Source: a bacterium
GTDB lineage: Bacteria; Hydrothermota; Tepidihabitantia; SM23-42; JAOAFX01
Assembly (NCBI GenBank): GCA_036382775.1
Contig: DASVHD010000030.1
Location: 1-64,000 of the forward strand
DNA length: 64,000 bases
Direction: 5' to 3'
Shown: one piece after another, positions 1 to 64,000 of the stretch
How the letters are laid out: every line of letters begins with the position of its first letter
Position numbering within the stretch: the stretch's first letter is position 1
Translations under genes and position numbers: made by a program
Notes under the pieces: generated by a model
What the model saw: the letters and a program-made list of their open reading frames with translations, nothing else
What the model was told of the DNA's origin: nothing
Database searches by the model: none

Positions 1-120
1 CACGGCGGATGCCGCGCGCAGTCCACGCGGCCGGCCAAATCCCACGATCTCGTTGTGGTTCATTTCCGGGATCACGTTGGTATGGCAGATGACCTTGGAA
101 TTCTCGTTAAGCTGGCACCG
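1..120 (-). pseudogene. 3' fragment of a second pgi/pmi gene, running off the left edge
   Basis: Positions 1-120 match 2707-2826, inside the complete phosphoglucose/phosphomannose isomerase gene, at 118 of 120 bases; the first 108 bases are identical. The two differences, at 109 and 115, are both synonymous in the isomerase frame (Leu and Cys codons). The fragment encodes the catalytic PExNHNEI segment, but homology stops abruptly at 120. The frame stays open back to a stop at 178-180 with no ATG, so the N-terminal part of the enzyme is missing. It lies just downstream of the secreted repeat gene at 150-2360, so that gene is bracketed by two copies of the same isomerase segment. How far it extends leftward is unknown. 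It may be a pseudogene or the tail of a rearranged second copy. Confidence 0.75.
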
Positions 121-149
121 CGCTGTCGTATCGTTTGGCCATCCTTTTA

Positions 150-2360
150 TTATTCTTCTCTTTTCCAGCAATATCCATTAGTCCGCATCTGCGCCGTATC
201 AGCAGCGATGCAAGCAACAATAATTGAATCAATATTTAAATATGCCCATGACAGCCCGCCATTCAACCCTGTCGTTCCTTTGGCGGTCAGGGTGACTATC
301 GAATTGTCCGAGACGCCCCTGATCACAACTGTATCTATTATGCAGGTTCCGGTAAAATGCTGATGACCGTTGATCAGTCCATTTCCGGTTATTCCTACTA
401 TAGTATCAACTTTGAATACGGTTGCTCCGTCACTTTTCAATTCCCAGGACCAGGGCTTGAAAAAAGTCGTATCGGTCGTGCCCAATAACATTTCCGTGAT
501 TAAATCGCCGGTCGTGTGGCGTAGCTGATACATAATAGTGTCAAGAATCCCCCACCGAATAAACTCAACGAATCCCGAGCCATGACTGCCATATTTTCCA
601 AACAAAGTATCCGTTACGGCATCAATGACCCTCACGCTGTCGTTAGGATTGTGTCCGAACTCAGAGCAGTTCGGTTTGATCTTCATAAATGTGAACATTC
701 CAAAACCGTAGCCCGGACGATCCATATAGATCGCAAACGGATAACTTTCAAATGGTATCGCATCACGATTCCATTGTTCGCGGACAAATATCCGTTGATT
801 GCCGTATTCCGGCTGTAATTTCCTTGATTTCAACGCTAACGTGATATTCCCCCGGCTGTAAAAGTTTATGTCTTTATTCGCTGCCGACGTACCTTCCGTG
901 CATATCTGAAACTCATCAGCCGCTAAACCCATTGTGACATATGCTACACTTTCCGGAATCGGTTCCAGCACCTTTGGAAACCTCATCATTATTGCCGGTG
1001 ATCCTGACCAGATTGCGATCCCCCCGCTATCCTCCCAAGTGGTGTAAGAACGCTTCGGGAAATATACACCCGTATCGGCAAGTCCTTCCTGATTCATTGC
1101 GACGTGAATGAAGTCACGGTTAAAAGAACTATTATTGATCGTAAAGTTACCGCTTTGTACACAGGTATTTCCCAAAAAATAACCGGCGAAGTTTTTATCA
1201 CCGCCCGAAGCATTTGCATATATGCCAAAGCAGGTATCACCGGGCTGACCCACATTCAAAAAATACCCGGCGAATGATGGCCGGGATGCAACGGCGGAAT
1301 GGTTTATCCAGGAATAGACGCCAAAGAGTGAGTCTGGGGTCTCGACGCCGTAATTATTTTCATTGGCATCGGCAAAAACAGCATATTTCTTGCCATAACC
1401 GCCGCCGTGCACCATGCCATAGACACCATACAATCGGCCGGCTGAGTGCTCTTCCATTTCCGCATCGCCGAAAACCCCATAACATGAAAGCGTTTCCGCG
1501 GCGCCGCCGTGGGCCTTCCCAAATACACCGTACCGATAACCGCCATCGGCCAATCCGGAGCCCACGGTATCGACATTGAAGTATCCACCAAACATAAGCG
1601 GCGCCTGGAGATTCGGATCGTATAATTTATTACGCAGATTTACTTCCAGCCCTATCAGTCTATTATATGTGCTGTCAAGGTTGGATATTCGTAAAATGGA
1701 TACGACGGAATCTGCGCCCCAGCGCCAGCGGCTGCCGGTAAAAATGGAATCTTTCAAGATCCCAATGGTATCAGTTACGTTGTCTCTAAGAAAATTTTGC
1801 CCGTAAATGTATGCACCTTTATTATAAAGCGAATCCGTTTTTGTACTAATGCCGTGATATATTCCTAATGTATCAATCCATGATTTACGAGTAAATATTT
1901 TTGTATAATCGGACGTCGATGTGCCAAAAATCGCCAAAGTCTCATCTTGGGCAGTGTAATAATTATTTAAAACCACCACCAGTGGAGTACCGGCTGCCGC
2001 AAAATATCCAGCTGCTTTACCATTGTTTGCTACTCCACCTACAGCAAAAGCCCAATCAGGTTGACTCGCTATAACTTCTAATGTTCTGAACCATGATGAC
2101 AATGCCACAGCGGTTGTTTCTCCGCTAACCTGAAAAGCATCATCAGCACCGGAAATTTGGACTAAATCGCTGGTAGTCCCATGGGCGATGAAGCGTCTTA
2201 AATTAAGCGAATCGCCGGTAAGAGCGGTAAATGTATCTGGTACATCATCCCGTAGAAAATACTGACCATACCTGTATGCATTTTTATTCCACAATGAATC
2301 GGCTTTTTGGGCAAAAGCGCTTAATGCAATCATCGCCAGCAATGTTAAAATACTTTTCAT
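150..2360 (-). CDS. Large secreted protein with tail-fibre-like GVYG/GYF repeats
   Basis: The ATG at 2360 was chosen because it opens a clear signal peptide (MKSILTLLAMIALSAFA) and follows a strong TAAGGAGGAG ribosome site; the open frame extends a further 27 codons upstream without either. The mature protein (736 aa in all) has two copies of a D-S-L-[WY]-N-K-x-A-Y-x-Y-G-Q-x-F-L-R-D motif, near residues 20 and 180 of the precursor. A central array of short YGVFG/YGVYG/AGYF repeats follows, of the kind seen in secreted or adhesive beta-helical and tail-fibre-like proteins. No enzymatic motif is visible. It is the last complete gene of the PTS operon, 64 bp after pgi/pmi. A small inverted repeat (CTAAAC/GTTTAG, 2375-2392) sits in the gap. 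Surface or extracellular structural role is inferred. Confidence 0.7.
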   Translation of the reverse strand: MKSILTLLAMIALSAFAQKADSLWNKNAYRYGQYFLRDDVPDTFTALTGDSLNLRRFIAHGTTSDLVQISGADDAFQVSGETTAVALSSWFRTLEVIASQPDWAFAVGGVANNGKAAGYFAAAGTPLVVVLNNYYTAQDETLAIFGTSTSDYTKIFTRKSWIDTLGIYHGISTKTDSLYNKGAYIYGQNFLRDNVTDTIGILKDSIFTGSRWRWGADSVVSILRISNLDSTYNRLIGLEVNLRNKLYDPNLQAPLMFGGYFNVDTVGSGLADGGYRYGVFGKAHGGAAETLSCYGVFGDAEMEEHSAGRLYGVYGMVHGGGYGKKYAVFADANENNYGVETPDSLFGVYSWINHSAVASRPSFAGYFLNVGQPGDTCFGIYANASGGDKNFAGYFLGNTCVQSGNFTINNSSFNRDFIHVAMNQEGLADTGVYFPKRSYTTWEDSGGIAIWSGSPAIMMRFPKVLEPIPESVAYVTMGLAADEFQICTEGTSAANKDINFYSRGNITLALKSRKLQPEYGNQRIFVREQWNRDAIPFESYPFAIYMDRPGYGFGMFTFMKIKPNCSEFGHNPNDSVRVIDAVTDTLFGKYGSHGSGFVEFIRWGILDTIMYQLRHTTGDLITEMLLGTTDTTFFKPWSWELKSDGATVFKVDTIVGITGNGLINGHQHFTGTCIIDTVVIRGVSDNSIVTLTAKGTTGLNGGLSWAYLNIDSIIVACIAADTAQMRTNGYCWKREE

Positions 2361-2424
2361 ATAGCTCCTCCTTACTAAACATGTTGGTTTAGCACCTTTT
2401 AATGTCAGAATACATAGCCTGACT

Positions 2425-3495
2425 TCATCGCTTGCGTCCATTTATCAGAAACAATACTCCAGGTGCCGATAATCTTTGTTTCAAATAATCGATCCTCTTC
2501 ACCGGAAGGGGATCGATGCCCGTTTTTACTGCCAGGTGATAGCTTAAAAAATCGCCCAGCATGATCGTCCAAAAAACGCGCTGGGCAAGGTCTTTCCCCT
2601 GCGGTTCGATCTCCAGAACCTCGCTGGTCTCATTCTGGATGATCTCCTTTAAAATAGTCGTCCTGAGCTTGTTCCGCGCATGGGCCGCCGGGTCGTTAAG
2701 CAAGATCACGGCGGATGCCGCGCGCAGTCCACGCGGCCGGCCAAATCCCACGATCTCGTTGTGGTTCATTTCCGGGATCACGTTGGTATGGCAGATGACC
2801 TTGGAATTCTCGTTCAGCTGACACCGCCAGCGGTTCGCGACGACGCCGAAGGCCGGCGAATTGGCGTAAATGAAAACGAACTTGTCGGTAAGATGCGACG
2901 CAATCTTTTCCCCAGCCCGGTCAAGGTCATTCCTTTCTCTTTTCAAGAACGCGACCAGATTAATAATCCCGAAAACCGGGTTGTCCTTGATCAACCCGAA
3001 CCTGTGCAGGATGACCGGTAGGGGACCGTAGAGATAACCGAGAGCGCCGCGCGGCGGCAGCCCCGCGGGGACTTTGACCTTGAACAAAACACGCTTTTGC
3101 TGCAGCCGGCCGTTGGATGAAACCGTTACCAGTGGTACCTTGAGCTTTGACAGATAACGGTAATTCGCCAGTGTTTCCTCCGTGTTCCCCGAATAACTTA
3201 TCAGGATCGCCAGCGTACCTTTTCCGACCGATGCCGGAATGTTATAATCCTTGCTGCTCCGGATGCTCACTTCCGGGTACAGGATGGACAGGATCTCGCC
3301 GCTGATCCCGGATCCGCCCATGCCGCAGACAACGACCTTGTTCGCATGTCGTGAAGCACGCGCAGTCCCGGGCACGAAGGTTACCGCCTGCAGGAGCTGG
3401 TCAGGCAGCGAATAGATGATATCGCGCATGTTGATCTTCGGTCCCGTGCTGCAGGCGGCGGATCTTGTGCGGGCTTGCCGGCCGGCATGAACCAT
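2425..3495 (-). CDS. Bifunctional phosphoglucose/phosphomannose isomerase
   Basis: A SIS-domain sugar isomerase that interconverts glucose-6-P or mannose-6-P with fructose-6-P. The N-terminal SIS nucleotide-like loop CGMGGSGISGE is clear. The family catalytic region with Glu and His appears as PEMNHNEIVGF, and the C-terminus has the usual PVKRIDYLKQRL ending. Length (356 aa) is close to the archaeal and bacterial PGI/PMI family. The ATG at 3495 is 5 bp after the Enzyme I stop. A second ATG at 3429 (MRDII) is possible, but family members usually carry a short GPxNM-like lead-in that is present here upstream of it. It sits directly downstream of a complete Man-family PTS membrane complex, so mannose-6-P or glucose-6-P from transport is the likely substrate. 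Part of this gene is duplicated at positions 1-120. Confidence 0.88.
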   Translation of the reverse strand: MVHAGRQARTRSAACSTGPKINMRDIIYSLPDQLLQAVTFVPGTARASRHANKVVVCGMGGSGISGEILSILYPEVSIRSSKDYNIPASVGKGTLAILISYSGNTEETLANYRYLSKLKVPLVTVSSNGRLQQKRVLFKVKVPAGLPPRGALGYLYGPLPVILHRFGLIKDNPVFGIINLVAFLKRERNDLDRAGEKIASHLTDKFVFIYANSPAFGVVANRWRCQLNENSKVICHTNVIPEMNHNEIVGFGRPRGLRAASAVILLNDPAAHARNKLRTTILKEIIQNETSEVLEIEPQGKDLAQRVFWTIMLGDFLSYHLAVKTGIDPLPVKRIDYLKQRLSAPGVLFLINGRKR

Positions 3496-3500
3496 GATCG

Positions 3501-5252
3501 TTATTTGAAAACCTCTTCGAGCGCGGGGAATTTTTTCCGGATCTCGCGTCTCAGAAATTTCCTGACCTCAAGGGCGGTGCGCAGCACTAGCGTACCATTT
3601 GCGATCTCCTCGCATTCTGGTATGGTCAGCGTCCTTAAAATCAGTTTTGCCCGCGGTATGGAAAAAGGGCTCATTGACAGCTCGTTGATGCCAAAGCCGA
3701 CGAGCAGGGGGATCGCCAGCGCATCAGCGGCCAGCTCCCCGCATAGCCCCACCCAGATATTGGATTTATGACCGCATGCGACGACATTATGGATCAATCT
3801 CAGTACGGCCGGATGAAAATGGTCAAAAAGCTGGCTCACCCGCTCATTACCGCGGTCCACGGCCAGCGTGTACTGCGTCAGGTCATTGGACCCGATGCTG
3901 AAAAAATCGACCTCGGTCGCCAGTGCCTCGCAGATCACGGCCGCGGACGGTGTCTCCACCATGATCCCCAGCTGGATATCGTTGTCAAAATCGATCTTGC
4001 CGGACCGAAGGTCCTTTTTCACCGCGCCAAAGATCAGTTTTATCCGCTTTATTTCCTCGTAAGTCGCCACCATGGGAAACATGATCTTGACATTTCCTGA
4101 AACCGAGGCGCGAAGGATCGCCCGCAGCTGGGTCTTGAAGAATTCTTGGTTTTCGAGGCATACGCGGATCGCCCGCCAGCCCAGGAAAGGATTAGCTTCG
4201 TGGTAGTCGGAAAAGATCTTATCGCCACCCAGGTCAAAGGTCCTGATGATCACCGGGTGCGGCTTCATGGTTTTCGCCAGTCCGCTGTACACCTTGTACT
4301 GCTCTTCTTCGGACGGATTCCCCTTTCTCGTCAGGTACAGGAATTCAGTTCTGAACAGGCCGACGCCCCATGCCCCGTATTTTTTGGCCTGGTTCGCTTC
4401 CGCAAAAAATTCGATGTTCGCGGAGATATCGATATGCCTGCCGTCGCGGGTTTCGGGCTTCAGATCGCAGTACGGCGACAACGCTTTTTCTTCCTCGATG
4501 ACCTTTTTACGGGCGATATCGTACAGGTGCTTCCGGCTGGCGCTGGGATCCCTTATTAAAATACCGCGGTCGCCGTCGACGATAACGAGTTCGCCGTTCT
4601 CGACCTTGTTCGTGAGCCCCTCCGCGCCGACGATCGCCGGGATCTGCAGGGCGCGCGCCGTGATCGCGGTGTGCGAGGTCCGGCCGCCGATCTCGGTGGC
4701 GATGCCGACGACATGTTTGGGATTGATCAGCGTCGCCTCGGATGGCGATATATCGTGTGCCACGAGGACCGAACCCTCCGGTGCTTCCAGCACCGAAGAG
4801 TGGGCAAGGCCCAGAAGGTTCCTCAGGACCCTCATTCCCACGTCCCAGATATCGGCGACGCGTTCGCGCAGATAGGAGTCCTTGCTCTCCCCCAGTTTCT
4901 GCGCGTAGTTGCTGATGACCTCATGGTAGATGTATTCGGCGTTCTTCTTTTCATCACTGATATGTTTTTTTACGAGATCGACGATCGATTTGTCTTCCAG
5001 CATCAGGATCTGGGCGTCAAGGAATTCCGCGAAATCAACACCGACCTCCTGGTTGATCCGCTTTTTCACTTCCAGCAGATCGACCTTGGTCTTGGCCAGC
5101 GCGTTCTCGAACCGCTCGATCTCGTCCTTGAGGTAAACCGACATGATCGGCGTCTGAAAGACCTCGATCTTTTTCGTTTCGTAAATAAAGACCTTTCCTT
5201 CCCCGATGCCTTTAGACGCCGGGATGCCCTTGATCAGTTTCTCTTTTGCCAT
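3501..5252 (-). CDS. ptsI: PTS Enzyme I (phosphoenolpyruvate-protein phosphotransferase)
   Basis: Autophosphorylates from PEP and passes phosphate to HPr; a cytoplasmic general PTS component. An N-terminal helical HPr-binding domain is followed by the phosphohistidine swivelling segment GGRTSHTAITARAL and a C-terminal TIM-barrel PEP-binding domain with the signatures FRTEFLY, MVETPSA and GSNDLTQYTLAVDR. At 583 aa it is full length. The real ATG at 5252 overlaps the HPr stop as TGATG, so translation is probably coupled; a TTG one codon upstream is not needed. The gene lies between ptsH and pgi/pmi. Confidence 0.95.
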   Translation of the reverse strand: MAKEKLIKGIPASKGIGEGKVFIYETKKIEVFQTPIMSVYLKDEIERFENALAKTKVDLLEVKKRINQEVGVDFAEFLDAQILMLEDKSIVDLVKKHISDEKKNAEYIYHEVISNYAQKLGESKDSYLRERVADIWDVGMRVLRNLLGLAHSSVLEAPEGSVLVAHDISPSEATLINPKHVVGIATEIGGRTSHTAITARALQIPAIVGAEGLTNKVENGELVIVDGDRGILIRDPSASRKHLYDIARKKVIEEEKALSPYCDLKPETRDGRHIDISANIEFFAEANQAKKYGAWGVGLFRTEFLYLTRKGNPSEEEQYKVYSGLAKTMKPHPVIIRTFDLGGDKIFSDYHEANPFLGWRAIRVCLENQEFFKTQLRAILRASVSGNVKIMFPMVATYEEIKRIKLIFGAVKKDLRSGKIDFDNDIQLGIMVETPSAAVICEALATEVDFFSIGSNDLTQYTLAVDRGNERVSQLFDHFHPAVLRLIHNVVACGHKSNIWVGLCGELAADALAIPLLVGFGINELSMSPFSIPRAKLILRTLTIPECEEIANGTLVLRTALEVRKFLRREIRKKFPALEEVFK

Positions 5253-5509
5253 CAATCCTGCCCTTCAAGGATCTTGCGTAACGCGGTGAATGCTTCGTGC
5301 TCGTCTTTCCCGTTGCACATGAGGATCACCTTGCTGCCTTTCTCACAGGCCAGCGTCAGGATCCCCATGATGGAACGGCCGTCCACCTTGATGCTGTCCT
5401 TGATCATTTCGATATCGCACTGAAAACGCTCCGCCATCTTCACAAAACGCGATGCCGGCAGCGCATGCAGCCCGTTTTCATTGAGGATCGTAATGGTCTC
5501 TTTCATCAT
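5252..5509 (-). CDS. ptsH: Phosphocarrier protein HPr
   Basis: 85-aa phosphocarrier between Enzyme I and IIB. With the ATG at 5509, the active histidine is His15 in NENGLHALPASRF and the regulatory serine is Ser46 in VDGRSIMGIL, the canonical numbering. Retention of the Ser46 context known from HPr kinase/phosphorylase targets suggests possible catabolite-type regulation, but no hprK is in this window. It overlaps ptsI by one base and begins 16 bp after the IID stop. Confidence 0.95.
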   Translation of the reverse strand: MMKETITILNENGLHALPASRFVKMAERFQCDIEMIKDSIKVDGRSIMGILTLACEKGSKVILMCNGKDEHEAFTALRKILEGQD

Positions 5510-5525
5510 GCCAATACCCGAACGC

Positions 5526-6221
5526 TCATAAACGCGCGATCAGCGTGATCATGGTTACCAGCATGATGATCAGGATCACGATCACGGCTGGAATTCTTTT
5601 GATCAATAATATTATAAACATGATAGCCAGCGGCATAAATAGTAATGATATCAGACTCCGAGTCAATAGCCACGGCAAAAGGCCGGCGCAGATCGCGCCC
5701 AGGCTTTCCGCGACGCGCTGCACGAGCGTGAAGCGTCTTGATTTCAGGATATAGATGACATCCCATCCGACACGGTACCCGTCGATCAGACCCTGAGCGC
5801 GGTGAAAGATATGGATCATATTGTAAGCAACGAAAAAAATGACCGGACCAATCAAGCCGAATTTAAGCCCTGCGATGACGCCCAGCGTGAGCAAACTCGG
5901 CCGCAGGGCCTGCCAGAACAATTGGTCGCCGGTGGAAGCAAAGCTCTGCTGGGCGATCGTGGCGTGCTTCTTGATATCGGCCGGGTCTTCGCTTTTGTCA
6001 TACGCCCGAACCGTCGCACCGATGATATACGACGACATATACGGATGGGTGTTGAAAAATCCCTTATGATTCTCGATCACCTCGCGGCGTTTCTTTTTAT
6101 CCACGCCCGCGGCCAGGCAGGCGAGAAACCCCATCGCCTGCAGGGAGAAGAAAGACCATGAGCTCTGTATGAACAAGCTGGAAAAAAATAGTTTTAAAAA
6201 ACGAATGAAACCAAGGCGCAT
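5526..6221 (-). CDS. PTS mannose-family membrane component IID
   Basis: EIID of the mannose/sorbose PTS family, a membrane partner of IIC in sugar translocation. Recognisable features are QSSWSFFSLQAMGF near the N-terminus, FFNTHPYMSSYIIGA, and hydrophobic segments at the C-terminus. The chosen ATG at 6221 overlaps the IIC gene by 28 nt; the longer open frame upstream (to 6443) is a shadow of IIC. At 231 aa it is somewhat shorter than typical IID proteins (about 270 aa), but the N- and C-terminal blocks are both present. The specific sugar cannot be read from sequence. Confidence 0.85.
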   Translation of the reverse strand: MRLGFIRFLKLFFSSLFIQSSWSFFSLQAMGFLACLAAGVDKKKRREVIENHKGFFNTHPYMSSYIIGATVRAYDKSEDPADIKKHATIAQQSFASTGDQLFWQALRPSLLTLGVIAGLKFGLIGPVIFFVAYNMIHIFHRAQGLIDGYRVGWDVIYILKSRRFTLVQRVAESLGAICAGLLPWLLTRSLISLLFMPLAIMFIILLIKRIPAVIVILIIMLVTMITLIARL

Positions 6222-6835
6222 GCGATCCCCAGGATAAAATAGATAATGGTCGTCTTCTTCACGAAAAGATAAAAACCGTGCGCGACGCCGACGCTGGCCG
6301 CGATGATCAGAAGCAGTTCTTTGGTAAAAACGAGCACGTGCGGAAGATGCAGGATCCGGGCAACACAGAACAGAGGGATGAACAGGACAATGCCGCGCAG
6401 GTAAGCGGTGGCCACGCCGCCCAGGTGGCAGGCATACAGCCACGAGTGGTGCCGCATGAACAAGTGATAAAGTTTTTCATTCAGCCTCCGCACCATGATC
6501 TCCATGTTGCCGCCCAGCAAGCTCGCAGCAAGCCCCAGGATCACGGCCCCGAGGAGCGCGCTTTCCGGCGGGTTGTTGTTACCCAGCAGGAAATACGAAC
6601 CGCATGCCGCTATCCCCGCGCCCTGGCCGTCCGGCGGGATATCGCGTCCGATCGGCAGGCCGCCCAGAAAAAACAGCTGAAAGGCGCTGCCCAGCAGGAT
6701 GCCTTCCTGGATCTTTCCAAAAAGGGCGCCGATGATCAAGCCGCTCACCAGCGGCTGGGAAAGTCCGAATTCGCCAAATGCGTATTTATCAAGAATGATG
6801 ACGCTGCCGATCACGGCAAGCACGAACGGGTTCAT
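6194..6835 (-). CDS. PTS mannose/sorbose-family membrane component IIC
   Basis: A 213-aa polytopic membrane protein of the EII-Sor/IIC family. It has an N-terminal helix (MNPFVLAVIGSVIILDKYAFG), the family segment LGGLPIGRDIPPDGQGAGIAA and several further hydrophobic helices. It forms the permease with IID, to which it is fused by a 28-nt gene overlap. The ATG at 6835 lies 13 bp after the GH57 stop. Gene order IIB, GH57, IIC, IID, HPr, EI places an alpha-glucan enzyme inside the transporter operon. Confidence 0.87.
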   Translation of the reverse strand: MNPFVLAVIGSVIILDKYAFGEFGLSQPLVSGLIIGALFGKIQEGILLGSAFQLFFLGGLPIGRDIPPDGQGAGIAACGSYFLLGNNNPPESALLGAVILGLAASLLGGNMEIMVRRLNEKLYHLFMRHHSWLYACHLGGVATAYLRGIVLFIPLFCVARILHLPHVLVFTKELLLIIAASVGVAHGFYLFVKKTTIIYFILGIACALVSFVF

Positions 6836-6848
6836 GGTACGCGGCCGG

Positions 6849-8768
6849 TCACAACTTTATCTCGATATCGGGAGACGACCGGAAAATGAACAAAAAGCAC
6901 ACCCCCTGGAAATTCTTTTCGTAACCGGCTTCGGATGAAGAGATCGTCTCGATCGGATAACTGAGCAGGGTGAACGGGACGCTCGCCGCGAATGTCAGCG
7001 GCGCGAGACCGTCGCCGCTTATATCAAAGCGCTCGATCCCTTCGAGCGCTTGCAGTTCATACAGGGAGTGGCGGCTGTTGATCTTGAGACCCGGATTGAA
7101 AAGCCCCAGCGAAAATTCCACACCCAGGCATTCGACCGCGCCCTTGTATTGAAGCTTTATGACCGGCTGGTCGCGGCTGACCAATACTCTTTTCTCCAGT
7201 CGATCCGATGCGAAGACGGCGTGATACGCCTGGTCGGCTGCGGTTTCTAATTTATCGTAGGTCAGGATCCCGGCTGCGTTTTCCTTCTGCTGGTAAAAAT
7301 CGTGCGCCGTGGGCGGTTCCTGGAACTGGTGGTCAAGCCCGAACCCCCGTTCATAACGGTCGTAGATAAGGTACTGTGCGAAATTTTTTTCCTTGCTGCG
7401 CACGACCTCGTGTATCGATTTCACTTCACCGCTGTCGCCAGCCGCGGGCAGGTTCTGATGATAGGTCTCGCGGCGCCGTCCCAGGTAGTTGAGGATGTTC
7501 ATTTTCCGCTGCCGGTCATCGATCTCGATGAAACTCCCGGTCTGCGGTTTCATCAAGCAGAAAAGCTGCTTCGTCGAGATCAGCAACTCTTCTTGCCCGT
7601 CCGCGTCAAAATCGGTTTTCCTTATGTCCTCCCTGATGACAGCGCTGTCGGCTTCGATCAGGTTACGGTAGATCCCTTCGCGCAAGTGGGGCAGGTACAG
7701 ACCGCCAAAAATACCGTGCCAGTAAGCACACGAACACTGCCCCCGCCAGAGCGCCCGCCGGGTCTCCACCGAGTCGTCCGCATGATTGGACACGTAGACC
7801 ATCCGCTTGTGCATCAGGTTCGCCTCGGGGTATTTGCTTAAAAAATTCTTGAAATAACCGCCGTGCACGAGATAAAAATACTTCTTGTCGACCATCCTCT
7901 TTAATTCATGGTAATCACGACCCGCTTGCGGGGGCAGTACCCACTCGCCCATCTCCTCGTAAGAAGCCGTCGGCAGATAGATCCGACCGGCGGGCTGCCC
8001 GCGCACGACGTCGTTAAGGTGGCTGGTCTGGATCCACGTTTCCTTTTCCAGGCGGCTCAGGAATGTCTCAAGCCAATTGTGACCGTATACCCACTGATGG
8101 GTCCCGGGCCAGACGCCGAATTTCTCGCCGTCATCACCCAGGCATTTCAGGCTCCCGGGCCGTTGGTGCTCTTCATCGCGCAGGTAGTTGATCGTCTCAT
8201 CCACCTGGTGGAACGGAATAAGGTAGCGCAGTTTCATGGAGATCGGCACGACCTTGAGCAACCTGCCCTCTTCCTCGGTCACGAAATAACTGGAAAGGCT
8301 GTCATCGGTCACCCCGGCATAGCGGAAATGCGTGTCATCGAGCATAGTATACACGACGCCGGCATCAAGCAGCGCCGGGATCAGTGACGGTTCCCAGACC
8401 CGTTCGGTCAACCATAGACCCTGGGGCTGGCAGTCGAATTTTTTTGTCAGGTAATCGGTGAAATAACGGATCTGATCCACCAGGTCCCTCTTGGGAATCA
8501 GTGACAGGATCGGTTCGCTGTAGGCCGAGGTAATGATCTCCGCCTGTCCGCTTTTAACCGCTGCCTTCAGCATTTCGAAGAAATCGGGATGATTTTTTTC
8601 GATCCATTCACATAACGGTCCGGAATTATGAATGCCGAACTTGACTGCCGGATGCCGGAGCAGGCCTTCGAGCAAAGGCTTATAGGAATGGGTAAAGGCA
8701 TACTCGAACACATGGTCGAAATTGCCGACCGGCTGGTGATTATGGATATACAATGCCAGCCGTATCAT
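6849..8768 (-). CDS. GH57 4-alpha-glucanotransferase / alpha-amylase
   Basis: A glycoside hydrolase family 57 enzyme acting on alpha-1,4-glucans, resembling the Thermococcus-type 4-alpha-glucanotransferase in length (639 aa) and motifs. Seen: region 1 HNHQPVGNF at residues 9-17; the nucleophile region WLTERVWEP with Glu122; and region 4 GDDGEKFGVWP with Asp213 as the likely acid/base. A C-terminal beta-sandwich part follows (family DUF1925/1926-like). No signal peptide is seen, so it is probably cytoplasmic. The ATG at 8768 overlaps the IIB stop as ATGA; the longer upstream frame is a shadow. Transferase versus amylase activity cannot be decided from sequence. Confidence 0.9.
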   Translation of the reverse strand: MIRLALYIHNHQPVGNFDHVFEYAFTHSYKPLLEGLLRHPAVKFGIHNSGPLCEWIEKNHPDFFEMLKAAVKSGQAEIITSAYSEPILSLIPKRDLVDQIRYFTDYLTKKFDCQPQGLWLTERVWEPSLIPALLDAGVVYTMLDDTHFRYAGVTDDSLSSYFVTEEEGRLLKVVPISMKLRYLIPFHQVDETINYLRDEEHQRPGSLKCLGDDGEKFGVWPGTHQWVYGHNWLETFLSRLEKETWIQTSHLNDVVRGQPAGRIYLPTASYEEMGEWVLPPQAGRDYHELKRMVDKKYFYLVHGGYFKNFLSKYPEANLMHKRMVYVSNHADDSVETRRALWRGQCSCAYWHGIFGGLYLPHLREGIYRNLIEADSAVIREDIRKTDFDADGQEELLISTKQLFCLMKPQTGSFIEIDDRQRKMNILNYLGRRRETYHQNLPAAGDSGEVKSIHEVVRSKEKNFAQYLIYDRYERGFGLDHQFQEPPTAHDFYQQKENAAGILTYDKLETAADQAYHAVFASDRLEKRVLVSRDQPVIKLQYKGAVECLGVEFSLGLFNPGLKINSRHSLYELQALEGIERFDISGDGLAPLTFAASVPFTLLSYPIETISSSEAGYEKNFQGVCFLFIFRSSPDIEIKL

Positions 8769-9241
8769 CTGACACCCGCAAGTTTCTTGGCGACATCGAC
8801 CGGGGGCGAATTTGGCAGCTGCTTGCCGATCAATTTGATGCCCATCTGGTACAACTTTACGGCCCACTCGATCTCATCCGGCGATAAATAGACATAAGGC
8901 GTGATCGTGCGGGCGCCGTCGGTATAGCTGATCCCGCCGATATTGATCTCCTTGACCGGCACCCCGTCCGCGACCAGGCTGTATGCGTCCGCAATTTTTT
9001 CGACAACGATCATGATCCTTTTCTTGTCCTTACCGTTAGTTACGTACTCGGCGCACGCCTTGATGCTGCAACATAGGAACTTCATCCCTTCGGGCACTGC
9101 CAGGCGGTACGCCGTGCATGCCCATTCATCGGCGCTCAGCGCGTCGGACGCGAGGATCAGCGATTCAATGCCCAGGGGCCGTGCCCAGCCGGCCACGACC
9201 TGGCCATGGATCAACCGGTCATCAACGCGCAGTATCAGCAT
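8765..9241 (-). CDS. PTS mannose-family component IIB
   Basis: A 158-aa cytoplasmic EIIB of the mannose/sorbose family that takes phosphate from IIA onto its active histidine and passes it to the sugar during IIC/IID transport. The active-site segment DDRLIHGQVV carries His12; the remaining alternating beta/alpha pattern fits PTSIIB_sorb. The ATG at 9241 directly abuts the stop of the upstream barrel gene with no gap, and the 3' end overlaps the GH57 gene by 4 nt. No IIA partner is encoded in the window. Confidence 0.9.
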   Translation of the reverse strand: MLILRVDDRLIHGQVVAGWARPLGIESLILASDALSADEWACTAYRLAVPEGMKFLCCSIKACAEYVTNGKDKKRIMIVVEKIADAYSLVADGVPVKEINIGGISYTDGARTITPYVYLSPDEIEWAVKLYQMGIKLIGKQLPNSPPVDVAKKLAGVR

Positions 9242-10981
9242 CTAATCCCAGAACTCCCACCGGAGCGAAAGGCTCGTGTTTAACCTTGGCACTGGCGTAA
9301 AGGGCACATCCTGGTCAAGGATGTTCTCGACTTTCAGGACCGCGGTCAGGGTAATAAACCTAATCATGCCGACGATCGACACAACACCAACCTCCGGATA
9401 GACAGTATTGGACAGGTCAGCGCGTTCGCCAATATATTGTCCCTGAAGAACGATCGCCTGCATGGACCGCTCGTTCTCATGCTTCAGCGTGAGCGACGAG
9501 CTCAGGTAACGCGATGGCAGGTAATAGGCCGGCTCGCCTGAAAAAAGATAATTCCCGGCCAGTTTGTAGTCCAAAAATTTACCCAGCGAAAATCCGACCG
9601 TGCCTTCGATCCCGGAAAGAGACCAGCCCCCTCTGTTATGCGGTTGGAGATAACCCCAGTCAATGTCCTGGACGTAGACTATATAGTCATTGAGATCAGT
9701 ATTGTAAAGCGCGACCGAGTAGTTTCCCTTTTTCAAGCCTATCTCCTTGTTCCACCAGGTCGCAGCTTTCAATTCAGGGTTAGGTACGTACAAAGCCGTA
9801 TCGATCGGGGCATCCGTTTCCGCGATCGTCGGCAGGCGAAAACCCCGGCTTACGCATGCCGTTACAAACGTCGAGTCGAATAGATCATAACCGGCCGTCA
9901 ATCGCGGCGAGAAGCGGATCGCCCCGTCATCGCCGCAGCTCGTCGAATTATCCGCGCCAAAAACCAGCCGTTGCCAGATTTTGCCGATGCCCGTGAATAC
10001 TTTGCCGCTGCGGCCATTGAATGTTCCTTCGTGGTCAGTGGTCACGGCGGAAAGGACACCGTCCAGGCCGAGATACAGGTCGCAAAGTCCAGTTTTTTTC
10101 ACAGTTTCGGTCACGAGGCCGAAATTCTTTGAATCATTGATCGGACTGTCGCCGGCAGAATCCGCCCAGGATATGCCGAAGCGGCTGTAATAAACGCACA
10201 GTTTGTTATGTAAAATGTCCGCGGTAAAAGAGACATCGAACAATGAGTTCTCTTCCTCGGTACCGTACGCGCTCGATGAATACAGGAAGTCAAAGCGTAG
10301 GGGCAGATACCGGTTACAGTAAAGGTTCCCGCAATAGGCATTCAGTTTATGATAAAGGTTATCCTGGGATTTGAATATATTCGAATACAGACCGCTAAAA
10401 AACAACCCCATGTCATTGGTCAAGGCACGCGTAAAATCGATATTGTATATCGTGTTATCACCCAGGGTCGTAAAATTGATGACCGAGAACGGCCTTTCGT
10501 ATCTATTGACCTTGCTTTTCAAGTCAATGTCGAGCAGGTTCCCTCCGGTGTTCTTAAACGCGGCAATGCTGTCGGGGCAGGATACCGGAACGGCGTTCAG
10601 ATCGACAAAACCGCTGAACCGATCATTCAACGGATGGCTGTTCAAATAGTAACCGGTCTGCAAGGGATCGCAAGAGTGTGAAGCCAGCAGCACGGAATTG
10701 TTTTTCTTTAAGAGAAAAAAAGGCGAAGACAGGAAGACCTCGGGTGTTGTGTACTGATAGACCGGAGAGAGCAACACCGGTACTTCAGCGACGGTGTTGT
10801 CAAGGGCGTTTTTGCCTTTCAGCGCGACAATATCGGGGATCTCATAGATCCATATCGTATCCTTTTTTGTCGTATCTGCGGTTTCAACAACAACCGCCGG
10901 TTTTAACGTATCCGGCGGCGTCCAGAGGGTATCAATAAAACCTGAGCTGTCACTAGCAATGACAAAAAATACCCATATCAT
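9242..10981 (-). CDS. TonB-dependent-receptor-like outer-membrane beta-barrel
   Basis: A 579-aa protein with a short hydrophobic N-terminus (MIWVFFVIASDSSG), a poorly conserved plug-like part near residues 80-150, and then many alternating amphipathic strands. Barrel signatures near the C-terminus include GFRLPTIAETD, NPELKAATWWNKEIGL and a final strand LNTSLSLRWEF. These match the C-terminal half of TonB-dependent receptors (BtuB/CirA class). It is the first gene of the PTS/GH57 operon, so a role in passing oligosaccharides across the outer membrane is plausible. The ATG lies 6 nt downstream of a perfect -10 box, predicting a leaderless transcript; no ribosome site is present. The substrate is unknown and the plug assignment is weak. 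Confidence 0.7.
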   Translation of the reverse strand: MIWVFFVIASDSSGFIDTLWTPPDTLKPAVVVETADTTKKDTIWIYEIPDIVALKGKNALDNTVAEVPVLLSPVYQYTTPEVFLSSPFFLLKKNNSVLLASHSCDPLQTGYYLNSHPLNDRFSGFVDLNAVPVSCPDSIAAFKNTGGNLLDIDLKSKVNRYERPFSVINFTTLGDNTIYNIDFTRALTNDMGLFFSGLYSNIFKSQDNLYHKLNAYCGNLYCNRYLPLRFDFLYSSSAYGTEEENSLFDVSFTADILHNKLCVYYSRFGISWADSAGDSPINDSKNFGLVTETVKKTGLCDLYLGLDGVLSAVTTDHEGTFNGRSGKVFTGIGKIWQRLVFGADNSTSCGDDGAIRFSPRLTAGYDLFDSTFVTACVSRGFRLPTIAETDAPIDTALYVPNPELKAATWWNKEIGLKKGNYSVALYNTDLNDYIVYVQDIDWGYLQPHNRGGWSLSGIEGTVGFSLGKFLDYKLAGNYLFSGEPAYYLPSRYLSSSLTLKHENERSMQAIVLQGQYIGERADLSNTVYPEVGVVSIVGMIRFITLTAVLKVENILDQDVPFTPVPRLNTSLSLRWEFWD

Positions 10982-10987
10982 TCATAG

Positions 10988-11015
10988 ATTATAGTGTAAA
11001 AAGCTTTTTTGTCAA
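10988..11015 (-). promoter_or_regulatory. Sigma70-type promoter for the barrel/PTS operon
   Basis: On the minus strand, TTGACA (11015-11010), a 16-nt spacer and TATAAT (10993-10988). Only 6 nt separate TATAAT from the ATG at 10981, so the usual start point would fall on the A of the start codon. Confidence 0.8.
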
Positions 11016-11077
11016 TAATAACAGCCTCACGAACTTTTGATTTTTTAGAAATCGACTTTTACGACGTTTCTTTTCCG

Positions 11078-12433
11078 CTATCCCGCTTTGGACTGCATGA
11101 GCTCGTCCAGGAAATTGGTCGACAGGTCGCCCGCCAGGAATTTTTTATTGTCCATGATTATCTGATGGAACGGGATCGTCGTCGGGATCCCTTCGATCAC
11201 CAGCTCCTCCAATGACCGGATCATGCGGGCGATCGCCTCGTCCCGGGTCTTGCCGTAACAAATAAGCTTGCCGATCAGCGAGTCGTAATGGGACGGGATC
11301 GAATAACCGGCGAAAATATGGGTATCGAACCGTACGCCAAAACCCTGCGGCATGTGGAAGAAAGTTATCTTGCCCGGCGTCGGGACAAAATTACGGCTCG
11401 GGTCTTCAGCGTTTATCCGGCACTCGATGGCGTGGCCGACGATCTTAATATCGTCCTGGGTCAAAGACAGCTTGTCGCCCTGCGCGATCCTGATCTGTTC
11501 CTTGACAATGTCGATGCCCGTGACCATTTCCGTCACCGGGTGCTCGACCTGGATCCTGGTGTTCATTTCCATAAAATAGAAATTCCGGTTGGCGTCCATG
11601 AGGAACTCGATCGTTCCGGCGGACTGGTAACCGATGGACCGGATGCCTTTCACGGCCGCTTCAGTGAGTTTATTCCTCAGGTTCTCGTCGACCACGGGCG
11701 ACGGCGACTCCTCGATCAATTTTTGGTGGCGCCGCTGGATCGAACACTCGCGCTCCCCGAGCGCGACGAAATTCCCATGGCTGTCGCCGAGGATCTGTAC
11801 TTCGATATGCCGGGGTTTATCGACGAATTTTTCGACATATATGCGGTTGTCATTGAAGGCGGCTTTTGCTTCGGCCTGCGCCATGCGGAACCCCGATTCG
11901 AGCTCATCCTCGTTGCGGGCGATCCTCATGCCCTTACCGCCGCCTCCGGCCGCTGCCTTGAGCATGATCGGGTATCCGATCCGGCCGATCACCTTCTTTA
12001 TCTCCCGCAGGCTCTCGACGGCGCCGTCGCTGCCCGGGATCCCATGCACGCCGATATCGGCCATGGTCTTCTTGGCCTTGATCTTGTCGCCCATAGCCCT
12101 GATGTGCTCCGGCTTCGGACCGATGAAAGTAATACCGCAGGATTCACAGATCTCGGCGAACTCCGCGTTCTCCGCTAGGAAACCGTACCCCGGATGGATC
12201 GCTTTCGCGCCGGTTATCTCGGCGGCGCTCACGATCCGGGTTATATTCAGGTAACTCTCGCGAGCCTGGGCTTTTCCGATGCAGACGGATTCATCGGCAA
12301 GCCGGGCATGAAGGGCATCGGCATCGGCTTCCGAATAAACGGCGACAGTCTTGAGTTTTAACTCTTTGGCAGCGCGGATCACCCTTATGGCGATTTCCCC
12401 GCGGTTGGCGATGAGTATCTTGTCGAACTTCAT
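11078..12433 (-). CDS. accC: Biotin carboxylase subunit of acetyl-CoA (or related) carboxylase
   Basis: A 451-aa ATP-grasp enzyme that carboxylates biotin on the carrier protein using ATP and bicarbonate. The N-terminal domain starts KILIANRGEIAIRVIRAA. The ATP-grasp glycine-rich loop is AAGGGGKGMRI, and the catalytic C-terminal signature is EMNTRIQVEHPVTEM. Length is canonical. It lies downstream of accB, separated from it by a pilT gene, and no carboxyltransferase (accA/accD or a propionyl-type subunit) is in the window, so the acyl-CoA substrate is inferred only from convention. No good ribosome site precedes the ATG at 12433. Confidence 0.93.
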   Translation of the reverse strand: MKFDKILIANRGEIAIRVIRAAKELKLKTVAVYSEADADALHARLADESVCIGKAQARESYLNITRIVSAAEITGAKAIHPGYGFLAENAEFAEICESCGITFIGPKPEHIRAMGDKIKAKKTMADIGVHGIPGSDGAVESLREIKKVIGRIGYPIMLKAAAGGGGKGMRIARNEDELESGFRMAQAEAKAAFNDNRIYVEKFVDKPRHIEVQILGDSHGNFVALGERECSIQRRHQKLIEESPSPVVDENLRNKLTEAAVKGIRSIGYQSAGTIEFLMDANRNFYFMEMNTRIQVEHPVTEMVTGIDIVKEQIRIAQGDKLSLTQDDIKIVGHAIECRINAEDPSRNFVPTPGKITFFHMPQGFGVRFDTHIFAGYSIPSHYDSLIGKLICYGKTRDEAIARMIRSLEELVIEGIPTTIPFHQIIMDNKKFLAGDLSTNFLDELMQSKAG

Positions 12434-12457
12434 ATTGGCGAATGGATCGAATTACGG

Positions 12458-12493
12458 CGAATGATACGAATTCGTTTCATTCGGTATCATTCG
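12458..12493. repeat. Inverted repeat between pilT and accC
   Basis: CGAATGATAC (12458-12467) is repeated inverted as GTATCATTCG (12484-12493) around a 16-nt loop that itself contains GAATTC and CATTCG words. A similar ATTCG-rich segment occurs at 57640-57720. Function is unknown; it is not followed by a U-tract in the direction of transcription, so it is not an obvious terminator. Confidence 0.6.
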
Positions 12494-12506
12494 TTTTATT
12501 TGGAGC

Positions 12507-13613
12507 TTACTTCTTCTCGAAGGAACCCCAGCCCCGTTCCGCCGTTGCTTCGATACCTACCAGACGCAGTTTGAATTCATCCGGGTTGGAGACGGCCTGG
12601 ATAGCATCATCGTAAGCGATCTGCCCGTCTTTGTAAAGACGGAAAATGGACTGATCGAACGTCTGCATGCCGTACTGCCCGTACCCCTCCTCGATCGCTG
12701 ACTGGACAAGGAGTGTCTTGACCGGGTCCAGCAGGTATTCTTTGACGGTGGGTGTTGAGATTAAAACTTCGACGGCGGGGATCCTCCCCTTGCCGTCGGC
12801 CCGCGGCAGCAGGCGGAGCGAAACCACCCCCACGAGCGTTGTTGCCAGCAGCACTCTGATGTGCTGGTGCTGGTGAGGCGGATAAAAAGAGATTATGCGG
12901 TTGATCGTCTCAGCCGCGTTGAGGGTATGCAGGGTGGACAGCACCAGATGCCCGGTATCCGCAGCCTTTAAAGCGACGTCCATTGTTTCCCGGTCCCTGA
13001 TCTCGCCGATCAGGATCACGTCCGGATCCTGCCGCAGGATGTGCCGGAGGGCGATCGAGAACGATATTGTATCCATCAATACTTCCCGCTGGTTTATTAT
13101 CGAAAGATTGTCGCGGAACAGATATTCGATCGGATCTTCAATGGTAATGATATGGCGCGAGGCGTTCTCGTTCAAATGCTCGATCAACGCGGCCAGCGTC
13201 GTTGATTTTCCGCTGCCGGTCGTCCCCGTGCACAACATCAAACCCCGCGGTTTCAGGGAGAGCTCCTTAAGGATCGCGGGCAGGTTCAACTCATCGATCC
13301 GCTTCACCGAGATCGGGATGGCCCTCATTGCGATCGCGATACTGCCGCGCTGGAGGAAGATATTGACCCGGAAACGGCCGACGCCGCGGACGCCAATGGC
13401 AAAATCCATTTCCTTCATGCGTTCAAAAGCCTGCTGCTGCGAAGGGGTCATGATCTGGTATGCCATGGTCTTAAGCGTTTCCGGTGTAAGCGACTCGCCC
13501 TTTTCTATGACGAGACGTCCGTCGATCCTGAAGACCGGCGGCGCGCCCGCCTTGAGATGCAAGTCAGACGCGTTGACCTTCACCATCTTTTCCAACAATA
13601 TTTTTAGTTCCAT
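12507..13613 (-). CDS. PilT/PilU-like twitching ATPase (copy 1)
   Basis: A 368-aa hexameric retraction ATPase of the type IV pilus / secretion ATPase superfamily. N-terminal PAS-like part KVNASDLHLKAG; Walker A CTGTTGSGKSTTLAAL; the Asp box TIEDPIEYLF; Walker B DVILIGEIRD; His box STLHT. The C-terminal GMQTFDQSIFRLYKDGQI region is nearer PilU-like proteins than the AIRNLIRE motif of PilT. An AGGA ribosome site precedes the ATG at 13613. It is embedded between accB and accC in a co-directional cluster. No other pilus gene is present nearby apart from two more paralogues at 18.7-20.8 kb. Confidence 0.9.
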   Translation of the reverse strand: MELKILLEKMVKVNASDLHLKAGAPPVFRIDGRLVIEKGESLTPETLKTMAYQIMTPSQQQAFERMKEMDFAIGVRGVGRFRVNIFLQRGSIAIAMRAIPISVKRIDELNLPAILKELSLKPRGLMLCTGTTGSGKSTTLAALIEHLNENASRHIITIEDPIEYLFRDNLSIINQREVLMDTISFSIALRHILRQDPDVILIGEIRDRETMDVALKAADTGHLVLSTLHTLNAAETINRIISFYPPHQHQHIRVLLATTLVGVVSLRLLPRADGKGRIPAVEVLISTPTVKEYLLDPVKTLLVQSAIEEGYGQYGMQTFDQSIFRLYKDGQIAYDDAIQAVSNPDEFKLRLVGIEATAERGWGSFEKK

Positions 13614-13652
13614 TATGGTTCCTATCGATCCTTAGCTTTTATTTTCATACAT

Positions 13653-14123
13653 CTATAATGGTTCGATGAGAAATAATTCCTGGTTATATTCCACCGCTTC
13701 TTCGTTCTTCACAAGGATCTTGGCGACTTTGCCCGCGATATCGCTCTCGATCTCGTTCATCAGTTTCATCGCTTCAACAATGCAGACGACCTGTCCCGGC
13801 TTTACCGTGTCGCCCACTTCAACATAAGGCGGAGCATCGGGCGCCGGCGACCGGTAGAAAGATCCCACGATCGGCGAGCGGATGGCGACGACGTTTTTCT
13901 TCTCCGTCTTTTCTTCTGATGTTTTCTCGGCCAGTTTGGCCGCGGCGGCCGCCGATTCACTGGCCTGCGTTACGACCACGCCCGGAACCATGCCTGTTTC
14001 CCCTTTTACGCCCGCCGTTTTGCTGATCCTGATCCGCCGGCCCCAGAAGTCGGTGATCTCAAGTTCCGCGATATCGCTCTCCTGGACGATCCTGATAAGT
14101 TTTTCAACATCCCGCGATCTCAT
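13653..14123 (-). CDS. accB: Biotin carboxyl carrier protein
   Basis: A 156-aa BCCP. The C-terminal biotinyl domain carries the attachment motif VEAMKLMNE, and the middle is an Ala/Glu/Lys-rich linker. The N-terminal [23 protein letters not shown] block is typical of AccB. The ATG at 14123 was chosen because it forms an ATGA overlap with the preceding TPR gene; an earlier in-frame start at 14144 would only add seven residues. It acts with the biotin carboxylase encoded two genes downstream. Confidence 0.93.
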
Positions 14124-15556
14124 TTCAGCAATCCTGACAGCCAATCCTGGAACGATTTGAAATCCTCTTCCTTCGGCTTTTCCTTATTCTCTTCCGGAAG
14201 CGCTCCCGCTGGTGCTTCTGCTTTTTTCTCCTCGGTCTTAGCCGGTGGCGGTTCGACCGGTGCTTCTGCTTTTTTCTCCTCGGTCTTAGCCGGCGGCACG
14301 ATGACTGATTGAACATCAGGGGGTGCCGTTGCCAAAATCGGTTCTGGCGGGGCACCGGGTTCGATCGTCTTTTCGACTATCGGCTCTTCCTTTTTCTCGA
14401 TCTCGATGACCGGCGCGGCGCCGGCTACCGGTTCAGGTTCGGCCGGTGGCAAATACTCCGGGATCAGTAATGATTCAATACTTTCGATCGTTTCTTCTTT
14501 TTCGATCTTTTCAATAGGTTTTTGTTCTTCAATGGTTTGTTCAGCGACCAGCGATACTGTATCCTTCACCGCCGGCGGTTCCTCGGCTTTCGGCGCCTCG
14601 ACCAGAAAGTCATCGAGGGTCGATACTTCCTGGGGTTCATCGCTTTTTGGCGGCGTGATAGCAGGTTCAGGAATGGAGATGCTGACCGGAGGCGGCTCGC
14701 TGACAACCGGCGGTGGTTCGGGCTGTTTCATCGGCACGACCGGCTCGATCACGGGCGGCGCTTTCTCTTTCGGGCTTTCCATGATGAAATCCATGTCGCT
14801 GGTTACCTTGCCGGTGACATTTCCTTTTTTAACTGCCGGTTCGATCTTCTCGAACTTCATTTCCGGCGCGGAAGGTTCCAGCGTCCCGTGCACATCCTGC
14901 ATTATGTCGACCATGGAAGCAAGTTCCAGCGGCGAGTCCGGTTGGAACGCGTTGCCCGGTTTCGGAGATTCGTCCGGTGCAGCCGGCTGTGATGTCTTTT
15001 GCTTGAGCTCTTTGATCTTTTCCTTTAAGACCAGATCGGTCGGGTCGGTGAACTGGAGCTGCTCGTACACCTTCAACGCTTCGGCAAGATTCCCCTGCTT
15101 CTCATATTCCTCGGCAAGGGTGAGCGTGAACACCGGACCTTTGCTCTGTCTGGCTTCCAGCACCGCCAGTTTATCCTTGGCCATTGCATCGAAGGGATCG
15201 ATGGCCACGACCCCCCGGTAAGCCATAAGCTGACAGGCATCATCCTTCAAACTATCACAAATTTGTGCGAGGAGGCGCAACGCCACGATATTCTGCTGGT
15301 CATAACGCAGGGTTTTTTCAATTGCTTCTTTGGCCTGACCGTACTGCCGCCTGTCATAGTAGCATTTACCGAGAATAAGGAAGGCAAGAGGGTATTCCGG
15401 GTGGTACTGCAATCCCTGGTTGATCACCTGCAGCGCTTCATCGACCATGTTGTTTTTCCGATAGGCATCGGCAAGCTGCACGAAGATCCTGGATTTCGGA
15501 TCCTTGTTGAACCGTTCGCTCAGCTTGGCAATTTCGGAAAAATCTTGTTCAGCCAT
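14120..15556 (-). CDS. TPR protein with long Pro/Glu/Lys-rich tail
   Basis: A 478-aa protein. Roughly the first 200 residues are tetratricopeptide repeats (for example [20 protein letters not shown] and [19 protein letters not shown]). The remaining part is a low-complexity acidic, proline-rich linker ending in a conserved-looking [13 protein letters not shown] helix. The linker contains two copies of a 16-aa unit (see the 48-bp repeat). No signal peptide, so cytoplasmic. TGTGGAGGACC precedes the ATG at 15556. It heads the accB-pilT-accC unit; a scaffolding role is possible but not shown. Confidence 0.8.
14211..14298 (-). repeat. Two-copy 48-bp tandem repeat inside the TPR gene
   Basis: Copies begin at 14211 and 14259 (period 48 bp). 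They encode two [14 protein letters not shown]-type units in the disordered tail. The near identity of the DNA suggests recent slippage; unit number may vary between strains. Confidence 0.75.
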
Positions 15557-15573
15557 TGGTCCTCCACATAATA

Positions 15574-15601
15574 ATTGTAATCATATAAGAACCTTTGTCA
15601 A
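15574..15601 (-). promoter_or_regulatory. Promoter of the TPR-accB-pilT-accC unit
   Basis: Minus-strand CCCC-TTGACA (15601-15596), a 16-nt spacer and TACAAT (15579-15574), followed by a GGAGG ribosome site before the ATG at 15556. Confidence 0.7.
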
Positions 15602-15612
15602 GGGGAAGTTTT

Positions 15613-16578
15613 TTAAGGCGTTATCTCGATCGAATTCATGATTATTTCCAGGGTCAGGTAGTAATCGGTCTTTCTTTCGCCGGGCGAAAAAAGCAGTCCG
15701 TCAATGAAATAGAGAATCTGGTTGTCGGTCAGCGCATAGGACAGAAAGGGCCCGCCCGCGACCAGCGAGTCATTCTGCCAGACGCCCTTGATCCTGTACC
15801 CCCGCATGCTCTTGAACTCGACCGGTTCGATCCAGGTCAGATCCTTAAGGATGTGGTCGCCGTTGTAGTACAGGCCGGTCAGCAGGTCGCGTTTTTTCAC
15901 GACAAAACTGTCGGACAATGACTGTGTCAGTTTCTCCCGGTAGAAGAACACGCTGCGGTCGGGATAATGGGCGTGGACCGACACAAAGCCCTTTTCCCAG
16001 TGGGTTGAATCCACCAGCCATCCCTCATGGACATCGACCGTAAACCCAAAGCGCACCGTACTGCGCTTGATGTTCTCGTCGATCGCCTGTTCATAATAGC
16101 GGCTTTTGAGCTGCGCGTAGTAATTTTCCTCAAGCAGCGAGCGGATCTTCTCCCGGTAGCGGTACAATCCCGGAACAACGTACTGCGGTGTCGATGCGGC
16201 CATGATGACCGCGGTCTGGGGCCGGGCCCAGAGATCGTGGATCAAAAAGAGCGTAAAAGTATCGCGCTTTGCGGCCGCCCGCGCATCGGGGTTAAGCATC
16301 GTGCTGATGAATTTATCTTCTAAGGATCCGTACAGGAACAGGGTATTAAAGGTCTTGACCCCATGGCCGGCCGTGTCGGCGGCAAAAATAAAAATGAACA
16401 TCGGTTCGGGTTGAGGGAAATAATTAACGATCTGGATCGTCCGGTTGATGGTCGCGGTATCGACGGACGAAGCGATCACCACGACATCGCGGGGACGCCC
16501 CACGCTGTTCGGAAGTTTCGAGCATGCGCTCAAGATCAAAAGGCATGCGCTCAGGCAACAGATCACTGATTTTTTCAT
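15613..16578 (-). CDS. DUF4837-like lipoprotein
   Basis: A 321-aa predicted lipoprotein: signal MKKSVICCLSACLLILSAC with lipobox LSAC, followed by KLPNSVGRPRDVVVIAS. That start, together with the C-terminal layout, resembles the Bacteroidetes-type DUF4837 family of unknown function; recognition is by pattern only. The start at 16578 was chosen for the signal peptide and the GAGGGGG site upstream; the longer frame is a shadow of recG. It follows recG by 16 bp and is the last gene of that operon. Confidence 0.65.
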   Translation of the reverse strand: MKKSVICCLSACLLILSACSKLPNSVGRPRDVVVIASSVDTATINRTIQIVNYFPQPEPMFIFIFAADTAGHGVKTFNTLFLYGSLEDKFISTMLNPDARAAAKRDTFTLFLIHDLWARPQTAVIMAASTPQYVVPGLYRYREKIRSLLEENYYAQLKSRYYEQAIDENIKRSTVRFGFTVDVHEGWLVDSTHWEKGFVSVHAHYPDRSVFFYREKLTQSLSDSFVVKKRDLLTGLYYNGDHILKDLTWIEPVEFKSMRGYRIKGVWQNDSLVAGGPFLSYALTDNQILYFIDGLLFSPGERKTDYYLTLEIIMNSIEITP

Positions 16579-16594
16579 AAACATCCCCCTCTTA

Positions 16595-18673
16595 TCAGCC
16601 GATCCGCAGCAGGCTTTCGCGTTCGGCGAACCGCAGGACTTTCCTGCGAATGAACTGATGTTCATCCAGGCCCAGGTCCGGGTCTTTCTCCACCACGCCG
16701 AATGCGTCGTCCCGGGCCAGGAACAGGATCTCCTGGTCATCTTCCAGGTCACCGATCCTGATATCGGGCAGGCCATGCTGGCGTTTGCCGAGTATTTCGC
16801 CGGGACCGCGCTGCTTCATATCATTCCGGGCAAGAACAAAGCCATCGGTGGTCGAAGCGAACAGCGCGACCCGGTCATAGGTTTCCTGGGTTAAAAAAGA
16901 GCTGAGGAACAGAAAGCAGAACGACTCCTTCATTCCCCGGCCGATCCGCCCCCGCAGCTGGTGCAATTGCGCAAGTCCAAAGCGTTCCGGGTGTTCGATG
17001 ATCATGAGCGTGGCATTGGGAATGTCAACGCCGACCTCGATCACCGTGGTCGCGACGAGCACCGCGATCTCGCCCCGCCGGAATTCATCCATGATCATAA
17101 TGCGCTCATCGGTCTCCAGCCGCCCGTGGATCACCGCGACGCGGGCTTCAGGAAAGGCGCGCGTTATCTCCTCATGAACTTCACGCACCGATTTCAAGTC
17201 TAGTTTTTCCGACCGTTCGATGATCGGGCAGATAACGAACATCTGCCGGCCTTCAGCCAGATGGCGGGCGATGAACTCGTACGTCTGCAGTCGTTCTTTT
17301 TCGTGCACGATCCGGGTTACGACCGATCCCCGCCCCGGGGGCTTTTCATCGAGCAATGAAATATCAAGATCGCCGTACAGGGTCAGGGCCAGGGTTCGCG
17401 GGATCGGGGTCGCGGAAAGGACCAGAAAATCAGGGTTTGATCCCTTGAAAACGAGCGCGGCGCGCTGCATGACGCCGAACCGGTGCTGCTCATCGACCAC
17501 GACCAGACCCAACCGCTTGAAAACAACCTGCTCTTCGATCAGCGCGTGCGTGCCGATTATGATCTGAGCCGCGCCCGAACCGATGCTCTGTATCGCCTGT
17601 TCACGCTCACGGGACATCAGGCTGCCGGTCAGCAGCGTCACGGCAACACCGATATTCTTCATGGGATCGCGCATGGTAAGAAAATGCTGCTCCGCCAGGA
17701 TCTCGGTGGGCGCCATCAGCACCGCCTGGCAGCCGTTCTCCACCGCGATCAGCATCGCGTAAAGCGCGACGACGGTCTTCCCGGCCCCGACATCGCCCTG
17801 CAAAAGGCGGTTCATCGGTTTGGGACGCCCCATGTCGTCCGCGATCTGCCTGATAACCTCACCCTGTTTTGCGGTCAGCTTGTACGGCAGCGAATCCACG
17901 AGCTGCCGCGTCAGGGTCCCGGTTTCGCGGCAGGCAAATCCCGGCGCATCCTTGAGCTGCGCCTTGCGCCGCGCCAGCGCGAGTTCAAAGAAGAAAAACT
18001 CATCGTAGACCATCCGCCGCCGCGCGTCCGCGGCATCAGCCACGCTGGCCGGGAAGTGCAGTGCCCTGATCGCCCGGTCAAGCTGCATGAGCCTATTTCT
18101 TTCCATTATGTATCCGGGCAGCGACTCTTCGACCTCGCCGAGACATTCATCGAGCGCGATCCGCACAAAACGCCGGACGTCCCAGATGCTCAGGCCCTCG
18201 GTCAGCGGGTAAACCGGGATGATCGCGCCCGTTTTCTTTTCCGATACCATTTCTTCTTCCAGGATCTCGTACAACGGATTGATAAGCTGCTTGCCATAGT
18301 AAGAAGTCGCCTTTCCGGAAACGATCAGCCAATCACCGACCTTGAATTTCTTGCGCAGGTCGGGCCGGTTGAACCATTTCAGCATCAGCGCTCCGGTTTC
18401 GTCATGAATGAGAACATTCAAGAGGTCGCCGCGCTTGCGCGTGCGCTGGCAGCGGACCGCGTGCACCGCGCCGATCGTCGTCACCTCATCATCGACCTTG
18501 ATGTCCTTTATCTTTACGACGGTGGAGTAATCCAGGTACCGTCTCGGGACCAGGAATATAAGATCGCCAACCAGCTCTACGCCGATATTTTTTAAATATT
18601 CTGAACGCTTGGGGCCGACTCCTTTTATGTACTGAACTGGGCTGGACAACTTTAGAAAAGTCTTTTTAGCCAC
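16595..18673 (-). CDS. recG: ATP-dependent DNA helicase RecG
   Basis: A 692-aa branch-migration helicase that rescues stalled forks and Holliday junctions. The N-terminal wedge/OB domain starts VQYIKGVGPKRSEYL. Helicase motifs are Walker A GDVGAGKTVVAL, DEQH box VVDEQHRFGV, SATPIPRT, and the C-terminal QLRGRIGRG. A GTG start at 18673 overlaps the stop of the upstream pilT (TAGTG). Full length for the family. Confidence 0.95.
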   Translation of the reverse strand: MAKKTFLKLSSPVQYIKGVGPKRSEYLKNIGVELVGDLIFLVPRRYLDYSTVVKIKDIKVDDEVTTIGAVHAVRCQRTRKRGDLLNVLIHDETGALMLKWFNRPDLRKKFKVGDWLIVSGKATSYYGKQLINPLYEILEEEMVSEKKTGAIIPVYPLTEGLSIWDVRRFVRIALDECLGEVEESLPGYIMERNRLMQLDRAIRALHFPASVADAADARRRMVYDEFFFFELALARRKAQLKDAPGFACRETGTLTRQLVDSLPYKLTAKQGEVIRQIADDMGRPKPMNRLLQGDVGAGKTVVALYAMLIAVENGCQAVLMAPTEILAEQHFLTMRDPMKNIGVAVTLLTGSLMSREREQAIQSIGSGAAQIIIGTHALIEEQVVFKRLGLVVVDEQHRFGVMQRAALVFKGSNPDFLVLSATPIPRTLALTLYGDLDISLLDEKPPGRGSVVTRIVHEKERLQTYEFIARHLAEGRQMFVICPIIERSEKLDLKSVREVHEEITRAFPEARVAVIHGRLETDERIMIMDEFRRGEIAVLVATTVIEVGVDIPNATLMIIEHPERFGLAQLHQLRGRIGRGMKESFCFLFLSSFLTQETYDRVALFASTTDGFVLARNDMKQRGPGEILGKRQHGLPDIRIGDLEDDQEILFLARDDAFGVVEKDPDLGLDEHQFIRRKVLRFAERESLLRIG

Positions 18674-19746
18674 TATTTGGTCTGTGATATTTCTTCCATC
18701 TCTTTGTGGAACGCGTCGGGATTGAGCGCCTTGACCTCAGCCTCCTTTTGGCCGGCGATCTTTCTCTTTACCAGATTCGCCAGGCATGCGTCGAATGTGA
18801 TCATGCCCTGCTGTTGCGAAGTCTGGAGGATCGATAGCAGCTGGTGCGTCTTTGCTTCCCGGATAAGGTTCCTCACCCCGCCGGTGGCGATCAGGATCTC
18901 GTACGCCGCGATCCGGCCTGACCCGTCAACGCGTTTGAGCAGGTTCTGGGAAAAAATGCAGAGCAGGTTGAGTGACAGCTGCATCCTGATCTGGTTCTGC
19001 TGATGCGGCGGGAAGACATCGATGATCCGGTCCAGCGTGGAAATGGCATCCGCGGTGTGCAGGGTTGTGACGACGAGATGACCGGTTTCTGCCGCGGTGA
19101 TGGCCAGGGAGATCGTCTCGAGGTCGCGCATCTCGCCCACCAGGATCACGTCCGGGTCCTGCCGCAGGACGAATTTAAGGGCGTTGGCGAACGAATGCGT
19201 GTCCCGACCGACCTCGCGCTGTGTTACCAGGGCTTTCTTGTTAGTATGGATGAACTCGACCGGATCTTCGACTGTCACGATATGGCTGGTATCGCATTCG
19301 TTCCGGAAATCGATCAGCGCCGCCTGCGTTGTGGATTTGCCGCAGCCGGATGGGCCGGTCACGACGATCAGTCCGCGCGGCCGCATGACCAGGTCTTTCA
19401 ATACCTTGGGAAAACCAAGATCATCGATCGTCGGGATCTTGGCCGGAATAAGGCGGAACACGGCGCCCAGGTGCCCGCGCTGCTTGAAAAAGTTGACCCG
19501 GAACCGGGCGACTTGCGGCAGCTCGTAGGAAATGTCAAGCTCGCTGTTCTTCTTGAACTCTTCGATCTGACTCTTTTGCAGCATCTCCACGATGCCTGAT
19601 TCCACGTCGAGCTCCGTGATTGGGGGAAGATTGACGGGCGCAAGATCGCCGTTGACCCTGAGGATCGGCGGGGAACCGACTTTCAGGATCAGGTCGGAGG
19701 CATTATACTGGATCTGCGCGTGCAGTAGTTCCTGGATGCGGATCAT
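18673..19746 (-). CDS. PilT-like twitching ATPase (copy 2)
   Basis: A 357-aa PilT-family ATPase: N-terminal NASDLILKVGSPPILRVNG; Walker A VTGPSGCGKSTTQAAL; Asp box TVEDPVEFIH; Walker B DVILVGEMRD; C-terminal GVRNLIREAK, close to the AIRNLIRE motif important for retraction in PilT. The ATG at 19746 is 2 bp beyond the stop of copy 3; a GTG at 19752 would give a 4-nt overlap instead. The Walker A is Gly-Cys-Gly instead of Gly-Ser-Gly. Paired tandem pilT genes recall PilT/PilU pairs. Confidence 0.9.
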   Translation of the reverse strand: MIRIQELLHAQIQYNASDLILKVGSPPILRVNGDLAPVNLPPITELDVESGIVEMLQKSQIEEFKKNSELDISYELPQVARFRVNFFKQRGHLGAVFRLIPAKIPTIDDLGFPKVLKDLVMRPRGLIVVTGPSGCGKSTTQAALIDFRNECDTSHIVTVEDPVEFIHTNKKALVTQREVGRDTHSFANALKFVLRQDPDVILVGEMRDLETISLAITAAETGHLVVTTLHTADAISTLDRIIDVFPPHQQNQIRMQLSLNLLCIFSQNLLKRVDGSGRIAAYEILIATGGVRNLIREAKTHQLLSILQTSQQQGMITFDACLANLVKRKIAGQKEAEVKALNPDAFHKEMEEISQTK

Positions 19747-19748
19747 GA

Positions 19749-20807
19749 TCACACTCTTTTTTCGAACTCATCGGGATTGGTGCAATGCGCGATCGCCTCT
19801 TCCATCTCGATCAATCCCTGATGCAAAAGGTTTCTCAGATACTGGTCCATCTGGATCATGCCGAGCTTGGAACCGGTCTGGATCGCCGAGTAGATCTGCG
19901 GTGTTTTGGCTTCCCGGATCGCGCTGCGGATCGCCGGTGTGCAAGCCATGATCTCGAATGCCGCGACCCTGCCGGCGCCGTCTTTGCGGCGCACCAGGGT
20001 CTCGGTGATCACCGCTTGCAGGCAGGTCGAAAGCTGAAGCCGGATCTGCTGCTGCTGCGATGGCGGGAACACGTCGATGATCCGGTCGATGGTCTGGACC
20101 GCGTCGATCGTGTGCAGCGTGGAGAATACCAGGTGGCCGGTCTCAGCCGCGGTTATGGTCTGGCCGATCGTTTCCAGGTCGCGCATCTCGCCGACCAGGA
20201 TTATATCCGGGTTCTGGCGGATCGCGCGGCGCAGGGCTTCGGCGTAAGAGGACGTGTCGATGCCGATCTCGCGCTGCTCGATGATCGAAGACTTGTCGCG
20301 GTGCAGGAACTCGATCGGATCCTCGATCGTGATAATATGCTTCTTCATCACCGAATTGATATGTTCGATCATCGCGGCCAGGGTCGTGGATTTCCCGCTG
20401 CCGGTCGGTCCCGTGACCAGTACAAGACCGCGGTTCAGCTCGGCGATCCGTTTCATGACCGCCGGGTATCCCCATTCGTCGATCGTCTTGATCTTGAGCG
20501 GGATGATCCTCATGACAACGCCCACATGGTTCATCTGCTTGAAGCAGTTCACCCGGAAGCGGGCGACGCCCGGGATCTCGTAAGCCATGTCGAATTCCAG
20601 CGCTTGTTCGAACAACTTACGCTGGAGCGGTTTCATCAACCCGTAGATAACTTCCTCGATATCCTGATCAAAAAGGGGCTGATAATCGGTCCGTTCCAGG
20701 TTGCCCGCGACCCTGAAGACCGGCGGTTCGCCGACCCGCAAATGCAGATCAGAGCCCTCTTTTAAAACAAGTTCTTCGAGCAGGACGTCGAGATCGATCT
20801 TAGCCAT
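19749..20807 (-). CDS. pilT: PilT-like twitching ATPase (copy 3)
   Basis: A 352-aa PilT with all canonical parts: EGSDLHLRVGEPPVFRVAG, Walker A VTGPTGSGKSTTLAAM, Asp box TIEDPIEFLH, Walker B DIILVGEMRD, His box STLHTIDAVQT, and C-terminal AIRSAIREAK. Of the three copies it is closest to standard PilT. The ATG at 20807 lacks a clear ribosome site. It is 57 bp downstream of a small lipoprotein gene and directly upstream of copy 2 and recG. Confidence 0.9.
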   Translation of the reverse strand: MAKIDLDVLLEELVLKEGSDLHLRVGEPPVFRVAGNLERTDYQPLFDQDIEEVIYGLMKPLQRKLFEQALEFDMAYEIPGVARFRVNCFKQMNHVGVVMRIIPLKIKTIDEWGYPAVMKRIAELNRGLVLVTGPTGSGKSTTLAAMIEHINSVMKKHIITIEDPIEFLHRDKSSIIEQREIGIDTSSYAEALRRAIRQNPDIILVGEMRDLETIGQTITAAETGHLVFSTLHTIDAVQTIDRIIDVFPPSQQQQIRLQLSTCLQAVITETLVRRKDGAGRVAAFEIMACTPAIRSAIREAKTPQIYSAIQTGSKLGMIQMDQYLRNLLHQGLIEMEEAIAHCTNPDEFEKRV

Positions 20808-20864
20808 GCGCTAAATGAGGGGTTATTGGCATTTATCCCCCGGTAATGACGCGCATCCGCGAGT

Positions 20865-21584
20865 TTATAAAGAGTCTACGCGCATGAACGCGCGGAATCC
20901 TATGGAGGCGTCCGTGGAAAGGTCGCTTAGTTTTGTGGACATCAGCTTGATGGTATACGGCGTGTACTTATTCGGCAACAGACTGTCGACATTCGATATC
21001 ACAAATACGGTATCCGCGACCGTGATGGTGAACAAGGGATTGGTTAGGAAATTCAACAAGCTGTCGATCGATGTCGGTCCGCCTTCGTAGATCGCGATAT
21101 TGGTGGAATCCATGCCGGTGATGGGCGCGAAGATTATCTGCAGGGTGGTATCCGCCGCAATCACCGTATCTTGTGGTTGATAGAAATTTTGAGCGGCGGG
21201 AAGTTCAAAATCGATCGTATCGAAAGAATTGACCGCCGTCGCGTTGAGCATGGACAGCAGGTAGGATACCTGACCGCCGGGCTGAAGGATCGTGTCCGAA
21301 TCGATGAAACTCATGATCGTGTCAATGTTCCAGACGGTATCGACCGTGACATAACTCGTAGAGCCGCCGGTGCTGCGCTGGACGATCACCGCGTCGCCCT
21401 GGGGCTTTTGATAGGTCCACCTCCATAACAGGGTTACGAATACCTGATCTTTTGCGCCAAGCAGGCTGCTTTCGACCGCAACCGACTGGGCTGTATGCCA
21501 TGACACGCATGTCAGGTTCACGTCAAATCCCGTTTCGCAAGCCGTAAGCGCCAAAATAAAAGCGATACTGATGATCTTTTTCAT
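20865..21584 (-). CDS. Small lipoprotein with fibronectin-like beta pattern
   Basis: A 239-aa predicted lipoprotein: signal MKKIISIAFILALTAC with lipobox LTAC. The mature protein is beta-rich and threonine/aspartate-rich, with a segment VIVQRSTGGSTSYVTVDTV that resembles fibronectin-type strands (a Y-x-V-x-R pattern). No catalytic motif is seen. The start at 21584 was selected for the signal peptide and the GAGGAGG site 5 nt upstream; the longer frame is spurious. It appears to be the first gene of the pilT3-pilT2-recG operon. Function unknown. Confidence 0.7.
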   Translation of the reverse strand: MKKIISIAFILALTACETGFDVNLTCVSWHTAQSVAVESSLLGAKDQVFVTLLWRWTYQKPQGDAVIVQRSTGGSTSYVTVDTVWNIDTIMSFIDSDTILQPGGQVSYLLSMLNATAVNSFDTIDFELPAAQNFYQPQDTVIAADTTLQIIFAPITGMDSTNIAIYEGGPTSIDSLLNFLTNPLFTITVADTVFVISNVDSLLPNKYTPYTIKLMSTKLSDLSTDASIGFRAFMRVDSL

Positions 21585-21606
21585 GAAAAGCCTCCTCGTA
21601 TCGTAA

Positions 21607-21634
21607 ATATTACTGAAATTTGTTCTCTTGTCAA
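21607..21634 (-). promoter_or_regulatory. Promoter of the lipoprotein-pilT-recG unit
   Basis: Minus-strand TTGACA (21634-21629), a 16-nt spacer and TAATAT (21612-21607), upstream of the AGGAGG/ATG at 21584. Confidence 0.6.
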
Positions 21635-21751
21635 TAGAGACCCGGAAGATTTCTCGAAAAACATGGAAATCATCGATCGTTGCGGACAAAACGCCCAAAT
21701 ATCACTGCAATCTTCAGAGCGAAGATTGTTTTTCTGAGCTCTGCGAAATTG

Positions 21752-21779
21752 TTGACATCGCGCGTGGGATATATATAAT
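21752..21779 (+). promoter_or_regulatory. Promoter of the aminotransferase operon
   Basis: TTGACA (21752-21757), a 16-nt spacer and TATAAT (21774-21779). ATG follows after exactly 6 nt, at 21786, so a leaderless transcript is predicted. Confidence 0.8.
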
Positions 21780-21785
21780 GTGAAC

Positions 21786-22982
21786 ATGAAGCACAATACA
21801 TTGTCAAAAAGAGCCAATATCATGCCGTATTCACCGATCCGCAAGCTCGCGACCTTCGCGGATGATGCAAAAAAAAGAGGCATCAAGATTTTTCATCTCA
21901 ACATCGGGCAGCCTGACATAGACACGCCGGTTGAGATCTTTGAAGCGATCAGGAATCACAAGGAGACCGTCCTGGGCTACGGGCCTTCGGGCGGTCTGCT
22001 GGACCTCAGGGTCGCGATCGTCGCTTACCACCGCAACCTCGGCCTTGACATCGGGCTCGACAATGTCTGGGTCACGACCGGTGGGAGCGAATCGATAATA
22101 TTCACGCTGATGTCCGTCTGTGACCCCAGGGATGAGGTCATCGTTTTCGAACCCTATTATACCAATTATAACGGCCTTTCGCTGATGTCGAGCATCAAGC
22201 TGGTCCCGATAATGACAACGGTGGAGAACGGTTTCCACCTGCCGCCGGCAAAAGTGATCGAAGAAAAGATCACGTCCCGCACGCGGGCGATCCTCATCAA
22301 CACGCCGAACAACCCGACCGGCACGGTACTCACCGAAGAAGAGATGTTCGTGCTGCAGACACTGTGCAAAAAACACGATCTCTTCCTCGTATCCGACGAG
22401 GTATACCGCGAATTCGTGTACGACGGCAAACGGCAGATCAGCGCTCTGTCTATGCCGGAGATCGAAGAACGGGTTATCGTCATCGACTCGATATCCAAAC
22501 GGTTCTCGGCCTGCGGTGCGCGCGTGGGGTTCGTGATCAGCCGCAACAAACAGGTAATGGATGCCGTGCTCAGGTTCTGCCAGGCGCGCCTGTGCCCGCC
22601 CACGCTCGAACAGATCGGCGCGATCGCCGCGTACAAACACATTGACCGCTATATCAGGCCGATGATCGAAGAGTACGAGAAACGTCGTAATGTCCTCTTC
22701 GAATGCATCAAAACCGTGCCCGGCGTATTCGGGCACAAACCCGAAGGCGCTTTCTACACCGTCCTGAGACTGCCGTTGAAGGACGCCGACCATTTCTGCC
22801 AGTGGCTCCTTACTGATTTCAGCCACCAGGACAAGACCATCATGCTGGCGCCGGCAAACGGTTTTTATTCCTCTTTGAAAAAGGGCCGCAATGAGATCAG
22901 GATCGCTTACGTCCTGAAAACCGCGGACATTAGCGAAGCGATGAGCCTTCTCGGCACTGCCCTTTCAGTTTACAAGGGTTGA
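21786..22982 (+). CDS. PLP-dependent aminotransferase (class I/II, AspC-like)
   Basis: A 398-aa fold-type I aminotransferase. Seen: substrate loop LNIGQPDIDTP; YGPSGG; the NTPNNPTGT motif binding the cofactor; the Schiff-base lysine in SISKRFSACGARVG; and the C-terminal carboxylate-binding arginine in RIAYVLK. Substrate may be aspartate or an aromatic amino acid but cannot be fixed. The ATG at 21786 lies 6 nt after the -10 box; a GTG at 21780 in the same frame would fall upstream of the predicted transcript start. First gene of a seven-gene plus-strand cluster. Confidence 0.9.
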   Translation: MKHNTLSKRANIMPYSPIRKLATFADDAKKRGIKIFHLNIGQPDIDTPVEIFEAIRNHKETVLGYGPSGGLLDLRVAIVAYHRNLGLDIGLDNVWVTTGGSESIIFTLMSVCDPRDEVIVFEPYYTNYNGLSLMSSIKLVPIMTTVENGFHLPPAKVIEEKITSRTRAILINTPNNPTGTVLTEEEMFVLQTLCKKHDLFLVSDEVYREFVYDGKRQISALSMPEIEERVIVIDSISKRFSACGARVGFVISRNKQVMDAVLRFCQARLCPPTLEQIGAIAAYKHIDRYIRPMIEEYEKRRNVLFECIKTVPGVFGHKPEGAFYTVLRLPLKDADHFCQWLLTDFSHQDKTIMLAPANGFYSSLKKGRNEIRIAYVLKTADISEAMSLLGTALSVYKG

Positions 22983-23007
22983 CCGCTGAACGTAGTCCAT
23001 TGCGAGC

Positions 23008-23853
23008 GTGAAAGCAGCGTTATACAGGGCGGGAGTAAAGATGGCACAGATCACACCGCCCAAGGCTGCCGAGCGCATTGCGATGATCATGGGCAAACTA
23101 GCTTGTTCGCTGAATAAAGTCGGACGTTCATATATCCGCGCCAACCTCGATCACATCTTTGCTCACGACAATATACCGGTCCGCGATCTCAATAACTACG
23201 TCCTAAAAACTTTCCAAAATTACACGCGCGTCCTGGTCGATTTCTTCAGGCTTGGTTTTATATCGGCCGATGAACTCATCCAGGATGTGGAGCCGGTCGG
23301 CATTGAGAACTGCGCCGCCGCATTGAAATACAAAAGGGGCAGCATAATGATCACGTTCCACCTCGGCAACTGGGATTATGCCGGTTCCTATCTTGCCGCC
23401 ATCAACTACCCGATGAGCGCGCTCGTCGAGGAACTCGAGCCAGCTATGCTCGAACTGTACACCCGCCACCGCGAACGCACCGGTATGCAGACCTATCCGC
23501 TCGCGAAATCCGCCTATGCTTTTCTTGACATTATCCGGAAAAACCGCATCCTGGCCATTCTGGCGGACCGCGATATTGCCAATAACGGCATCACCGTCAC
23601 GGTCTTCGATGGTAAAAGGAACATCCCCCGCAACCTGGGATCCATTATCGTCCGCAAGAAACTGCCGGTCCTCTTTGGCCACCTCACGCTCAACCCGATA
23701 GGTAAAAAACACCGTTACCGCGGATGCGTTGACCCGCCGTTGTTCTTTACCAGCGAGGATGAATTCCATGCTGCACTGGTGCGGAAAATGGAAGAATTGA
23801 TCAAAACATATCCTGACCAGTGGTTTGTTTTCCAGCCCGAATGGATAGCATGA
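23008..23853 (+). CDS. LpxL/HtrB-like lysophospholipid acyltransferase
   Basis: A 281-aa membrane-associated acyltransferase of the LPLAT family (lipid A late acyltransferase-like). The catalytic H-x4-D motif appears as FHLGNWDYAG near residue 118, and a conserved ILADRDI block follows. GTG at 23008 is used as start because upstream homology (ALYRAGVKMAQ) requires it; an internal ATG at 23041 would remove family-typical sequence. Its 3' end overlaps dut by ATGA. Together with the GT4 enzyme and the deacetylase downstream it suggests an envelope glycolipid pathway. Confidence 0.8.
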   Translation: MKAALYRAGVKMAQITPPKAAERIAMIMGKLACSLNKVGRSYIRANLDHIFAHDNIPVRDLNNYVLKTFQNYTRVLVDFFRLGFISADELIQDVEPVGIENCAAALKYKRGSIMITFHLGNWDYAGSYLAAINYPMSALVEELEPAMLELYTRHRERTGMQTYPLAKSAYAFLDIIRKNRILAILADRDIANNGITVTVFDGKRNIPRNLGSIIVRKKLPVLFGHLTLNPIGKKHRYRGCVDPPLFFTSEDEFHAALVRKMEELIKTYPDQWFVFQPEWIA

Positions 23854-24428
23854 ACAAGATCAATCGCGCCGATCCTGAAACCGTGATCCCGCCGGGCCGG
23901 CTGACCGTGAAGATAAAAGGTAAAAATATTCCGCGCTACCAGAGCGAACAGGCGGCGGGCTGCGACCTGCACGCCAGCACCGCTCGCACAATTATCGTGC
24001 CGCCGGGAGGTTTCGCGACCGTGCGCACGGGTATCAGCATCGAGTTGCCAGCCGGTTATGAGGCGCAGGTAAGACCGCGCAGCGGTCTCGCCCGCAACCA
24101 TGGCATCGGCGTTTTGAACGCTCCGGGCACGATCGATCCCGATTACCGGGGCGAGATAATGGTCATCCTGTTCAACATCGGTTCCAAACCTTTTCCCGTC
24201 CATGACCGGGACCGCATCGCCCAGCTGGTTTTCAGCCGGGTCGAACGGCCGCGTCTACGGACCGTGACCAGATTGCGTAAAACCCGCCGGGGCGCGGGCG
24301 GCTTCGGAAGTTCGGGGATCGGCCCCGCACTTTCGAAAAAATCGCCCAAAACCACCGGAAAACAAACCCGGTCAATTGAGCATTCGCTGAATCGCGGGAC
24401 TGGCCGCGGAAAGGAAAGTGCGGGGTGA
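23850..24428 (+). CDS. dut: dUTPase with basic C-terminal extension
   Basis: A trimeric dUTP pyrophosphatase (192 aa). All five motifs are visible: AAGCDLHA, PRSGLA, GTIDPDYRGEI, RIAQLVF and the C-terminal arm RGAGGFGSSG. The ATG at 23850 forms an ATGA overlap with the acyltransferase stop; an ATG at 23841 is also in frame. Beyond motif 5 there is an additional Lys/Arg-rich tail of about 35 residues not normal for the family, which may be disordered or read-on sequence. It ends in GTGA, overlapping the next gene. Confidence 0.92.
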   Translation: MNKINRADPETVIPPGRLTVKIKGKNIPRYQSEQAAGCDLHASTARTIIVPPGGFATVRTGISIELPAGYEAQVRPRSGLARNHGIGVLNAPGTIDPDYRGEIMVILFNIGSKPFPVHDRDRIAQLVFSRVERPRLRTVTRLRKTRRGAGGFGSSGIGPALSKKSPKTTGKQTRSIEHSLNRGTGRGKESAG

Positions 24429-25546
24429 AGATCCTCCTGGTCTCCGATATTTTCTACCCCCACACCGGCGGTGTATCCGAACACATCCTGCACCTTTTCA
24501 AAAACTTAAACGCGCTCGGCCACCACGCGAAGATCGTGGCCCCGTCGTTCGGTCGGAATTACCCCTATGTCGACGAGAATATTATCCGCATGGGCAGGGC
24601 GTTCAAGATCCCCAAGAACCGATCCTTTTCGGTCATCACCCTGAGCCTGAAACTGCCCTGGGAATTCAGAAAATTCCTGCAGTCCAACAATTTCGACGTC
24701 ATCCATATTCACGGACCGCTGGCGCCGGTCCTGCCGTACTTCGCGCTCAAGTATTCCACATCCAAGAACTTCATCACCTTCCATTCGGCCTATGAGGAAA
24801 GCCTGGGTTATGTGCTCTTCGAACCGGTGCTTGAACAATATTTCAGAAAGATCCACGGTCTGATCGCGGTCTCATCGGTGGCCCGGGATTGCGTGGCCAA
24901 GTATTTCCCTGACGGCCATTACCGGATCATCCCCAACGGCATCGATACCAACCGGTTCAGGTCCGATATCCAGCCGATCGACATGCTGAAAGACTACTAT
25001 CCAAAGATCCTGTTCGTCGGCAGGTTCGAACCGCGCAAGGGACTGAAATACCTGCTCATGGCTTTTCCCGATATCATCAAAGAATTCCCCGATGCCAAGC
25101 TGGTCATTGTCGGCGAAGGGTTCCTGGAACATTACTACCGGCAGTATATCGAAGGGCATATCCAGGACCACGTGATATTCGTAGGACGCGTGAGCCCTGA
25201 AGACCTGCCTCGTTATTACGCGTCGTGCGACATCTACTCTTCGCCGGCAACGGGTGCCGAAAGCTTCGGTATCGTCCTGCTTGAGGCGATGGCCAGTGGA
25301 AAACCGATCGTGGCGTCCGACATACCCGGTTACCGCACGATCCTTGACGATCAGGCAGAAGGGCTGGTCTTCCCGCCCTGCGATCACAAGGCCCTGGCCG
25401 AGAAGATCGTTCACCTGCTTAAGAATCCAATCCTGATGCGGCAGTACGGCGAACAGGGCCGGGCCAAATCACTGCGGTTCGATTGGAAAATAGTCACCCA
25501 GCAGGTCTGTGACTTCTACCAGGAGGTAATAAATAAAGACGGCTAA
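24425..25546 (+). CDS. GT4 family glycosyltransferase
   Basis: A 373-aa retaining GT-B glycosyltransferase of family GT4. The N-terminal Rossmann segment is MKILLVSDIFYPHTGGVSEHI. The C-terminal nucleotide-sugar site shows VGRFEPRKGLKYLL and the E-x7-E signature ESFGIVLLEAMASGKPIVASD. It resembles phosphatidyl-inositol mannosyltransferase (PimB)-like enzymes, but acceptor and donor are unknown. The GTG start overlaps the dut stop (GTGA). Confidence 0.9.
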   Translation: MKILLVSDIFYPHTGGVSEHILHLFKNLNALGHHAKIVAPSFGRNYPYVDENIIRMGRAFKIPKNRSFSVITLSLKLPWEFRKFLQSNNFDVIHIHGPLAPVLPYFALKYSTSKNFITFHSAYEESLGYVLFEPVLEQYFRKIHGLIAVSSVARDCVAKYFPDGHYRIIPNGIDTNRFRSDIQPIDMLKDYYPKILFVGRFEPRKGLKYLLMAFPDIIKEFPDAKLVIVGEGFLEHYYRQYIEGHIQDHVIFVGRVSPEDLPRYYASCDIYSSPATGAESFGIVLLEAMASGKPIVASDIPGYRTILDDQAEGLVFPPCDHKALAEKIVHLLKNPILMRQYGEQGRAKSLRFDWKIVTQQVCDFYQEVINKDG

Positions 25547-26843
25547 ATTCTGGAACATCCTCAAGATCCGGGATTTTTCCATTTTTGTATACTCCCAGAC
25601 GGTCAACCAGTTCGGCGACAAACTTGACTACATAGCTTTGATCGCGCTCATCGGTCTTTTCCCGAAAAACCGCACGCCCTTCTTGCTCTCGCTGCTCGCC
25701 ATTTTCATCACGCTGCCGGTCCTGGTGTTCGGCCCGATCGCCGGCGTCCTGGTCGACCGCTGGCATAAGAAGAATGTCATGGTGATATGCGATGCGCTGC
25801 GCATGCTTTGCGCTCTGGCGATACCGCTGGTATTTGCCCTCACGCACAACATCTATCCGGTCTTTGCACTGGTCTTCGCCATGTTCCTGCTGGCGCTTTT
25901 CTTCAACACGGCGCGCAGCGCGATTATCCCGAACCTGGTCGCCAAGAAACGCATTCTCGCTGCCAACTCCGTCATTAACCTTATCGGCCGGGGGGCGACG
26001 TTCCTGGGCATGCTGCTGGGCGGTGTTATCATTGACTGGCGGTGGTGGAAGGCCGCGCTGGGCATCGACGGCTGGGCGGCCGCTTTCATCATTGACGCGC
26101 TGACCTTTGCGATATCTGCGGTAATGCTTTATGTAATGAAAGTCGATCTCGCCTTCCGTAAAGTCGAAGAAACACATCTGCAGGCCAGGGGGCTCTATCT
26201 GCTCATATATAACGGGCTGCGGAAGATCATCCACGATCTGCTTGACGCGGTCAAAAGCATCATCAAGATCCGGGACCTGCTGTTCGCCATCTGCACTATC
26301 TTTCTCATGATCATCGCGGGCAGCGTGATCTATGTCCTGGTGATCCCGATCGTCCAGCAGGAAATGGCATGGGGCACGAGCGGTGTCGGCATCCTCGCGT
26401 CCGTGGGTGCGATCGGTTTGCTCGTCGGCGCCTACCTTACCGGCATTGCCGGGCATCACTACGACCTGAAGATGACAATGCTCGTATGTTTCGTTGTTAT
26501 TGGCGGCGTGTTGATAGCATTTCCGTTCCTGAACAATTTCTACGTATTCTGTCTGCTGTGCCTGATCGGAGGGATCGCGATATCACCGGTGTTCATCGGC
26601 CAGGATACGCTGATTCATCGCAGCGCCGACGAGCTCATCCGGGGCCGGATATTCTCCCTGCGCGAATGGATCCTTAACGGCTCCTTTGCCCTGGTGGCGC
26701 TGATCATCGGGTCGGTAGCGACGTTCGTGTCAAGACGCCTGCTGTTCGTATTTTTCGGCGCGATCGTCATCCTGGGTGCGGCATTCGGCGCCATCGCCAT
26801 CAACCGTGGTAAAAGCTCTGCAGTTCCATCGAATAGCCACTGA
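25533..26843 (+). CDS. Major facilitator superfamily transporter (possible ATA start)
   Basis: A roughly 436-aa MFS permease with about 12 hydrophobic helices. The MFS motif A-like loop GVLVDRWHKKN lies between helices 2 and 3. The coding frame clearly extends upstream of the first standard start (TTG at 25638), because the segment FWNILKIRDFSIFVYSQTV plus a first helix is needed. The frame opens after a TAA at 25530, and the first codon, ATA at 25533, sits 6 nt after a perfect AGGAGG (25521-25526). Start by ATA, or an ATG mutated or miscalled to ATA, is inferred. It overlaps the GT4 gene. Substrate unknown; a drug, sugar or lipid exporter is possible. Confidence 0.8.
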   Translation: MKTAKFWNILKIRDFSIFVYSQTVNQFGDKLDYIALIALIGLFPKNRTPFLLSLLAIFITLPVLVFGPIAGVLVDRWHKKNVMVICDALRMLCALAIPLVFALTHNIYPVFALVFAMFLLALFFNTARSAIIPNLVAKKRILAANSVINLIGRGATFLGMLLGGVIIDWRWWKAALGIDGWAAAFIIDALTFAISAVMLYVMKVDLAFRKVEETHLQARGLYLLIYNGLRKIIHDLLDAVKSIIKIRDLLFAICTIFLMIIAGSVIYVLVIPIVQQEMAWGTSGVGILASVGAIGLLVGAYLTGIAGHHYDLKMTMLVCFVVIGGVLIAFPFLNNFYVFCLLCLIGGIAISPVFIGQDTLIHRSADELIRGRIFSLREWILNGSFALVALIIGSVATFVSRRLLFVFFGAIVILGAAFGAIAINRGKSSAVPSNSH

Positions 26844-27570
26844 TCTCCAGCTGTGCGGAACATGGAACCAGCCGGCACAGTTAAGGGGATTCATCGAACA
26901 GCTCATTAAAACAAAGATCCCGATCGGATTGCCCGGTGAACGCGATGAAGGGATCATTCTTACCTTTGACGACGGCGAGGAAAATATCTATCGCCATGCT
27001 CTTCCCATCCTGCGTGAGTTCGGAGTGCGGGCCGTGGTCTTTTTGATCGTGGGCTACATCGGCGAGAAGAACACCTGGGACATTTCGTTGACGGGCCGGC
27101 GCGTCGCTCACCTGGATTGGAACCAGATCCATCAACTGAAAAAAGGGGGCATGGAGATCGGGTCGCACGGGATGACCCACCGCAACCTTGCCCGGCTAAG
27201 CACGGCCGAACTTGAGTACGAATTGAACGGATCCAAAGCTATTATCGAGAAAGAGCTGGGAACGATCCGCTGCATATCATATCCTTTCAACCGGATAAAT
27301 CCGGCAGTCCGTCGGATGGCCGCGCGGGCCGGCTATCGCTATGGATTTGGCGGCAATGGCGACGACGACCTGACGTTAAAAAAAGAAGCCATCTACATCA
27401 CGGACACACGAGCCAGTCTCGCGATAAAGGTGACTGAAAAACCGCCTGTTGCTTACGGTTATTACCGCACCCAGCAGAAAGTGATCAACTTTTTTACCCT
27501 GGCGACAATGATCGCGCGCCGCCGGAGTGACATTGTGCTTAAAGGGCAAAAAATCAAGGAGGCATCATGA
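26806..27570 (+). CDS. Polysaccharide deacetylase (NodB/CE4 domain)
   Basis: A 254-aa carbohydrate esterase family 4 protein that would remove N-acetyl groups from a glycan in a metal-dependent way. Motif 1 is LTFDDGEENI (Asp-Asp), and motif 2 is SHGMTHRN with the two metal histidines. Motif 3 is represented by SYPFNRINPAVRR. The GTG at 26806 gives MVKALQFHRIATD, matching the family lead-in; it overlaps the MFS gene by 38 nt. No signal peptide is seen, so it may act on a lipid-linked intermediate on the cytoplasmic side. Confidence 0.83.
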   Translation: MVKALQFHRIATDLQLCGTWNQPAQLRGFIEQLIKTKIPIGLPGERDEGIILTFDDGEENIYRHALPILREFGVRAVVFLIVGYIGEKNTWDISLTGRRVAHLDWNQIHQLKKGGMEIGSHGMTHRNLARLSTAELEYELNGSKAIIEKELGTIRCISYPFNRINPAVRRMAARAGYRYGFGGNGDDDLTLKKEAIYITDTRASLAIKVTEKPPVAYGYYRTQQKVINFFTLATMIARRRSDIVLKGQKIKEAS

Positions 27571-28310
27571 ACCGTACACTAAGACCGATCGCGCTGGCAT
27601 TAATGGTCGCCTGCGTCGCGCTATTTGCGCAGGACGGCAACGCAACGGTCGACAAAGCGGTCGAACTTTTTGAGACCCGTCATCTAAACAGCAGCAATTT
27701 GAACAAAAGCCTTGAGATCCTGACGGCATTGGTCAATTCCGAGCCCGAAAACTTAAGGGCGAACTGCGAGCTGGCGCATGTATACTATATCCTGGGCGAC
27801 AACGCCGGGACTAAGACCGAAAAGATCAACCTCTATGCAAAGGGGCAGGAATACGCCAAAAAAGCCATTAAGATCAATGACAGTTCGGCATCAGCCCATT
27901 TCTGGTATATGGTCAACCTGGGTCGGGTCGGGCAGACCAAGGGCGTGCTCAACTCGCTCGGCTCGGTACCTGAGATCAAGAAGGAGATCGACAAGGTTCT
28001 GAAACTCGATCCGAAACACACGGGCGCGCTCGACGCCCGGGCCATGCTCTACTACGAACTGCCCGGGATCATGGGCGGCAGCGTCAATAAATCGATCAAT
28101 GCCCTGAACACGGCAATCGCGCTTGATTCCAATTATTCGGTGCTTTTCGTGGATATGGGCAGGTGTTACATCAGGAAGAAAGATTATGAAAAGGCCCGCT
28201 TTTTCCTTCAGAAGGCCATCGAGATCAAGCAGCCGACATACCCGGCGGACTGGACGCTCGATGACAAACCCGATGCGGAAAAATTTTTAAAAGAAATAGA
28301 AAATAAATAA
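27567..28310 (+). CDS. Secreted TPR protein
   Basis: A 247-aa protein with signal peptide MNRTLRPIALALMVACVALFAQ and at least four TPR-like helices pairs. The middle block, with a GVLNSLGSVPEIKKEIDKVLKLDP segment and YELPGIMGGS, resembles periplasmic TPR proteins related to the TatT / regulator-of-microtubule-dynamics type. AAGGAGG lies 4 nt before the ATG, and the ATGA overlaps the deacetylase stop. Last gene of the plus-strand cluster. Confidence 0.8.
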   Translation: MNRTLRPIALALMVACVALFAQDGNATVDKAVELFETRHLNSSNLNKSLEILTALVNSEPENLRANCELAHVYYILGDNAGTKTEKINLYAKGQEYAKKAIKINDSSASAHFWYMVNLGRVGQTKGVLNSLGSVPEIKKEIDKVLKLDPKHTGALDARAMLYYELPGIMGGSVNKSINALNTAIALDSNYSVLFVDMGRCYIRKKDYEKARFFLQKAIEIKQPTYPADWTLDDKPDAEKFLKEIENK

Positions 28311-28317
28311 GAAATCG

Positions 28318-28540
28318 TCTTTCTAGTCTGTCTGATCTATCTGGTCTATGTGGTCTTTTTTAATTTGAACCAAATAAATGAATAAACTTTTTATTATGAG
28401 TTTAATCCTGCTTTCCTAACCTCATAACTTCATAGCTTCCCAACTTCATCTTTTTTTATCCCCGTATCCCCATTTTTTTCCTAACCTCCTAACCTCACAG
28501 CCTCTTAACTTCATAACCTCGATTTTTATCTCATCCCCTC
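28318..28540. repeat. Word-like low-complexity spacer (TAACCTCC/TAACTTCA type)
   Basis: The convergent gap between the TPR gene and the recombinase holds degenerate 8-10 bp words such as CTAACCTCATAACTTC, repeated about ten times, plus a preceding TCTGTCTGATCTATCTGGTC stretch and T-tracts. No gene or clear terminator hairpin is seen. It marks the left edge of the AT-rich island. Confidence 0.65.
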
Positions 28541-29450
28541 ATCCCTTCTTCTTTTTTTTATACCAGCTCATTTCACTTGGATGACAATCTTTATGAACTT
28601 GATGCAAATATTCCCGGTCTACGTGCGTATAGATTTGCGTAGTCGAAATATCGACATGTCCTAGCAACTCCTGAACAACACGTAGATCAGCTCCTGCTTC
28701 GAGCAAGTGTGCAGCGAAGGAGTGGCGGAACATGTGCGGCGTTACACGTTTTTTAATTCCAGCTTTTATCCGATACTTACGCAGAATTTTCAAAAAGCCC
28801 ATCCGTGTCAACTGTTTACCTCGCGCGTTAACAATTAGGTATGGTATGCTTTTTTCTTTTACTAACTTAGGCCGCCCGCTTCTTAAGTAATTATCAATAG
28901 CATAAGCTGCTTTTTTACCATAGGGAACAAGACGCTGTTTATTCCCTTTGCCGATCACGCTGAGCAGTTCATCGTCGAAAAGGATATCGGAAATCTTAAG
29001 GTCTAAAAGTTCTGATATGCGCAGGCCCACTCCGTAGAGCAATTCCAAACAAGCCCGGTCCCGCAGACACAGCGGTGTTAGATCATTGGCGGATTCAATG
29101 ATCGCCTCCACTTCAATTACCGACAAGGTCTCTGGTAATTTCCGTCCTATTTTCAGCACATCGAGCGCGGTTGCAGGATTTTTTTCCACCTTGCCGATTG
29201 TCACGAGATAAGAGAAGAGAGCTTTAATACTTGAAACCTTACGGTTTATCGAAGTTGCTTTTTTACCTTTATTATATAGGTTATGTATATAACCTCTGAG
29301 TTCATCCGTGGTCGCTGATTCCAAACTCTTGCTGAGATCAGAAAAATACATATTCACCTTCTGGATATCATAGATATACGACCGGATCGTGTTGAGCTCA
29401 TGCCCCAGTGCTATCAGATAATTCTCGAAACCGGTAATAAGTTCATTCAT
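28539..29450 (-). CDS. XerC/XerD-type tyrosine recombinase
   Basis: A 303-aa site-specific recombinase. The N-terminal SAM-like core-binding domain precedes the catalytic domain with Arg in GVGLRISELL, Lys in GKGNKQRLVP, His-x-x-Arg in HMFRHSFAAHLL, His in LGHVDISTTQ and nucleophile Tyr in IYTHVDREYL. All catalytic residues are present. The ATG at 29450 overlaps the upstream metallopeptidase gene by 8 nt. It ends the restriction-modification operon, so it may be an island integrase or a shuffler of hsdS, but it could equally be the chromosomal dimer-resolution recombinase. Confidence 0.88.
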   Translation of the reverse strand: MNELITGFENYLIALGHELNTIRSYIYDIQKVNMYFSDLSKSLESATTDELRGYIHNLYNKGKKATSINRKVSSIKALFSYLVTIGKVEKNPATALDVLKIGRKLPETLSVIEVEAIIESANDLTPLCLRDRACLELLYGVGLRISELLDLKISDILFDDELLSVIGKGNKQRLVPYGKKAAYAIDNYLRSGRPKLVKEKSIPYLIVNARGKQLTRMGFLKILRKYRIKAGIKKRVTPHMFRHSFAAHLLEAGADLRVVQELLGHVDISTTQIYTHVDREYLHQVHKDCHPSEMSWYKKKKKG

Positions 29451-30006
29451 CAGTATCACCTGATCGTAAAATCCTTGCTGCATTCAGTCTTTTTTGCAGA
29501 ATAAACCAGTATGAGAAAAGTGATGATTCCAGTTTGTTGTGGTCCCTGAATTTCTTTTTAATCTCACTCCAGAATCGCTCGTTGTGATGTCTTTCAATAA
29601 TATGCACCAATTCATGATAAATGATATATTCAATAAATCTTTTAGGTAAATACTTCATCAAAGTGTTCAGAGTTATATTATGCCGGGGACTGCAGCTTGC
29701 CCATTTTGTTCGCATGCTTTTAAATAGCGTTTTATGAACTCCTATTTTTAGTTCTCTCGAATAGATTTTGATATTGTTCTCAGCTTCTTTTTTAAAAACA
29801 TCATCGGGCCGATAAATAATTTTTACATGATTACTGTATCTGAGATATTTTTTTATTAATTTGCTTTTTTCATTTATCCAATGATTGTGCCGTACAATTA
29901 CATCCTGGGCATGCATGCCTTTTGGCAATACCAAGCTAAGCTTGCCGGTTCTAAATTCAATCCTGGGATACTTGATGGCTCTGTGTACAATAGAATAACT
30001 GGCCAA
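29443..30006 (-). CDS. YgjP-like (DUF45) zinc metallopeptidase
   Basis: A 187-aa protein with the zinc site YHELVHIIERHHNERFW (HExxH plus a downstream His/Glu) and the preceding TKWASCSPRHNITLN block, both typical of the YgjP/WLM-like family. Such genes are often found next to type I restriction subunits. The TTG start at 30006 directly follows the hsdR stop. Its substrate is unknown; a link with restriction control is inferred from position only. Confidence 0.82.
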   Translation of the reverse strand: MASYSIVHRAIKYPRIEFRTGKLSLVLPKGMHAQDVIVRHNHWINEKSKLIKKYLRYSNHVKIIYRPDDVFKKEAENNIKIYSRELKIGVHKTLFKSMRTKWASCSPRHNITLNTLMKYLPKRFIEYIIYHELVHIIERHHNERFWSEIKKKFRDHNKLESSLFSYWFILQKRLNAARILRSGDTDE

Positions 30007-30007
30007 T

Positions 30008-33000
30008 CTATACTCCGTAGCTTTTGATATATTTCATAAGATCATTATACAAATTATCAACATCGGTCATTGTAAGTTTGTATTCATTTTTAAATAAACG
30101 AACGAATCTACGCACTTCCTGTTCTACGTTTTTGCAGGCCGTCGCTTGCATTATCCAACCCGGGAACATTATATCCTGCATTTGCGCGATTAATATCTTT
30201 ATTTTTTCAGCAAAATCGTCCTTTATTTTCAATTTTTGTTCTAAAACCAGAAATATGGCATATTCAAGATTCGACAAACCCAATTTCTGTTGTTTAGACA
30301 ACATTACAGATGCTGCATCGAATATTGAGACTCCTTCCTTGTATATGCGTTCATAATCCTTGGTCTTTTCCCTCCACAATTCCATTAACCTTTGCACGCG
30401 ATCGACAAGCGATTCATAAATCGGATTCGTCTGTTTATCCACCAATACAAATCTCTGCAGGGCAAACAAGATATTTGCCGCTTTTTCTTCCCTGCTTTTT
30501 ACTTTTTCTTCCAATTTTTTCAACGAATCAGCATCAAATTTTATCTCGGGTAATTCCTGTTCAATCTTTTCAATTTCCGTCGACTTATAGACGTATTTCA
30601 GCGTTTTATCATAATATTGGTGCACATATGCATCGACACTAGTGCCATGCATGACCATCTTCATATAATATGTGTAAACAGCGGAAATCCATCGATATTC
30701 TTCAAAATGCTCTAACTTATAAGGATCAGATCCTAAAAGTTCAAATGCGTTACGCAAGTGGCGGTATTTTTCTAAAAATTCCTCCTCTCTGGTCACATCG
30801 GTAGTCAGGATCTCAACCGCCTTCAGTAGCGTGCTGCGTTCATAATTTTGCATCAATTTTCCAAATATCGACTTCAATTCCGATATCAACTGATCAAACT
30901 CATGCTGGAGGCTTTCGAAATCGTTGAGCGCCTGGTCAATCACATCATCCTTGGAATACAACTCGAACGCCCGTTTGAATTCCTTCAAAATGCCGACATA
31001 GTCGATGATAACTCCGGCTTCCTTAATGCCTTTATATGGACGGTTAGTCCGCGCGATCGCCTGCAATAATCTGTGCTCTTTCAGGGGCTTATCAAGGTAC
31101 ATGGTCTGTAATACCGGCGCGTCAAATCCGGTAAGCAACATATCGGTCACGATCAGGATTTTTGGATGAGTATTTTCTTTAAATTTTTCTATTATTTTCT
31201 TCAATGTACTTTTATAATCTTTGCCATTGTAGCGGGCTCTTGCTTCACGTACATAACCGTAGATAACATCAGCATCATCCCGCTCAGATGTCATCACGAC
31301 ATCAAAATATTCACGCGGCAAGTGTTTTTCCAAAGCATTCTTGTAATGGACACATGCTTTTCGGCTGGCAGCGACGATTATCGCCTTGAATTTATTATCG
31401 ACATTTGTCTTGAAATGATTGGTAATGTCAGCTGCTATTTTTTCGATTCTTTCTTGATTTTCAAGAAATAAATTTATGGAATTCAATCTTTGTTTCAATT
31501 TCTTTTCTACTTCAGGTTTTAGCTGCTCTGGGATTTCATCCCATTCTACTTCTAAAAAGGTTTCCAGCATATCTTTTTTAAGATGCAAATTTTCAAGACG
31601 TGGTTGATATACTATCGGTACGGTGAATCCGTCCTTAATAGCATCTACGATGAAATACCGATCAAGATAATTCTCCCCAGGAGGATAAGCAAATTCCAGA
31701 TAAGTATCCCTGCGCTGTTTTTGCTTTGAAATGGGTGTACCGGTTAAAGCAAATCGGAAAGCATTCTTAAAGATTGCCTTCATTTCACCGGCAAGCGTCC
31801 CGTACTGGGTACGGTGTCCTTCATCAATGAAAGCAATCACATTTTTACGCGTCATGATCGTATTTCTATCTTTGCTGATCTTTTCAAGATGCTTTCGCAA
31901 TGTATCAAGTTCGTCAAATCGGAATTTATGAATTAAAGTTATAAATAAACCGCGTTTTCCCTGGTAATTATCATGCTTTAAAATAGCCTCCAATTCTTCG
32001 ACTGTATTTAATATTTCAGGCTGTACAATATCCAAAGAGAAAAATTCCGTATAGAGCTGTTCTTCAAGCTCTATACGGTCCACGATGAAAAAAATGGATG
32101 GATTTTCCAAAAAATTATCGAAATACAACTTATGCGCTGCGAATATCATGGTCAGTGTCTTGCCGCTCCCCTGCCAATGCCAGATCAATCCATTTTTCCT
32201 ATCTAAATGCCTCTCCCTCGATGGGAGAGGATCGGGGTGAGGATGTAGATTTGTTATTACCCTTTCCACCATCTTATTCGCCGCCCGGTATTGCATGTAC
32301 CGCGTAATAACCTTTGTCGCATTACCCATTTCCACTCGGTAAAACAAAAAATTTCTAACTATATCAAGCAGCTTATATGGCTCCAATATTTCCAATACCG
32401 CATCTACGCTATTTATATTTTTGTCATTCTGAGTGGAGCGAAGAATCTCTTCTGTCCTCCGCCATTCATGACATTTAACATCCTCTTTTTTCTGCCAGGG
32501 TACAATCGGAAAATATCGTGCCTGGCTCTCGGCCGCGATACCTATTTGAACATATTTATATAATTCGGGTACTGAATCTTCGTACTCCTTTATTTGCGCA
32601 AAGGCATCATACCATGAAGTTCCCGGTTTGGTCGGGTCCTTGCACTCGATATTCACCAAAGGAATGCCATTTACATAAAGCACGATATCGGTACGTATTT
32701 TTTCTTTGCCGGAATATTGAACCTGCCTGCTAACAACAAATTCATTACTACCAACAAATCCCTCTCCCTTGATGGGAGAGGCCTTTCCATCTTGTTCCCT
32801 CTCCCTTGATGGGAGAGGGTGAGGGTGAGGGTGAATATCATAATCAAACAACTGTACAAACTTAATCACCCTCTCTTTTTCAAGTTTGACCGGCACGCCG
32901 AATTTGAAATAATTCAAAATCCGCTTTGCACCCTCCTGCCCACTGGTGACAAGTTTCAGCTCGTTCAGAACCTTGCTTATTTCCTCATCACCGATGCCCG

Positions 33001-33166
33001 TATCTTTATTAATGCGCTGAATACAACGTATAAGAGTGGAAACCAACAACGGCTCTTCAAAACTCTCCCGTTCTAGCTGCTCGGCAGGCACAAACTTCCA
33101 ACCAAGCTCCTGCAAACGCTTTATGAAATAATCTTCGACCAATGATTTTTCAGAAAATTTATCCAT
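30008..33166 (-). CDS. hsdR: Type I restriction endonuclease subunit R, with in-frame repeat insertions
   Basis: A 1052-aa motor/nuclease subunit. The N-terminal nuclease site is RTDIVLYVNGIPLVNIECK (D...ECK); helicase motifs are Walker A WHWQGSGKTLTM, FIDEGHRTQYG, ALTGTPISKQ and QAIARTNRPYKG. The ATG at 33166 overlaps the HEPN gene by 8 nt. Three places in the N-terminal third hold foreign-looking peptides encoded by dispersed DNA repeats: around residues 112-138 (HPHPHPLPSRERE and, on the other arm, SPIKGEG), 240-250 (EILRSTQNDK) and 309-322 (HPHPDPLPSRER). All keep the frame, and flanking sequence resumes normal HsdR homology. The last insert lies about 15 residues before Walker A, so activity may be affected. 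Confidence 0.93.
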   Translation of the reverse strand: MDKFSEKSLVEDYFIKRLQELGWKFVPAEQLERESFEEPLLVSTLIRCIQRINKDTGIGDEEISKVLNELKLVTSGQEGAKRILNYFKFGVPVKLEKERVIKFVQLFDYDIHPHPHPLPSREREQDGKASPIKGEGFVGSNEFVVSRQVQYSGKEKIRTDIVLYVNGIPLVNIECKDPTKPGTSWYDAFAQIKEYEDSVPELYKYVQIGIAAESQARYFPIVPWQKKEDVKCHEWRRTEEILRSTQNDKNINSVDAVLEILEPYKLLDIVRNFLFYRVEMGNATKVITRYMQYRAANKMVERVITNLHPHPDPLPSRERHLDRKNGLIWHWQGSGKTLTMIFAAHKLYFDNFLENPSIFFIVDRIELEEQLYTEFFSLDIVQPEILNTVEELEAILKHDNYQGKRGLFITLIHKFRFDELDTLRKHLEKISKDRNTIMTRKNVIAFIDEGHRTQYGTLAGEMKAIFKNAFRFALTGTPISKQKQRRDTYLEFAYPPGENYLDRYFIVDAIKDGFTVPIVYQPRLENLHLKKDMLETFLEVEWDEIPEQLKPEVEKKLKQRLNSINLFLENQERIEKIAADITNHFKTNVDNKFKAIIVAASRKACVHYKNALEKHLPREYFDVVMTSERDDADVIYGYVREARARYNGKDYKSTLKKIIEKFKENTHPKILIVTDMLLTGFDAPVLQTMYLDKPLKEHRLLQAIARTNRPYKGIKEAGVIIDYVGILKEFKRAFELYSKDDVIDQALNDFESLQHEFDQLISELKSIFGKLMQNYERSTLLKAVEILTTDVTREEEFLEKYRHLRNAFELLGSDPYKLEHFEEYRWISAVYTYYMKMVMHGTSVDAYVHQYYDKTLKYVYKSTEIEKIEQELPEIKFDADSLKKLEEKVKSREEKAANILFALQRFVLVDKQTNPIYESLVDRVQRLMELWREKTKDYERIYKEGVSIFDAASVMLSKQQKLGLSNLEYAIFLVLEQKLKIKDDFAEKIKILIAQMQDIMFPGWIMQATACKNVEQEVRRFVRLFKNEYKLTMTDVDNLYNDLMKYIKSYGV
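32210..32230. repeat. Palindromic repeat insert in hsdR (family F, copy 3)
   Basis: CCTCTCCCTCGATGGGAGAGG, followed by ATCGGGGTGAGG. It is nearly identical to the two copies at 32760-32818 and encodes part of HPHPDPLPSRER just ahead of the HsdR Walker A. Confidence 0.85.
32421..32449. repeat. Dispersed repeat insert in hsdR (family E, copy 1)
   Basis: On the minus strand it reads GAGATTCTTCGCTCCACTCA followed by GAATGACA. It matches the pattern of copies at 39975-40004 and 43110-43144, and encodes EILRSTQNDK within HsdR. Confidence 0.75.
32760..32833. repeat. Paired palindromic repeats inserted in hsdR (family F, copies 1 and 2)
   Basis: Two copies of CCCTCTCCCTTGATGGGAGA ending GG, at 32760-32781 and 32797-32818. 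The second is followed by GTGAGGGTGAGGGTG. Each is an imperfect palindrome (CTCTCCC/GGGAGAG). Together they encode about 27 residues between HsdR family blocks FDYD and SNEFVVSRQV. Confidence 0.85.
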
Positions 33167-33950
33167 ACATTTTATCAAGCCTATTTAATTCACGAAAAAT
33201 CCATGCTAATTTTTCTTGCATGATATGACTAAATTTCACCAATTTTGGAAAAGCTTTAACTAAATAGTGTTTTGCATTATAGATTTTACTAGGAATTCCG
33301 CTATACATTGGATATCTTGAATTCTGTATAGCTGATGGTGGAATAGATAATGAAAGCATTATCAGGAGATATTCAGCTTCAGCGATATAAGGAAATATCT
33401 TTTGAAGCGTAGCCATGGCTTTGTTAGAAGTTGCCTCTGTCATGTTAGGCGCATACTTCTTTTTTGTCATTTTCGCATACGATGCGATACCATTATATAT
33501 TGTAGGAGCAACTGCGCTTAGGTTCTTTCTTCGTACCGGTCCCGACATATATTTAAGAAGGACATTTAACAATTTTCGCAATTTTGGCATTTCAATCATA
33601 TCAAATAATTTGACGTTGTTAAACACCTTTATTGTTTCATCAAGTTTATCAGGTGTTATTGCGATCTTATCTTTTCCATGTAACCATATGTCTAATGATT
33701 GCTGCCATTCCGGGGTCTCCTTAATTTTCTGCATCATGTGGCTCAAAACCCTTAATGGAAAGTGCCCGACTTTGTTCTTTAACTCAACCACCGTAAGATT
33801 ATCGTAAAGAATTCCGAATGCTTTAAACGATTTTTCTATGGACTGTTGTAGATAAAAGATTGCCTGCGGGTACAAGCGCCTTGCATAAAGAGTCTGCGCA
33901 GCTTTTAGATCCTTTTTTGCAACATTTAGGAATGCATCACATGGCTTCAT
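33159..33950 (-). CDS. HEPN-domain protein in the RM operon
   Basis: A 263-aa protein. Its first 60 residues fit a HEPN helix pair (AKKDLKAAQTLYARRLYPQ, then AIFYLQQSIEKSFKAFGI). The rest is helical and Lys-rich with no recognised motif. HEPN proteins are commonly RNases or toxins in defence loci; a canonical R-x4-6-H motif is not obvious here, only KNKVGHFPLRVLSH. The ATGA start overlaps hsdS and the end overlaps hsdR by 8 nt, so it is translationally tied to both. Probable accessory effector or toxin; function not established. Confidence 0.7.
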   Translation of the reverse strand: MKPCDAFLNVAKKDLKAAQTLYARRLYPQAIFYLQQSIEKSFKAFGILYDNLTVVELKNKVGHFPLRVLSHMMQKIKETPEWQQSLDIWLHGKDKIAITPDKLDETIKVFNNVKLFDMIEMPKLRKLLNVLLKYMSGPVRRKNLSAVAPTIYNGIASYAKMTKKKYAPNMTEATSNKAMATLQKIFPYIAEAEYLLIMLSLSIPPSAIQNSRYPMYSGIPSKIYNAKHYLVKAFPKLVKFSHIMQEKLAWIFRELNRLDKMYG

Positions 33951-35161
33951 GTTTTTACCTTTTTTGCTCCTGTCAGCAAATCATCCATCAATCCTTTTTT
34001 TATTTTTTCGAACTTTTGCTTCTTTGTTTTCAATACTTCCACCTTTTCATCAACATTGGCGAGAATGTCACTAATTTGCTGCTGCTCACCCAGTAATGGC
34101 ATGGGAATAGTAATTTTCGATACTTGTTCACTATTTAATGCTGGATATTGACCACCAATCATCATTTTGTTACACTGGTCAATAACGACCTTGGAAAATA
34201 ATGTGCATAATAAGTATTGTGGAATTAAGTATGCTTTACACGTTAACACTGCAAATCCCGTTGAACAAATTTGACCATCATAATTTTTTGGAATTAATGC
34301 AAACGCCTTCAAATAGGGCCGTACCGTTGACATGATCACATCGTTCAGATATACAACACGCCGCGCTCGCGATGGAGCATCTCTTCCCATTATTTCCCTT
34401 GCCTGATTTATTTTACCTGTGCCATTCTCTACCGAGTCAATATCAATATATAGAAACTTATGGTCCGGATAATCCATTGGCAAATCCTTGGCATCTTTAT
34501 TGATTTCTGTAACATCACCTAAATGCTTCACCTCCCACTCTTTCGGTATACTTCCTATTTCCGTGTCTTTGAATTGTTTATGTCCGATCCCTTTAGTCAA
34601 AAGCTCCTGCATCAATCCTTTTTTCAACCTCTCAGTCTTTTCAATCGCCGTATCCACTTGTGTAATCGCTTCATCCACAGTTGATAGAATTTCAGCAATT
34701 TTTTTCTGTTCAGGGAGGGGAGGGAGATTAATTCGTATTTTCCTTAAATCCTCCTGGTTTAGTTTAACTCTAGTCGAACCCACAATATATGTCCGTAAAT
34801 CCATAAAATTTAGCAAATATAATAAAAATTTATTACTAGATTTAGCTTCGATGGCCTGCAGAATATGTGCATGATTATTAACCCAAAATTTTCCGGTCAT
34901 CAAATAACATGATTGCTCATATTTACCATACAAACCACCATCTTCTGCTAATAATAGATATTCACCATCAAAGATATAATTATCGATATGATCTAATATA
35001 CCATTCGCACCACAATATGGATATCTACCTTTTCTTTTTGCTCTTTCTATTTCACTTAAAGGTATTCTCTTACTATCAAAAATTTCAATCACATGATCTA
35101 AGGTCATTATTTCCCAATCTTTTAAACCTCTATCGATATATGATGAATTGATATTATTCAT
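33947..35161 (-). CDS. hsdS: Type I restriction-modification specificity subunit S
   Basis: A 404-aa DNA-specificity subunit with two target recognition domains: about residues 12-150 and 205-350. Each is followed by a conserved helical spacer containing PEQKKIAEILSTVDEAI and GEQQQISDILANVDEKV. This two-half layout is complete. It recognises the bipartite methylation site with HsdM. It is separated from hsdM by three genes (Fic, AbiJ-like, STAND), which is unusual. Only one hsdS copy is present. Confidence 0.92.
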   Translation of the reverse strand: MNNINSSYIDRGLKDWEIMTLDHVIEIFDSKRIPLSEIERAKRKGRYPYCGANGILDHIDNYIFDGEYLLLAEDGGLYGKYEQSCYLMTGKFWVNNHAHILQAIEAKSSNKFLLYLLNFMDLRTYIVGSTRVKLNQEDLRKIRINLPPLPEQKKIAEILSTVDEAITQVDTAIEKTERLKKGLMQELLTKGIGHKQFKDTEIGSIPKEWEVKHLGDVTEINKDAKDLPMDYPDHKFLYIDIDSVENGTGKINQAREIMGRDAPSRARRVVYLNDVIMSTVRPYLKAFALIPKNYDGQICSTGFAVLTCKAYLIPQYLLCTLFSKVVIDQCNKMMIGGQYPALNSEQVSKITIPMPLLGEQQQISDILANVDEKVEVLKTKKQKFEKIKKGLMDDLLTGAKKVKT

Positions 35162-35174
35162 AATTCAAAACCTT

Positions 35175-38100
35175 CTATATTTTGGGATTTAGAAATTCTT
35201 CATCATCCTGAAGAAGAACCTGTATTTCTGCTTCTATACTATTAATCACTTGTCTTATAAAATTTCTGACTGACCCAGGAGGACATTTATCACACATTTC
35301 TCGAAGAATTGTTTTTTTGCTTTCTAGAACAGGGGGTGGCTTACCTGGCGTTGATGTTAGAGTACCAGAATTAACTACTGCAGAAAACATGCGTTTTGCA
35401 GACTTTTCCAAACTGCTTTTAAAAGCTTCCTGTAATACTTTTAGCAAAAGCGGCATTGTTACACTATTGAACTTCAAGAAACCTGCCGTGATCAAAACCT
35501 CATCTATCTTTCCGGCATTGATTTGTTCCTGAATAAACTTCTCTAAATAAGTTTCCTTTGAGCAATCTTGTTTTAAGTGGATAATTGGACTTATCAAATA
35601 CTCAAGGGTGTAAAGTAATAACGGATTACGTTTATACCAATCAATGACACATTTCAATATCATTTTATATTCATCATAATTATGTATCAACCTTGATAAA
35701 CATTTCAAACCCTCATACGGAATTGCCTCAAACCTATAAAAATCAACACCATTATGCTTTACCATCTTCATTTCCATATCCAATCGATATTTAGTAAAAT
35801 CAAGAAGACTCATAATGTCACTGCATGAAAAGTCAATAACGGTTTGTCCATTTGCATCAATACAAGGGACGTCTTTCATTAAGCGTAAAGATACACTGCG
35901 AAATTCGTTTACTTCTTCATTCTCAGGAATTGATAGATTCGCATGACGAATCCAATGCAGCATATCAGAAATCGCAGAAATCATTATTAGTGACAATGGA
36001 CCTTCTTGTTTGATAATATCATTCATCAATCTTATCATCACCAAAACGTCTTTAGTTTTTTCAAAGATAAAGTATAAATTCCGGCCAACTGAAATCCTGT
36101 TTTTCGACGACCCATTATTTATCAGCCTAGTTAACCAATTAACTTTTATATCTACTGGCATTGTGCCTTCTTCTATCAATCTTATGAATAAAGCTACTCT
36201 ACTACTTGGTACATCTGACGGACGATTCAAAATTTCATTTGCTATAACCTCAATGTGTATATTATCTAATTTGGAAATCGCTAGGTCAATTTCATTTTTA
36301 AATCTATCTGGAATTTTGCACCAAAGGTCAGGATTCGTTCGGATTGATTTGAAAATATCGGTGTTCAGTTGTGCCCAACTAAGAATGAGAGGTGGATTGC
36401 CAGTTGAATTGCATTTTTCAAGATTATCGTCCAATGAGATTAAATAAGCCACCACTTCAGAAGGCGATTTATATGAGGCATCGATCTTTTCCACCAAATT
36501 TTTCAGATCATCTGTCTTCAAATTCCATCTATGATGCATAAATTCATTAACAAACCATTCCCATCTGTTAATCGCAGGTGATTGTTTCTCTACCATGTCA
36601 AAATTTTCTATAACATATTCCGGAGCAACATAATACCTATAAACAAGATAATCAGGTGAACGAGGAAACTTTCTCAACAACTCTACTGCTTCTATAGTTC
36701 CGGGAATATCTTGAGCCCACGCAGTTATAAGAAAATTTTCGATTTCACTTAAAAGATAAAAATTGGCATCCGGAGAAATTAATGTAGCAATCATTCTGAT
36801 GACCTTAGTCCGATCATCAGCTATTCTTTTAGCCAAGGGTAATTTACTTTCAGAAACACGTCCCATGCATGTTCTTCCTATACTCCCAGCTGTTTTGATT
36901 CCCTGTATTATTATTTCTAATTTTGGATATAATAGTAATTGCCTTAATAAGTGCAATGCAGTATCTCTTAGTTCATGGATGGTTTGTGTATCTGATAAAG
37001 TACGCTCACCAAAAACAAACTGACCAGATTGTGATTGTGAATATGCGTGAGTACCAGCCAAAATTTCTGATATTGAGTTACTTATTAGTTCAGCTTCGAC
37101 TATGCTAAAATGCAAATCTCCCAGCCAAACTGATAATTCTGCTAATATGTCTTTTATCATATCTGGTCTATGATTGATGGGTGACACAGCTTCCTTAATC
37201 AAAGTTCGTGGCTTATAGTTATCATAAGTACCCTTTAATTCACTATTTGCTAATTCTCTAATTAATTGAATAGCTTTTTTTTGAAAACCTGGAATCTCCA
37301 TGATGTTGGTGATTACAGGACCAATGTTATCTAAGTTCAGTTCATAATTAACATTAAAGACCTTAATAATCGGATCTGCCGATAGTGGCGCTTTCGATCG
37401 AAGGTAAGCGTAAACCAAATCCAATATTTCTTCAGTAATGAAATAAGTTACTTTTGAAATTTGTAAGAGCCTATTTATTCTGACATTATTGGGCGTGCTG
37501 TGGGACTCGTCAATCCAGTCATAAACAATCCGTTTTAAAGTAATTTTGACCTTTTCTAAATCTCCATATCGGGATATCGCAGCTAAATTATTAAATATTG
37601 TCTCAGGACATATTCCCAGCCATCTTTGTATCAAACATTTTATAGCATTTTCGTTTAATTTGTCTAGTCTAAAAGTAAGATATAGATCGCCGATCATGTC
37701 TGGATTAAATCTCACGGACCTACCTATTTCTCTTAATACTCCAACTTCTATTAGTTTATCAATATATGTTATCAATTGTTCAGCACTAAACCCGCTAAGT
37801 GCACTTAACTTTTTAATTACTTCATTGTTATTGTTCTTTGCAAAAGGTACAACAATTGCAATATTTATCAATAAGTCATCCAATTTTTCCTTAATAATAT
37901 TGAATTTTGACAACGCCTTTTCTGTGTCATATTCGACACTGTCTACTATTTGATCTTGGAATATTCTTAAATCCATTACTCTATTTTCCATTTTATGATT
38001 CCCAATAAAAGTCAATATAAATGGATTAGAATAATGAGTCACTATAAACTCTTCATTATCTATTTTTTCTTTATCAACAACAAGGTGAAGCAATCCAAGA

Positions 38101-39062
38101 AGGTCTTGTTTGCTCCAATTTGAAATAGGCATCTCCTCAATAACACTAGCACACCTAAAATCTCTGACGATATTCCGGATTGAATCTAAGCCAGAAGTTC
38201 TGACTCCCAATATTATCTTAACTGCAAAGGCTTGGCTTTTAGCCAAAGCGATTAATGCTTTTGTTTCTTCCAAATATCTGTCAGCATCGTCTAATACTAG
38301 AATATATTTTCTTCCACACACAAGTTCATCTTGCACTGCATCATTCATATTTCTAAGACCCGGTCTAATCAGCCAACATTGTCGTTCATCATCAGCGAGA
38401 TGTGCATTTTTTGCTATATCTCTCAATAAATGTGATTTTCCGTTGCCCCCAGCAGCATAGATAATAAGTATACTTACACTATCTTTAAGAATAAATTGAT
38501 AGCATTGCCTTGATTCCCTTTCGAATTTTAATAATTTATTAGTTGATAAAAGAGTTTTTTCATATTGTTCAAAATATATTTTCCAAGGTACAAACATGGG
38601 GAATTGCGGATCTCCAAAGAAGTAGTACCTTAGAAATGGCTGCTTTTCTATTCGCATAGTCAAATCTTCTCGAGCCCAGATTTTAAGTGTTTTTGTCTTT
38701 CTTTTATTCATTACTTCGAGAATTCTGACTTCGTTGACATCCAGTTCAGCATTCGTTGCTATGCGAAGATGATCCACGTTATTCTTTTGGGCATTTTTAA
38801 GTTCTTTTTTAATCTCATTTTTCAAGTGAGGAATAGCATTTTTATGAGATTTCGTGGTCCATTTTGACTGAATAGACCATGCACCAGATTTATTCTCGTA
38901 TTGATAGAAACCGTTGAAATATCCATCCCAACCACTGTCAGCACCAATATATGGACTACTTGGAACAAATCCGGGAGAATTGCATTCGAGTGCAAATAAG
39001 TGATTAATAAATCGCTGGAAATCTTTTTCATTACCAATCTTATCCCAATTCAATTTTGTCAT
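35175..39062 (-). CDS. REase-STAND NTPase, Avs-like (1295 aa)
   Basis: A large putative defence NTPase. N-terminus (about 1-150) looks like an Mrr-type PD-(D/E)xK nuclease: DFQRFINHLF, Asp46 in GADSGWDGY, QSK at 65-67, then TNAELDVNEV and a closing YYFFG block. A P-loop follows at 203-210 (AAGGNGKS) and a Walker B at 253-259 (YILVLDD). After a winged-helix-like region the remaining 800 residues are helical repeats. This order (nuclease, STAND NTPase, helical sensor) matches antiviral Avs proteins, though the P-loop lacks the first Gly of the classic motif. The start overlaps the AbiJ-like gene as ATGA. The assignment to a known Avs type is not possible by eye. Confidence 0.75.
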   Translation of the reverse strand: MTKLNWDKIGNEKDFQRFINHLFALECNSPGFVPSSPYIGADSGWDGYFNGFYQYENKSGAWSIQSKWTTKSHKNAIPHLKNEIKKELKNAQKNNVDHLRIATNAELDVNEVRILEVMNKRKTKTLKIWAREDLTMRIEKQPFLRYYFFGDPQFPMFVPWKIYFEQYEKTLLSTNKLLKFERESRQCYQFILKDSVSILIIYAAGGNGKSHLLRDIAKNAHLADDERQCWLIRPGLRNMNDAVQDELVCGRKYILVLDDADRYLEETKALIALAKSQAFAVKIILGVRTSGLDSIRNIVRDFRCASVIEEMPISNWSKQDLLGLLHLVVDKEKIDNEEFIVTHYSNPFILTFIGNHKMENRVMDLRIFQDQIVDSVEYDTEKALSKFNIIKEKLDDLLINIAIVVPFAKNNNNEVIKKLSALSGFSAEQLITYIDKLIEVGVLREIGRSVRFNPDMIGDLYLTFRLDKLNENAIKCLIQRWLGICPETIFNNLAAISRYGDLEKVKITLKRIVYDWIDESHSTPNNVRINRLLQISKVTYFITEEILDLVYAYLRSKAPLSADPIIKVFNVNYELNLDNIGPVITNIMEIPGFQKKAIQLIRELANSELKGTYDNYKPRTLIKEAVSPINHRPDMIKDILAELSVWLGDLHFSIVEAELISNSISEILAGTHAYSQSQSGQFVFGERTLSDTQTIHELRDTALHLLRQLLLYPKLEIIIQGIKTAGSIGRTCMGRVSESKLPLAKRIADDRTKVIRMIATLISPDANFYLLSEIENFLITAWAQDIPGTIEAVELLRKFPRSPDYLVYRYYVAPEYVIENFDMVEKQSPAINRWEWFVNEFMHHRWNLKTDDLKNLVEKIDASYKSPSEVVAYLISLDDNLEKCNSTGNPPLILSWAQLNTDIFKSIRTNPDLWCKIPDRFKNEIDLAISKLDNIHIEVIANEILNRPSDVPSSRVALFIRLIEEGTMPVDIKVNWLTRLINNGSSKNRISVGRNLYFIFEKTKDVLVMIRLMNDIIKQEGPLSLIMISAISDMLHWIRHANLSIPENEEVNEFRSVSLRLMKDVPCIDANGQTVIDFSCSDIMSLLDFTKYRLDMEMKMVKHNGVDFYRFEAIPYEGLKCLSRLIHNYDEYKMILKCVIDWYKRNPLLLYTLEYLISPIIHLKQDCSKETYLEKFIQEQINAGKIDEVLITAGFLKFNSVTMPLLLKVLQEAFKSSLEKSAKRMFSAVVNSGTLTSTPGKPPPVLESKKTILREMCDKCPPGSVRNFIRQVINSIEAEIQVLLQDDEEFLNPKI

Positions 39063-39901
39063 TTCATACCTACATTTAATTTTATAATTGCATAATTAAT
39101 AAAAGCAGAGCAAGTTACAAGCATATACCTTGCTTCTGGCTCACCACAACTTATAGGTTCTTTATTTTTAGGATGTCTAATGCCTGCATCATCTGATGTC
39201 CAACCGTAGAGATTGCTAAAACTCCTTTTTAGAGCAGGATGTATTTTTAAACTATTTATGAGTTTACCAAGACTGCCTTTTTTACCTAATATGATCTGCG
39301 CCAATACATCTACTGCACTGATAGACTCCTTTATAGAATTCGCATAGTCCGGTTTTGGACGTTTGGAAAAAAGATCCAATGCTTTTGTTAAACATCCTTT
39401 CACGGGTTTATATTTGTCTGAAATGCTTAAAGCTTTTTCTATCTCCCTGTTTTCTTCTAGGTTATCTAATTCAGATGGACATATATTATTGCTTATTATT
39501 GTCAGTGGTATTTTTTCCTTCTTGAAGAGGTACAATATATCTTTCTTGAAATATTTCATTTCTGCCTTGTCTGGATGATTTTTTAATATAAATTCAATAT
39601 AATCGTATACTTCATACCACTTAAGCCTTGTTGCTAATTTACTAATTTTTGCTACAATCTGCCGAGCCTTATAAGTATCTACCTCGAATAGGTTACCATT
39701 AAAAAAATCAGTCCATACAAATTTTGCAAAAAGTAACGCAGGGGAATTACTAAATTGATCATCCACAAACCAATCATCAATTATGTCTTTATATAAAAAT
39801 TTATAAATAAGATTTAATATTTTGTTTTTTCTCACAAGAGGCATTTCGTCCTTTGCCAGCATTGGGACTTTTTTATACCCATATTTTTCAGAAAATAACA
39901 T
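39059..39901 (-). CDS. AbiJ-NTD4-like protein with C-terminal HEPN-like domain
   Basis: A 280-aa protein. The N-terminus FSEKYGYKKVPMLAKDEMP followed by a VRKNKILNLIYKF helix resembles the AbiJ N-terminal domain 4. The C-terminal half, with YANSIKESISAVDVLAQ, LYGWTSDDAGIRHPKN (an Arg-His pair) and a final helix, resembles abortive-infection HEPN nucleases. GAGGAG precedes the ATG at 39901. It is translationally coupled to the STAND gene, and the pair would work as effector plus sensor NTPase. Family calls rest on visual motif matching. Confidence 0.7.
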   Translation of the reverse strand: MLFSEKYGYKKVPMLAKDEMPLVRKNKILNLIYKFLYKDIIDDWFVDDQFSNSPALLFAKFVWTDFFNGNLFEVDTYKARQIVAKISKLATRLKWYEVYDYIEFILKNHPDKAEMKYFKKDILYLFKKEKIPLTIISNNICPSELDNLEENREIEKALSISDKYKPVKGCLTKALDLFSKRPKPDYANSIKESISAVDVLAQIILGKKGSLGKLINSLKIHPALKRSFSNLYGWTSDDAGIRHPKNKEPISCGEPEARYMLVTCSAFINYAIIKLNVGMK

Positions 39902-39974
39902 TAATACTCCTCACCTATCAGTGGAGAATAGATTAATAGGAAGTTCTCGATCCTGCTCGAACAGTAAATATTTT

Positions 39975-40004
39975 GAGATTGCTTCGCTGTCGCTCACAAT
40001 GACA
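39975..40004 (+). repeat. Dispersed repeat (family E, copy 2)
   Basis: GAGATTGCTTCGCTGTCGCT followed by CACAATGACA, in the 252-bp gap between Fic and the AbiJ-like gene. It shares its frame and ends with copies at 32421-32449 and 43110-43144. Confidence 0.7.
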
Positions 40005-40118
40005 ATGCGTAATGGTTGCTCACAATAACCATATATTCTTAACACCGGTCTATCGTACATCTGATCCCTGCCCATTTAGCGCCCCTTTGCCGCACGTTTC
40101 GCCCCTTTGGCGTTTTGC

Positions 40119-40154
40119 AATCATCAACCAAATCAGCAACCAAATCATCAACCT
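40119..40154 (+). repeat. Three tandem 12-bp repeats at the 3' end of fic
   Basis: AATCATCAACCA, AATCAGCAACCA, AATCATCAACCT in direct tandem, ending on the Fic stop codon. Two GCCCCTTTG-containing words precede them at 40080-40115. No promoter or gene is evident in this gap. Confidence 0.75.
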
Positions 40155-41191
40155 TATATAAGCTCATAATAAAGACCCCTACCTTCACCAACAGGTCTAA
40201 CAACCTTAAGATTTGTTAACTTTAATATTTCCTTATGAACAGCCTGTGGAGAAATTTTGAACATTTTTTGCATGTCTCTATTAGTGATTTTACCTTGCGC
40301 AACAAGAAATTCCACTATCTGCATCTGCCGTTCGGTAAGGGCGATCTGACCCTTTTGGGTTTTGCGCAAGCGTTCGCTACTAAGGCGCACGATTCGTTCT
40401 TTTACTGCTTGAACGCTTACATGGACGCCTTCGACAAAATACTCCAGCCACTTCGTCGTGTCAAGCATCACCTGATTGACGCTCTGTAATGCTTTATAAT
40501 ACGCCGGGCGGTCCGCGTCATAATAGTCATCAAGGCAGAAGAACTGTTTTGTGTCAAATCCTCTTTTATACAGGATCCACGAAGCAAGAATACGTGCGGT
40601 CCTGCCGTTTCCATCAATAAACGGGTGAATTCTAACGAATTCATAATGGGTAAGTCCGGCTTCTATAACCGGATCAAGCTCTTTCGCAATAGAAGAATTG
40701 AGCCAGCCGATTAGGTTTTCAACCAACCCCGGGACCTCTTCATTCTTTGGCGGTCGAAAAAAGATTTCGCCGGTCATGCGGTTACCCACAACCACATATC
40801 GAGTTCGGAATGTCCCACAATCTTCAGGATGTTCAAGTGTATCCTTTGTCACCTGTCTATGCGTTCTCAGAATATGGGCAACTGATAGCGCATCACCTTC
40901 CACAATTTTTTCAATATTTCGGAGAACCTCCAAATAATTCAACACTTCTTGTTTATCTTTTCGTGTTGCAGTGATTGTCCGCCCTTGTGCAAGTTTGGAC
41001 ACCTGCTCCAAATTCAAGTTGTTACCTTCTATATGAGTCGAAGAATGTGCAGTGCGAATAATAGCCTCGCGCCGTAGTTCAACCTCCCATTTCGGGATTA
41101 AAGGTGAATTCAGGATGACTTCGCGCGCCGCCGAGATCTTAGAGAGCAGACTTACTATATTGTGGGTATAGGTGAAGTTAGGTTGAAACAT
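40154..41191 (-). CDS. Fic/DOC family protein with C-terminal winged helix
   Basis: A 345-aa putative AMPylase (or related nucleotidyl transferase). The Fic core motif HPFIDGNGRTAR (His189) is complete. An N-terminal inhibitory helix motif STHIEGN with Glu55 indicates the class II, auto-inhibited architecture. The last 80 residues (TERQMQIVEFLVAQGKITNRD and following) look like a winged helix-turn-helix for DNA binding. It overlaps hsdM by 14 nt and therefore belongs to the RM operon. Target protein unknown. Confidence 0.9.
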   Translation of the reverse strand: MFQPNFTYTHNIVSLLSKISAAREVILNSPLIPKWEVELRREAIIRTAHSSTHIEGNNLNLEQVSKLAQGRTITATRKDKQEVLNYLEVLRNIEKIVEGDALSVAHILRTHRQVTKDTLEHPEDCGTFRTRYVVVGNRMTGEIFFRPPKNEEVPGLVENLIGWLNSSIAKELDPVIEAGLTHYEFVRIHPFIDGNGRTARILASWILYKRGFDTKQFFCLDDYYDADRPAYYKALQSVNQVMLDTTKWLEYFVEGVHVSVQAVKERIVRLSSERLRKTQKGQIALTERQMQIVEFLVAQGKITNRDMQKMFKISPQAVHKEILKLTNLKVVRPVGEGRGLYYELI

Positions 41192-42956
41192 CGTATTTGA
41201 GCTCCTTAAGGTAGTCTTCTATCTTTTTCTTGTTTTCAACAATTTCGCCATCCAGTCGATTGAGTTCTTGCCATTCTTTAGCAATATTTATCTGCTCGAT
41301 TTCTTCTTCAGGATAGACATAGAGCGTGACGTTGAGATTGTAATCGTTTTTTTCGATTTCGTTTTTTCCCACGACTCGCGAAAAGCCTTTTTCTTCAGAG
41401 AAATTCTTATATGCCTGCGTCATTTTTGCTAGGTTCGCCCCACTCAGATGGTTGAGTTTTCGTATCTCTGGGTGTTTTTCATATTCCTGACTTGCGTTTA
41501 AAAACAAGATTTTGTCTTCTCTTTCTTTCTGTTTATTTTTATGGAATATCAATATTGCACCAGGTGCGCCCGTATTGTAAAATAGTTTTTCTGGTAGTAG
41601 AATGACAGTTTCAAGCAGATCTTTATTAATAACTCCTTTTCTGATTGCTTTCTCAGCGCCGCCACGGAACAAACAGCCATTGTCAATCACAATACCCACT
41701 CTACCGCTATCAACATTGACTGATGCAAGCATGTGCTGTATCCAAGCCCAGTCCGCTGATTGTTTGGTTGGAAAACCATAGCTGAAGCGGTCATGCCAAA
41801 ATTCACCTTTCTTAAGCACATCCTCGTTATAACCATCCTGGTTCCATGGAGGATTTGCCATGCAAATATTAAATTGCTGAAGCTTTTCTCCCTGCTTGAA
41901 TTTTGGATATAGCAACGTGTCGCCTAAAGTAATGCGGGCATTGCGAATATCATGAATATAAAGATTCATCTTTGCCAATGCCAGAGTCTTATAATTAGCC
42001 TCCTGCCCGAATAAAAATAATTTGTCAGCATCTATTTTACTTTTTTCCTCTTTAATATGCTGGTACGACATAATGAGCATGCCTGCCGAACCCAGCGCCG
42101 GATCATAGATGCGATCGCCCGGCTGAGGATCAAGAATCTGCACGAGCAAATTTATCACCTCACGTGGTGTGTACACTTCGCCCTCTTTTGCCTTTTGAGG
42201 TGCGAAATACCGCAGGATCCATTCATAGGCATCGCCTAATATATCGGGTGATACGTAATGAAGGGACTGTGCGCTGAACAGTTCGACGAGTTGCCGCAGG
42301 ATTTCCGCATTTTCACGGTTGTTGGTAAATTGCACGAAATCGACATTTTCAAAAACATCGCGCAATTCGGGATTGTGCTCGGCAAGCTGCTTCATCGCAC
42401 CTGAAAATTTTTCTGCGATCCGCGCCGGATCTTTCCTGATATCTTCCCATCGGTATTCATTAGGAATATCAAAATCATGATACATGGATTGTCGCGCTTC
42501 GTGTTCAGCTTCTTTTTCGGAAAGTCCCTCTTTCGAAACGTCAGTCTTGGCTTTATCGTATTCCAAACCCCATTTATCGCAAATCCGCTTATAAAAAAGC
42601 AGTACAAGAATGAAAGTATAATCCACACGCGTACGTATCAAATCGGCAGCTTTCTTCAGCAAGACATCCAGATCGCCGCGCGTGAGCTGAGATTTATCTA
42701 TGGCCAATGTTTCTGCAATATATTTTTCTTTGCTTTTGAGTATATAAATCCTCTTTCGTGCGTCATTTGGATCAAATTTTGTTTCAAGACGTCCAGCCTT
42801 GCGTAGCTCGGATAATACCGCATTTACCTTTTCATTATTATCCTGGGTTGGTGGTTGTTCAAGAATACTAAGTGCATCCTCAAATCGAAACTCCTTATCA
42901 CTGAATTTTTGTATCAAAATATCATATCTGGTCTCAAGCCATTTTTTCAGTTTCAT
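41178..42956 (-). CDS. hsdM: Type I restriction-modification methyltransferase subunit M
   Basis: A 592-aa N6-adenine methyltransferase. AdoMet motif I is YDPALGSAGMLI (from Asp285), catalytic motif IV is NPPW at 368-371, and the N-terminal helical HsdM domain includes RTRVDYTFILVLLFYKRICD. AAGGAG precedes the ATG at 42956. It is the first gene of the island operon, 45 nt downstream of a perfect -10 box. Together with HsdS it protects host DNA. Confidence 0.95.
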   Translation of the reverse strand: MKLKKWLETRYDILIQKFSDKEFRFEDALSILEQPPTQDNNEKVNAVLSELRKAGRLETKFDPNDARKRIYILKSKEKYIAETLAIDKSQLTRGDLDVLLKKAADLIRTRVDYTFILVLLFYKRICDKWGLEYDKAKTDVSKEGLSEKEAEHEARQSMYHDFDIPNEYRWEDIRKDPARIAEKFSGAMKQLAEHNPELRDVFENVDFVQFTNNRENAEILRQLVELFSAQSLHYVSPDILGDAYEWILRYFAPQKAKEGEVYTPREVINLLVQILDPQPGDRIYDPALGSAGMLIMSYQHIKEEKSKIDADKLFLFGQEANYKTLALAKMNLYIHDIRNARITLGDTLLYPKFKQGEKLQQFNICMANPPWNQDGYNEDVLKKGEFWHDRFSYGFPTKQSADWAWIQHMLASVNVDSGRVGIVIDNGCLFRGGAEKAIRKGVINKDLLETVILLPEKLFYNTGAPGAILIFHKNKQKEREDKILFLNASQEYEKHPEIRKLNHLSGANLAKMTQAYKNFSEEKGFSRVVGKNEIEKNDYNLNVTLYVYPEEEIEQINIAKEWQELNRLDGEIVENKKKIEDYLKELKYDVST

Positions 42957-43000
42957 AATTCTCCTTAAATTTACCTACAGCTATATTTCATTATGTGAAT

Positions 43001-43028
43001 ATTATAGGTAATTTCATGCGGTTGTCAA
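43001..43028 (-). promoter_or_regulatory. Promoter of the RM/defence operon
   Basis: Minus-strand CCC-TTGACA (43028-43023), a 16-nt spacer and TATAAT (43006-43001). A leader of about 40 nt with an AAGGAG site follows before hsdM. Confidence 0.8.
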
Positions 43029-43109
43029 GGGTTTGCGAACAATATTACGAAATTACGTGTGTTTTTATAACTGATTTACAAATTATACTGCTCAGCTCAT
43101 TAATAAATT

Positions 43110-43144
43110 GAGATTGCGTCGCACGATAATCGCTCGCAATGACA
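43110..43144 (+). repeat. Dispersed repeat (family E, copy 3)
   Basis: GAGATTGCGTCGCACGATAA followed by TCGCTCGCAATGACA. It lies between the RM-operon promoter and the M24 peptidase stop, at the right border of the AT-rich island. Confidence 0.7.
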
Positions 43145-43152
43145 AAACCGGC

Positions 43153-44373
43153 TTACATCTCCACGACCAGTTTCCGCGGGTACCGGGTCAGGTTCACCGG
43201 TTTACCGCGCTGGTCTATGTAAACGATGTCTTCGAGCCTTATGCCAAACCCCTTTTCCGGATAGTACAGACCGGGTTCCACCGTGAACACCTGTCCCGGC
43301 AGGATCATGTCGTGGTTCGTCTTCGCGAGCCCGAAGGTCGGGCTCTCATGGACGTTAAGCCCCACGCCGTGGCCCAGGGAATGGCAATAACCGGTCTCGG
43401 TCTTGGGCTTGGAAAGGAATGTCGGATAGCCCTGCCTTTCGAATAACATGCAGACCGCCTGCTCGATCGACTTCGTCATGACGCCCGTTCTTATCCGGTC
43501 ATAAGCGATATCCTGAGCTTCGCTGACGAGCTTATAGATGTCAAGGTATTTCCCGCTCGCGTGTCCGAAACACAACGTTCTGGTGAAATCAAAATAGTAG
43601 CCGCCGCCCAGTCCCTGGGGATAAATATCGAAGACGATCGTCCGGCCGAGCTTGACTGGTTCGCTCAGGCAGCCGGAATTGTGCGGGACACCGGCATCGC
43701 GGCCCTGGGAAATGATCATGCCGCTGGTGTTCACCAGCCCGTTCCCGTACAGCTCTTCCCTCATCATGCGGTGCAGGTCGCCGATCAGAAGCTTCTTCCC
43801 TTTCTCTTTCATGATCGCATCGCCGCTGACTTTCATCTTCCTGACGCCACCAATGACCGCATTGAAAGCCCGCCCTACTCCCAATCCAGCCTTTTTTATT
43901 TGACCGACTTCATCCGGATCTTTGGTTTCGCGGGCTGCGATCGCCAGGTTCTTTTCCGGTTCGCGCGCCACGGTGATCTTCGGGCAGTGGTGGGTCAATC
44001 TTTTCAGGAGATCAAACCCGGAGCCCAATTGATAATTGCCATAAAAAGCAACTTTACCTTTCACTTTCAATTGACCGAGCACGGTACTCGTGAAAACGGC
44101 ATGTGCTTCCTTCCGGTCACGGCATGCGTTATATATCTTTTGAATATCGAACTTGCTAGCGCTGATTAGCTTCAGTCCCGTCTTTGCCGCTTCTCCCCGC
44201 TCCATCGGGCCATGGACCAGATACGGTTTTTCGCCGCGTTTTTTAATATAGGTACCGCTGACATTGACACCGTTCAGGAGATAGTACATCACTGGATCAT
44301 TGACGGTCGAACCTTGAGCGACGAGGGCATCGATCTTTCGCTCTTTCATCAACGCGTCGATATCTTTCTTCAT
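43153..44373 (-). CDS. M24 family metallopeptidase (Xaa-Pro aminopeptidase-like)
   Basis: A 406-aa creatinase-fold peptidase releasing N-terminal residues ahead of proline. Metal ligands of the pita-bread domain are visible: Asp in VFDIYP, Asp in YYFDFTRTL, His in GHGVGLNVHE, Glu in VEPGLYY and Glu in IRLEDIV. The start at 44373 was chosen for the AAAGGAG site; the longer frame upstream is a shadow. It follows the GATase by 28 bp in the murA operon. Confidence 0.88.
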   Translation of the reverse strand: MKKDIDALMKERKIDALVAQGSTVNDPVMYYLLNGVNVSGTYIKKRGEKPYLVHGPMERGEAAKTGLKLISASKFDIQKIYNACRDRKEAHAVFTSTVLGQLKVKGKVAFYGNYQLGSGFDLLKRLTHHCPKITVAREPEKNLAIAARETKDPDEVGQIKKAGLGVGRAFNAVIGGVRKMKVSGDAIMKEKGKKLLIGDLHRMMREELYGNGLVNTSGMIISQGRDAGVPHNSGCLSEPVKLGRTIVFDIYPQGLGGGYYFDFTRTLCFGHASGKYLDIYKLVSEAQDIAYDRIRTGVMTKSIEQAVCMLFERQGYPTFLSKPKTETGYCHSLGHGVGLNVHESPTFGLAKTNHDMILPGQVFTVEPGLYYPEKGFGIRLEDIVYIDQRGKPVNLTRYPRKLVVEM

Positions 44374-44401
44374 ATCTTTTTCTCTCCTTTCGCCTGATCG
44401 A

Positions 44402-45004
44402 TCATAGAAAATACACCGCGATCTTGAAGAAGTTCTCAAGGATCTTCTGCCCGGCCGGGTGTTTGTCATCAAACCGCTCAGGATGGAACTGCACGCCGTA
44501 GATCATCTTCTCGTGGTGTTTGATCGCCTCCACCGGGCAATTGGGTGATTCCGCGAGTGGAATGAATTCACCCGGCACGTTGCTGACCATCTCCTGATGC
44601 GACTCATAGACCAAAAATTTATCGTCGAGCCCGTCAAAAAGCTCGTCCTGGGCGCTTTTCTTAACCATATAGTAACCTTCGATCTTTTCGTTCAAAGTAA
44701 CCACACCCTCGTAGAACGCCATGGAAATAAGCTGGTGTCCGAAGCAGATGCCCAGGATCGGTTTTTCGCAGATCTTCAAAACCTCGACAAGGTTCGTATA
44801 AAGATCAAAATTACCGACCTCGGCGAGTTTGCGCTGTGACCCCGATAGGACGATCGCGTTGTAATATTTAAAATCCTCACCGATGCTTATGCTTGAATAA
44901 TCCTTTACCTCGACCGTGTGAACCGTTATCCCGCATATTGTCTTGTATAATGCTTCCATCTGGGGTGAGTTAGGCATATAGTTGTCAATAATGAGTGTTC
45001 TCAT
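44402..45004 (-). CDS. Class I glutamine amidotransferase-like protein
   Basis: A 200-aa triad GATase domain: nucleophile Cys in ILGICFGHQLI and the His-Glu pair in GVQFHPERFD. Size and motifs resemble TrpG/GuaA-type glutaminase domains, but no synthase partner is adjacent, so it may be a stand-alone GATase or peptidase. The ATG at 45004 overlaps ispG by 20 nt. Specific acceptor unknown. Confidence 0.82.
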   Translation of the reverse strand: MRTLIIDNYMPNSPQMEALYKTICGITVHTVEVKDYSSISIGEDFKYYNAIVLSGSQRKLAEVGNFDLYTNLVEVLKICEKPILGICFGHQLISMAFYEGVVTLNEKIEGYYMVKKSAQDELFDGLDDKFLVYESHQEMVSNVPGEFIPLAESPNCPVEAIKHHEKMIYGVQFHPERFDDKHPAGQKILENFFKIAVYFL

Positions 45005-46058
45005 GGATCACCTCCAATAGGCTTCTGATCAGATTACGTTCTTGAACTCTTTTAATCTCTTTGCCTTTTCTGAACACCGATCCGATCCCCTTGCCGCAGG
45101 CGATACCAAAATCCGCTTCGCGCGCTTCGCCCGGGCCGTTCACCACGCATCCCATGACCGCCACCTTGATCCGGGCGCGGCAATCAGCCAACGACCGGCT
45201 GACCGCTTCAGCGATCTTTACGAGATCCACGTCGCATCGGCCGCAGGTCGGGCAGCTGATGATCAGGGGCCGGATCTGCCTGAGATCCAGGCTCATCAGT
45301 ATTTCGTATGCTGCCGCCACCTCGTAAATCGGGTTGGCGGTGAGTGAAACCCTCAATGTATCGCCGATACCCTGGTCGAGAAGGATACCCAGCCCGACAC
45401 CGCTACGGATCCCGCCTTCAAAGGGCAGGCCGGCCTCTGTAATACCGATATGCAGAGGGAAAATACAGCGCTTATCGATGATCTGGTAGACATGGACCGT
45501 ATCCAGCACGCTTGCCGCTTTTGCGGAAATAACGATCCGATCGAACTTGTTCCTGGCAAAGATCTCCAGGCTCGCGTTCAGGGTGTCGATCATCGCTCGC
45601 GGGGTCGGGTGCCGGTGCCGGGCCAGTACCTTTACGGGCAATGATCCGGCGTTGATCCCGATCCTGATAGCCACGCCGAGGTCGCGCGCTTTTTTTATCA
45701 CTTCCTCAAGCTTCCATGTCTCGCCGATGTTCCCCGGGTTAATACGGACCTTATCGACCCCGGCATCGAGCGCGGCCAGCGCCAGCCGGTAATCGAAATG
45801 GACATCCGCCACCACCGGGATCCCGACCGCTTTCTTTATCTGCCGCAAAGCCCCGGCATCGTCGGCATTCACCACCGCGCACCGCGCGATCTCGCACCCC
45901 GCAGCAGCAAGACGCTTTATCTGCGCGATCGTGCGTCTGGTATCCCTGGTCTTGGTCCTGGTCATCGACTGGACCGCGACCGGGTAATTGCCGCCGATCT
46001 TCACGCTGCCGATACTTACGACCTTTTTTTGCTTACTGCGCTTGAACTTTGTTTTCAT
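44985..46058 (-). CDS. ispG: 4-hydroxy-3-methylbut-2-enyl diphosphate synthase
   Basis: A 357-aa MEP-pathway iron-sulfur enzyme (GcpE). The N-terminal TIM barrel has PVAVQSMTRTKTRD and RINPGNIG. The 4Fe-4S ligands lie in SCPTCGRCDVD and MGCVVNGPGE. It starts with an ATGA overlap to murA and is the short bacterial form without the insert of plant-type IspG. It makes isoprenoid precursors and is co-transcribed with murA. Confidence 0.95.
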   Translation of the reverse strand: MKTKFKRSKQKKVVSIGSVKIGGNYPVAVQSMTRTKTRDTRRTIAQIKRLAAAGCEIARCAVVNADDAGALRQIKKAVGIPVVADVHFDYRLALAALDAGVDKVRINPGNIGETWKLEEVIKKARDLGVAIRIGINAGSLPVKVLARHRHPTPRAMIDTLNASLEIFARNKFDRIVISAKAASVLDTVHVYQIIDKRCIFPLHIGITEAGLPFEGGIRSGVGLGILLDQGIGDTLRVSLTANPIYEVAAAYEILMSLDLRQIRPLIISCPTCGRCDVDLVKIAEAVSRSLADCRARIKVAVMGCVVNGPGEAREADFGIACGKGIGSVFRKGKEIKRVQERNLIRSLLEVIHENTHY

Positions 46059-47317
46059 TCTTTTATTCGCCGGATGCGCGCGCCGAGAAAACGCAATTTC
46101 TTTTCGAACCTATCGTAGCCGCGGTCCAGGTGATATATCCGGCGCACTACGGTCTTGCCCCGTGCGGCCAGGCCGGCCAGAACCAGGCATGCCGAGGCGC
46201 GCAGATCAGATGCCATTACCGATGCCCCGGACAATCTCTTGACACCCCGGATCACAGCGGTGTCTCCATCGATCTTGATATCGGCGCCCATGCGTGACAA
46301 TTCCATGGCCTGCATAAAGCGATTCTCAAAAATAGTCTCCTTTACCGTGCTCGTGCCGGAAGCGACGGACAGCAGCGCCATGAACTGCGCCTGCATATCG
46401 GTCGGGAATCCGGGGAAAGGAGCGACATACACCGCCGTCGATAATAAATTCTGTGCGCCCCGCACTTCAACGCGATCAGGTTCCCTGACAATGACCGCTC
46501 CGATCTCCTCGAGCTTGTCAAGGACGGCGATCATATCCTGGGGCAAGACCCCGGCGATCACCACGTCGCCTTTCGTGATCGCGGCCGCCACCGCAAAGGT
46601 ACCGGCCTCGATTCGGTCGGGGATAATGCGGTAGGTCGCGCCCCCCAGGCTGCGCGGTCCATTGATCACGATGACCGACGAACCCGCACCCTGGATATCA
46701 GCGCCCAGGATGGATAGGAAATTGGCCACGTCAACGACCTCGGGCTCGCACGCGGCAGAAATTATCCGGGTCCGGCCGCTGGCCTGGACCGCCGCGAGCA
46801 TGGTATTTATCGTTGCGCCCACCGATGTTCCCTTAGCGCCCAGCAGGTTTATGTCATCGCCCGCGATATGTCCGGCCCGCGCATTGACATAGCCTTCGTC
46901 GATGTTGATCTCAACGCCCAGCGCTTTGAGACCTTTGATATGCAGGTCGATTGGCCGCGGTCCGATCGCGCAGCCGCCAGGCAGGGAGACCCGCGCAGCT
47001 TTTTCCCGGCCGACCAGCGATCCCAGAACATAGTAGGAAGCGCGCATTTTCCGCACGATATCATAGGGCGCTTCGATATTCTTGATCCGGGGCGTGTGGA
47101 TGGTCAGGGTGTTTTTTTCGAACGAAACCTTTGCGCCGTGATGCTTGATAAGCTTAACCATAGTGTGGACGTCGACCACATCGGGGATATTTTCAAGGAT
47201 GACCGGCGTGTCGGTCAACAGCGCCGCCGCGATGATCGGCAGGGCTGAATTCTTGGCGCCGGAGATCGTTACTTCACCTTTAAGCTTTTTCCCGCCCTCT
47301 ATGACAAACCGGTCCAT
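46055..47317 (-). CDS. murA: UDP-N-acetylglucosamine 1-carboxyvinyltransferase
   Basis: A 420-aa EPSP-synthase-fold enzyme that catalyses the first committed peptidoglycan step. N-terminus GEVTISGAKNSALPI is typical. The fosfomycin-target cysteine is retained (Cys116 in PGGCAIGPRPID), so the enzyme is predicted to be of the fosfomycin-sensitive type. The ATG at 47317 was chosen over an upstream in-frame start at 47344, because the latter would lie inside the promoter. The ATG is 6 nt after the -10 box (leaderless). First gene of murA-ispG-GATase-M24. Confidence 0.96.
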   Translation of the reverse strand: MDRFVIEGGKKLKGEVTISGAKNSALPIIAAALLTDTPVILENIPDVVDVHTMVKLIKHHGAKVSFEKNTLTIHTPRIKNIEAPYDIVRKMRASYYVLGSLVGREKAARVSLPGGCAIGPRPIDLHIKGLKALGVEINIDEGYVNARAGHIAGDDINLLGAKGTSVGATINTMLAAVQASGRTRIISAACEPEVVDVANFLSILGADIQGAGSSVIVINGPRSLGGATYRIIPDRIEAGTFAVAAAITKGDVVIAGVLPQDMIAVLDKLEEIGAVIVREPDRVEVRGAQNLLSTAVYVAPFPGFPTDMQAQFMALLSVASGTSTVKETIFENRFMQAMELSRMGADIKIDGDTAVIRGVKRLSGASVMASDLRASACLVLAGLAARGKTVVRRIYHLDRGYDRFEKKLRFLGARIRRIKE

Positions 47318-47323
47318 AACGTG

Positions 47324-47351
47324 ATTATAATTACCAATATACAAATGTCAA
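47324..47351 (-). promoter_or_regulatory. Promoter of the murA operon
   Basis: Minus-strand TTGACA (47351-47346), a 16-nt spacer and TATAAT (47329-47324), with exactly 6 nt to the murA ATG. A leaderless transcript is predicted. Confidence 0.8.
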
Positions 47352-47394
47352 GTTGACATAAAACACAATAACAGCGATATTGACAACGTACAAG

Positions 47395-47470
47395 GCAGTA
47401 TGTAGTATATACGGCAGAAGACAGTAAGTAGTAAGTAGTCGGTAGTAAAAAATAAAAAAAAGCAAAAAAC
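47395..47470. repeat. AGTAAGTAGT-type word repeat upstream of tRNA-Cys
   Basis: Degenerate short words GCAGTATGTAGTATA, ACAGTAAGTAGTAAGTAG, TCGGTAGT, then an A-rich run. It is part of the 345-bp gap between murA and the protease gene. A TTGACA at 47380-47385 with a TAGTAT 17 nt later could serve the tRNA, but this is weak. The rest of the gap holds the tRNA, a terminator and nothing else recognised. Confidence 0.5.
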
Positions 47471-47473
47471 ACG

Positions 47474-47545
47474 GGCGGCATAGCCAAGCAGCAAGGCGGC
47501 GGTCTGCAAAACCGCTATTCGCCGGTGCGAATCCGGCTGCCGCCT
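47474..47545 (+). tRNA. tRNA-Cys (GCA)
   Basis: Acceptor arm GGCGGCA (47474-47480) pairs with TGCCGCC (47538-47544). The discriminator base is T, as expected for cysteine tRNA. The anticodon stem GCGGT/ACCGC encloses loop CTGCAAA with anticodon GCA, and the T arm reads CCGGTGCGAATCCGG. The CCA end is not encoded. It is the only tRNA seen in the window and is separated from flanking minus-strand genes. Confidence 0.95.
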
Positions 47546-47559
47546 TTATCCCGTTAGAG

Positions 47560-47589
47560 AAAACCGCCGATTATAATCGGCGGTTTTTT
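47560..47589. terminator. Bidirectional rho-independent terminator
   Basis: A perfect palindrome (AAAACCGCCGATTA / TAATCGGCGGTTTT) centred at 47573/47574, with T-rich and A-rich flanks. It can end the tRNA-Cys transcript on the plus strand and the protease operon arriving from the right on the minus strand. Confidence 0.85.
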
Positions 47590-47662
47590 ACGGATATAGC
47601 AGACAGCGGTTCAACACCACTGTCGTGCATTCCCGTTGGAGGTTGACCTTCTCTAACAGGAT

Positions 47663-48409
47663 TTATTTAATTTTTTTTACCACACTCTGGATCTCTTCCG
47701 CCGGCACAATAACAGGCATCATGCCGCCGAATTCCGCGAACATATCCGCACTCACACTCTCTGACTTGGCGACCCGGACCAGGAGAATGCCCACCACCTT
47801 GCCGTCAAGAGTGAACGCCGGCGTGCCGAGCCCGCTGAAAACGTTAATAATATCGGAAACATAGAGGATCCTGGGTTTCTTTATGATCGCATGGATCCGG
47901 CTCAGCGCGGCGAGGGGAACATATCCGGCCGTTTCGCCCAGGCGCGATATGATCAAGATCTCATCCAGGATCTCCGGCGTGCTGCTGTTGGACAACCTGA
48001 CCGCCGGAAAGGGGCCACCTTTCTTATCGACCGGGCGAATGAACAAGAGATCCAGATCAATGTCCCGCAACAGGATCTCGGCTGCGATCTCGGAACCGTC
48101 AGCCATCATTATCTTGATATCTTTTATTTTCCGGTCCGCGCCGGCATCCCACATGCCAGCGCTGCCGGGATCAGCCCTGGCAAGGGACAGCACTACGATC
48201 CCGGATGAATCAACGATGGTGCCGAACGCCTCGGCCTTGCTTTCGTATTCGTACTGTTCGCTCACTATTTTGACCGTCACCACTGATACCTGCCACTGCT
48301 CCACAATGGCGCGGGCCAGGCTGTCCGTATCACCGCACCAGGCAGCAGCCATGGTAAAAAGGATCACGATCAACGGGCGGATCGCTGCCATTTTGCGCTC
48401 ACCTGTCAT
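47663..48409 (-). CDS. Inactive trypsin/HtrA-like exported protein
   Basis: A 248-aa protein with an N-terminal membrane/signal segment (RPLIVILFTMAAAWCGD) and the core beta pattern of a DegP-type protease domain: FGTIVDSSGIVVLSLA and DIDLDLLFIRP. The catalytic serine region reads GLGTPAFTLDGKVVGIL instead of GNSGGPL, and no catalytic His motif is present, so it is probably not a protease. The ATG at 48409 follows GGGGAGG. It is 48 bp downstream of an active-looking HtrA and may bind or regulate it. Confidence 0.75.
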   Translation of the reverse strand: MTGERKMAAIRPLIVILFTMAAAWCGDTDSLARAIVEQWQVSVVTVKIVSEQYEYESKAEAFGTIVDSSGIVVLSLARADPGSAGMWDAGADRKIKDIKIMMADGSEIAAEILLRDIDLDLLFIRPVDKKGGPFPAVRLSNSSTPEILDEILIISRLGETAGYVPLAALSRIHAIIKKPRILYVSDIINVFSGLGTPAFTLDGKVVGILLVRVAKSESVSADMFAEFGGMMPVIVPAEEIQSVVKKIK

Positions 48410-48457
48410 TTTTCCTCCCCGATCTTCAAATACCATCTCCACCGTCAACATTAACGA

Positions 48458-50509
48458 TCATTTCTCTTCCCAGCTCGGTTCCAGTTCCACGAACAGACGG
48501 TGGATCCCCCTGATCACGTTGAACGCAACACTCTTTGGCTGCGCCCTTGCGATCGTGTTCATGGTCTTTTCAAAATCACCGACATCGGCCACTGGCTGCT
48601 GGTCGATCCCCGTGATAAGATCCCCGGTCATGAGGCTGGAAAGCGCTGCCCAGCTGCCGGAGCTGATATCATCGATCAGTACTCCGGGTTGATCTTCATC
48701 CAATTTTTGCGCGATGCGGTCCTCAAATGCAATGTCCCTGACCGTCAGTTCAAAATTATCATCGCGGTATTTTTTCATTTCACGCGGCAGCCGGGGCGTT
48801 GGTTCAAGCCGGCAGGTGATCGTTCGCTCGTCACCGCCATGCAGAACCGTCAGCTTGACGACCGCGCCGATATCGTACCGGCGCAGCATCGTTGCCAGCA
48901 CTTCGACATCGCTGGGTTCCGATGCCTCCACGGTCTTGCCGTCGATCGCGATGATGATATCGCCGGTCACGAGACCGGCCTTATCGGCCGCGTGGTTGGA
49001 ATAGACCTGGGTGATCCGGACACCCTGGTACGGCGCCAGGTCCAGCGCCCTCGCCAATTCTTTGGTAAATACCTGCGAAGCCACTGCGAGCCAGGGTTTT
49101 TGCAGCTCCTGTCCCTGCTCGGGCGAGCTTGATACGCCGATCTTGACCGCGGCCAGGCATTGTTCAGTGCCCCGTTCGAAAAGGACCACGACCGTAACCG
49201 GCTCTTCCTTTTTCTGAACGATATCGTCCGTGACCGCTTTGAAGTCCTTGATATCGTTCACCGGTCTTTGGTTGACGGCCAATATGATATCGCCGTACGT
49301 GATCGTCGGTTTTGCTTCTCCGCAGGGGCCGCCAGGACGCACCGACGTCACGAGCACGCCTTTTTTGTCCGCGCGTTTCATTTCCGTGGCCGCGAGCGTG
49401 GAAATATCGCGGGCCATGATCCCCCATTGTTTCAGCTCGACTGAGCGCGGGTCAAAATATTCGCGTTCGCGCGGCACGGCGGTCAGCGTAATCGTTTTGT
49501 TTTTCCGCAAAACGGCACAGTTGACCGGCTTGCCGACCGGACAGTCCATCATTAACTGGTTGAACAACGGCAATTCTTCAGCGAACTGCACGTTCACTTT
49601 TTGCCCGTCCACGGCGGTCAGGATATCGCCCGGCATGAAACCGGCCTGAGCCGCAGGCGAACCTTTGATCGTACCGCTGACCAGAACACCCTCTTGACGA
49701 CCGCCGTATTTGAACAACGGCTGGACTTCAAGACCGAACCAGCTCCGGGTGATCTTCCCCGTGCGGATCAGTTCGTCGGCGATCTTTTTCGCCAGGTTTC
49801 CGGGGATGGCGCCGCTGATCCCCAGGTTGATCTCGTTGATCCCGATCACCGCGCCCTGCATATTGACCAATGGACCGCCGGAATTGCCCGGGAAGATCGC
49901 CGCGTCATGACCGATCCAGCGGACAATGGAACCGACGTCCTCGCCTTCAAGCGTAATACTGGCGTAAGGTTTAAGAAATTCGGGTATGATCAATTCGGTG
50001 TTGCTCACGATCCCCATGGTCACCGATTGTGAGAACGCGAGTGGGCTGCCCATGGCAAGCACCGGGTCGCCGACCGCCAGTTTGTCGGAATCGCCGAACC
50101 GGGCGCTGGCAAAAACGGAACGTTTCTGATCTTTGAGCTTGATCACCGAGATATCGGACAAGGGATCGCTGCCGACAAGCTCGGCATCGATTTCTGTCTT
50201 GTCGGACAGCGTGCAAACGAACCGCGTGCCCCGTCCGGCCACGTGGTGGTTCGTGATCACGTGCCCCTCGGTCGTCACGATCACGCCGCTGCCGACCGCT
50301 TCGCGTTTGACTTCGCGGCCGGACTCATCCTCAACGCTGATCACGTGGATCCTGACCAATGCCGGGCGCACCTGTTCGATCGCGGTCATAATGGACTGCT
50401 GGACCGAATCGGACAGCACCTCGGCCGCCAAGGGCAGGCAGACGCAGATAAATAATGCTGCCGTGACCAATAGATATTTGTTTATTGAATTCGCCTGGGA
50501 AGTTGTCAT
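48458..50509 (-). CDS. HtrA/DegP-type serine protease with several PDZ domains
   Basis: A 683-aa exported protease. A signal/anchor (YLLVTAALFICVCLPLAAE) precedes a trypsin-like domain with the full triad: His89 (VITNHHVAG), Asp119 (DPLSDISVIKL) and Ser210 (FPGNSGGPL). The C-terminal 430 residues contain PDZ-like blocks: GSPAAQAGFMPGDILTAVDG, GDIILAVNQRPV, HAADKAGLVTGDIIIAIDGK and SSLMTGDLITGIDQQPV, suggesting four PDZ units. Most DegP/DegS proteins have one or two. A near-leaderless promoter lies just upstream. Envelope protein quality control is the likely role. Confidence 0.9.
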   Translation of the reverse strand: MTTSQANSINKYLLVTAALFICVCLPLAAEVLSDSVQQSIMTAIEQVRPALVRIHVISVEDESGREVKREAVGSGVIVTTEGHVITNHHVAGRGTRFVCTLSDKTEIDAELVGSDPLSDISVIKLKDQKRSVFASARFGDSDKLAVGDPVLAMGSPLAFSQSVTMGIVSNTELIIPEFLKPYASITLEGEDVGSIVRWIGHDAAIFPGNSGGPLVNMQGAVIGINEINLGISGAIPGNLAKKIADELIRTGKITRSWFGLEVQPLFKYGGRQEGVLVSGTIKGSPAAQAGFMPGDILTAVDGQKVNVQFAEELPLFNQLMMDCPVGKPVNCAVLRKNKTITLTAVPREREYFDPRSVELKQWGIMARDISTLAATEMKRADKKGVLVTSVRPGGPCGEAKPTITYGDIILAVNQRPVNDIKDFKAVTDDIVQKKEEPVTVVVLFERGTEQCLAAVKIGVSSSPEQGQELQKPWLAVASQVFTKELARALDLAPYQGVRITQVYSNHAADKAGLVTGDIIIAIDGKTVEASEPSDVEVLATMLRRYDIGAVVKLTVLHGGDERTITCRLEPTPRLPREMKKYRDDNFELTVRDIAFEDRIAQKLDEDQPGVLIDDISSGSWAALSSLMTGDLITGIDQQPVADVGDFEKTMNTIARAQPKSVAFNVIRGIHRLFVELEPSWEEK

Positions 50510-50521
50510 ATGATTGATTTG

Positions 50522-50549
50522 ATTATAGTAAAATCCCGTTACTTGTCAA
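50522..50549 (-). promoter_or_regulatory. Promoter of the HtrA operon
   Basis: Minus-strand TTGACA (50549-50544), a 16-nt spacer and TATAAT (50527-50522). The ATG is 12 nt downstream of the -10 box, leaving a leader of only about 5 nt. Confidence 0.75.
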
Positions 50550-50610
50550 CGTGATGCCTGCTATTATGTATCTAATAAACCTTTTCTGCTAATGTAAAAA
50601 AGTATCTTTT

Positions 50611-53600
50611 TTATCTACTTAAGAAAACCGCCTTCTTGGTGACGACATCATTGTTTGCGCCAATAACCAACCGTACAAAGTAAATTCCCTGCGGCAAGTT
50701 CATTGTATTGAAACTTTTACTATATATGCCGGGTCCATGATCGACATTGACCAGTACGCCTGCTAGTCTACCCATCACATCGTAGAGCGATATGTTAACC
50801 TTGGTTGCTTGGGGTATGAGATACCTGATCGTAAATTCACCCTGTACCGGATTTGAAAGGAGATCCAGCATTGGTTTATCTGATCCTAATGCAATTGTAC
50901 CCATGTCTTGTGGCCCACCGCCCTCCCCTTGGTCCTTCTCATACTGGTGCAGGACAAAGGCGCTGCTCACCGCCTTGTTGCCGTAAACCTTGATGTTGAT
51001 CGTACTGTCAGCGTAAAAACTGTACGGCAGCATAGCCTTATAAGTGATCAGCGTTTCCGGCGGCAGGTTTATTCCGGTGATCTGGATGTTGTCAATCTTT
51101 AGTGTTAAGAGCAACCTTGTATACCCTTCCTGATAGGCATGGGCAGCCAGCGCATAGTCTTTATCCGGATCCAGACAACTGAACTCGTATTCCAGATACT
51201 GGTTATCATAATCCACGTGCTTATAGGGTTCGGCGCCAAAGTGCAGGAAACCGGCGCGTTTTAGATTGAAGGGCGACGCCAAGGTGTCGCCGCCCTGGGC
51301 AGCATAGAAGGCGAGGTCTTCGCCCGAATCATAACCGCCGATGTTGTAGTTAGCAAACCGGATGTCATAGGCAGGATCGTCGTTTTCGGTCCAGATAAAA
51401 TGCACGACCGTGCCGAAAATGGTCTGCCGGTGCACGATATGCGGACAATAGGACCGCTGGATAGTATTGCTCATGTTAAACGGCCCAAGCCAGCTCAAAC
51501 CCGGATTGTAGTAGAAAAAGATCTCGGTGTTGCTGCCGTCCAGGTCCGCCACACAACTCATCGCGCTGGCACCGGTAAGCACCGGATAGTTCAAATCATA
51601 ATCGGACATGAAGCCGGTAATGCCTGACCAAGTATGAACGCCATTATTACGGTACCGAGTGAAACGATAGCCGATGGAACTGGACATCTTCCAGACAAAG
51701 TAGACATTGGTACCGGCAACTTCGATCGAGGGGTTCTGAGAATAACTATTGTAGACGGTCTCTTCTTGATTCCAAGTGCCCTGGATTGTCCGGGTACGAT
51801 ATTTGATCCAGTTGTTGTTCTGCCAGGTAATATGAATCTCGGGGTTGTTGCGCGCCGGAATCATGAACCCGATACTCGGGTTGGTTCCGGCACCAACATC
51901 CTCAGGGTTAGAGACTGTAACCGGATCGTAGACATCGAATTCAGCATAGTCAATCCGCTGGTCATACGTATGGCTAAAGACAATCCTGCCCATATCATCG
52001 GTACCAATGACAAACGAGGGCGGGCCAAAGTTGTTATCGGTCGTCGCGATCGGAAAGGGCGCAGTCCAGTCATCGTCCGAGAGATACCGTGAAAAGTAAA
52101 CCGTATCGCGCGTCCCCTGTACCCACCAGACAATACCGGGCAGCGGCGTTGCAACATGAGGGTTGGCGGCAATCGCCGGATTGTAACCCTGGCCGATCTC
52201 CATTTTCCGCGACCAGGTATTGCCCGCGTCGCTGGAGTGCACCGCATAGATCACCCCGCCAGATTCATAGGTTAGCCAGATATCGGATGTACCGCAGAGC
52301 ATTTTCCGGCCGTTGTTGATGCCGGTCGCTTCGGGCGAGCTGCTGGTCAGGTGTTTATTCAGATATTGCGGGTTATTGACATAGACACCATATTGTGTTG
52401 CTGCATAAACTGCATTAGGTTGATTAATGTCCATCGCTAAATCAGCCACATCAGATGGCAGCTGGTTAGTCATTGCAATCCAGACTGCACCGCCATCAAC
52501 TGTCAGATAGGTCAGGCCTTGATTGCCCGTACCGCCAGTATAGAGGATTTCAGGTTCTTTACAGTCCATGACCAGAGCAGCCATATCTTGTCCCAAAAAA
52601 CCACAGGCACTCCAGGTCACACCGCCGTCTTTGCTTTTATACAAACCAATCTGCGCACTTTGACCGCTGATACGAGTATACACCTTATTCGCTAATGAGT
52701 TCGAACAAATGTCAAAAACCATACATTCACCCGTGGCCGGTAGATCATAAGTGTACCAGTCTGTTCCACCATTGGTTGTCTTATAGATATGGGCATCCTG
52801 GATACCGCTGCCGGCATATACGGTCTGGGGCTGCCATTTGTCGACAGTTATTGAAACGATGTCATTGCCCGGTGTCATGTTAAACCAGCTGTTCCCGCCG
52901 TCCGTGCTCTTTTGCAGCCCGTAAACCGTCGGCGATGGATCACGAAATGCCAGATAGACATTCTGACCGTTGACCGGGTCAACCGCGATCGATGTATAGG
53001 TAGCATTAATACCTTGAAATAGATTAGTCCAGGATAGACCGGCATTGGTGGTCCGCCGGACATAGTTGATATCATAGAATGTCTCACCCACATGGAATGC
53101 CCGCTGACCATCCGTCGGATCCGCGGCAATGTAATAACGGCTGCCATAGGTCGCACCATTATCAATGGTCATCCAGGACAAACCCTGATCCGGGCTATTA
53201 TGCACGGTGGATATGCCCAAGACATAGATCGCATCGGGTGATCTGGTACTTATGCCCACGGTAAACGCATTGTGCATCCCCCTGGTTTTCTCCACCCAGG
53301 TTTGCCCGCCATCTGAAGTCCGGTATATCGCCACCTCGGCCCCAAAATACAGAATCTGGTTGTTGCTCGGGTTAGCAATGATTACCTTGCCCTGGCGGAT
53401 GTAAATGCCATTGTTCATGGCGCTCCAGTTTAGCCCGCCGTCCGTACTCAAATAAACCCCGCAATCAGTGGCTGCATAGATGCGGTTCGGTGCCGTAACT
53501 GCCAGCGAAGTTATAGAAGTGCCCTGAGGCAATAAGACCGGCAACGACCAAGCCAGTCCACCATTTGTGCTCTGCCGGACACCAGCCCGATCACTGATAA

Positions 53601-54153
53601 TCTCACCTTCCCACACGTGCAAAGGATTAGTGCCGTCATACGCCACAGCCCTGACTTCGGCTACCAACGTACGCTGAAAACTATTTCCATTATCGGTGCT
53701 TAGATAAAAACCACAATCCGCGGTCCCACCACCGGCGGCGACATAAACGCTATACGGGATATCAGCAACAACTGCAAGATCATAAACCGTCAATTCATTC
53801 AATGGTGTTAGATCAATATCTGTCCAGAGTATGCCTCCATCGGTCGTTTTATATAGGCAGGCTGTACCTCCGGCTTGATTGAAACCGGCAAATAAAATAC
53901 CCGGACTGGTCGGGTGCATCGCAAAACAAAGGGGATTGGGGTTGGTGATGCCTTGATCTCTGTAGTTCCAAGATAATCCCCCATCCTCTGATTTCCAGAC
54001 ACAATGGTCGTCCGGTGCAGTAGGGTTTTTGCCGATATAAACAGTCCATGCCTTATTTGGATCAGCAATCACACAAATGGGATTAGTAACATAAGGGTGT
54101 GCCGCAATGGCAATCGAATCCCAATATTCTCCCTCATTCGTTGACTTGTACAA
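50611..54153 (-). CDS. BNR/sialidase-fold secreted protein with type-A sorting domain (main part)
   Basis: A 1180-aa open frame built from repeated beta-propeller blades carrying the S-x-D-x-G-x-x-W Asp-box motif (STDGGLNWSAM, TSDGGQTWVEK, SKDGGVTWSACG and others). About residues 620-960 hold a second propeller-like part, then a carbohydrate-binding-like segment. The C-terminus (FTIRYLIPQATKVNISLYDV, LPQGIYFVRL) matches a T9SS type-A sorting domain. The frame runs on upstream of the TTG at 54153 to an in-frame TAA at 54201-54199; the signal peptide lies beyond that stop. The intact gene would be 50611-54312. Secretion and attachment are inferred. Confidence 0.8.
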   Translation of the reverse strand: MYKSTNEGEYWDSIAIAAHPYVTNPICVIADPNKAWTVYIGKNPTAPDDHCVWKSEDGGLSWNYRDQGITNPNPLCFAMHPTSPGILFAGFNQAGGTACLYKTTDGGILWTDIDLTPLNELTVYDLAVVADIPYSVYVAAGGGTADCGFYLSTDNGNSFQRTLVAEVRAVAYDGTNPLHVWEGEIISDRAGVRQSTNGGLAWSLPVLLPQGTSITSLAVTAPNRIYAATDCGVYLSTDGGLNWSAMNNGIYIRQGKVIIANPSNNQILYFGAEVAIYRTSDGGQTWVEKTRGMHNAFTVGISTRSPDAIYVLGISTVHNSPDQGLSWMTIDNGATYGSRYYIAADPTDGQRAFHVGETFYDINYVRRTTNAGLSWTNLFQGINATYTSIAVDPVNGQNVYLAFRDPSPTVYGLQKSTDGGNSWFNMTPGNDIVSITVDKWQPQTVYAGSGIQDAHIYKTTNGGTDWYTYDLPATGECMVFDICSNSLANKVYTRISGQSAQIGLYKSKDGGVTWSACGFLGQDMAALVMDCKEPEILYTGGTGNQGLTYLTVDGGAVWIAMTNQLPSDVADLAMDINQPNAVYAATQYGVYVNNPQYLNKHLTSSSPEATGINNGRKMLCGTSDIWLTYESGGVIYAVHSSDAGNTWSRKMEIGQGYNPAIAANPHVATPLPGIVWWVQGTRDTVYFSRYLSDDDWTAPFPIATTDNNFGPPSFVIGTDDMGRIVFSHTYDQRIDYAEFDVYDPVTVSNPEDVGAGTNPSIGFMIPARNNPEIHITWQNNNWIKYRTRTIQGTWNQEETVYNSYSQNPSIEVAGTNVYFVWKMSSSIGYRFTRYRNNGVHTWSGITGFMSDYDLNYPVLTGASAMSCVADLDGSNTEIFFYYNPGLSWLGPFNMSNTIQRSYCPHIVHRQTIFGTVVHFIWTENDDPAYDIRFANYNIGGYDSGEDLAFYAAQGGDTLASPFNLKRAGFLHFGAEPYKHVDYDNQYLEYEFSCLDPDKDYALAAHAYQEGYTRLLLTLKIDNIQITGINLPPETLITYKAMLPYSFYADSTINIKVYGNKAVSSAFVLHQYEKDQGEGGGPQDMGTIALGSDKPMLDLLSNPVQGEFTIRYLIPQATKVNISLYDVMGRLAGVLVNVDHGPGIYSKSFNTMNLPQGIYFVRLVIGANNDVVTKKAVFLSR

Positions 54154-54198
54154 CTTATGCGTCTGATCCGCCGCATAGATGATATACTGACCAGCATG

Positions 54199-54312
54199 TT
54201 AACCCATGCTCATATCATCCGCCCGACCTGCGGGCGGACCGTTGAGTGACTGCCATTCTGCCGCAATAACAAAAAGCGGCAGGAGCATGATTACTGCTAA
54301 TAGTCTACGCAT
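54199..54312 (-). pseudogene. 5' piece of the BNR gene: signal peptide cut off by in-frame TAA
   Basis: AGGAGG, 5 nt, ATG at 54312, then MRRLLAVIMLLPLFVIAA (a good signal peptide) and EWQSLNGPPAGRADDMSMG. A TAA at codon 38 (54201-54199) follows, and the same frame then continues HAGQYIIYAADQTHKLYKS directly into the BNR protein. Sequence character is unbroken across the stop, so this is one gene with a nonsense change or base-call error. A 6-bp inverted repeat (AGCATG/CATGCT) surrounds the stop. Confidence 0.8.
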
Positions 54313-54340
54313 GACAACCTCCTATTTTTCTTTTATGCAC

Positions 54341-55804
54341 TTACTTGATTTTTATTACCTTCTTGACCACGCATCCCTCGCCTGCCCGCACTGCAACAAA
54401 ATAAACCCCGCAGGGCAGGTCTCTCGTGTCTATCGTACACGGCTTTGATTCATATTTTATTCTGTTGCTAACTACCTCCTTTCCGCTCACATCAAATAAT
54501 CTTATTGACATGTCCTCAATCCTGAATCGTGTATCCTGTATCCTGCATCCAATCTTTAGCTCTTGACTGAACGGATTCGGGTACACCTCCACTTTTATCC
54601 TCGAAGGTACAGATACTTGCCCTACTTCACTGACTCCCCACGAAAGGTCTTTGCGCTTGTAGTACAGCATCCAAGGCTGGTTATTACCATAATCGCGCAA
54701 ATCGGACCAGAAAAGATGCAAATAACCACCGCTGCAGGCAAGCGAAGGACCGATGGATTTGTAAAGCGCATCGGTCAGTCTTACCTCAGACCCCCAACTC
54801 TGCCCCAAATCACTACTCATCCGATAATATATCTCAAAATTGTTGTCAAAACCATTACGGTCATCCTCCCAGACTAGATGCAAATTATTCCCTTCCGCAA
54901 GAATATCCGATGCCACGGCCCGATGCAGAACGGTCAAGGAGTCAATCGGTTCCCAGGTATTGCCTGAATCTCTGCTTGCCCGATAGAAAATATCACCAGT
55001 CCAGGCATAGGGGGAATACTTATAGTCATACCAGGTGATATGAATACCAGAACTATCATCCGTATCCATTGCTGGCATTTGAGAACCGCTCGCAATACCT
55101 TCAGAAACAAGCTGGCTATCAAACCAAGTCTCACCATGATCAAAACTGCGGACATTATAAATTTCTGGAGTGTATTCATAGGAAACGACAATATCCGACG
55201 CATTGTTTAATATGCTTCTTAAAGTTGGTGAATCATGTGCCGGCGTGATTGTTTGAATTGGTTCCCAATTATTGCCGCCATTGTAGCTTTTTGTAAATCG
55301 CAAGACGCCCAATGAACCTATTGTTCCTGCAATATAAACTGTATCCCCAATTGCTTGAATTGATGAATAACCCATACCTGGAATTATTGAGTCTATATCA
55401 CGCCAGGTAGAACCACCATCAGTACTTCGCTTGTAAAGTAAGCCAAAATCATCTTCAAACCATATGACATGAATGAGATTTCCGGAAACTGCAATCTGAG
55501 GTAATGCAGAAACCTGCGTATCCTCCACACTCAACAACACATCCGGTCCCCAGGTCTCGCCTGCATCCGTGCTGCGCTTGTAAAAAACTTCGTCGTGCAT
55601 AACTGATAAGCTATCCACGAAATTCTTCCACCAGACCAAGTGAATTGTGTCACCGCAGCAAGCCGCCCTTGGGTCTGCATTATAGGCATAATCAAAAGTC
55701 AACCTCGTATCCGGTCCCCAGCCGACTTGGGAATATAAGTAAGAAGTAGGAAGAAAGAAGTAAGAAGTTAAAAGAATAAAATAAAACTTGCTGGTTTTTT
55801 TCAT
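54341..55804 (-). CDS. BNR/sialidase-fold secreted protein with type-A sorting domain
   Basis: A 487-aa protein: signal peptide MKKTSKFYFILLTSYFFLP, then a propeller with Asp-box repeats (YKRSTDAGETWGPDV, YKRSTDGGSTWRDI, YRASRDSGNTWEPI). The C-terminal sorting domain has VYPNPFSQELKI, IRLFDVSGKEV and LPCGVYFVAVR. Two oddities are seen. The signal peptide (LLTSYFFLPTSYLY) is encoded by a TTCTTACTTC-type word repeat. The sorting domain carries an insert IQDTRFRIED encoded by TATCCTG words. It is transcribed from its own promoter and is followed 28 bp later by the larger BNR gene. Confidence 0.85.
   Translation of the reverse strand: MKKTSKFYFILLTSYFFLPTSYLYSQVGWGPDTRLTFDYAYNADPRAACCGDTIHLVWWKNFVDSLSVMHDEVFYKRSTDAGETWGPDVLLSVEDTQVSALPQIAVSGNLIHVIWFEDDFGLLYKRSTDGGSTWRDIDSIIPGMGYSSIQAIGDTVYIAGTIGSLGVLRFTKSYNGGNNWEPIQTITPAHDSPTLRSILNNASDIVVSYEYTPEIYNVRSFDHGETWFDSQLVSEGIASGSQMPAMDTDDSSGIHITWYDYKYSPYAWTGDIFYRASRDSGNTWEPIDSLTVLHRAVASDILAEGNNLHLVWEDDRNGFDNNFEIYYRMSSDLGQSWGSEVRLTDALYKSIGPSLACSGGYLHLFWSDLRDYGNNQPWMLYYKRKDLSWGVSEVGQVSVPSRIKVEVYPNPFSQELKIGCRIQDTRFRIEDMSIRLFDVSGKEVVSNRIKYESKPCTIDTRDLPCGVYFVAVRAGEGCVVKKVIKIK
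54513..54552. repeat. TATCCTG word repeat inside a sorting-domain coding region
   Basis: Words CCTCAATCCTGAATC, GTGTATCCTGTATCCTGC and ATCC in near tandem. They encode the extra IQDTRFRIED residues between the first and second strands of the type-A domain. Confidence 0.6.
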
Positions 55805-55819
55805 TACTGCCTCTACATT

Positions 55820-55847
55820 ATTATAATACTCATGCCGTTGATGTCAA
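55820..55847 (-). promoter_or_regulatory. Promoter of the BNR gene pair
   Basis: Minus-strand CCC-TTGACA (55847-55842), a 16-nt spacer and TATAAT (55825-55820), 15 nt before the ATG at 55804. Confidence 0.8.
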
Positions 55848-55870
55848 GGGTTTAAACGTTAAAGCGCTAC

Positions 55871-55899
55871 TTGTCAACCGGAATAAAATCGGATACAAT
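55871..55899 (+). promoter_or_regulatory. Possible promoter of the HEAT-lipoprotein gene
   Basis: TTGTCA (55871-55876), a 17-nt spacer and TACAAT (55894-55899); a second TATAAT lies at 55903-55908 without a good -35. It is divergent from the BNR promoter within 119 bp. Confidence 0.45.
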
Positions 55900-55923
55900 T
55901 GGTATAATTAGCAGGAACCAACA

Positions 55924-57636
55924 ATGATGCCCATCGAGAGACAAAAAGTCACCACCTGGTGTGCATCCGTAATAATGATATGCATGATCCCTTCGCTCTC
56001 CTGCAGCGCCGGGCCGGATGACCTTTCCAGGCTGGACTGGCAGTCCTACCAGAACACCATCTGTCTAAACATTTTCCACGGCGAGATCGTGCTGCCGGCA
56101 CTGGGACACGGGCATATCTGCGGACACCCGACGCCCAACTGCAACCAGGCGTACTGCGGCGCCTGCGCTGCCGAAAAAGGCGCTTGCGAAGTGTGCGGCA
56201 AGAAAAACACCTGGCTTAAGAACACGGATCCCGCGACCGAAGCCTCACTGCTTCTGGCAATGCTGAAATATTCCAAGGATACCGAGGCGAGGCGCGTCGC
56301 CATTTACGCGCTCGGGCAGATAAATAATGAAGACGCGGTCAAAAAGGTCATGGCCTATGCCGGCGACCGTAACCTGTGGATGCAGATCGCCCTATTCCTC
56401 GGCGAAATAAAAGACGATAAATACGCGGGCTTTCTACAGACCATCCTGCACAGCGCCCGCGACGACTATTTTGGCGACGAAAACCGCGATATCGAGAAAG
56501 AATACTACATCGCTCAGTCTGCCCAGGCCGCGGCAAACAGCCTTGCCAGGATCGGTACCGGCAAAGCAAAAAGGATCCTTATCAATGCTGCGCTTCATGG
56601 CCGGCTCTGGGAAAGATGCTACGCGATCACCGCGCTGGGGGAGTTCCGGGACGATGACGTCCGGAACGCGCTCCATAAGTGCCTGCGCGAGTTCTTCGCT
56701 GAAAACAGCGACTGGAAATGGATCCCGGGCAGGGACCTGATCGGCGCGGCTCTTGGTTCCCTGGCCAAGAACGGCAACAAGGAAACGGCCTTGCTCGTAT
56801 TGGGTTATATTATCGATCCCGGTTGTGACTTCCTGTATGAAGATCTAAGGCAATGTCTTTCCAGCGCAGGCAAGTCCGCGGTCCCCGAGATCATCCGCTC
56901 AACGCAGGCTAACCTGCGGAATATACCCGTGGATTACGCCAACCAGATCCTCATTGAATCCTTAGGCGCGATCGGCGATACTGCGGCAGTAGATTTTTTT
57001 ATCACCCTGCTCGATACCACCTATGCAGACGAGTATCTTGAGCGGGATATCAAGAACAAGGTCCTTGAGAGTATCGGTAAGGTCAAAGGGCACAAGGCAT
57101 TTGACGCTGTCGTCAGGGAACTAATGCAGGGCCGGGATGAATGGACGCGACAGGTCGCGGCTCAGGCCCTTGGGCAGCTCGGCGGCAGGCTGGCCTTTGA
57201 CGCGCTGGTCGATAAGCTCAAAGCGGCCGATGGCGGGTACGTTACTCAGGAATGCCTGAACAGCCTGAACGCTATCGCCTTTAAGGAGTTAAAGAACGAC
57301 AGTCTCAAGCTCGTAGCCGTAAAATGGACCGCGCTCAAGAACAGCTCTGATGCCGCCTTTCAGCTCATGCAGGAACCAATGAACAATGGCGAAACCTGGG
57401 CGGTCGAGTATTACTTTGAGATCATAAATAAGGTATCGGTAAAATATAACTTGTCGTATATCGTGCAACTCCTTGATTGCCGTGACAAAAAGGTCTTTGA
57501 CCGGACGATCGCGTTCTTAAAAAAGCTGACCAAACTCAACATTACGGTCAGGTTCACGGATCCGGTGGGCGTAAAAAATACTTACAAAAATAAAGTCTGG
57601 GAATGGTTCCAGGATAATTATAACACCTTGAATTAA
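55924..57636 (+). CDS. HEAT-repeat lipoprotein with Cys/His cluster
   Basis: A 570-aa predicted lipoprotein: an N-terminal hydrophobic stretch with lipobox SLSC, then a Cys/His cluster at residues 58-92 (HGHICGHPTPNCNQAYCGAC and CEVCGKK) that could bind zinc or iron-sulfur. At least seven HEAT-like helical repeats follow (EARRVAIYALGQINNEDA, WTRQVAAQALGQLGG). The combination of a secreted metal-binding knuckle and a HEAT solenoid is not one I recognise as a named family. It stands alone on the plus strand. A protein-protein scaffold on the cell surface or periplasm is possible. Confidence 0.75.
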   Translation: MMPIERQKVTTWCASVIMICMIPSLSCSAGPDDLSRLDWQSYQNTICLNIFHGEIVLPALGHGHICGHPTPNCNQAYCGACAAEKGACEVCGKKNTWLKNTDPATEASLLLAMLKYSKDTEARRVAIYALGQINNEDAVKKVMAYAGDRNLWMQIALFLGEIKDDKYAGFLQTILHSARDDYFGDENRDIEKEYYIAQSAQAAANSLARIGTGKAKRILINAALHGRLWERCYAITALGEFRDDDVRNALHKCLREFFAENSDWKWIPGRDLIGAALGSLAKNGNKETALLVLGYIIDPGCDFLYEDLRQCLSSAGKSAVPEIIRSTQANLRNIPVDYANQILIESLGAIGDTAAVDFFITLLDTTYADEYLERDIKNKVLESIGKVKGHKAFDAVVRELMQGRDEWTRQVAAQALGQLGGRLAFDALVDKLKAADGGYVTQECLNSLNAIAFKELKNDSLKLVAVKWTALKNSSDAAFQLMQEPMNNGETWAVEYYFEIINKVSVKYNLSYIVQLLDCRDKKVFDRTIAFLKKLTKLNITVRFTDPVGVKNTYKNKVWEWFQDNYNTLN

Positions 57637-57722
57637 TCCGAACGATATCGAATGGCGCGAATTTGCTAATTAATGGATATTCGCCTTATTAGTTATCATT
57701 CGCAATATTCGCATTCACATCA

Positions 57723-58715
57723 TCAGATGAGGAATTTAAAAATCAGCATCACGACTAAAGCCAGGATCAAAAAGATCAGGAAATAAAGCGCGATATCGAC
57801 TTTTTTCTTTTTCTTTTTCACCTTTTTTATTATCGTCGTCGATTCCCGCTCCTGATCAATGCCGGAAATAAGTTCCTGAAGGTCGGCTTCGACCGACGCC
57901 TGATGCTTCCAACCGAGATAACGTTTTAGATCTTTCAGCATTTCTTCTGCGGTCTTATACCGTCGCCGGGCACTGCGCTTCATGGCCCGGTTGACGATGC
58001 GGCTAAGCCGCGCGCTGTGATGGGGATCCAGCCAGAACGGTGACCGGTAGTTGCCCCGGCAGATCTTGGCGATAATACCCTGGCTTTTGTCACCGGTAAA
58101 GGGTTTTTTAGCGGTCAGCATTTCGTACAGCACGATACCCATCGAATAGACATCGGACTGGAACGAAACCTTCGCGCCCGAAGCTTGTTCCGGCGACATG
58201 TAGAACGGCGTGCCGATGATCATACCCGGGGTCGTTAGGTCGGGCGCGTCGACATCGCGAGCCACGCCGAAATCGGTGAGCTTTACCGCGCCGTCCCTGG
58301 AGATCAGCACGTTCTTGGGCTTGATGTCACGGTGGATGATATTGTTGCGGTGGGCGCAGGCCAGGGCCTGGCAGATCTCGTGCGCGATCGCAGCCGCCGT
58401 GTCCGGGTGCATAGGCGACGCCCGCTTTATGACCTCGTCGAGATCGACACCCTCGACATATTCCATCACGAGATAGTTAGCGCCGCCTTCCTTGAAATAA
58501 TCATAGATCTCCACGATGTTCTGGTGGTGAAGGTTCGCACACAAGATTGCTTCGCGTTTGAACCGTGCCTGGGCGTCCGAGCTCAAACCCCTGCTCATCT
58601 CCTTGAGCACGACCGTCCGGTTAAGGGAAGGCTGGAGCGCCGTGTAGACGTGCCCCATACCGCCTTTGCCGATCGCTTTCAGGACCTTGTACGCGCCGAT
58701 CGTCTCTTTAGCCAT
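57723..58715 (-). CDS. Ser/Thr protein kinase with C-terminal membrane anchor
   Basis: A 330-aa PknB-type kinase: Gly loop IGKGGMGHVY, the ATP-binding lysine in VVLKEMS, catalytic loop HRDIKPKN, DFGVARD, and the SPEQAS motif in place of APE. The C-terminus is a Lys-rich stretch (KKVKKKKKKVD) and one transmembrane helix (ALYFLIFLILALVVMLIF), with no extracellular sensor. The start overlaps the FHA-GGDEF gene by 8 nt. FHA domains bind phosphothreonine, so the neighbour is a natural substrate or partner. Confidence 0.9.
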   Translation of the reverse strand: MAKETIGAYKVLKAIGKGGMGHVYTALQPSLNRTVVLKEMSRGLSSDAQARFKREAILCANLHHQNIVEIYDYFKEGGANYLVMEYVEGVDLDEVIKRASPMHPDTAAAIAHEICQALACAHRNNIIHRDIKPKNVLISRDGAVKLTDFGVARDVDAPDLTTPGMIIGTPFYMSPEQASGAKVSFQSDVYSMGIVLYEMLTAKKPFTGDKSQGIIAKICRGNYRSPFWLDPHHSARLSRIVNRAMKRSARRRYKTAEEMLKDLKRYLGWKHQASVEADLQELISGIDQERESTTIIKKVKKKKKKVDIALYFLIFLILALVVMLIFKFLI

Positions 58716-59670
58716 GGTATTTCACGACACGGTTGCGACCGCCGGATTTCGCCTGGTACAGGGCCTGATCGGCTAAGCGCAGCAGATCGTCGCACTTCTG
58801 GCAGTGCTCGGGAAACGTCGCGATCCCGGCGCTGATCGTGATCGGGAACCTTAGCATGCCGGGAGTTGCCCGTTCGACCAGGTTGCGCAGCGATTCTGCC
58901 GCGGCCCAGGCATTGCCCGAGGACATCCCGAAGCAAAGGGCAACGAATTCCTCTCCCCCGTACCGGGCGACCATATCTTCCTTGCGCAGCGCCGTGCGGA
59001 TCAACTGCGCGACCGCTTTCAAAGCCTCGTCTCCCTGGGCGTGACCGTACGTGTCGTTCACTTTTTTGAAATGATCGATATCGATGAAAATAAGGGATAA
59101 TGGCTTCTTGGCCAGGCGGGCCTGGTCGAACCATTCATTTATGGTCCGGTCGAACAAGGCGCGGTTGTCAAGACTGGTCAGCCGGTCCTGGTGCGCCAGA
59201 CGCTTGTATTTATCCCGGCTTTTGGTCAGCCGCTTTTGGAACCTGGAAAATTCCCGCGCTACTTCACGGCTCTGGATCTTCTGCTCCAGGGATTGTGCGT
59301 GGTCGGCCAGGCTTTGGGTTTCCGTGCCCGGTGTTTCCACCTGTGTCTGGTCAGTGATCCCCTGAATGCCCTCGCCGTCGTCGTATACGACCGTGCATTC
59401 GCCGATCGCGATCTCGTCTCCATGCTTCAGCACGGCGGTTTTGACCGTCTTGCCGTTGACGCGCGTGCCGTTGGCGCTGCCGATATCTTCGATCATGCAA
59501 TGCTCCAGCGTGCACGTGATCCGCGCATGGCTTCGGGAAACGGATTTGCCGTCAAGAATGATGTCATTGGTGTGGGAACGTCCGATCGAATATTTTTTTT
59601 CCGCGAGACTGATGGATCTCAGCATAATGCGCCCGTCGACAAGATGGAGCGATCTGGTTTTCGCCCTCAT
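58708..59670 (-). CDS. FHA-GGDEF protein (diguanylate cyclase)
   Basis: A 320-aa protein with an N-terminal FHA domain (YSIGRSHTNDIIL, SVSRSHARI, GSANGTRVNG), a central coiled coil, and a C-terminal GGDEF domain (FIDIDHFKKVNDTYGHAQG, then ARYGGEEF). The intact GGEEF active site predicts synthesis of c-di-GMP. The ATG is 6 nt downstream of a perfect -10 box (leaderless). It is coupled to a Ser/Thr kinase gene; phosphothreonine sensing coupled to c-di-GMP output is inferred. Confidence 0.92.
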   Translation of the reverse strand: MRAKTRSLHLVDGRIMLRSISLAEKKYSIGRSHTNDIILDGKSVSRSHARITCTLEHCMIEDIGSANGTRVNGKTVKTAVLKHGDEIAIGECTVVYDDGEGIQGITDQTQVETPGTETQSLADHAQSLEQKIQSREVAREFSRFQKRLTKSRDKYKRLAHQDRLTSLDNRALFDRTINEWFDQARLAKKPLSLIFIDIDHFKKVNDTYGHAQGDEALKAVAQLIRTALRKEDMVARYGGEEFVALCFGMSSGNAWAAAESLRNLVERATPGMLRFPITISAGIATFPEHCQKCDDLLRLADQALYQAKSGGRNRVVKYHG

Positions 59671-59676
59671 GCCGAC

Positions 59677-59704
59677 ATTATAAATCGTAACATCGCCGTG
59701 TCAA
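59677..59704 (-). promoter_or_regulatory. Promoter of the FHA-GGDEF/kinase operon
   Basis: Minus-strand CCC-TTGACA (59704-59699), a 16-nt spacer and TATAAT (59682-59677), with 6 nt to the ATG at 59670. Confidence 0.8.
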
Positions 59705-59743
59705 GGGTCAGCCCGGCATGTTTGTTTATCCGGGACCGATCGT

Positions 59744-59776
59744 AAAAAAACGGGGGGTCGCGGTGCGACCCCCCGT
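59744..59776 (-). terminator. Strong rho-independent terminator of the FG-GAP gene
   Basis: On the minus strand, a 12-bp stem ACGGGGGGTCGC / GCGACCCCCCGT with a 3-nt loop is followed by seven T residues. It lies 21 bp after the stop at 59798. Confidence 0.92.
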
Positions 59777-59797
59777 AAATTGCGCTGCAGCGAACGT

Positions 59798-60676
59798 CTA
59801 TTTGACGACGATGATCCGCGCCGCATGGGATTCTGACTGCGAACTAACCCGCAGCCAGTACACTCCGGCCGGGATGTCGGCGGTGTTCCACTGGAACTCA
59901 TAGACGCCGGGCGTTCTGGTGCCGTCGGCAATGCGCTCAATCATCCTGCCGTCCGCGGAATAGACCGCAGACTTGACCGTGCAGGTTGTCGTGACCGCGA
60001 AAACGAACGAAGCGTTCGTTCTAACCACATTGGGGCAGACCGCCAGATCCCTGATCAGGAACTGGTTCACGCCCTCCTGGACGCCGACGATCGTGGAATT
60101 TTCGTACAATTCCACAAAACCGTCGTAGCCGCTGATCAGCAGATCCTTATCACCGTCACCGCGCCAGTCGACAAAGTAGATCCGCGATCCATAATAAGCA
60201 TCGACAGGCAAGCCGTCGATCTGTTTGAGGGTATCGTATGCCGCATTGAACACGGGAGCGGCGTTCGTGCCGACATTCCGGTAGAAAAACACCAGACCAT
60301 CGCCCTGACCGATAAGCAGATCTTTCTTTGAGTCGTTGTCAAGGTCGACTATCCTGGGCGTCACGCGGTACTGGTATATCTGGCTGCCACCGGCAGAGAT
60401 GCAGGTATATGTCGTGAAGACCGGGCTTGCGTTCGTGCCGGTGTTAAGATAGACCCTGATGTTCCCGGTATTAGGCGCAACGGGGCTTTCCTCGCCGGTG
60501 ATCAGGTCTTTCCTGCCGTCCTCGTTCCAGTCGTTAATCTCGGGGTTGGAATTGTAGTTCACCATGATGTTGACGCCGCTGGCCTGTAAAGTGTCTGCCA
60601 GATGCAGCCCGGCGCGAGCGGTTTCGACATACAGCATAATGTAGCCGTTGCGGTCGCCGGTCAGTATGTCACGCAA
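59798..60676 (-). CDS. FG-GAP/VCBS repeat secreted protein, C-terminal part with type-A sorting domain
   Basis: A 292-aa open frame (TTG at 60676, open back to 60721) containing FG-GAP-like repeats D-x-N/D-x-D-G-x-x-D-L (NDWNEDGRKDLITG, DLDNDSKKDLLIG, DWRGDGDKDLLISG). The end is a type-A sorting-like domain (SAVYSADGRMIE, IPAGVYWLRV). The frame is continuous with the upstream piece at 60722-61015 except for one in-frame TGA, so the two are parts of one gene of about 405 codons. Extracellular, calcium-binding repeat role inferred. Confidence 0.75.
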   Translation of the reverse strand: MRDILTGDRNGYIMLYVETARAGLHLADTLQASGVNIMVNYNSNPEINDWNEDGRKDLITGEESPVAPNTGNIRVYLNTGTNASPVFTTYTCISAGGSQIYQYRVTPRIVDLDNDSKKDLLIGQGDGLVFFYRNVGTNAAPVFNAAYDTLKQIDGLPVDAYYGSRIYFVDWRGDGDKDLLISGYDGFVELYENSTIVGVQEGVNQFLIRDLAVCPNVVRTNASFVFAVTTTCTVKSAVYSADGRMIERIADGTRTPGVYEFQWNTADIPAGVYWLRVSSQSESHAARIIVVK

Positions 60677-60721
60677 CCCGTCCTGATTCCAATCGCAAAC
60701 TGCGATTGCTGAACCCTGGCA

Positions 60722-61015
60722 TCAGCTCGCGTAGACGGTTATCGGCGTGCCGTCGGCGTATAAATAGGAATATCCGTTGAACGAAGGGTTGTTATTGGTC
60801 CCGTAGTTCTTGAAAAATGAGATATTGCCTGACGAGAACTGGCCGCATACCAGGTCCTTTTTGCCGTCGCTGTCCCAGTCGTACACGAATGGCGAGCCAT
60901 ACCATGATACATCGATGTTCACGCCGCCGCTCTTCAAGGTCTCAGGCGCAAAAAACACGGGCGCGGCATTCACCGCGCATAGAATGGAGCATACTACTAA
61001 CATATACTTCACCAT
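60722..61015 (-). CDS. FG-GAP secreted protein, N-terminal part ending at in-frame TGA
   Basis: A 97-aa frame: GGAGG, then ATG at 61015, signal peptide MVKYMLVVCSILCAVNAA and one FG-GAP repeat (YDWDSDGKKDLVCG). After DGTPITVYAS the frame meets TGA (60724-60722) and continues without shift as CQGSAIAVCDWNQDGLRDI, which completes the next repeat. TGA is an ordinary stop elsewhere in this window, so this is most likely a nonsense mutation. Confidence 0.75.
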   Translation of the reverse strand: MVKYMLVVCSILCAVNAAPVFFAPETLKSGGVNIDVSWYGSPFVYDWDSDGKKDLVCGQFSSGNISFFKNYGTNNNPSFNGYSYLYADGTPITVYAS

Positions 61016-61062
61016 CGAACCTCCTTCCTTTTTATTATAAAATCGTTTTATCCTAATGTATT

Positions 61063-61090
61063 ATTATAATAACAATTCATCGTTTGTCAA
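61063..61090 (-). promoter_or_regulatory. Promoter of the FG-GAP gene
   Basis: Minus-strand CCC-TTGACA (61090-61085), a 16-nt spacer and TATAAT (61068-61063), followed by a leader with a GGAAGGAGG ribosome site. Confidence 0.8.
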
Positions 61091-61170
61091 GGGTTTAAGT
61101 CTACAAGAACATGCATTAAATATTTTTTGTCTAACCGCACTCTTTCAAAGACGGATTGGCTTTGCCGCCC

Positions 61171-61198
61171 TTGCCGTGCCCGCCTTTTTGCTTATAAT
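61171..61198 (+). promoter_or_regulatory. Promoter of the patatin gene
   Basis: TTGCCG (61171-61176), a 16-nt spacer and TATAAT (61193-61198), 9 nt before the ATG at 61208. No ribosome site is present, so a near-leaderless message is predicted. Confidence 0.6.
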
Positions 61199-61207
61199 TC
61201 ACCACCT

Positions 61208-62017
61208 ATGCTCGGACTTGTTCTTGGCGGCGGCGGCGCGAAGGGATACGCCCATATAGGCGTGCTGAAAGTCCTTGAGGAACTAAAGGTAAAGCCGGAT
61301 ATCATTGTCGGCGCCAGTATGGGTTCCCTGGTCGGCGGTTTTTACGCCGCCGGGTACTCAGTTGCGCAGATCGAACAGCTTGCCCTGCAAATCGACAAAA
61401 AAAAGAAAAGGTGGCTTTTCCCCCTGCATCTGTCAAAAAAGGGATTGATCGACGGCAAACGCGTTGTTCAGTACTTAACCCCGTATCTTGGCGATAAAAG
61501 GATCGAAGACCTGCCTGTACGCTATGCCGCGACCGCGGTCGATATCGAGTCGCGGGAGGAGGTGGTCATCGACCATGGCGGGCTCATCCCGGCGATCCGG
61601 GCATCGATCTCCATCCCGGTCGCGTTCATGCCGCACCAGTACGCGGGCCGGGTCCTGATCGACGGTGGTTTCCCCAACCCCGTGCCGGTGTCGGTTGCCT
61701 GCAGGATGGGCGCGGACAGGATCGTCGGTGTGAACGTGCTGACCACATCGGCATACCCCCAGGTGTTTTTAACGTCTAAGATCCCCACTGGCAAGACTTA
61801 CCGCATGAAAAAGATCCTGGATACGACCATGGACATCATATCGTCGCGCCTGATTGACTTTGAAATGAGCAAAGCCGTCGACACGCTTCTGATCAACGTT
61901 AACACCGAGGGTATCGATATCAGCCATTTTGAAAAAGCCAGACCCGCGATCGAACGCGGGTATGATGAAGCGCGCCGGCGCATGAATGACATTCAAAAAT
62001 TTCTTAAGCCCACGTAA
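61208..62017 (+). CDS. Patatin-like phospholipase
   Basis: A 269-aa serine lipid acyl hydrolase of the RssA-like group. The oxyanion loop GLVLGGGGAKGYAHIG is at the N-terminus. The nucleophile elbow is GASMGSLVGG, and the dyad aspartate is in LIDGGFPNPV. No signal peptide. The ATG at 61208 was chosen for family alignment and the -10 box 9 nt upstream; the frame extends upstream without homology. Confidence 0.9.
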   Translation: MLGLVLGGGGAKGYAHIGVLKVLEELKVKPDIIVGASMGSLVGGFYAAGYSVAQIEQLALQIDKKKKRWLFPLHLSKKGLIDGKRVVQYLTPYLGDKRIEDLPVRYAATAVDIESREEVVIDHGGLIPAIRASISIPVAFMPHQYAGRVLIDGGFPNPVPVSVACRMGADRIVGVNVLTTSAYPQVFLTSKIPTGKTYRMKKILDTTMDIISSRLIDFEMSKAVDTLLINVNTEGIDISHFEKARPAIERGYDEARRRMNDIQKFLKPT

Positions 62018-62086
62018 TACCTAATTTCTCGGAATATTTCCTCTTTGCGGCGGTATTATATCATAGCAACCAAGCAAGGAGGAAAC

Positions 62087-64000
62087 ATGATACGCACAAT
62101 ATTACTGACGGCATTAAGCATAGTATGCACCGTACTCTCGCCAAAACCGGCGTTCACCGCGCCGCAGACCGAGACCGGCGAGGACAGCCTGTCGCCTTAT
62201 TTCCTGGTCGAAGGCGATCCCAAGGTCGAGCGCTTTCCGCTCCTTAAGAACACGGTCCAGGTCAATATCGCCGGCGTCATTGCCGAGGTCGAACTGACCC
62301 AGGTCTACAAGAATGACGGCAAAAAGACGATCGAGGCCGTCTACGTATTCCCGCTCGGCACCAAATCCGCCATTCACGCGATGACGATGAAGATCGGCGA
62401 CCGTACTATCGAGGCGAAGATCGAGGAAACGTTCAAGGCGCAAAAGATCTACGAGGACGCTAAAAATAACGGTCAGGTCGCTTCGCTCCTGGAACAGAAG
62501 CGGCCGAACGTGTTCCAGATGAAGGTCGCCAACATCATGCCCGGTGAGGTCATCGAGGTCGTGGTCAAGTATACGGAGATCCTCGTTCCCGAAGACGGTA
62601 TTTATAGTTTCATATTCCCGACCGTGGTCGGTCCGCGCTATACGGGCGAGTCGGATGCGACCGATATCAAAACCAAGGACAACTGGCTGGTATCACCGTA
62701 CCTGCATGAAGGCACGATGGCGCCTTATGAATTCGACATCAAGGTCAACATCAGCTCGGGCATCCCTCTTTCCAAAGTCTGGGTGACATCGCACAAGGTC
62801 GCGGTCAAAAAGTCCGGCGACCGCAAGGCGGCGATCACGCTTGCTCCGTCTGAAAAAAACGGCGGCAACCGGGATTTCATCGTAAGATATAACTTAAAGG
62901 GTAACGCGATCCAGACCGGCCTCATGCTTTACCCGGGCGATGACGAAAAATATTTCCTGCTCATGCTTGAACCGCCTGAGCAGGTCAACATCGATATGGT
63001 CCCGTCCCGTGAATATGTCTTCATCATCGATGTCTCCGGATCCATGTACGGATTTCCGCTGGAAGTCAGCAAAGCTTTGATAAAGAATATCATCGGGGGA
63101 TTGCGACCCAAGGATTACTTCAACATCCTGTTCTTCGCGGGCGGCTCAGATGTCCTGTCCGAGGTCCCGCTGGCAGCGAACGAAGCCAACAAGAAAAAAG
63201 CCATTGATATGGTGATGTCCCAGAGCGGCGGCGGCGGTACCGAGATCCTGGACGCTTTCCAAAGAGCCCTCGCGCTTGAGAAGAAGCCGGGCTTGTCGCG
63301 CATCATCATCACGGCGACGGACGGCTATGTCTCGGTTGAGAAAGAAGTGTTCAATATCATCCGCGACAACCTTAAGGCGGCCAATTTCTTCGCCTTTGGC
63401 ATTGGTACCGGCGTTAACCGCTATCTCATCGAGGGCATCGCGCGGACCGGGATGGGCGAGCCTTTTGTGGTGATAAATGAGGAAGAGGCCGAACAGACCG
63501 CCGCGAAATTCACTGATTACATCAAGCACCCCCTGCTGACCGACATCGAGGTTTCCTTCAAGGGATTCGACGCTTACGACGTGGAACCGCTCTCGTTGCC
63601 TGACCTGTTCGCGCGCCGACCCCTTGTCCTGTTCGGCAAATACAAGACCGCCTGGGGCAGCATCCGGGTCTCGGGTAAGACGGTCAAAGGCGATTACGTG
63701 AAAAAGATCAATGTCACGCCGTTCCTCGAGGACAAACAGAATACCGCGCTGGAATATATCTGGGCGCGCGAGAAGATCGCGCGGCTCGCCGACTACGGTC
63801 AAATGGGCGGAGATGTCAAGGAAGAGGTCACGAAGCTCGGCCTGAAACATCACCTCATGACCGAGTATACGTCGTTTGTCGCGGTCGACAAGATCATCCG
63901 CAAGACCGGTGAAGTGGTCACGGTCAAACAGCCTTTGCCCCTTCCGCAGGGCGTTTCAGATTACGCGGTGGGCGGGGCGGCCGGCCAGAGTTTGGGCATG
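62087..64000 (+). CDS. VIT and VWA domain secreted protein (3' end outside window)
   Basis: 638 codons are open to the window edge from the ATG at 62087, preceded by AAGGAGG. A signal peptide MIRTILLTALSIVCTVLS comes first. It is followed by a vault inter-alpha-trypsin (VIT) domain at about residues 45-170, with VAEVELTQVYKNDG-like and VFPLG blocks. A von Willebrand A domain then has the MIDAS motif DVSGSM. The C-terminal TEYTSFVAVDK segment is typical of bacterial VIT-VWA proteins. Function is usually adhesion or stress related; the real end lies beyond 64000. Confidence 0.88.
   Translation, partial: MIRTILLTALSIVCTVLSPKPAFTAPQTETGEDSLSPYFLVEGDPKVERFPLLKNTVQVNIAGVIAEVELTQVYKNDGKKTIEAVYVFPLGTKSAIHAMTMKIGDRTIEAKIEETFKAQKIYEDAKNNGQVASLLEQKRPNVFQMKVANIMPGEVIEVVVKYTEILVPEDGIYSFIFPTVVGPRYTGESDATDIKTKDNWLVSPYLHEGTMAPYEFDIKVNISSGIPLSKVWVTSHKVAVKKSGDRKAAITLAPSEKNGGNRDFIVRYNLKGNAIQTGLMLYPGDDEKYFLLMLEPPEQVNIDMVPSREYVFIIDVSGSMYGFPLEVSKALIKNIIGGLRPKDYFNILFFAGGSDVLSEVPLAANEANKKKAIDMVMSQSGGGGTEILDAFQRALALEKKPGLSRIIITATDGYVSVEKEVFNIIRDNLKAANFFAFGIGTGVNRYLIEGIARTGMGEPFVVINEEEAEQTAAKFTDYIKHPLLTDIEVSFKGFDAYDVEPLSLPDLFARRPLVLFGKYKTAWGSIRVSGKTVKGDYVKKINVTPFLEDKQNTALEYIWAREKIARLADYGQMGGDVKEEVTKLGLKHHLMTEYTSFVAVDKIIRKTGEVVTVKQPLPLPQGVSDYAVGGAAGQSLGM

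Follow-up and report, generated by a model that had tools for sequence, protein, structure and literature searches.

A gene for bifunctional phosphoglucose/phosphomannose isomerase (pgi/pmi) near the start of the stretch of bacterial DNA analyzed here (the window, 64,000 bp) appears, with moderate confidence, to have been entered by foreign DNA that carried part of a diverged pgi/pmi and a secreted-protein gene, through a single homologous crossover. The event is best read as a horizontal acquisition with partial duplication, which is of a known kind and not a new system. The locus holds two copies of pgi/pmi with mosaic edges, a non-homologous tail, and an insert of atypical composition. One copy continues on C2, a second contig of the same genome. 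The features in the window are the following.

1-121, minus strand: beginning of the second, truncated pgi/pmi copy (codons ~223-263), which resumes at C2:1-190 after ~58 bp unseen
109-121, minus strand: recoded edge of the truncated copy at the insert junction, with 2 synonymous differences in 13 bp
122-2463, no strand assigned: inserted segment of atypical composition, G+C 45%
150-2360, minus strand: gene for an orphan secreted protein of 736 aa, with a signal-peptide-like N-terminus, the Shine-Dalgarno sequence AAGGAGGAG, and no sorting tail found
2425-2463, minus strand: 12-codon tail PGVLFLINGRKR and stop, without homology to the readable relatives
2425-3495, minus strand: full-length pgi/pmi with a mosaic 3' end (PF10432, PF01380, TIGR02128), last gene of a conserved PTS operon
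2464-2509, minus strand: recoded 3' end in the full copy, covering codons ~329-344, from comparison with the C2 copy and codon-usage likelihood
2488-2517, no strand assigned: hairpin of 13 positions with 12 Watson-Crick pairs, arms ATCGATCC and GGATCGAT, straddling the mosaic boundary between 2509 and 2510

Partial duplication across two contigs

Window 1-121 aligns without gaps to 2707-2827 and is identical at 119 of 121 positions (98%). The only two mismatches, at 109/2815 and 115/2821, are both synonymous (TGC/TGT and CTT/CTG), and similarity to the 2707-2827 region ends at 121, with none beyond. The longest repeat expected by chance in 64 kb is about 16 bp; the match is a real duplication and not a chance event. 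The alignment agrees with a preliminary description of the locus, in which bases 1-120 were said to copy 2707-2826 with two synonymous differences and then to diverge sharply, and the position given there for the secreted gene, between the truncated copy and the full isomerase gene, is borne out by a minus-strand open reading frame from 2360 to 150.

The window comprises bases 1-64,000 of contig C30 (~90 kb, part of a MAG), so its first base is the end of that contig. Reading further to the left, as the preliminary description had proposed, leads to another contig: a search of the bacterium's own genome with the copy region finds a second pgi/pmi piece at the start of C2, where the copy carries on. 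Bases 1-139 of C2 are identical to window 2648-2510 reversed at 139 of 139 positions, in an orientation that fits a continuation of the window copy. From C2:140, the sequence diverges abruptly from the window copy, with homology persisting to codon ~345, and the C2 copy terminates with a native-looking RLSAE and stop. Between the C30 and C2 pieces of the second copy lies an unseen gap of ~58 bp, through which the two contigs are presumed to join; the second copy spans codons ~223-345 in total. The middle of the repeat, between the recoded edges, measures ~305 bp, of which 247 bp are seen, and the seen part is identical in both copies. The truncated copy is read as a relict fragment.

Many pairs of contig ends in the MAG have exactly 141 bp in common, the mark of a MEGAHIT-like assembly at k=141. 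The junction at 121/122 falls in the first 141-mer of C30 and lies inside contiguous 141-mers, hence the assembler had sequence spanning it. Given this junction, the copy's own variants, and its continuation on another contig, the misassembly or graph artefact at position 120 that had been feared earlier is probably not the source of the copy. The contig-end overlaps that were checked gave no exact branch node for either edge of pgi. Compared with the nodes that a simple two-copy repeat would produce, C30 ends 33 bp too early and C2 begins ~2 bp too late, offsets that may reflect strain variants.

Mosaic 3' end of the full-length isomerase gene

Bifunctional pgi/pmi is recognized by a SIS domain together with a bact-PGI_C domain at curated score, and the full-length copy contains both, scoring 160 bits for PF10432 (cut-off 24.5; E=4.5e-47), 25.3 for PF01380 (cut-off 25), and 222 for TIGR02128 (cut-off 213.9). 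With an intact reading frame, this copy is probably functional. Its earlier description as complete holds for the full-length frame and fails for the end of the gene, where the last ~16 codons and the stop differ from C2 and the 12-residue tail is absent from readable relatives.

The recoded 3' end differs from the C2 copy at 18 of 48 nucleotides but only at 3 of 16 amino acids, with 6, 0, and 12 differences at the first, second, and third codon positions, respectively. A neutral simulation of this edge gives a mean of 10.4 amino acid changes, and none of 20,000 runs gave three or fewer. By host codon-usage likelihood, the window 3' end falls in the 1.4th percentile and the C2 end in the 21st. 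At the 5' edge (109-121), the chance that two random substitutions are both silent is p=0.028. Recoded pgi sequence is found solely at 109-121 and 2464-2509, both abutting the insert. Because the many nucleotide differences bring so few amino acid changes, with none at second positions and only silent changes at the 5' edge, the edges touching the insert look like pieces of another pgi/pmi that diverged under selection while functional. The synonymous changes had earlier been taken as a hint that both copies were once under selection; a truncated copy lacking its 5' part is not plausibly selected, and the confinement of recoded bases to the insert edges points instead to a diverged donor allele.

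The pgi/pmi gene is present in 56 of the 61 genomes searched (own genome included), once per genome except in the own genome and in G060, where the weak second match probably reflects a single gene divided between two contigs. The order HPr-ptsI-pgi is kept in WOR-3-type relatives, mostly with EIIB/C/D. Judged from plus-strand loci with a C-terminus recognizable as pgi/pmi, the gene in readable relatives ends no more than about three residues from position 344; the stop of the C2 copy fits these relatives, and that of the window copy does not. From this stop position and the atypical codon usage of the window end, the native downstream side is assigned to C2, and the tail in the window is attributed to the insert.

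The insert and its secreted-protein gene

The insert has a G+C content of 45% against 56% in pgi, and the secreted gene a GC3 of 0.45 against 0.71. It contains one credible gene. This reading frame is open up to 2441, but the ATG at 2360 is preceded by AAGGAGGAG and starts the signal-peptide-like N-terminus. The gene starts 64 bp after the new stop of pgi, has a good ribosome-binding site of its own, and is probably read together with the PTS operon. No integrase or recombinase was found in the 2.3-kb insert among its open reading frames or by Pfam and NCBIfam searches. Site-specific integrative elements combine such an enzyme with a short core repeat, and the identical repeat here measures ~305 bp.

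The secreted protein has no match in Pfam, NCBIfam, or PHROGs. No relatives of its gene were found in the other 146 phylum genomes (147 searched, own included), and IMG/VR yielded no relative and no phage relative. T9SS cargo is defined by a C-terminal sorting domain, and a profile search found no Por_Secre_tail in the protein. A paralog occurs in the own genome only, on contig C41 (6082-7449), where it sits among sugar-nucleotide and glycosyltransferase-like genes and is 39-44% identical over part of the length. The paralog has a GC3 of 0.56 and a sub-threshold Por_Secre_tail at its C-terminus (23.6 of 27 bits); no second partial duplication was found around it.

Directly behind the native pgi end, C2 188-616 encodes a four-helix bundle of the 23S rRNA intervening-sequence type, scoring above the cut-off of TIGR02436 and below that of PF05635. 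On the minus strand at C2 ~600-1042 lie apparently decayed remains of a secreted protein with a weak DUF5122 beta-propeller match, the end of which resembles a C-terminal sorting domain. The region downstream of native pgi looks like a secreted-gene graveyard as well.

Proposed integration by a single crossover

In the proposed mechanism, a donor of ~2.7 kb, made up of codons ~223-344 from the 3' part of a diverged pgi/pmi followed by the secreted gene, would have entered the ancestor as a circle or its equivalent, and one homologous crossover would have taken place between it and the resident pgi/pmi. The left part of the product would consist of native 5' pgi, a host-identical middle, the donor 3' end with its tail, and the secreted gene; the right part would consist of donor codons 223-226, a host-identical middle, and the native 3' end with downstream DNA (C2). 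A crossover with a circular donor would leave the insert bordered at each end by donor bases, with host bases beyond them, as is seen. The locus has the layout of an insertion-duplication, with direct repeats flanking the insert, a hybrid full copy (2425-3495), and a truncated copy (1-121 and C2:1-190, the ~58-bp link unseen), and bases specific to the donor adjoin the insert at either end (109-121 and 2464-2509). For the identical middle, the simplest assumption is host sequence in each of the two copies; it would have been host-like from the start or converted. The preliminary description had offered a segmental duplication or an insertion by recombination; an insertion with a direct repeat stands, whereas a plain duplication leaves the recoded 3' end unexplained.

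The insert would be of foreign source, and no donor turned up in the remaining 146 genomes of the phylum or in IMG/VR. The genome encodes ComEC and DprA, which is compatible with DNA uptake and not proof of it. Both proteins are also found in bacteria that are not known for competence. The missing donor and the unseen link between C2 and C30 weigh against this reading. In addition, the ~305-bp middle needs a conversion tract if the donor segment had diverged throughout to the degree seen at its edges, and secreted genes may be compositionally atypical without transfer (GC3 of the C41 paralog, 0.56).

Prophage or island integration at the 3' end of a gene supplies a recoded replacement end, as exemplified by e14 at icd. 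As in that case, pgi/pmi regains a recoded, protein-conserving 3' end; unlike e14, the 2.3-kb insert lacks an integrase, and the flanking identity far exceeds a recombinase core. Single-crossover integration of pJA2 at Escherichia coli lacZ left 109-950 bp of lacZ duplicated (PMC3240628), and the present locus resembles it in the insert placed between directly repeated portions of the target gene, the one hybrid and one truncated copy, and the similar size of the duplication. It differs in being natural, in belonging to an uncultured phylum, in a diverged donor allele that is visible only at the repeat edges, and in having no vector or integrase. Homology-facilitated illegitimate recombination (HFIR) and transformation-induced merodiploidy are similar in that one-sided homology can trap foreign DNA and partial duplications are possible (PMC3784515, PMC3240628); unlike the present case, HFIR usually deletes host DNA and relies on short microhomology. 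The pneumococcal duplications described are mostly 100-900 kb and lie between repeats (PMC3784515).

On the crossover reading, a core metabolic gene can get a new C-terminus as a by-product, and the locus offers a readable footprint of an orphan secreted gene possibly gained by an uncultured WOR-3-type bacterium without mobile-element machinery. A systematic search for footprints of this sort could serve to estimate the frequency of one-crossover gene capture in lineages that cannot be grown.

Competing explanations

The main rival, unlikely though worth serious consideration, is HFIR onto the sister chromosome, in which a homologous crossover at ~2510 would lead into the donor and an illegitimate return into host pgi at codon ~223 would duplicate the stretch between. 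The exact identity of the middle would then need no conversion at all, and small duplications without flanking repeats do arise in pneumococcal transformation (PMC3784515). HFIR joints typically have 3-10 bp of microhomology (PMC3240628); the putative microhomology at window 109-121 has 11 matches in 13 positions, and both mismatches are synonymous, a pattern (p=0.028, as above) more in keeping with a real pgi allele than with microhomology. The typical outcome of HFIR is also a deletion and not a duplication (PMC3240628).

It is improbable that C2 and C30 derive from co-assembled strains, one with pgi joined to C2 and the other with the insert. Contig ends do follow k=141 graph nodes, and the ends of C30 and C2 miss the nodes of a simple two-copy repeat by 33 and ~2 bp, both of which count in favor of such a mixture. 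However, C30:1-121 carries variants of its own, its junction is non-repeated and is covered by contiguous 141-mers, a strain bearing the truncated copy is required anyway, and 139 exact bases beside a saturated stretch are not expected between diverged strains. A tandem partial duplication that arose long ago in the lineage, its middle kept identical by gene conversion while the edges drift, is very improbable and was rejected on the codon pattern at the edges. An identical middle with divergent ends is the expected footprint of gene conversion, but a truncated, untranslated copy would not retain 13 of 16 residues at the 3' end with saturated synonymous sites, and the new tail, the codon-usage shift, and the low-G+C insert are left unexplained.

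Hairpin and other repeats

The hairpin at 2488-2517 is near-perfect; it is present in the recoded window version only and absent from the C2 version. Hairpins of similar strength number about ten in 104 kb, and the chance of a hit on the boundary is ~0.3% by after-the-fact arithmetic; the hairpin is a curiosity. It would be a far-fetched extrapolation to regard the pgi/pmi 3' end as a repeated landing site, at which hairpin-bounded cassettes with different secreted genes and a recoded pgi end, exchanged by recombination, would form a surface-variation locus without a dedicated recombinase. Elsewhere in the window, three diverged direct repeats of 202 nt (12833-13034, 18963-19164, and 20018-20219) are 65-73% identical.

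Follow-up and report, generated by a model that had tools for sequence, protein, structure and literature searches.

Introduction

Two overlapping genes, which encode a 280-aa AbiJ-like protein (P0002) and a 1295-aa STAND NTPase (P0001), lie inside a type I restriction operon, between hsdM and hsdS, in a bacterium of the uncultured phylum Hydrothermota. The question that they raise is whether they constitute one coupled immune system or are separate defences that share a site. The window, by which we mean the whole stretch of DNA analysed, comprises 64,000 nucleotides (contig DASVHD010000030.1, positions 1 to 64,000).

Proteins of the Avs type consist of an N-terminal nuclease, a STAND NTPase and a long C-terminus, which as their defining feature recognises phage terminase or portal. 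Payne reportedly worked in 2024 on defences that are 'embedded'. Published accounts, in the parts drawn on here, describe prrC, tgvAB, rloF and darTG2 as defence genes lying inside type I restriction operons (PMC12707154, PMC11411939, PMC12255303), term the hsdS-hsdR site a potential recombination hotspot (PMC12255303), and record HEPN genes, those of AbiJ among them, in restriction operons as early as 2013 (PMC3710099). A search for genes situated between hsdM and hsdS, covering part of the literature, found nothing related. Here, we describe a computational analysis of this locus, of the families to which its two proteins belong, and of the restriction operons that carry their relatives.

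Results

The gene pair lies within a type I restriction operon

P0002 and P0001 are adjoining ORFs on the minus strand, where the order is hsdM, fic, a 252-base gap, P0002, P0001, hsdS, a HEPN gene, hsdR and ygjP:

41178-42956, minus strand: hsdM of the type I restriction operon
40154-41191, minus strand: fic, SoFic-like, the first cargo gene after hsdM
39902-40153, no strand: gap of 252 bases between fic and P0002
39059-39901, minus strand: P0002, 280 aa; AbiJ_NTD4 at residues 1-158 and predicted HEPN-fold C-terminus at residues 160-280, with R242-H243
39059-39062, minus strand: ATGA overlap of 4 bases, P0002 stop and P0001 start
35175-39062, minus strand: P0001, 1295 aa; putative PD-(D/E)XK (Mrr-like) start, nSTAND5 NTPase, presumed helical-repeat C-terminus
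38190-38486, minus strand: nSTAND_NTPase5 domain in P0001 (PF25199, above cut-off)
33947-35161, minus strand: hsdS, 13 bases past P0001
33159-33950, minus strand: second HEPN gene (PF05168), 263 aa, in the hsdS/hsdR interval
30008-33178, minus strand: hsdR
29443-30006, minus strand: YgjP-like metallopeptidase gene, after hsdR here and in related operons

Curated profiles place both proteins in known families, P0002 in AbiJ_NTD4 (PF18863; 62.9 bits against a Pfam cut-off of 34) and P0001 in nSTAND_NTPase5 (PF25199; 39.8 bits against a cut-off of 34, with Walker A and B), and these matches exclude chance ORFs. An earlier note on this DNA had described two ORFs of these lengths overlapping as ATGA within a type I operon, and had proposed that they are cargo inserted between fic and hsdS; the ORFs are present, hsdM, fic, hsdS and hsdR were all identified around them, and the proposed position of the cargo holds. 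The position of fic itself is taken in some relatives (L024, L184, L185) by an AlbA-like or a DUF4062-HATPase gene. The restriction operon occupies a stretch (about 28-43 kb) with a GC content of 32-44%, against 47-59% in the flanks, and this stretch looks like an island. It is possible that a transcription unit begins at a putative promoter in the gap between fic and P0002.

P0002 combines AbiJ_NTD4 with a predicted HEPN fold

P0002 matches the PADLOC model PDC-S32 over its full length (240.2 bits; residues 1-275 of 280 on model positions 7-281 of 285). We take the label PDC-S32 to denote a single-gene candidate, and many relatives of P0002 do stand alone; P0002, in contrast, sits inside a type I restriction operon beside an exchangeable neighbour. 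No paper on PDC-S32 was found in a search that covers part of the literature.

A structure model of P0002 built on 71 sequences (mean pLDDT 89.1) supports a HEPN fold for the C-terminus. HEPN structures aligned to residues about 160-280 of the model and supplied all of the top 14 rows, at Z 11.9-6.0, values to be read with the caution that helical bundles can reach Z near 13 through common arrangement. The best row was 1ufb_A (Z 11.9, rmsd 2.9, 110 aligned), the block includes an MNT-HEPN toxin, LsoA, AbiA, HepS and Csm6, and the first non-HEPN rows were rhodopsins, from Z 5.9. We take 1ufb, 2q00 and the aligned regions of LsoA, AbiA and Csm6 to be HEPN, the entry titles being silent on this. 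Foldseek with the same model returned nothing at E <= 0.001, and 1wol at a probability of 0.96. The assignment draws on the consistency of the HEPN block, which is set apart from the unrelated rows that begin at Z 5.9, and on what is established for the AbiJ family. Together with the PF18863 match, the HEPN-aligned model supports the AbiJ-NTD4/HEPN-like identity that had been given to the 280-aa protein.

The residues R242 and H243 are directly adjacent in 71/71 aligned sequences of the P0002 family (P0002 included). An Rx4-6H motif counted from R242 occurs in 0/71, and any Rx4-6H string past residue 160 in 19/71. Further residues invariant in 71/71 are N188, K191, E192, Y232 and N269, and H221 is present in 68/71. 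The part of Anantharaman 2013 consulted here (PMC3710099) tables Rx4-6H as conserved in AbiJ and gives AbiJ proteins without an NTD as the commoner kind in restriction operons. P0002 resembles the AbiJ-NTD4 proteins of that account in joining an AbiJ_NTD4 N-terminus to a HEPN-fold C-terminus; it differs in the adjacency of R and H throughout its aligned family and, unlike the NTD-less majority, carries NTD4 within a restriction operon. The adjacent Arg-His pair lowers the reading of P0002 as a canonical HEPN RNase, not that of a HEPN fold, and since the motif tabled for AbiJ is absent from R242 here, RNase activity in this subfamily is presumptive.

The P0002 family occurs widely without P0001

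Relatives of P0002 are present in 10/146 other genomes of the host phylum, on 7 plasmids and 4 phage records, at 46 loci on viral contigs, and in genome contigs, where 458 stretches encode a relative and 79 loci are among the matches listed. After removal of L042 and L043, which duplicate L024 and L025, 137 loci were available for comparison; a further match of 50 residues (L032, in G038) had no callable P0002 ORF. Genes at these loci, and in the operons described below, were called with a simple longest-ORF picker, which gives approximate start sites and is approximate for small genes as well. At 105 of the 135 loci with a readable next gene, P0002 is not followed closely on the same strand by a gene of 100 aa or more; L151 and L156, both ending at the P0002 gene, fall outside this count. 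Under a laxer rule (small ORFs skipped, gaps up to 60 bases; five near-end loci excluded) there is no linked next gene at 94/132. The 30 tight next genes comprise five partners from the exchange slot described below, 22 that were scanned with profiles, and the small L165, L169 and L171 outside the scan. Where a gene does follow a P0002 relative, its kind varies widely; HsdR and an rRNA methylase are among the examples.

P0001 resembles Avs proteins in layout

The NTPase domain of P0001 has a P-loop, A204-GGNGKS-S210, and a Walker B motif, D258-D259, so that the P-loop/Walker B core attributed to the large protein is present in an nSTAND5 domain that scores above cut-off. Two relatives of P0001 were found, L033 (G064, same class) and L133 (G302, in the phylum of Pseudomonas), each 18-19% identical to it in full-length alignment, and G206, G208, K209, S210, D258 and D259 are invariant among the three. 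HTH, Mrr_cat (PF04471, 31.9 bits) and nSTAND5 domains are above cut-off in L133; HEAT matches are weak and below cut-off in both relatives.

The N-terminus is harder to place. No nuclease profile matches P0001 itself, and the sequence matches of the relatives start past its N-terminal domain, at residue 112 (L033) and residue 176 (L133). P0001 has the motif D46 ... Q65-S-K67, and local alignment puts QSK on the QCK of L133, in the Mrr_cat region. L033 has QCR where QxK stands in P0001 and L133, and given this substitution its nuclease site may be inactive. As sole query against 398 genomes of L133's phylum, the N-terminus of P0001 found no match; the same phylum had yielded L133, so this search was probably blind even to the nuclease domain of L133. 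A model of residues 1-500 made without an alignment had a mean pLDDT of 35.4, too poor to use. By its motif, the N-terminus is likely a PD-(D/E)XK nuclease, which we call putative. The Mrr-like nuclease start described earlier thus keeps the D46...QSK motif and lacks a profile match in P0001, and is the weakest part of that description.

P0001 shares the layout of Avs (AVAST) proteins, with the nuclease putative, and the Avs-like architecture claimed for it stands as a statement of layout. There are also faint resemblances to Avs2, namely a weak Walker-A match of the P0001 profile in the PDB (E 0.2) and a weak Walker-A match of L133 to the PADLOC Avs2 model (E 0.0037). In contrast to Avs, the NTPase of P0001 is nSTAND5 and matches no PADLOC model at E <= 1. 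An established Avs type was considered and rejected for P0001, since PADLOC, a library that includes at least an Avs2 model, gave no match and the PDB gave just the Walker-A stretch of Avs2; among the PADLOC (E up to 1) and NCBIfam models none explains the protein. As judged from its sequence layout, P0001 is an Avs-like STAND protein outside the modelled Avs types. Plasmids, phage records and viral contigs gave no match to P0001, nor did viral contigs match L133 as query, and peptide patterns from the single protein, a weak test, revealed no closer relatives among genome contigs. Searches covering part of the literature found no paper on nSTAND5 and none that joins Avs, Mrr, STAND NTPase and HEPN.

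P0002 and P0001 do not co-occur elsewhere in the sample

Relatives of P0001 turned up in 3 genomes, counting its own, over 985 genome searches (at most 983 genomes, G166 and G167 having been searched twice). The host phylum contributed 2/147, and two other phyla, sampled at about 400 genomes each, 1/398 and 0/395. Genomes of other P0002 carriers, taken from 45 of the 79 listed P0002 loci in genome contigs, had a P0001 relative in 0/45. A conserved two-gene module was sought from both sides and not found: a P0001-like ORF was near other P0002-family genes at 0/137 loci, within the stretch examined per locus, and a P0002-family gene was beside 0/2 P0001 relatives. Downstream of L033, on a contig of 7.7 kb, is a DUF3276/PurA gene, and downstream of L133 an 83-aa ORF and then a RES-domain gene. 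PF25199 is present in 9/147 host-phylum genomes at E <= 1e-7, and nSTAND5 genes at G031 and at two places in G132 have other layouts, with no P0002-family gene adjoining in the stretches read.

Relatives of P0001 are so rare that two cases bear on co-occurrence from the P0001 side.

In the earlier note the genes had been a 'coupled pair' with a 'constant partner', and absence of co-occurrence elsewhere had been named beforehand as refuting. Co-occurrence was absent at all searched loci, no second case was found, and in relatives the slot after P0002 holds SIR2 or other unrelated genes; these claims are not supported. A true two-gene module, in which the STAND protein would detect infection and then switch on its own nuclease together with the HEPN protein, would account for the ATGA overlap, the shared operon and the defence-type character of both proteins, yet the pair is absent at the 137 P0002-family loci and beside the two P0001 relatives, and SIR2 is the partner of the closest P0002 homologue (67% identical). 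We regard such a module as improbable; the two genes resemble locally combined cargo rather than a new immune system in two parts.

Restriction operons of the host phylum contain an exchange slot

At E <= 1e-60, a search with HsdM found 29 rows in 25/147 host-phylum genomes. Of these, the 18 with at least 55% identity (17 genomes) were followed, 7 of them cut by contig ends, and the 11 at 35-42% identity were left out. The hsdM-to-hsdS interval was readable in 11 operons, the window included, and a P0002 relative is present in 6/11. Five unrelated kinds of partner follow P0002 over these 6 operons: the STAND gene P0001 in the window, SIR2/PDC-S65 in L023 and L024, a gene for a 646-aa unknown in L025, genes for unknowns of 104 and 338 aa in L026, and a Schlafen/AlbA_2 gene plus a 235-aa ORF in L027. 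P0002 is followed directly by its partner in 6/6 and overlaps it by 4 bases in 4/6, which could reflect a selected link. Intervals without P0002 hold AlbA-like, MNT and HepT-like HEPN genes (L185), a KAP NTPase and unknowns (L187), a pentapeptide-ion channel (L190), an OLD/GajA-like gene (L191), or a metallo-beta-lactamase plus an unknown (L194). One may also imagine the slot AbiJ_NTD4-HEPN protein, with its variant Arg-His, as a plug-in constant partner of interchangeable STAND-nuclease, SIR2 and Schlafen-like modules, translationally coupled to them and tied to restriction; we give this little credence.

The P0002 tree of 79 rows is made up of the alignment without L042 and L043, host-phylum rows and one plasmid row, and leaves out viral-contig rows, four plasmid rows and ORFs outside 265-300 aa. 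The six slot P0002 proteins form one clade (99/94, the bootstrap not fully settled), separate from the four other host-phylum relatives in the tree. P0002 of the window pairs with that of L023, its nearest homologue (100/100), and L024 is next (99/88). In the HsdM tree, however, the window groups with L025 and L027 (95/91), and in the HsdR tree (seven rows, two partial) with L025 (99/98). This conflict, together with the SIR2 partner of the nearest P0002, indicates that cargo has been exchanged, and the different histories of P0002 and the restriction backbone imply that the slot recombines. L023 and L024 are 50% identical in SIR2 and 54% in P0002, and since these divergences match, the SIR2 partner may precede P0001. 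In the simplest history, P0001 may have taken the place of SIR2 on the window's line.

Turnover of partners and a pair found once would also be expected if the cargo were passenger DNA, silent or in decay, that serves no defence at present. The intact frames of 1295 and 280 codons, the retention by P0002 of residues invariant across all 71 aligned sequences, itself included, and the intact Walker residues of P0001 count against this, and we consider it very improbable.

Some P0002 lineages are associated with restriction operons

The window belongs to a P0002 clade of 10 (100/98), 8 of which lie between hsdM and hsdS: the six slot genes, archaeal L045 and Elusimicrobia L046. The remaining two are L044, after an Eco57I-type methylase, and L048, on a short contig with no restriction gene. 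In a separate Bacillota clade (100/99), 4/5 members are in type I operons. Both clades would suit a PrrC-like guardian, in which HsdMSR holds P0002 inactive, phage inhibition of restriction releases it, and P0001 is an unrelated neighbour; PrrC/EcoprrI provides the precedent in the parts of PMC12707154 and PMC3710099 drawn on. However, 124/137 stretches with P0002 relatives have no HsdM/HsdR match, a count that underestimates restriction context because 43/137 loci are shorter than 12 kb, and 46 relatives are on viral contigs, from which the family is probably able to act without restriction. Moreover, PrrC as described in PMC3710099 has an ABC NTPase and P0002 has none. We think a guardian role unlikely for P0002, while the members in type I operons in two clades make a PrrC-like tie of some lineages a serious rival.

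Discussion

The reading that we favour, and hold to be probable, is that P0002 and P0001 are independent anti-phage cargo of abortive type, occupying an exchange slot between hsdM/fic and hsdS within a type I restriction operon. P0002 would cause abortive infection by itself in the manner of AbiJ: the N-terminal domain would sense or restrain, and the HEPN domain would attack RNA upon sensed infection. P0001 would act as an Avs-like STAND sensor, with phage-product binding by the C-terminal region leading to oligomerisation of the NTPase and to DNA cleavage by the N-terminal PD-(D/E)XK domain. Nesting would provide shared expression and a layered back-up to restriction, rather than one machine.

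The locus resembles the prrC, tgvAB, rloF and darTG2 operons, as the portions of the literature used here present them, in that defence genes lie between hsd genes. It differs in that the site lies between hsdM/fic and hsdS in an uncultured phylum, and in that a recurring AbiJ_NTD4-HEPN gene is followed by five kinds of partner. P0001, P0002 and the operon setting are all of known kinds, and the new detail is therefore the particular combination and the turnover of partners.

The locus illustrates that a genuine-looking overlapping pair can arise by accident of cargo turnover, and it adds a case from an uncultured phylum of restriction operons that swap nested defences. The Arg-His pair, invariant in the HEPN domain of the aligned AbiJ_NTD4 proteins, poses a testable question about the departure from Rx4-6H in a widespread family. 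The operon family is also a source of candidate defence genes, among them the nSTAND5 protein, the 646-aa unknown and the SIR2 relatives of PDC-S65.

The downstream genes of the restriction operon

Behind hsdS of the type I restriction operon, four genes follow on the minus strand:

33159-33950, minus strand: second HEPN gene (PF05168), flanked by hsdS and hsdR
30008-33178, minus strand: hsdR, with three short in-frame stretches (residues about 116-140, 238-254 and 312-328)
29443-30006, minus strand: YgjP-like metallopeptidase, directly behind hsdR
28539-29483, minus strand: XerC/D-like tyrosine recombinase, at the operon end

The second HEPN protein shares only 32-35% identity with its counterparts in the same-phylum operons L023 and L024, versus 69-74% for HsdM, and its gene therefore appears to be either fast-evolving or exchanged. 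In sequence, the three HsdR stretches look like translated intergenic repeats; searches of the window with guessed patterns for them turned up no additional copy, and one of these patterns, the first, had no match even in hsdR. The order hsdR followed by a YgjP-like metallopeptidase is found in the window and also in L023, L024/L195, L026, L187 and L191. The metallopeptidase thus rides along repeatedly with operons of this family and has no evident part in restriction. The recombinase gene overlaps ygjP by 41 bases, has a GC content of 42.5%, and may encode the dedicated recombinase of the putative low-GC island.

Related loci and the AbiJ_NTD4-HEPN family

A second type I hsdM/hsdS locus is present in the window's own genome, outside the window (G000:C21:29220-31873). 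In another same-phylum operon, a different partner gene stands behind the relative of the 280-aa AbiJ_NTD4-HEPN protein:

L025:8933-10873 (genome G013): 646-aa partner gene

Because this partner matched no Pfam family over the cut-off and no PADLOC model, it is a candidate for an uncharacterised defence gene.

In five Acinetobacter loci (L054, L085, L100, L106 and L108), the AbiJ_NTD4-HEPN gene is preceded by a 943-aa open reading frame of identical length throughout. Genes of this family also occur at 46 loci on IMG/VR viral contigs (L137-L182), and the AbiJ_NTD4-HEPN family is therefore frequent as phage or prophage cargo.
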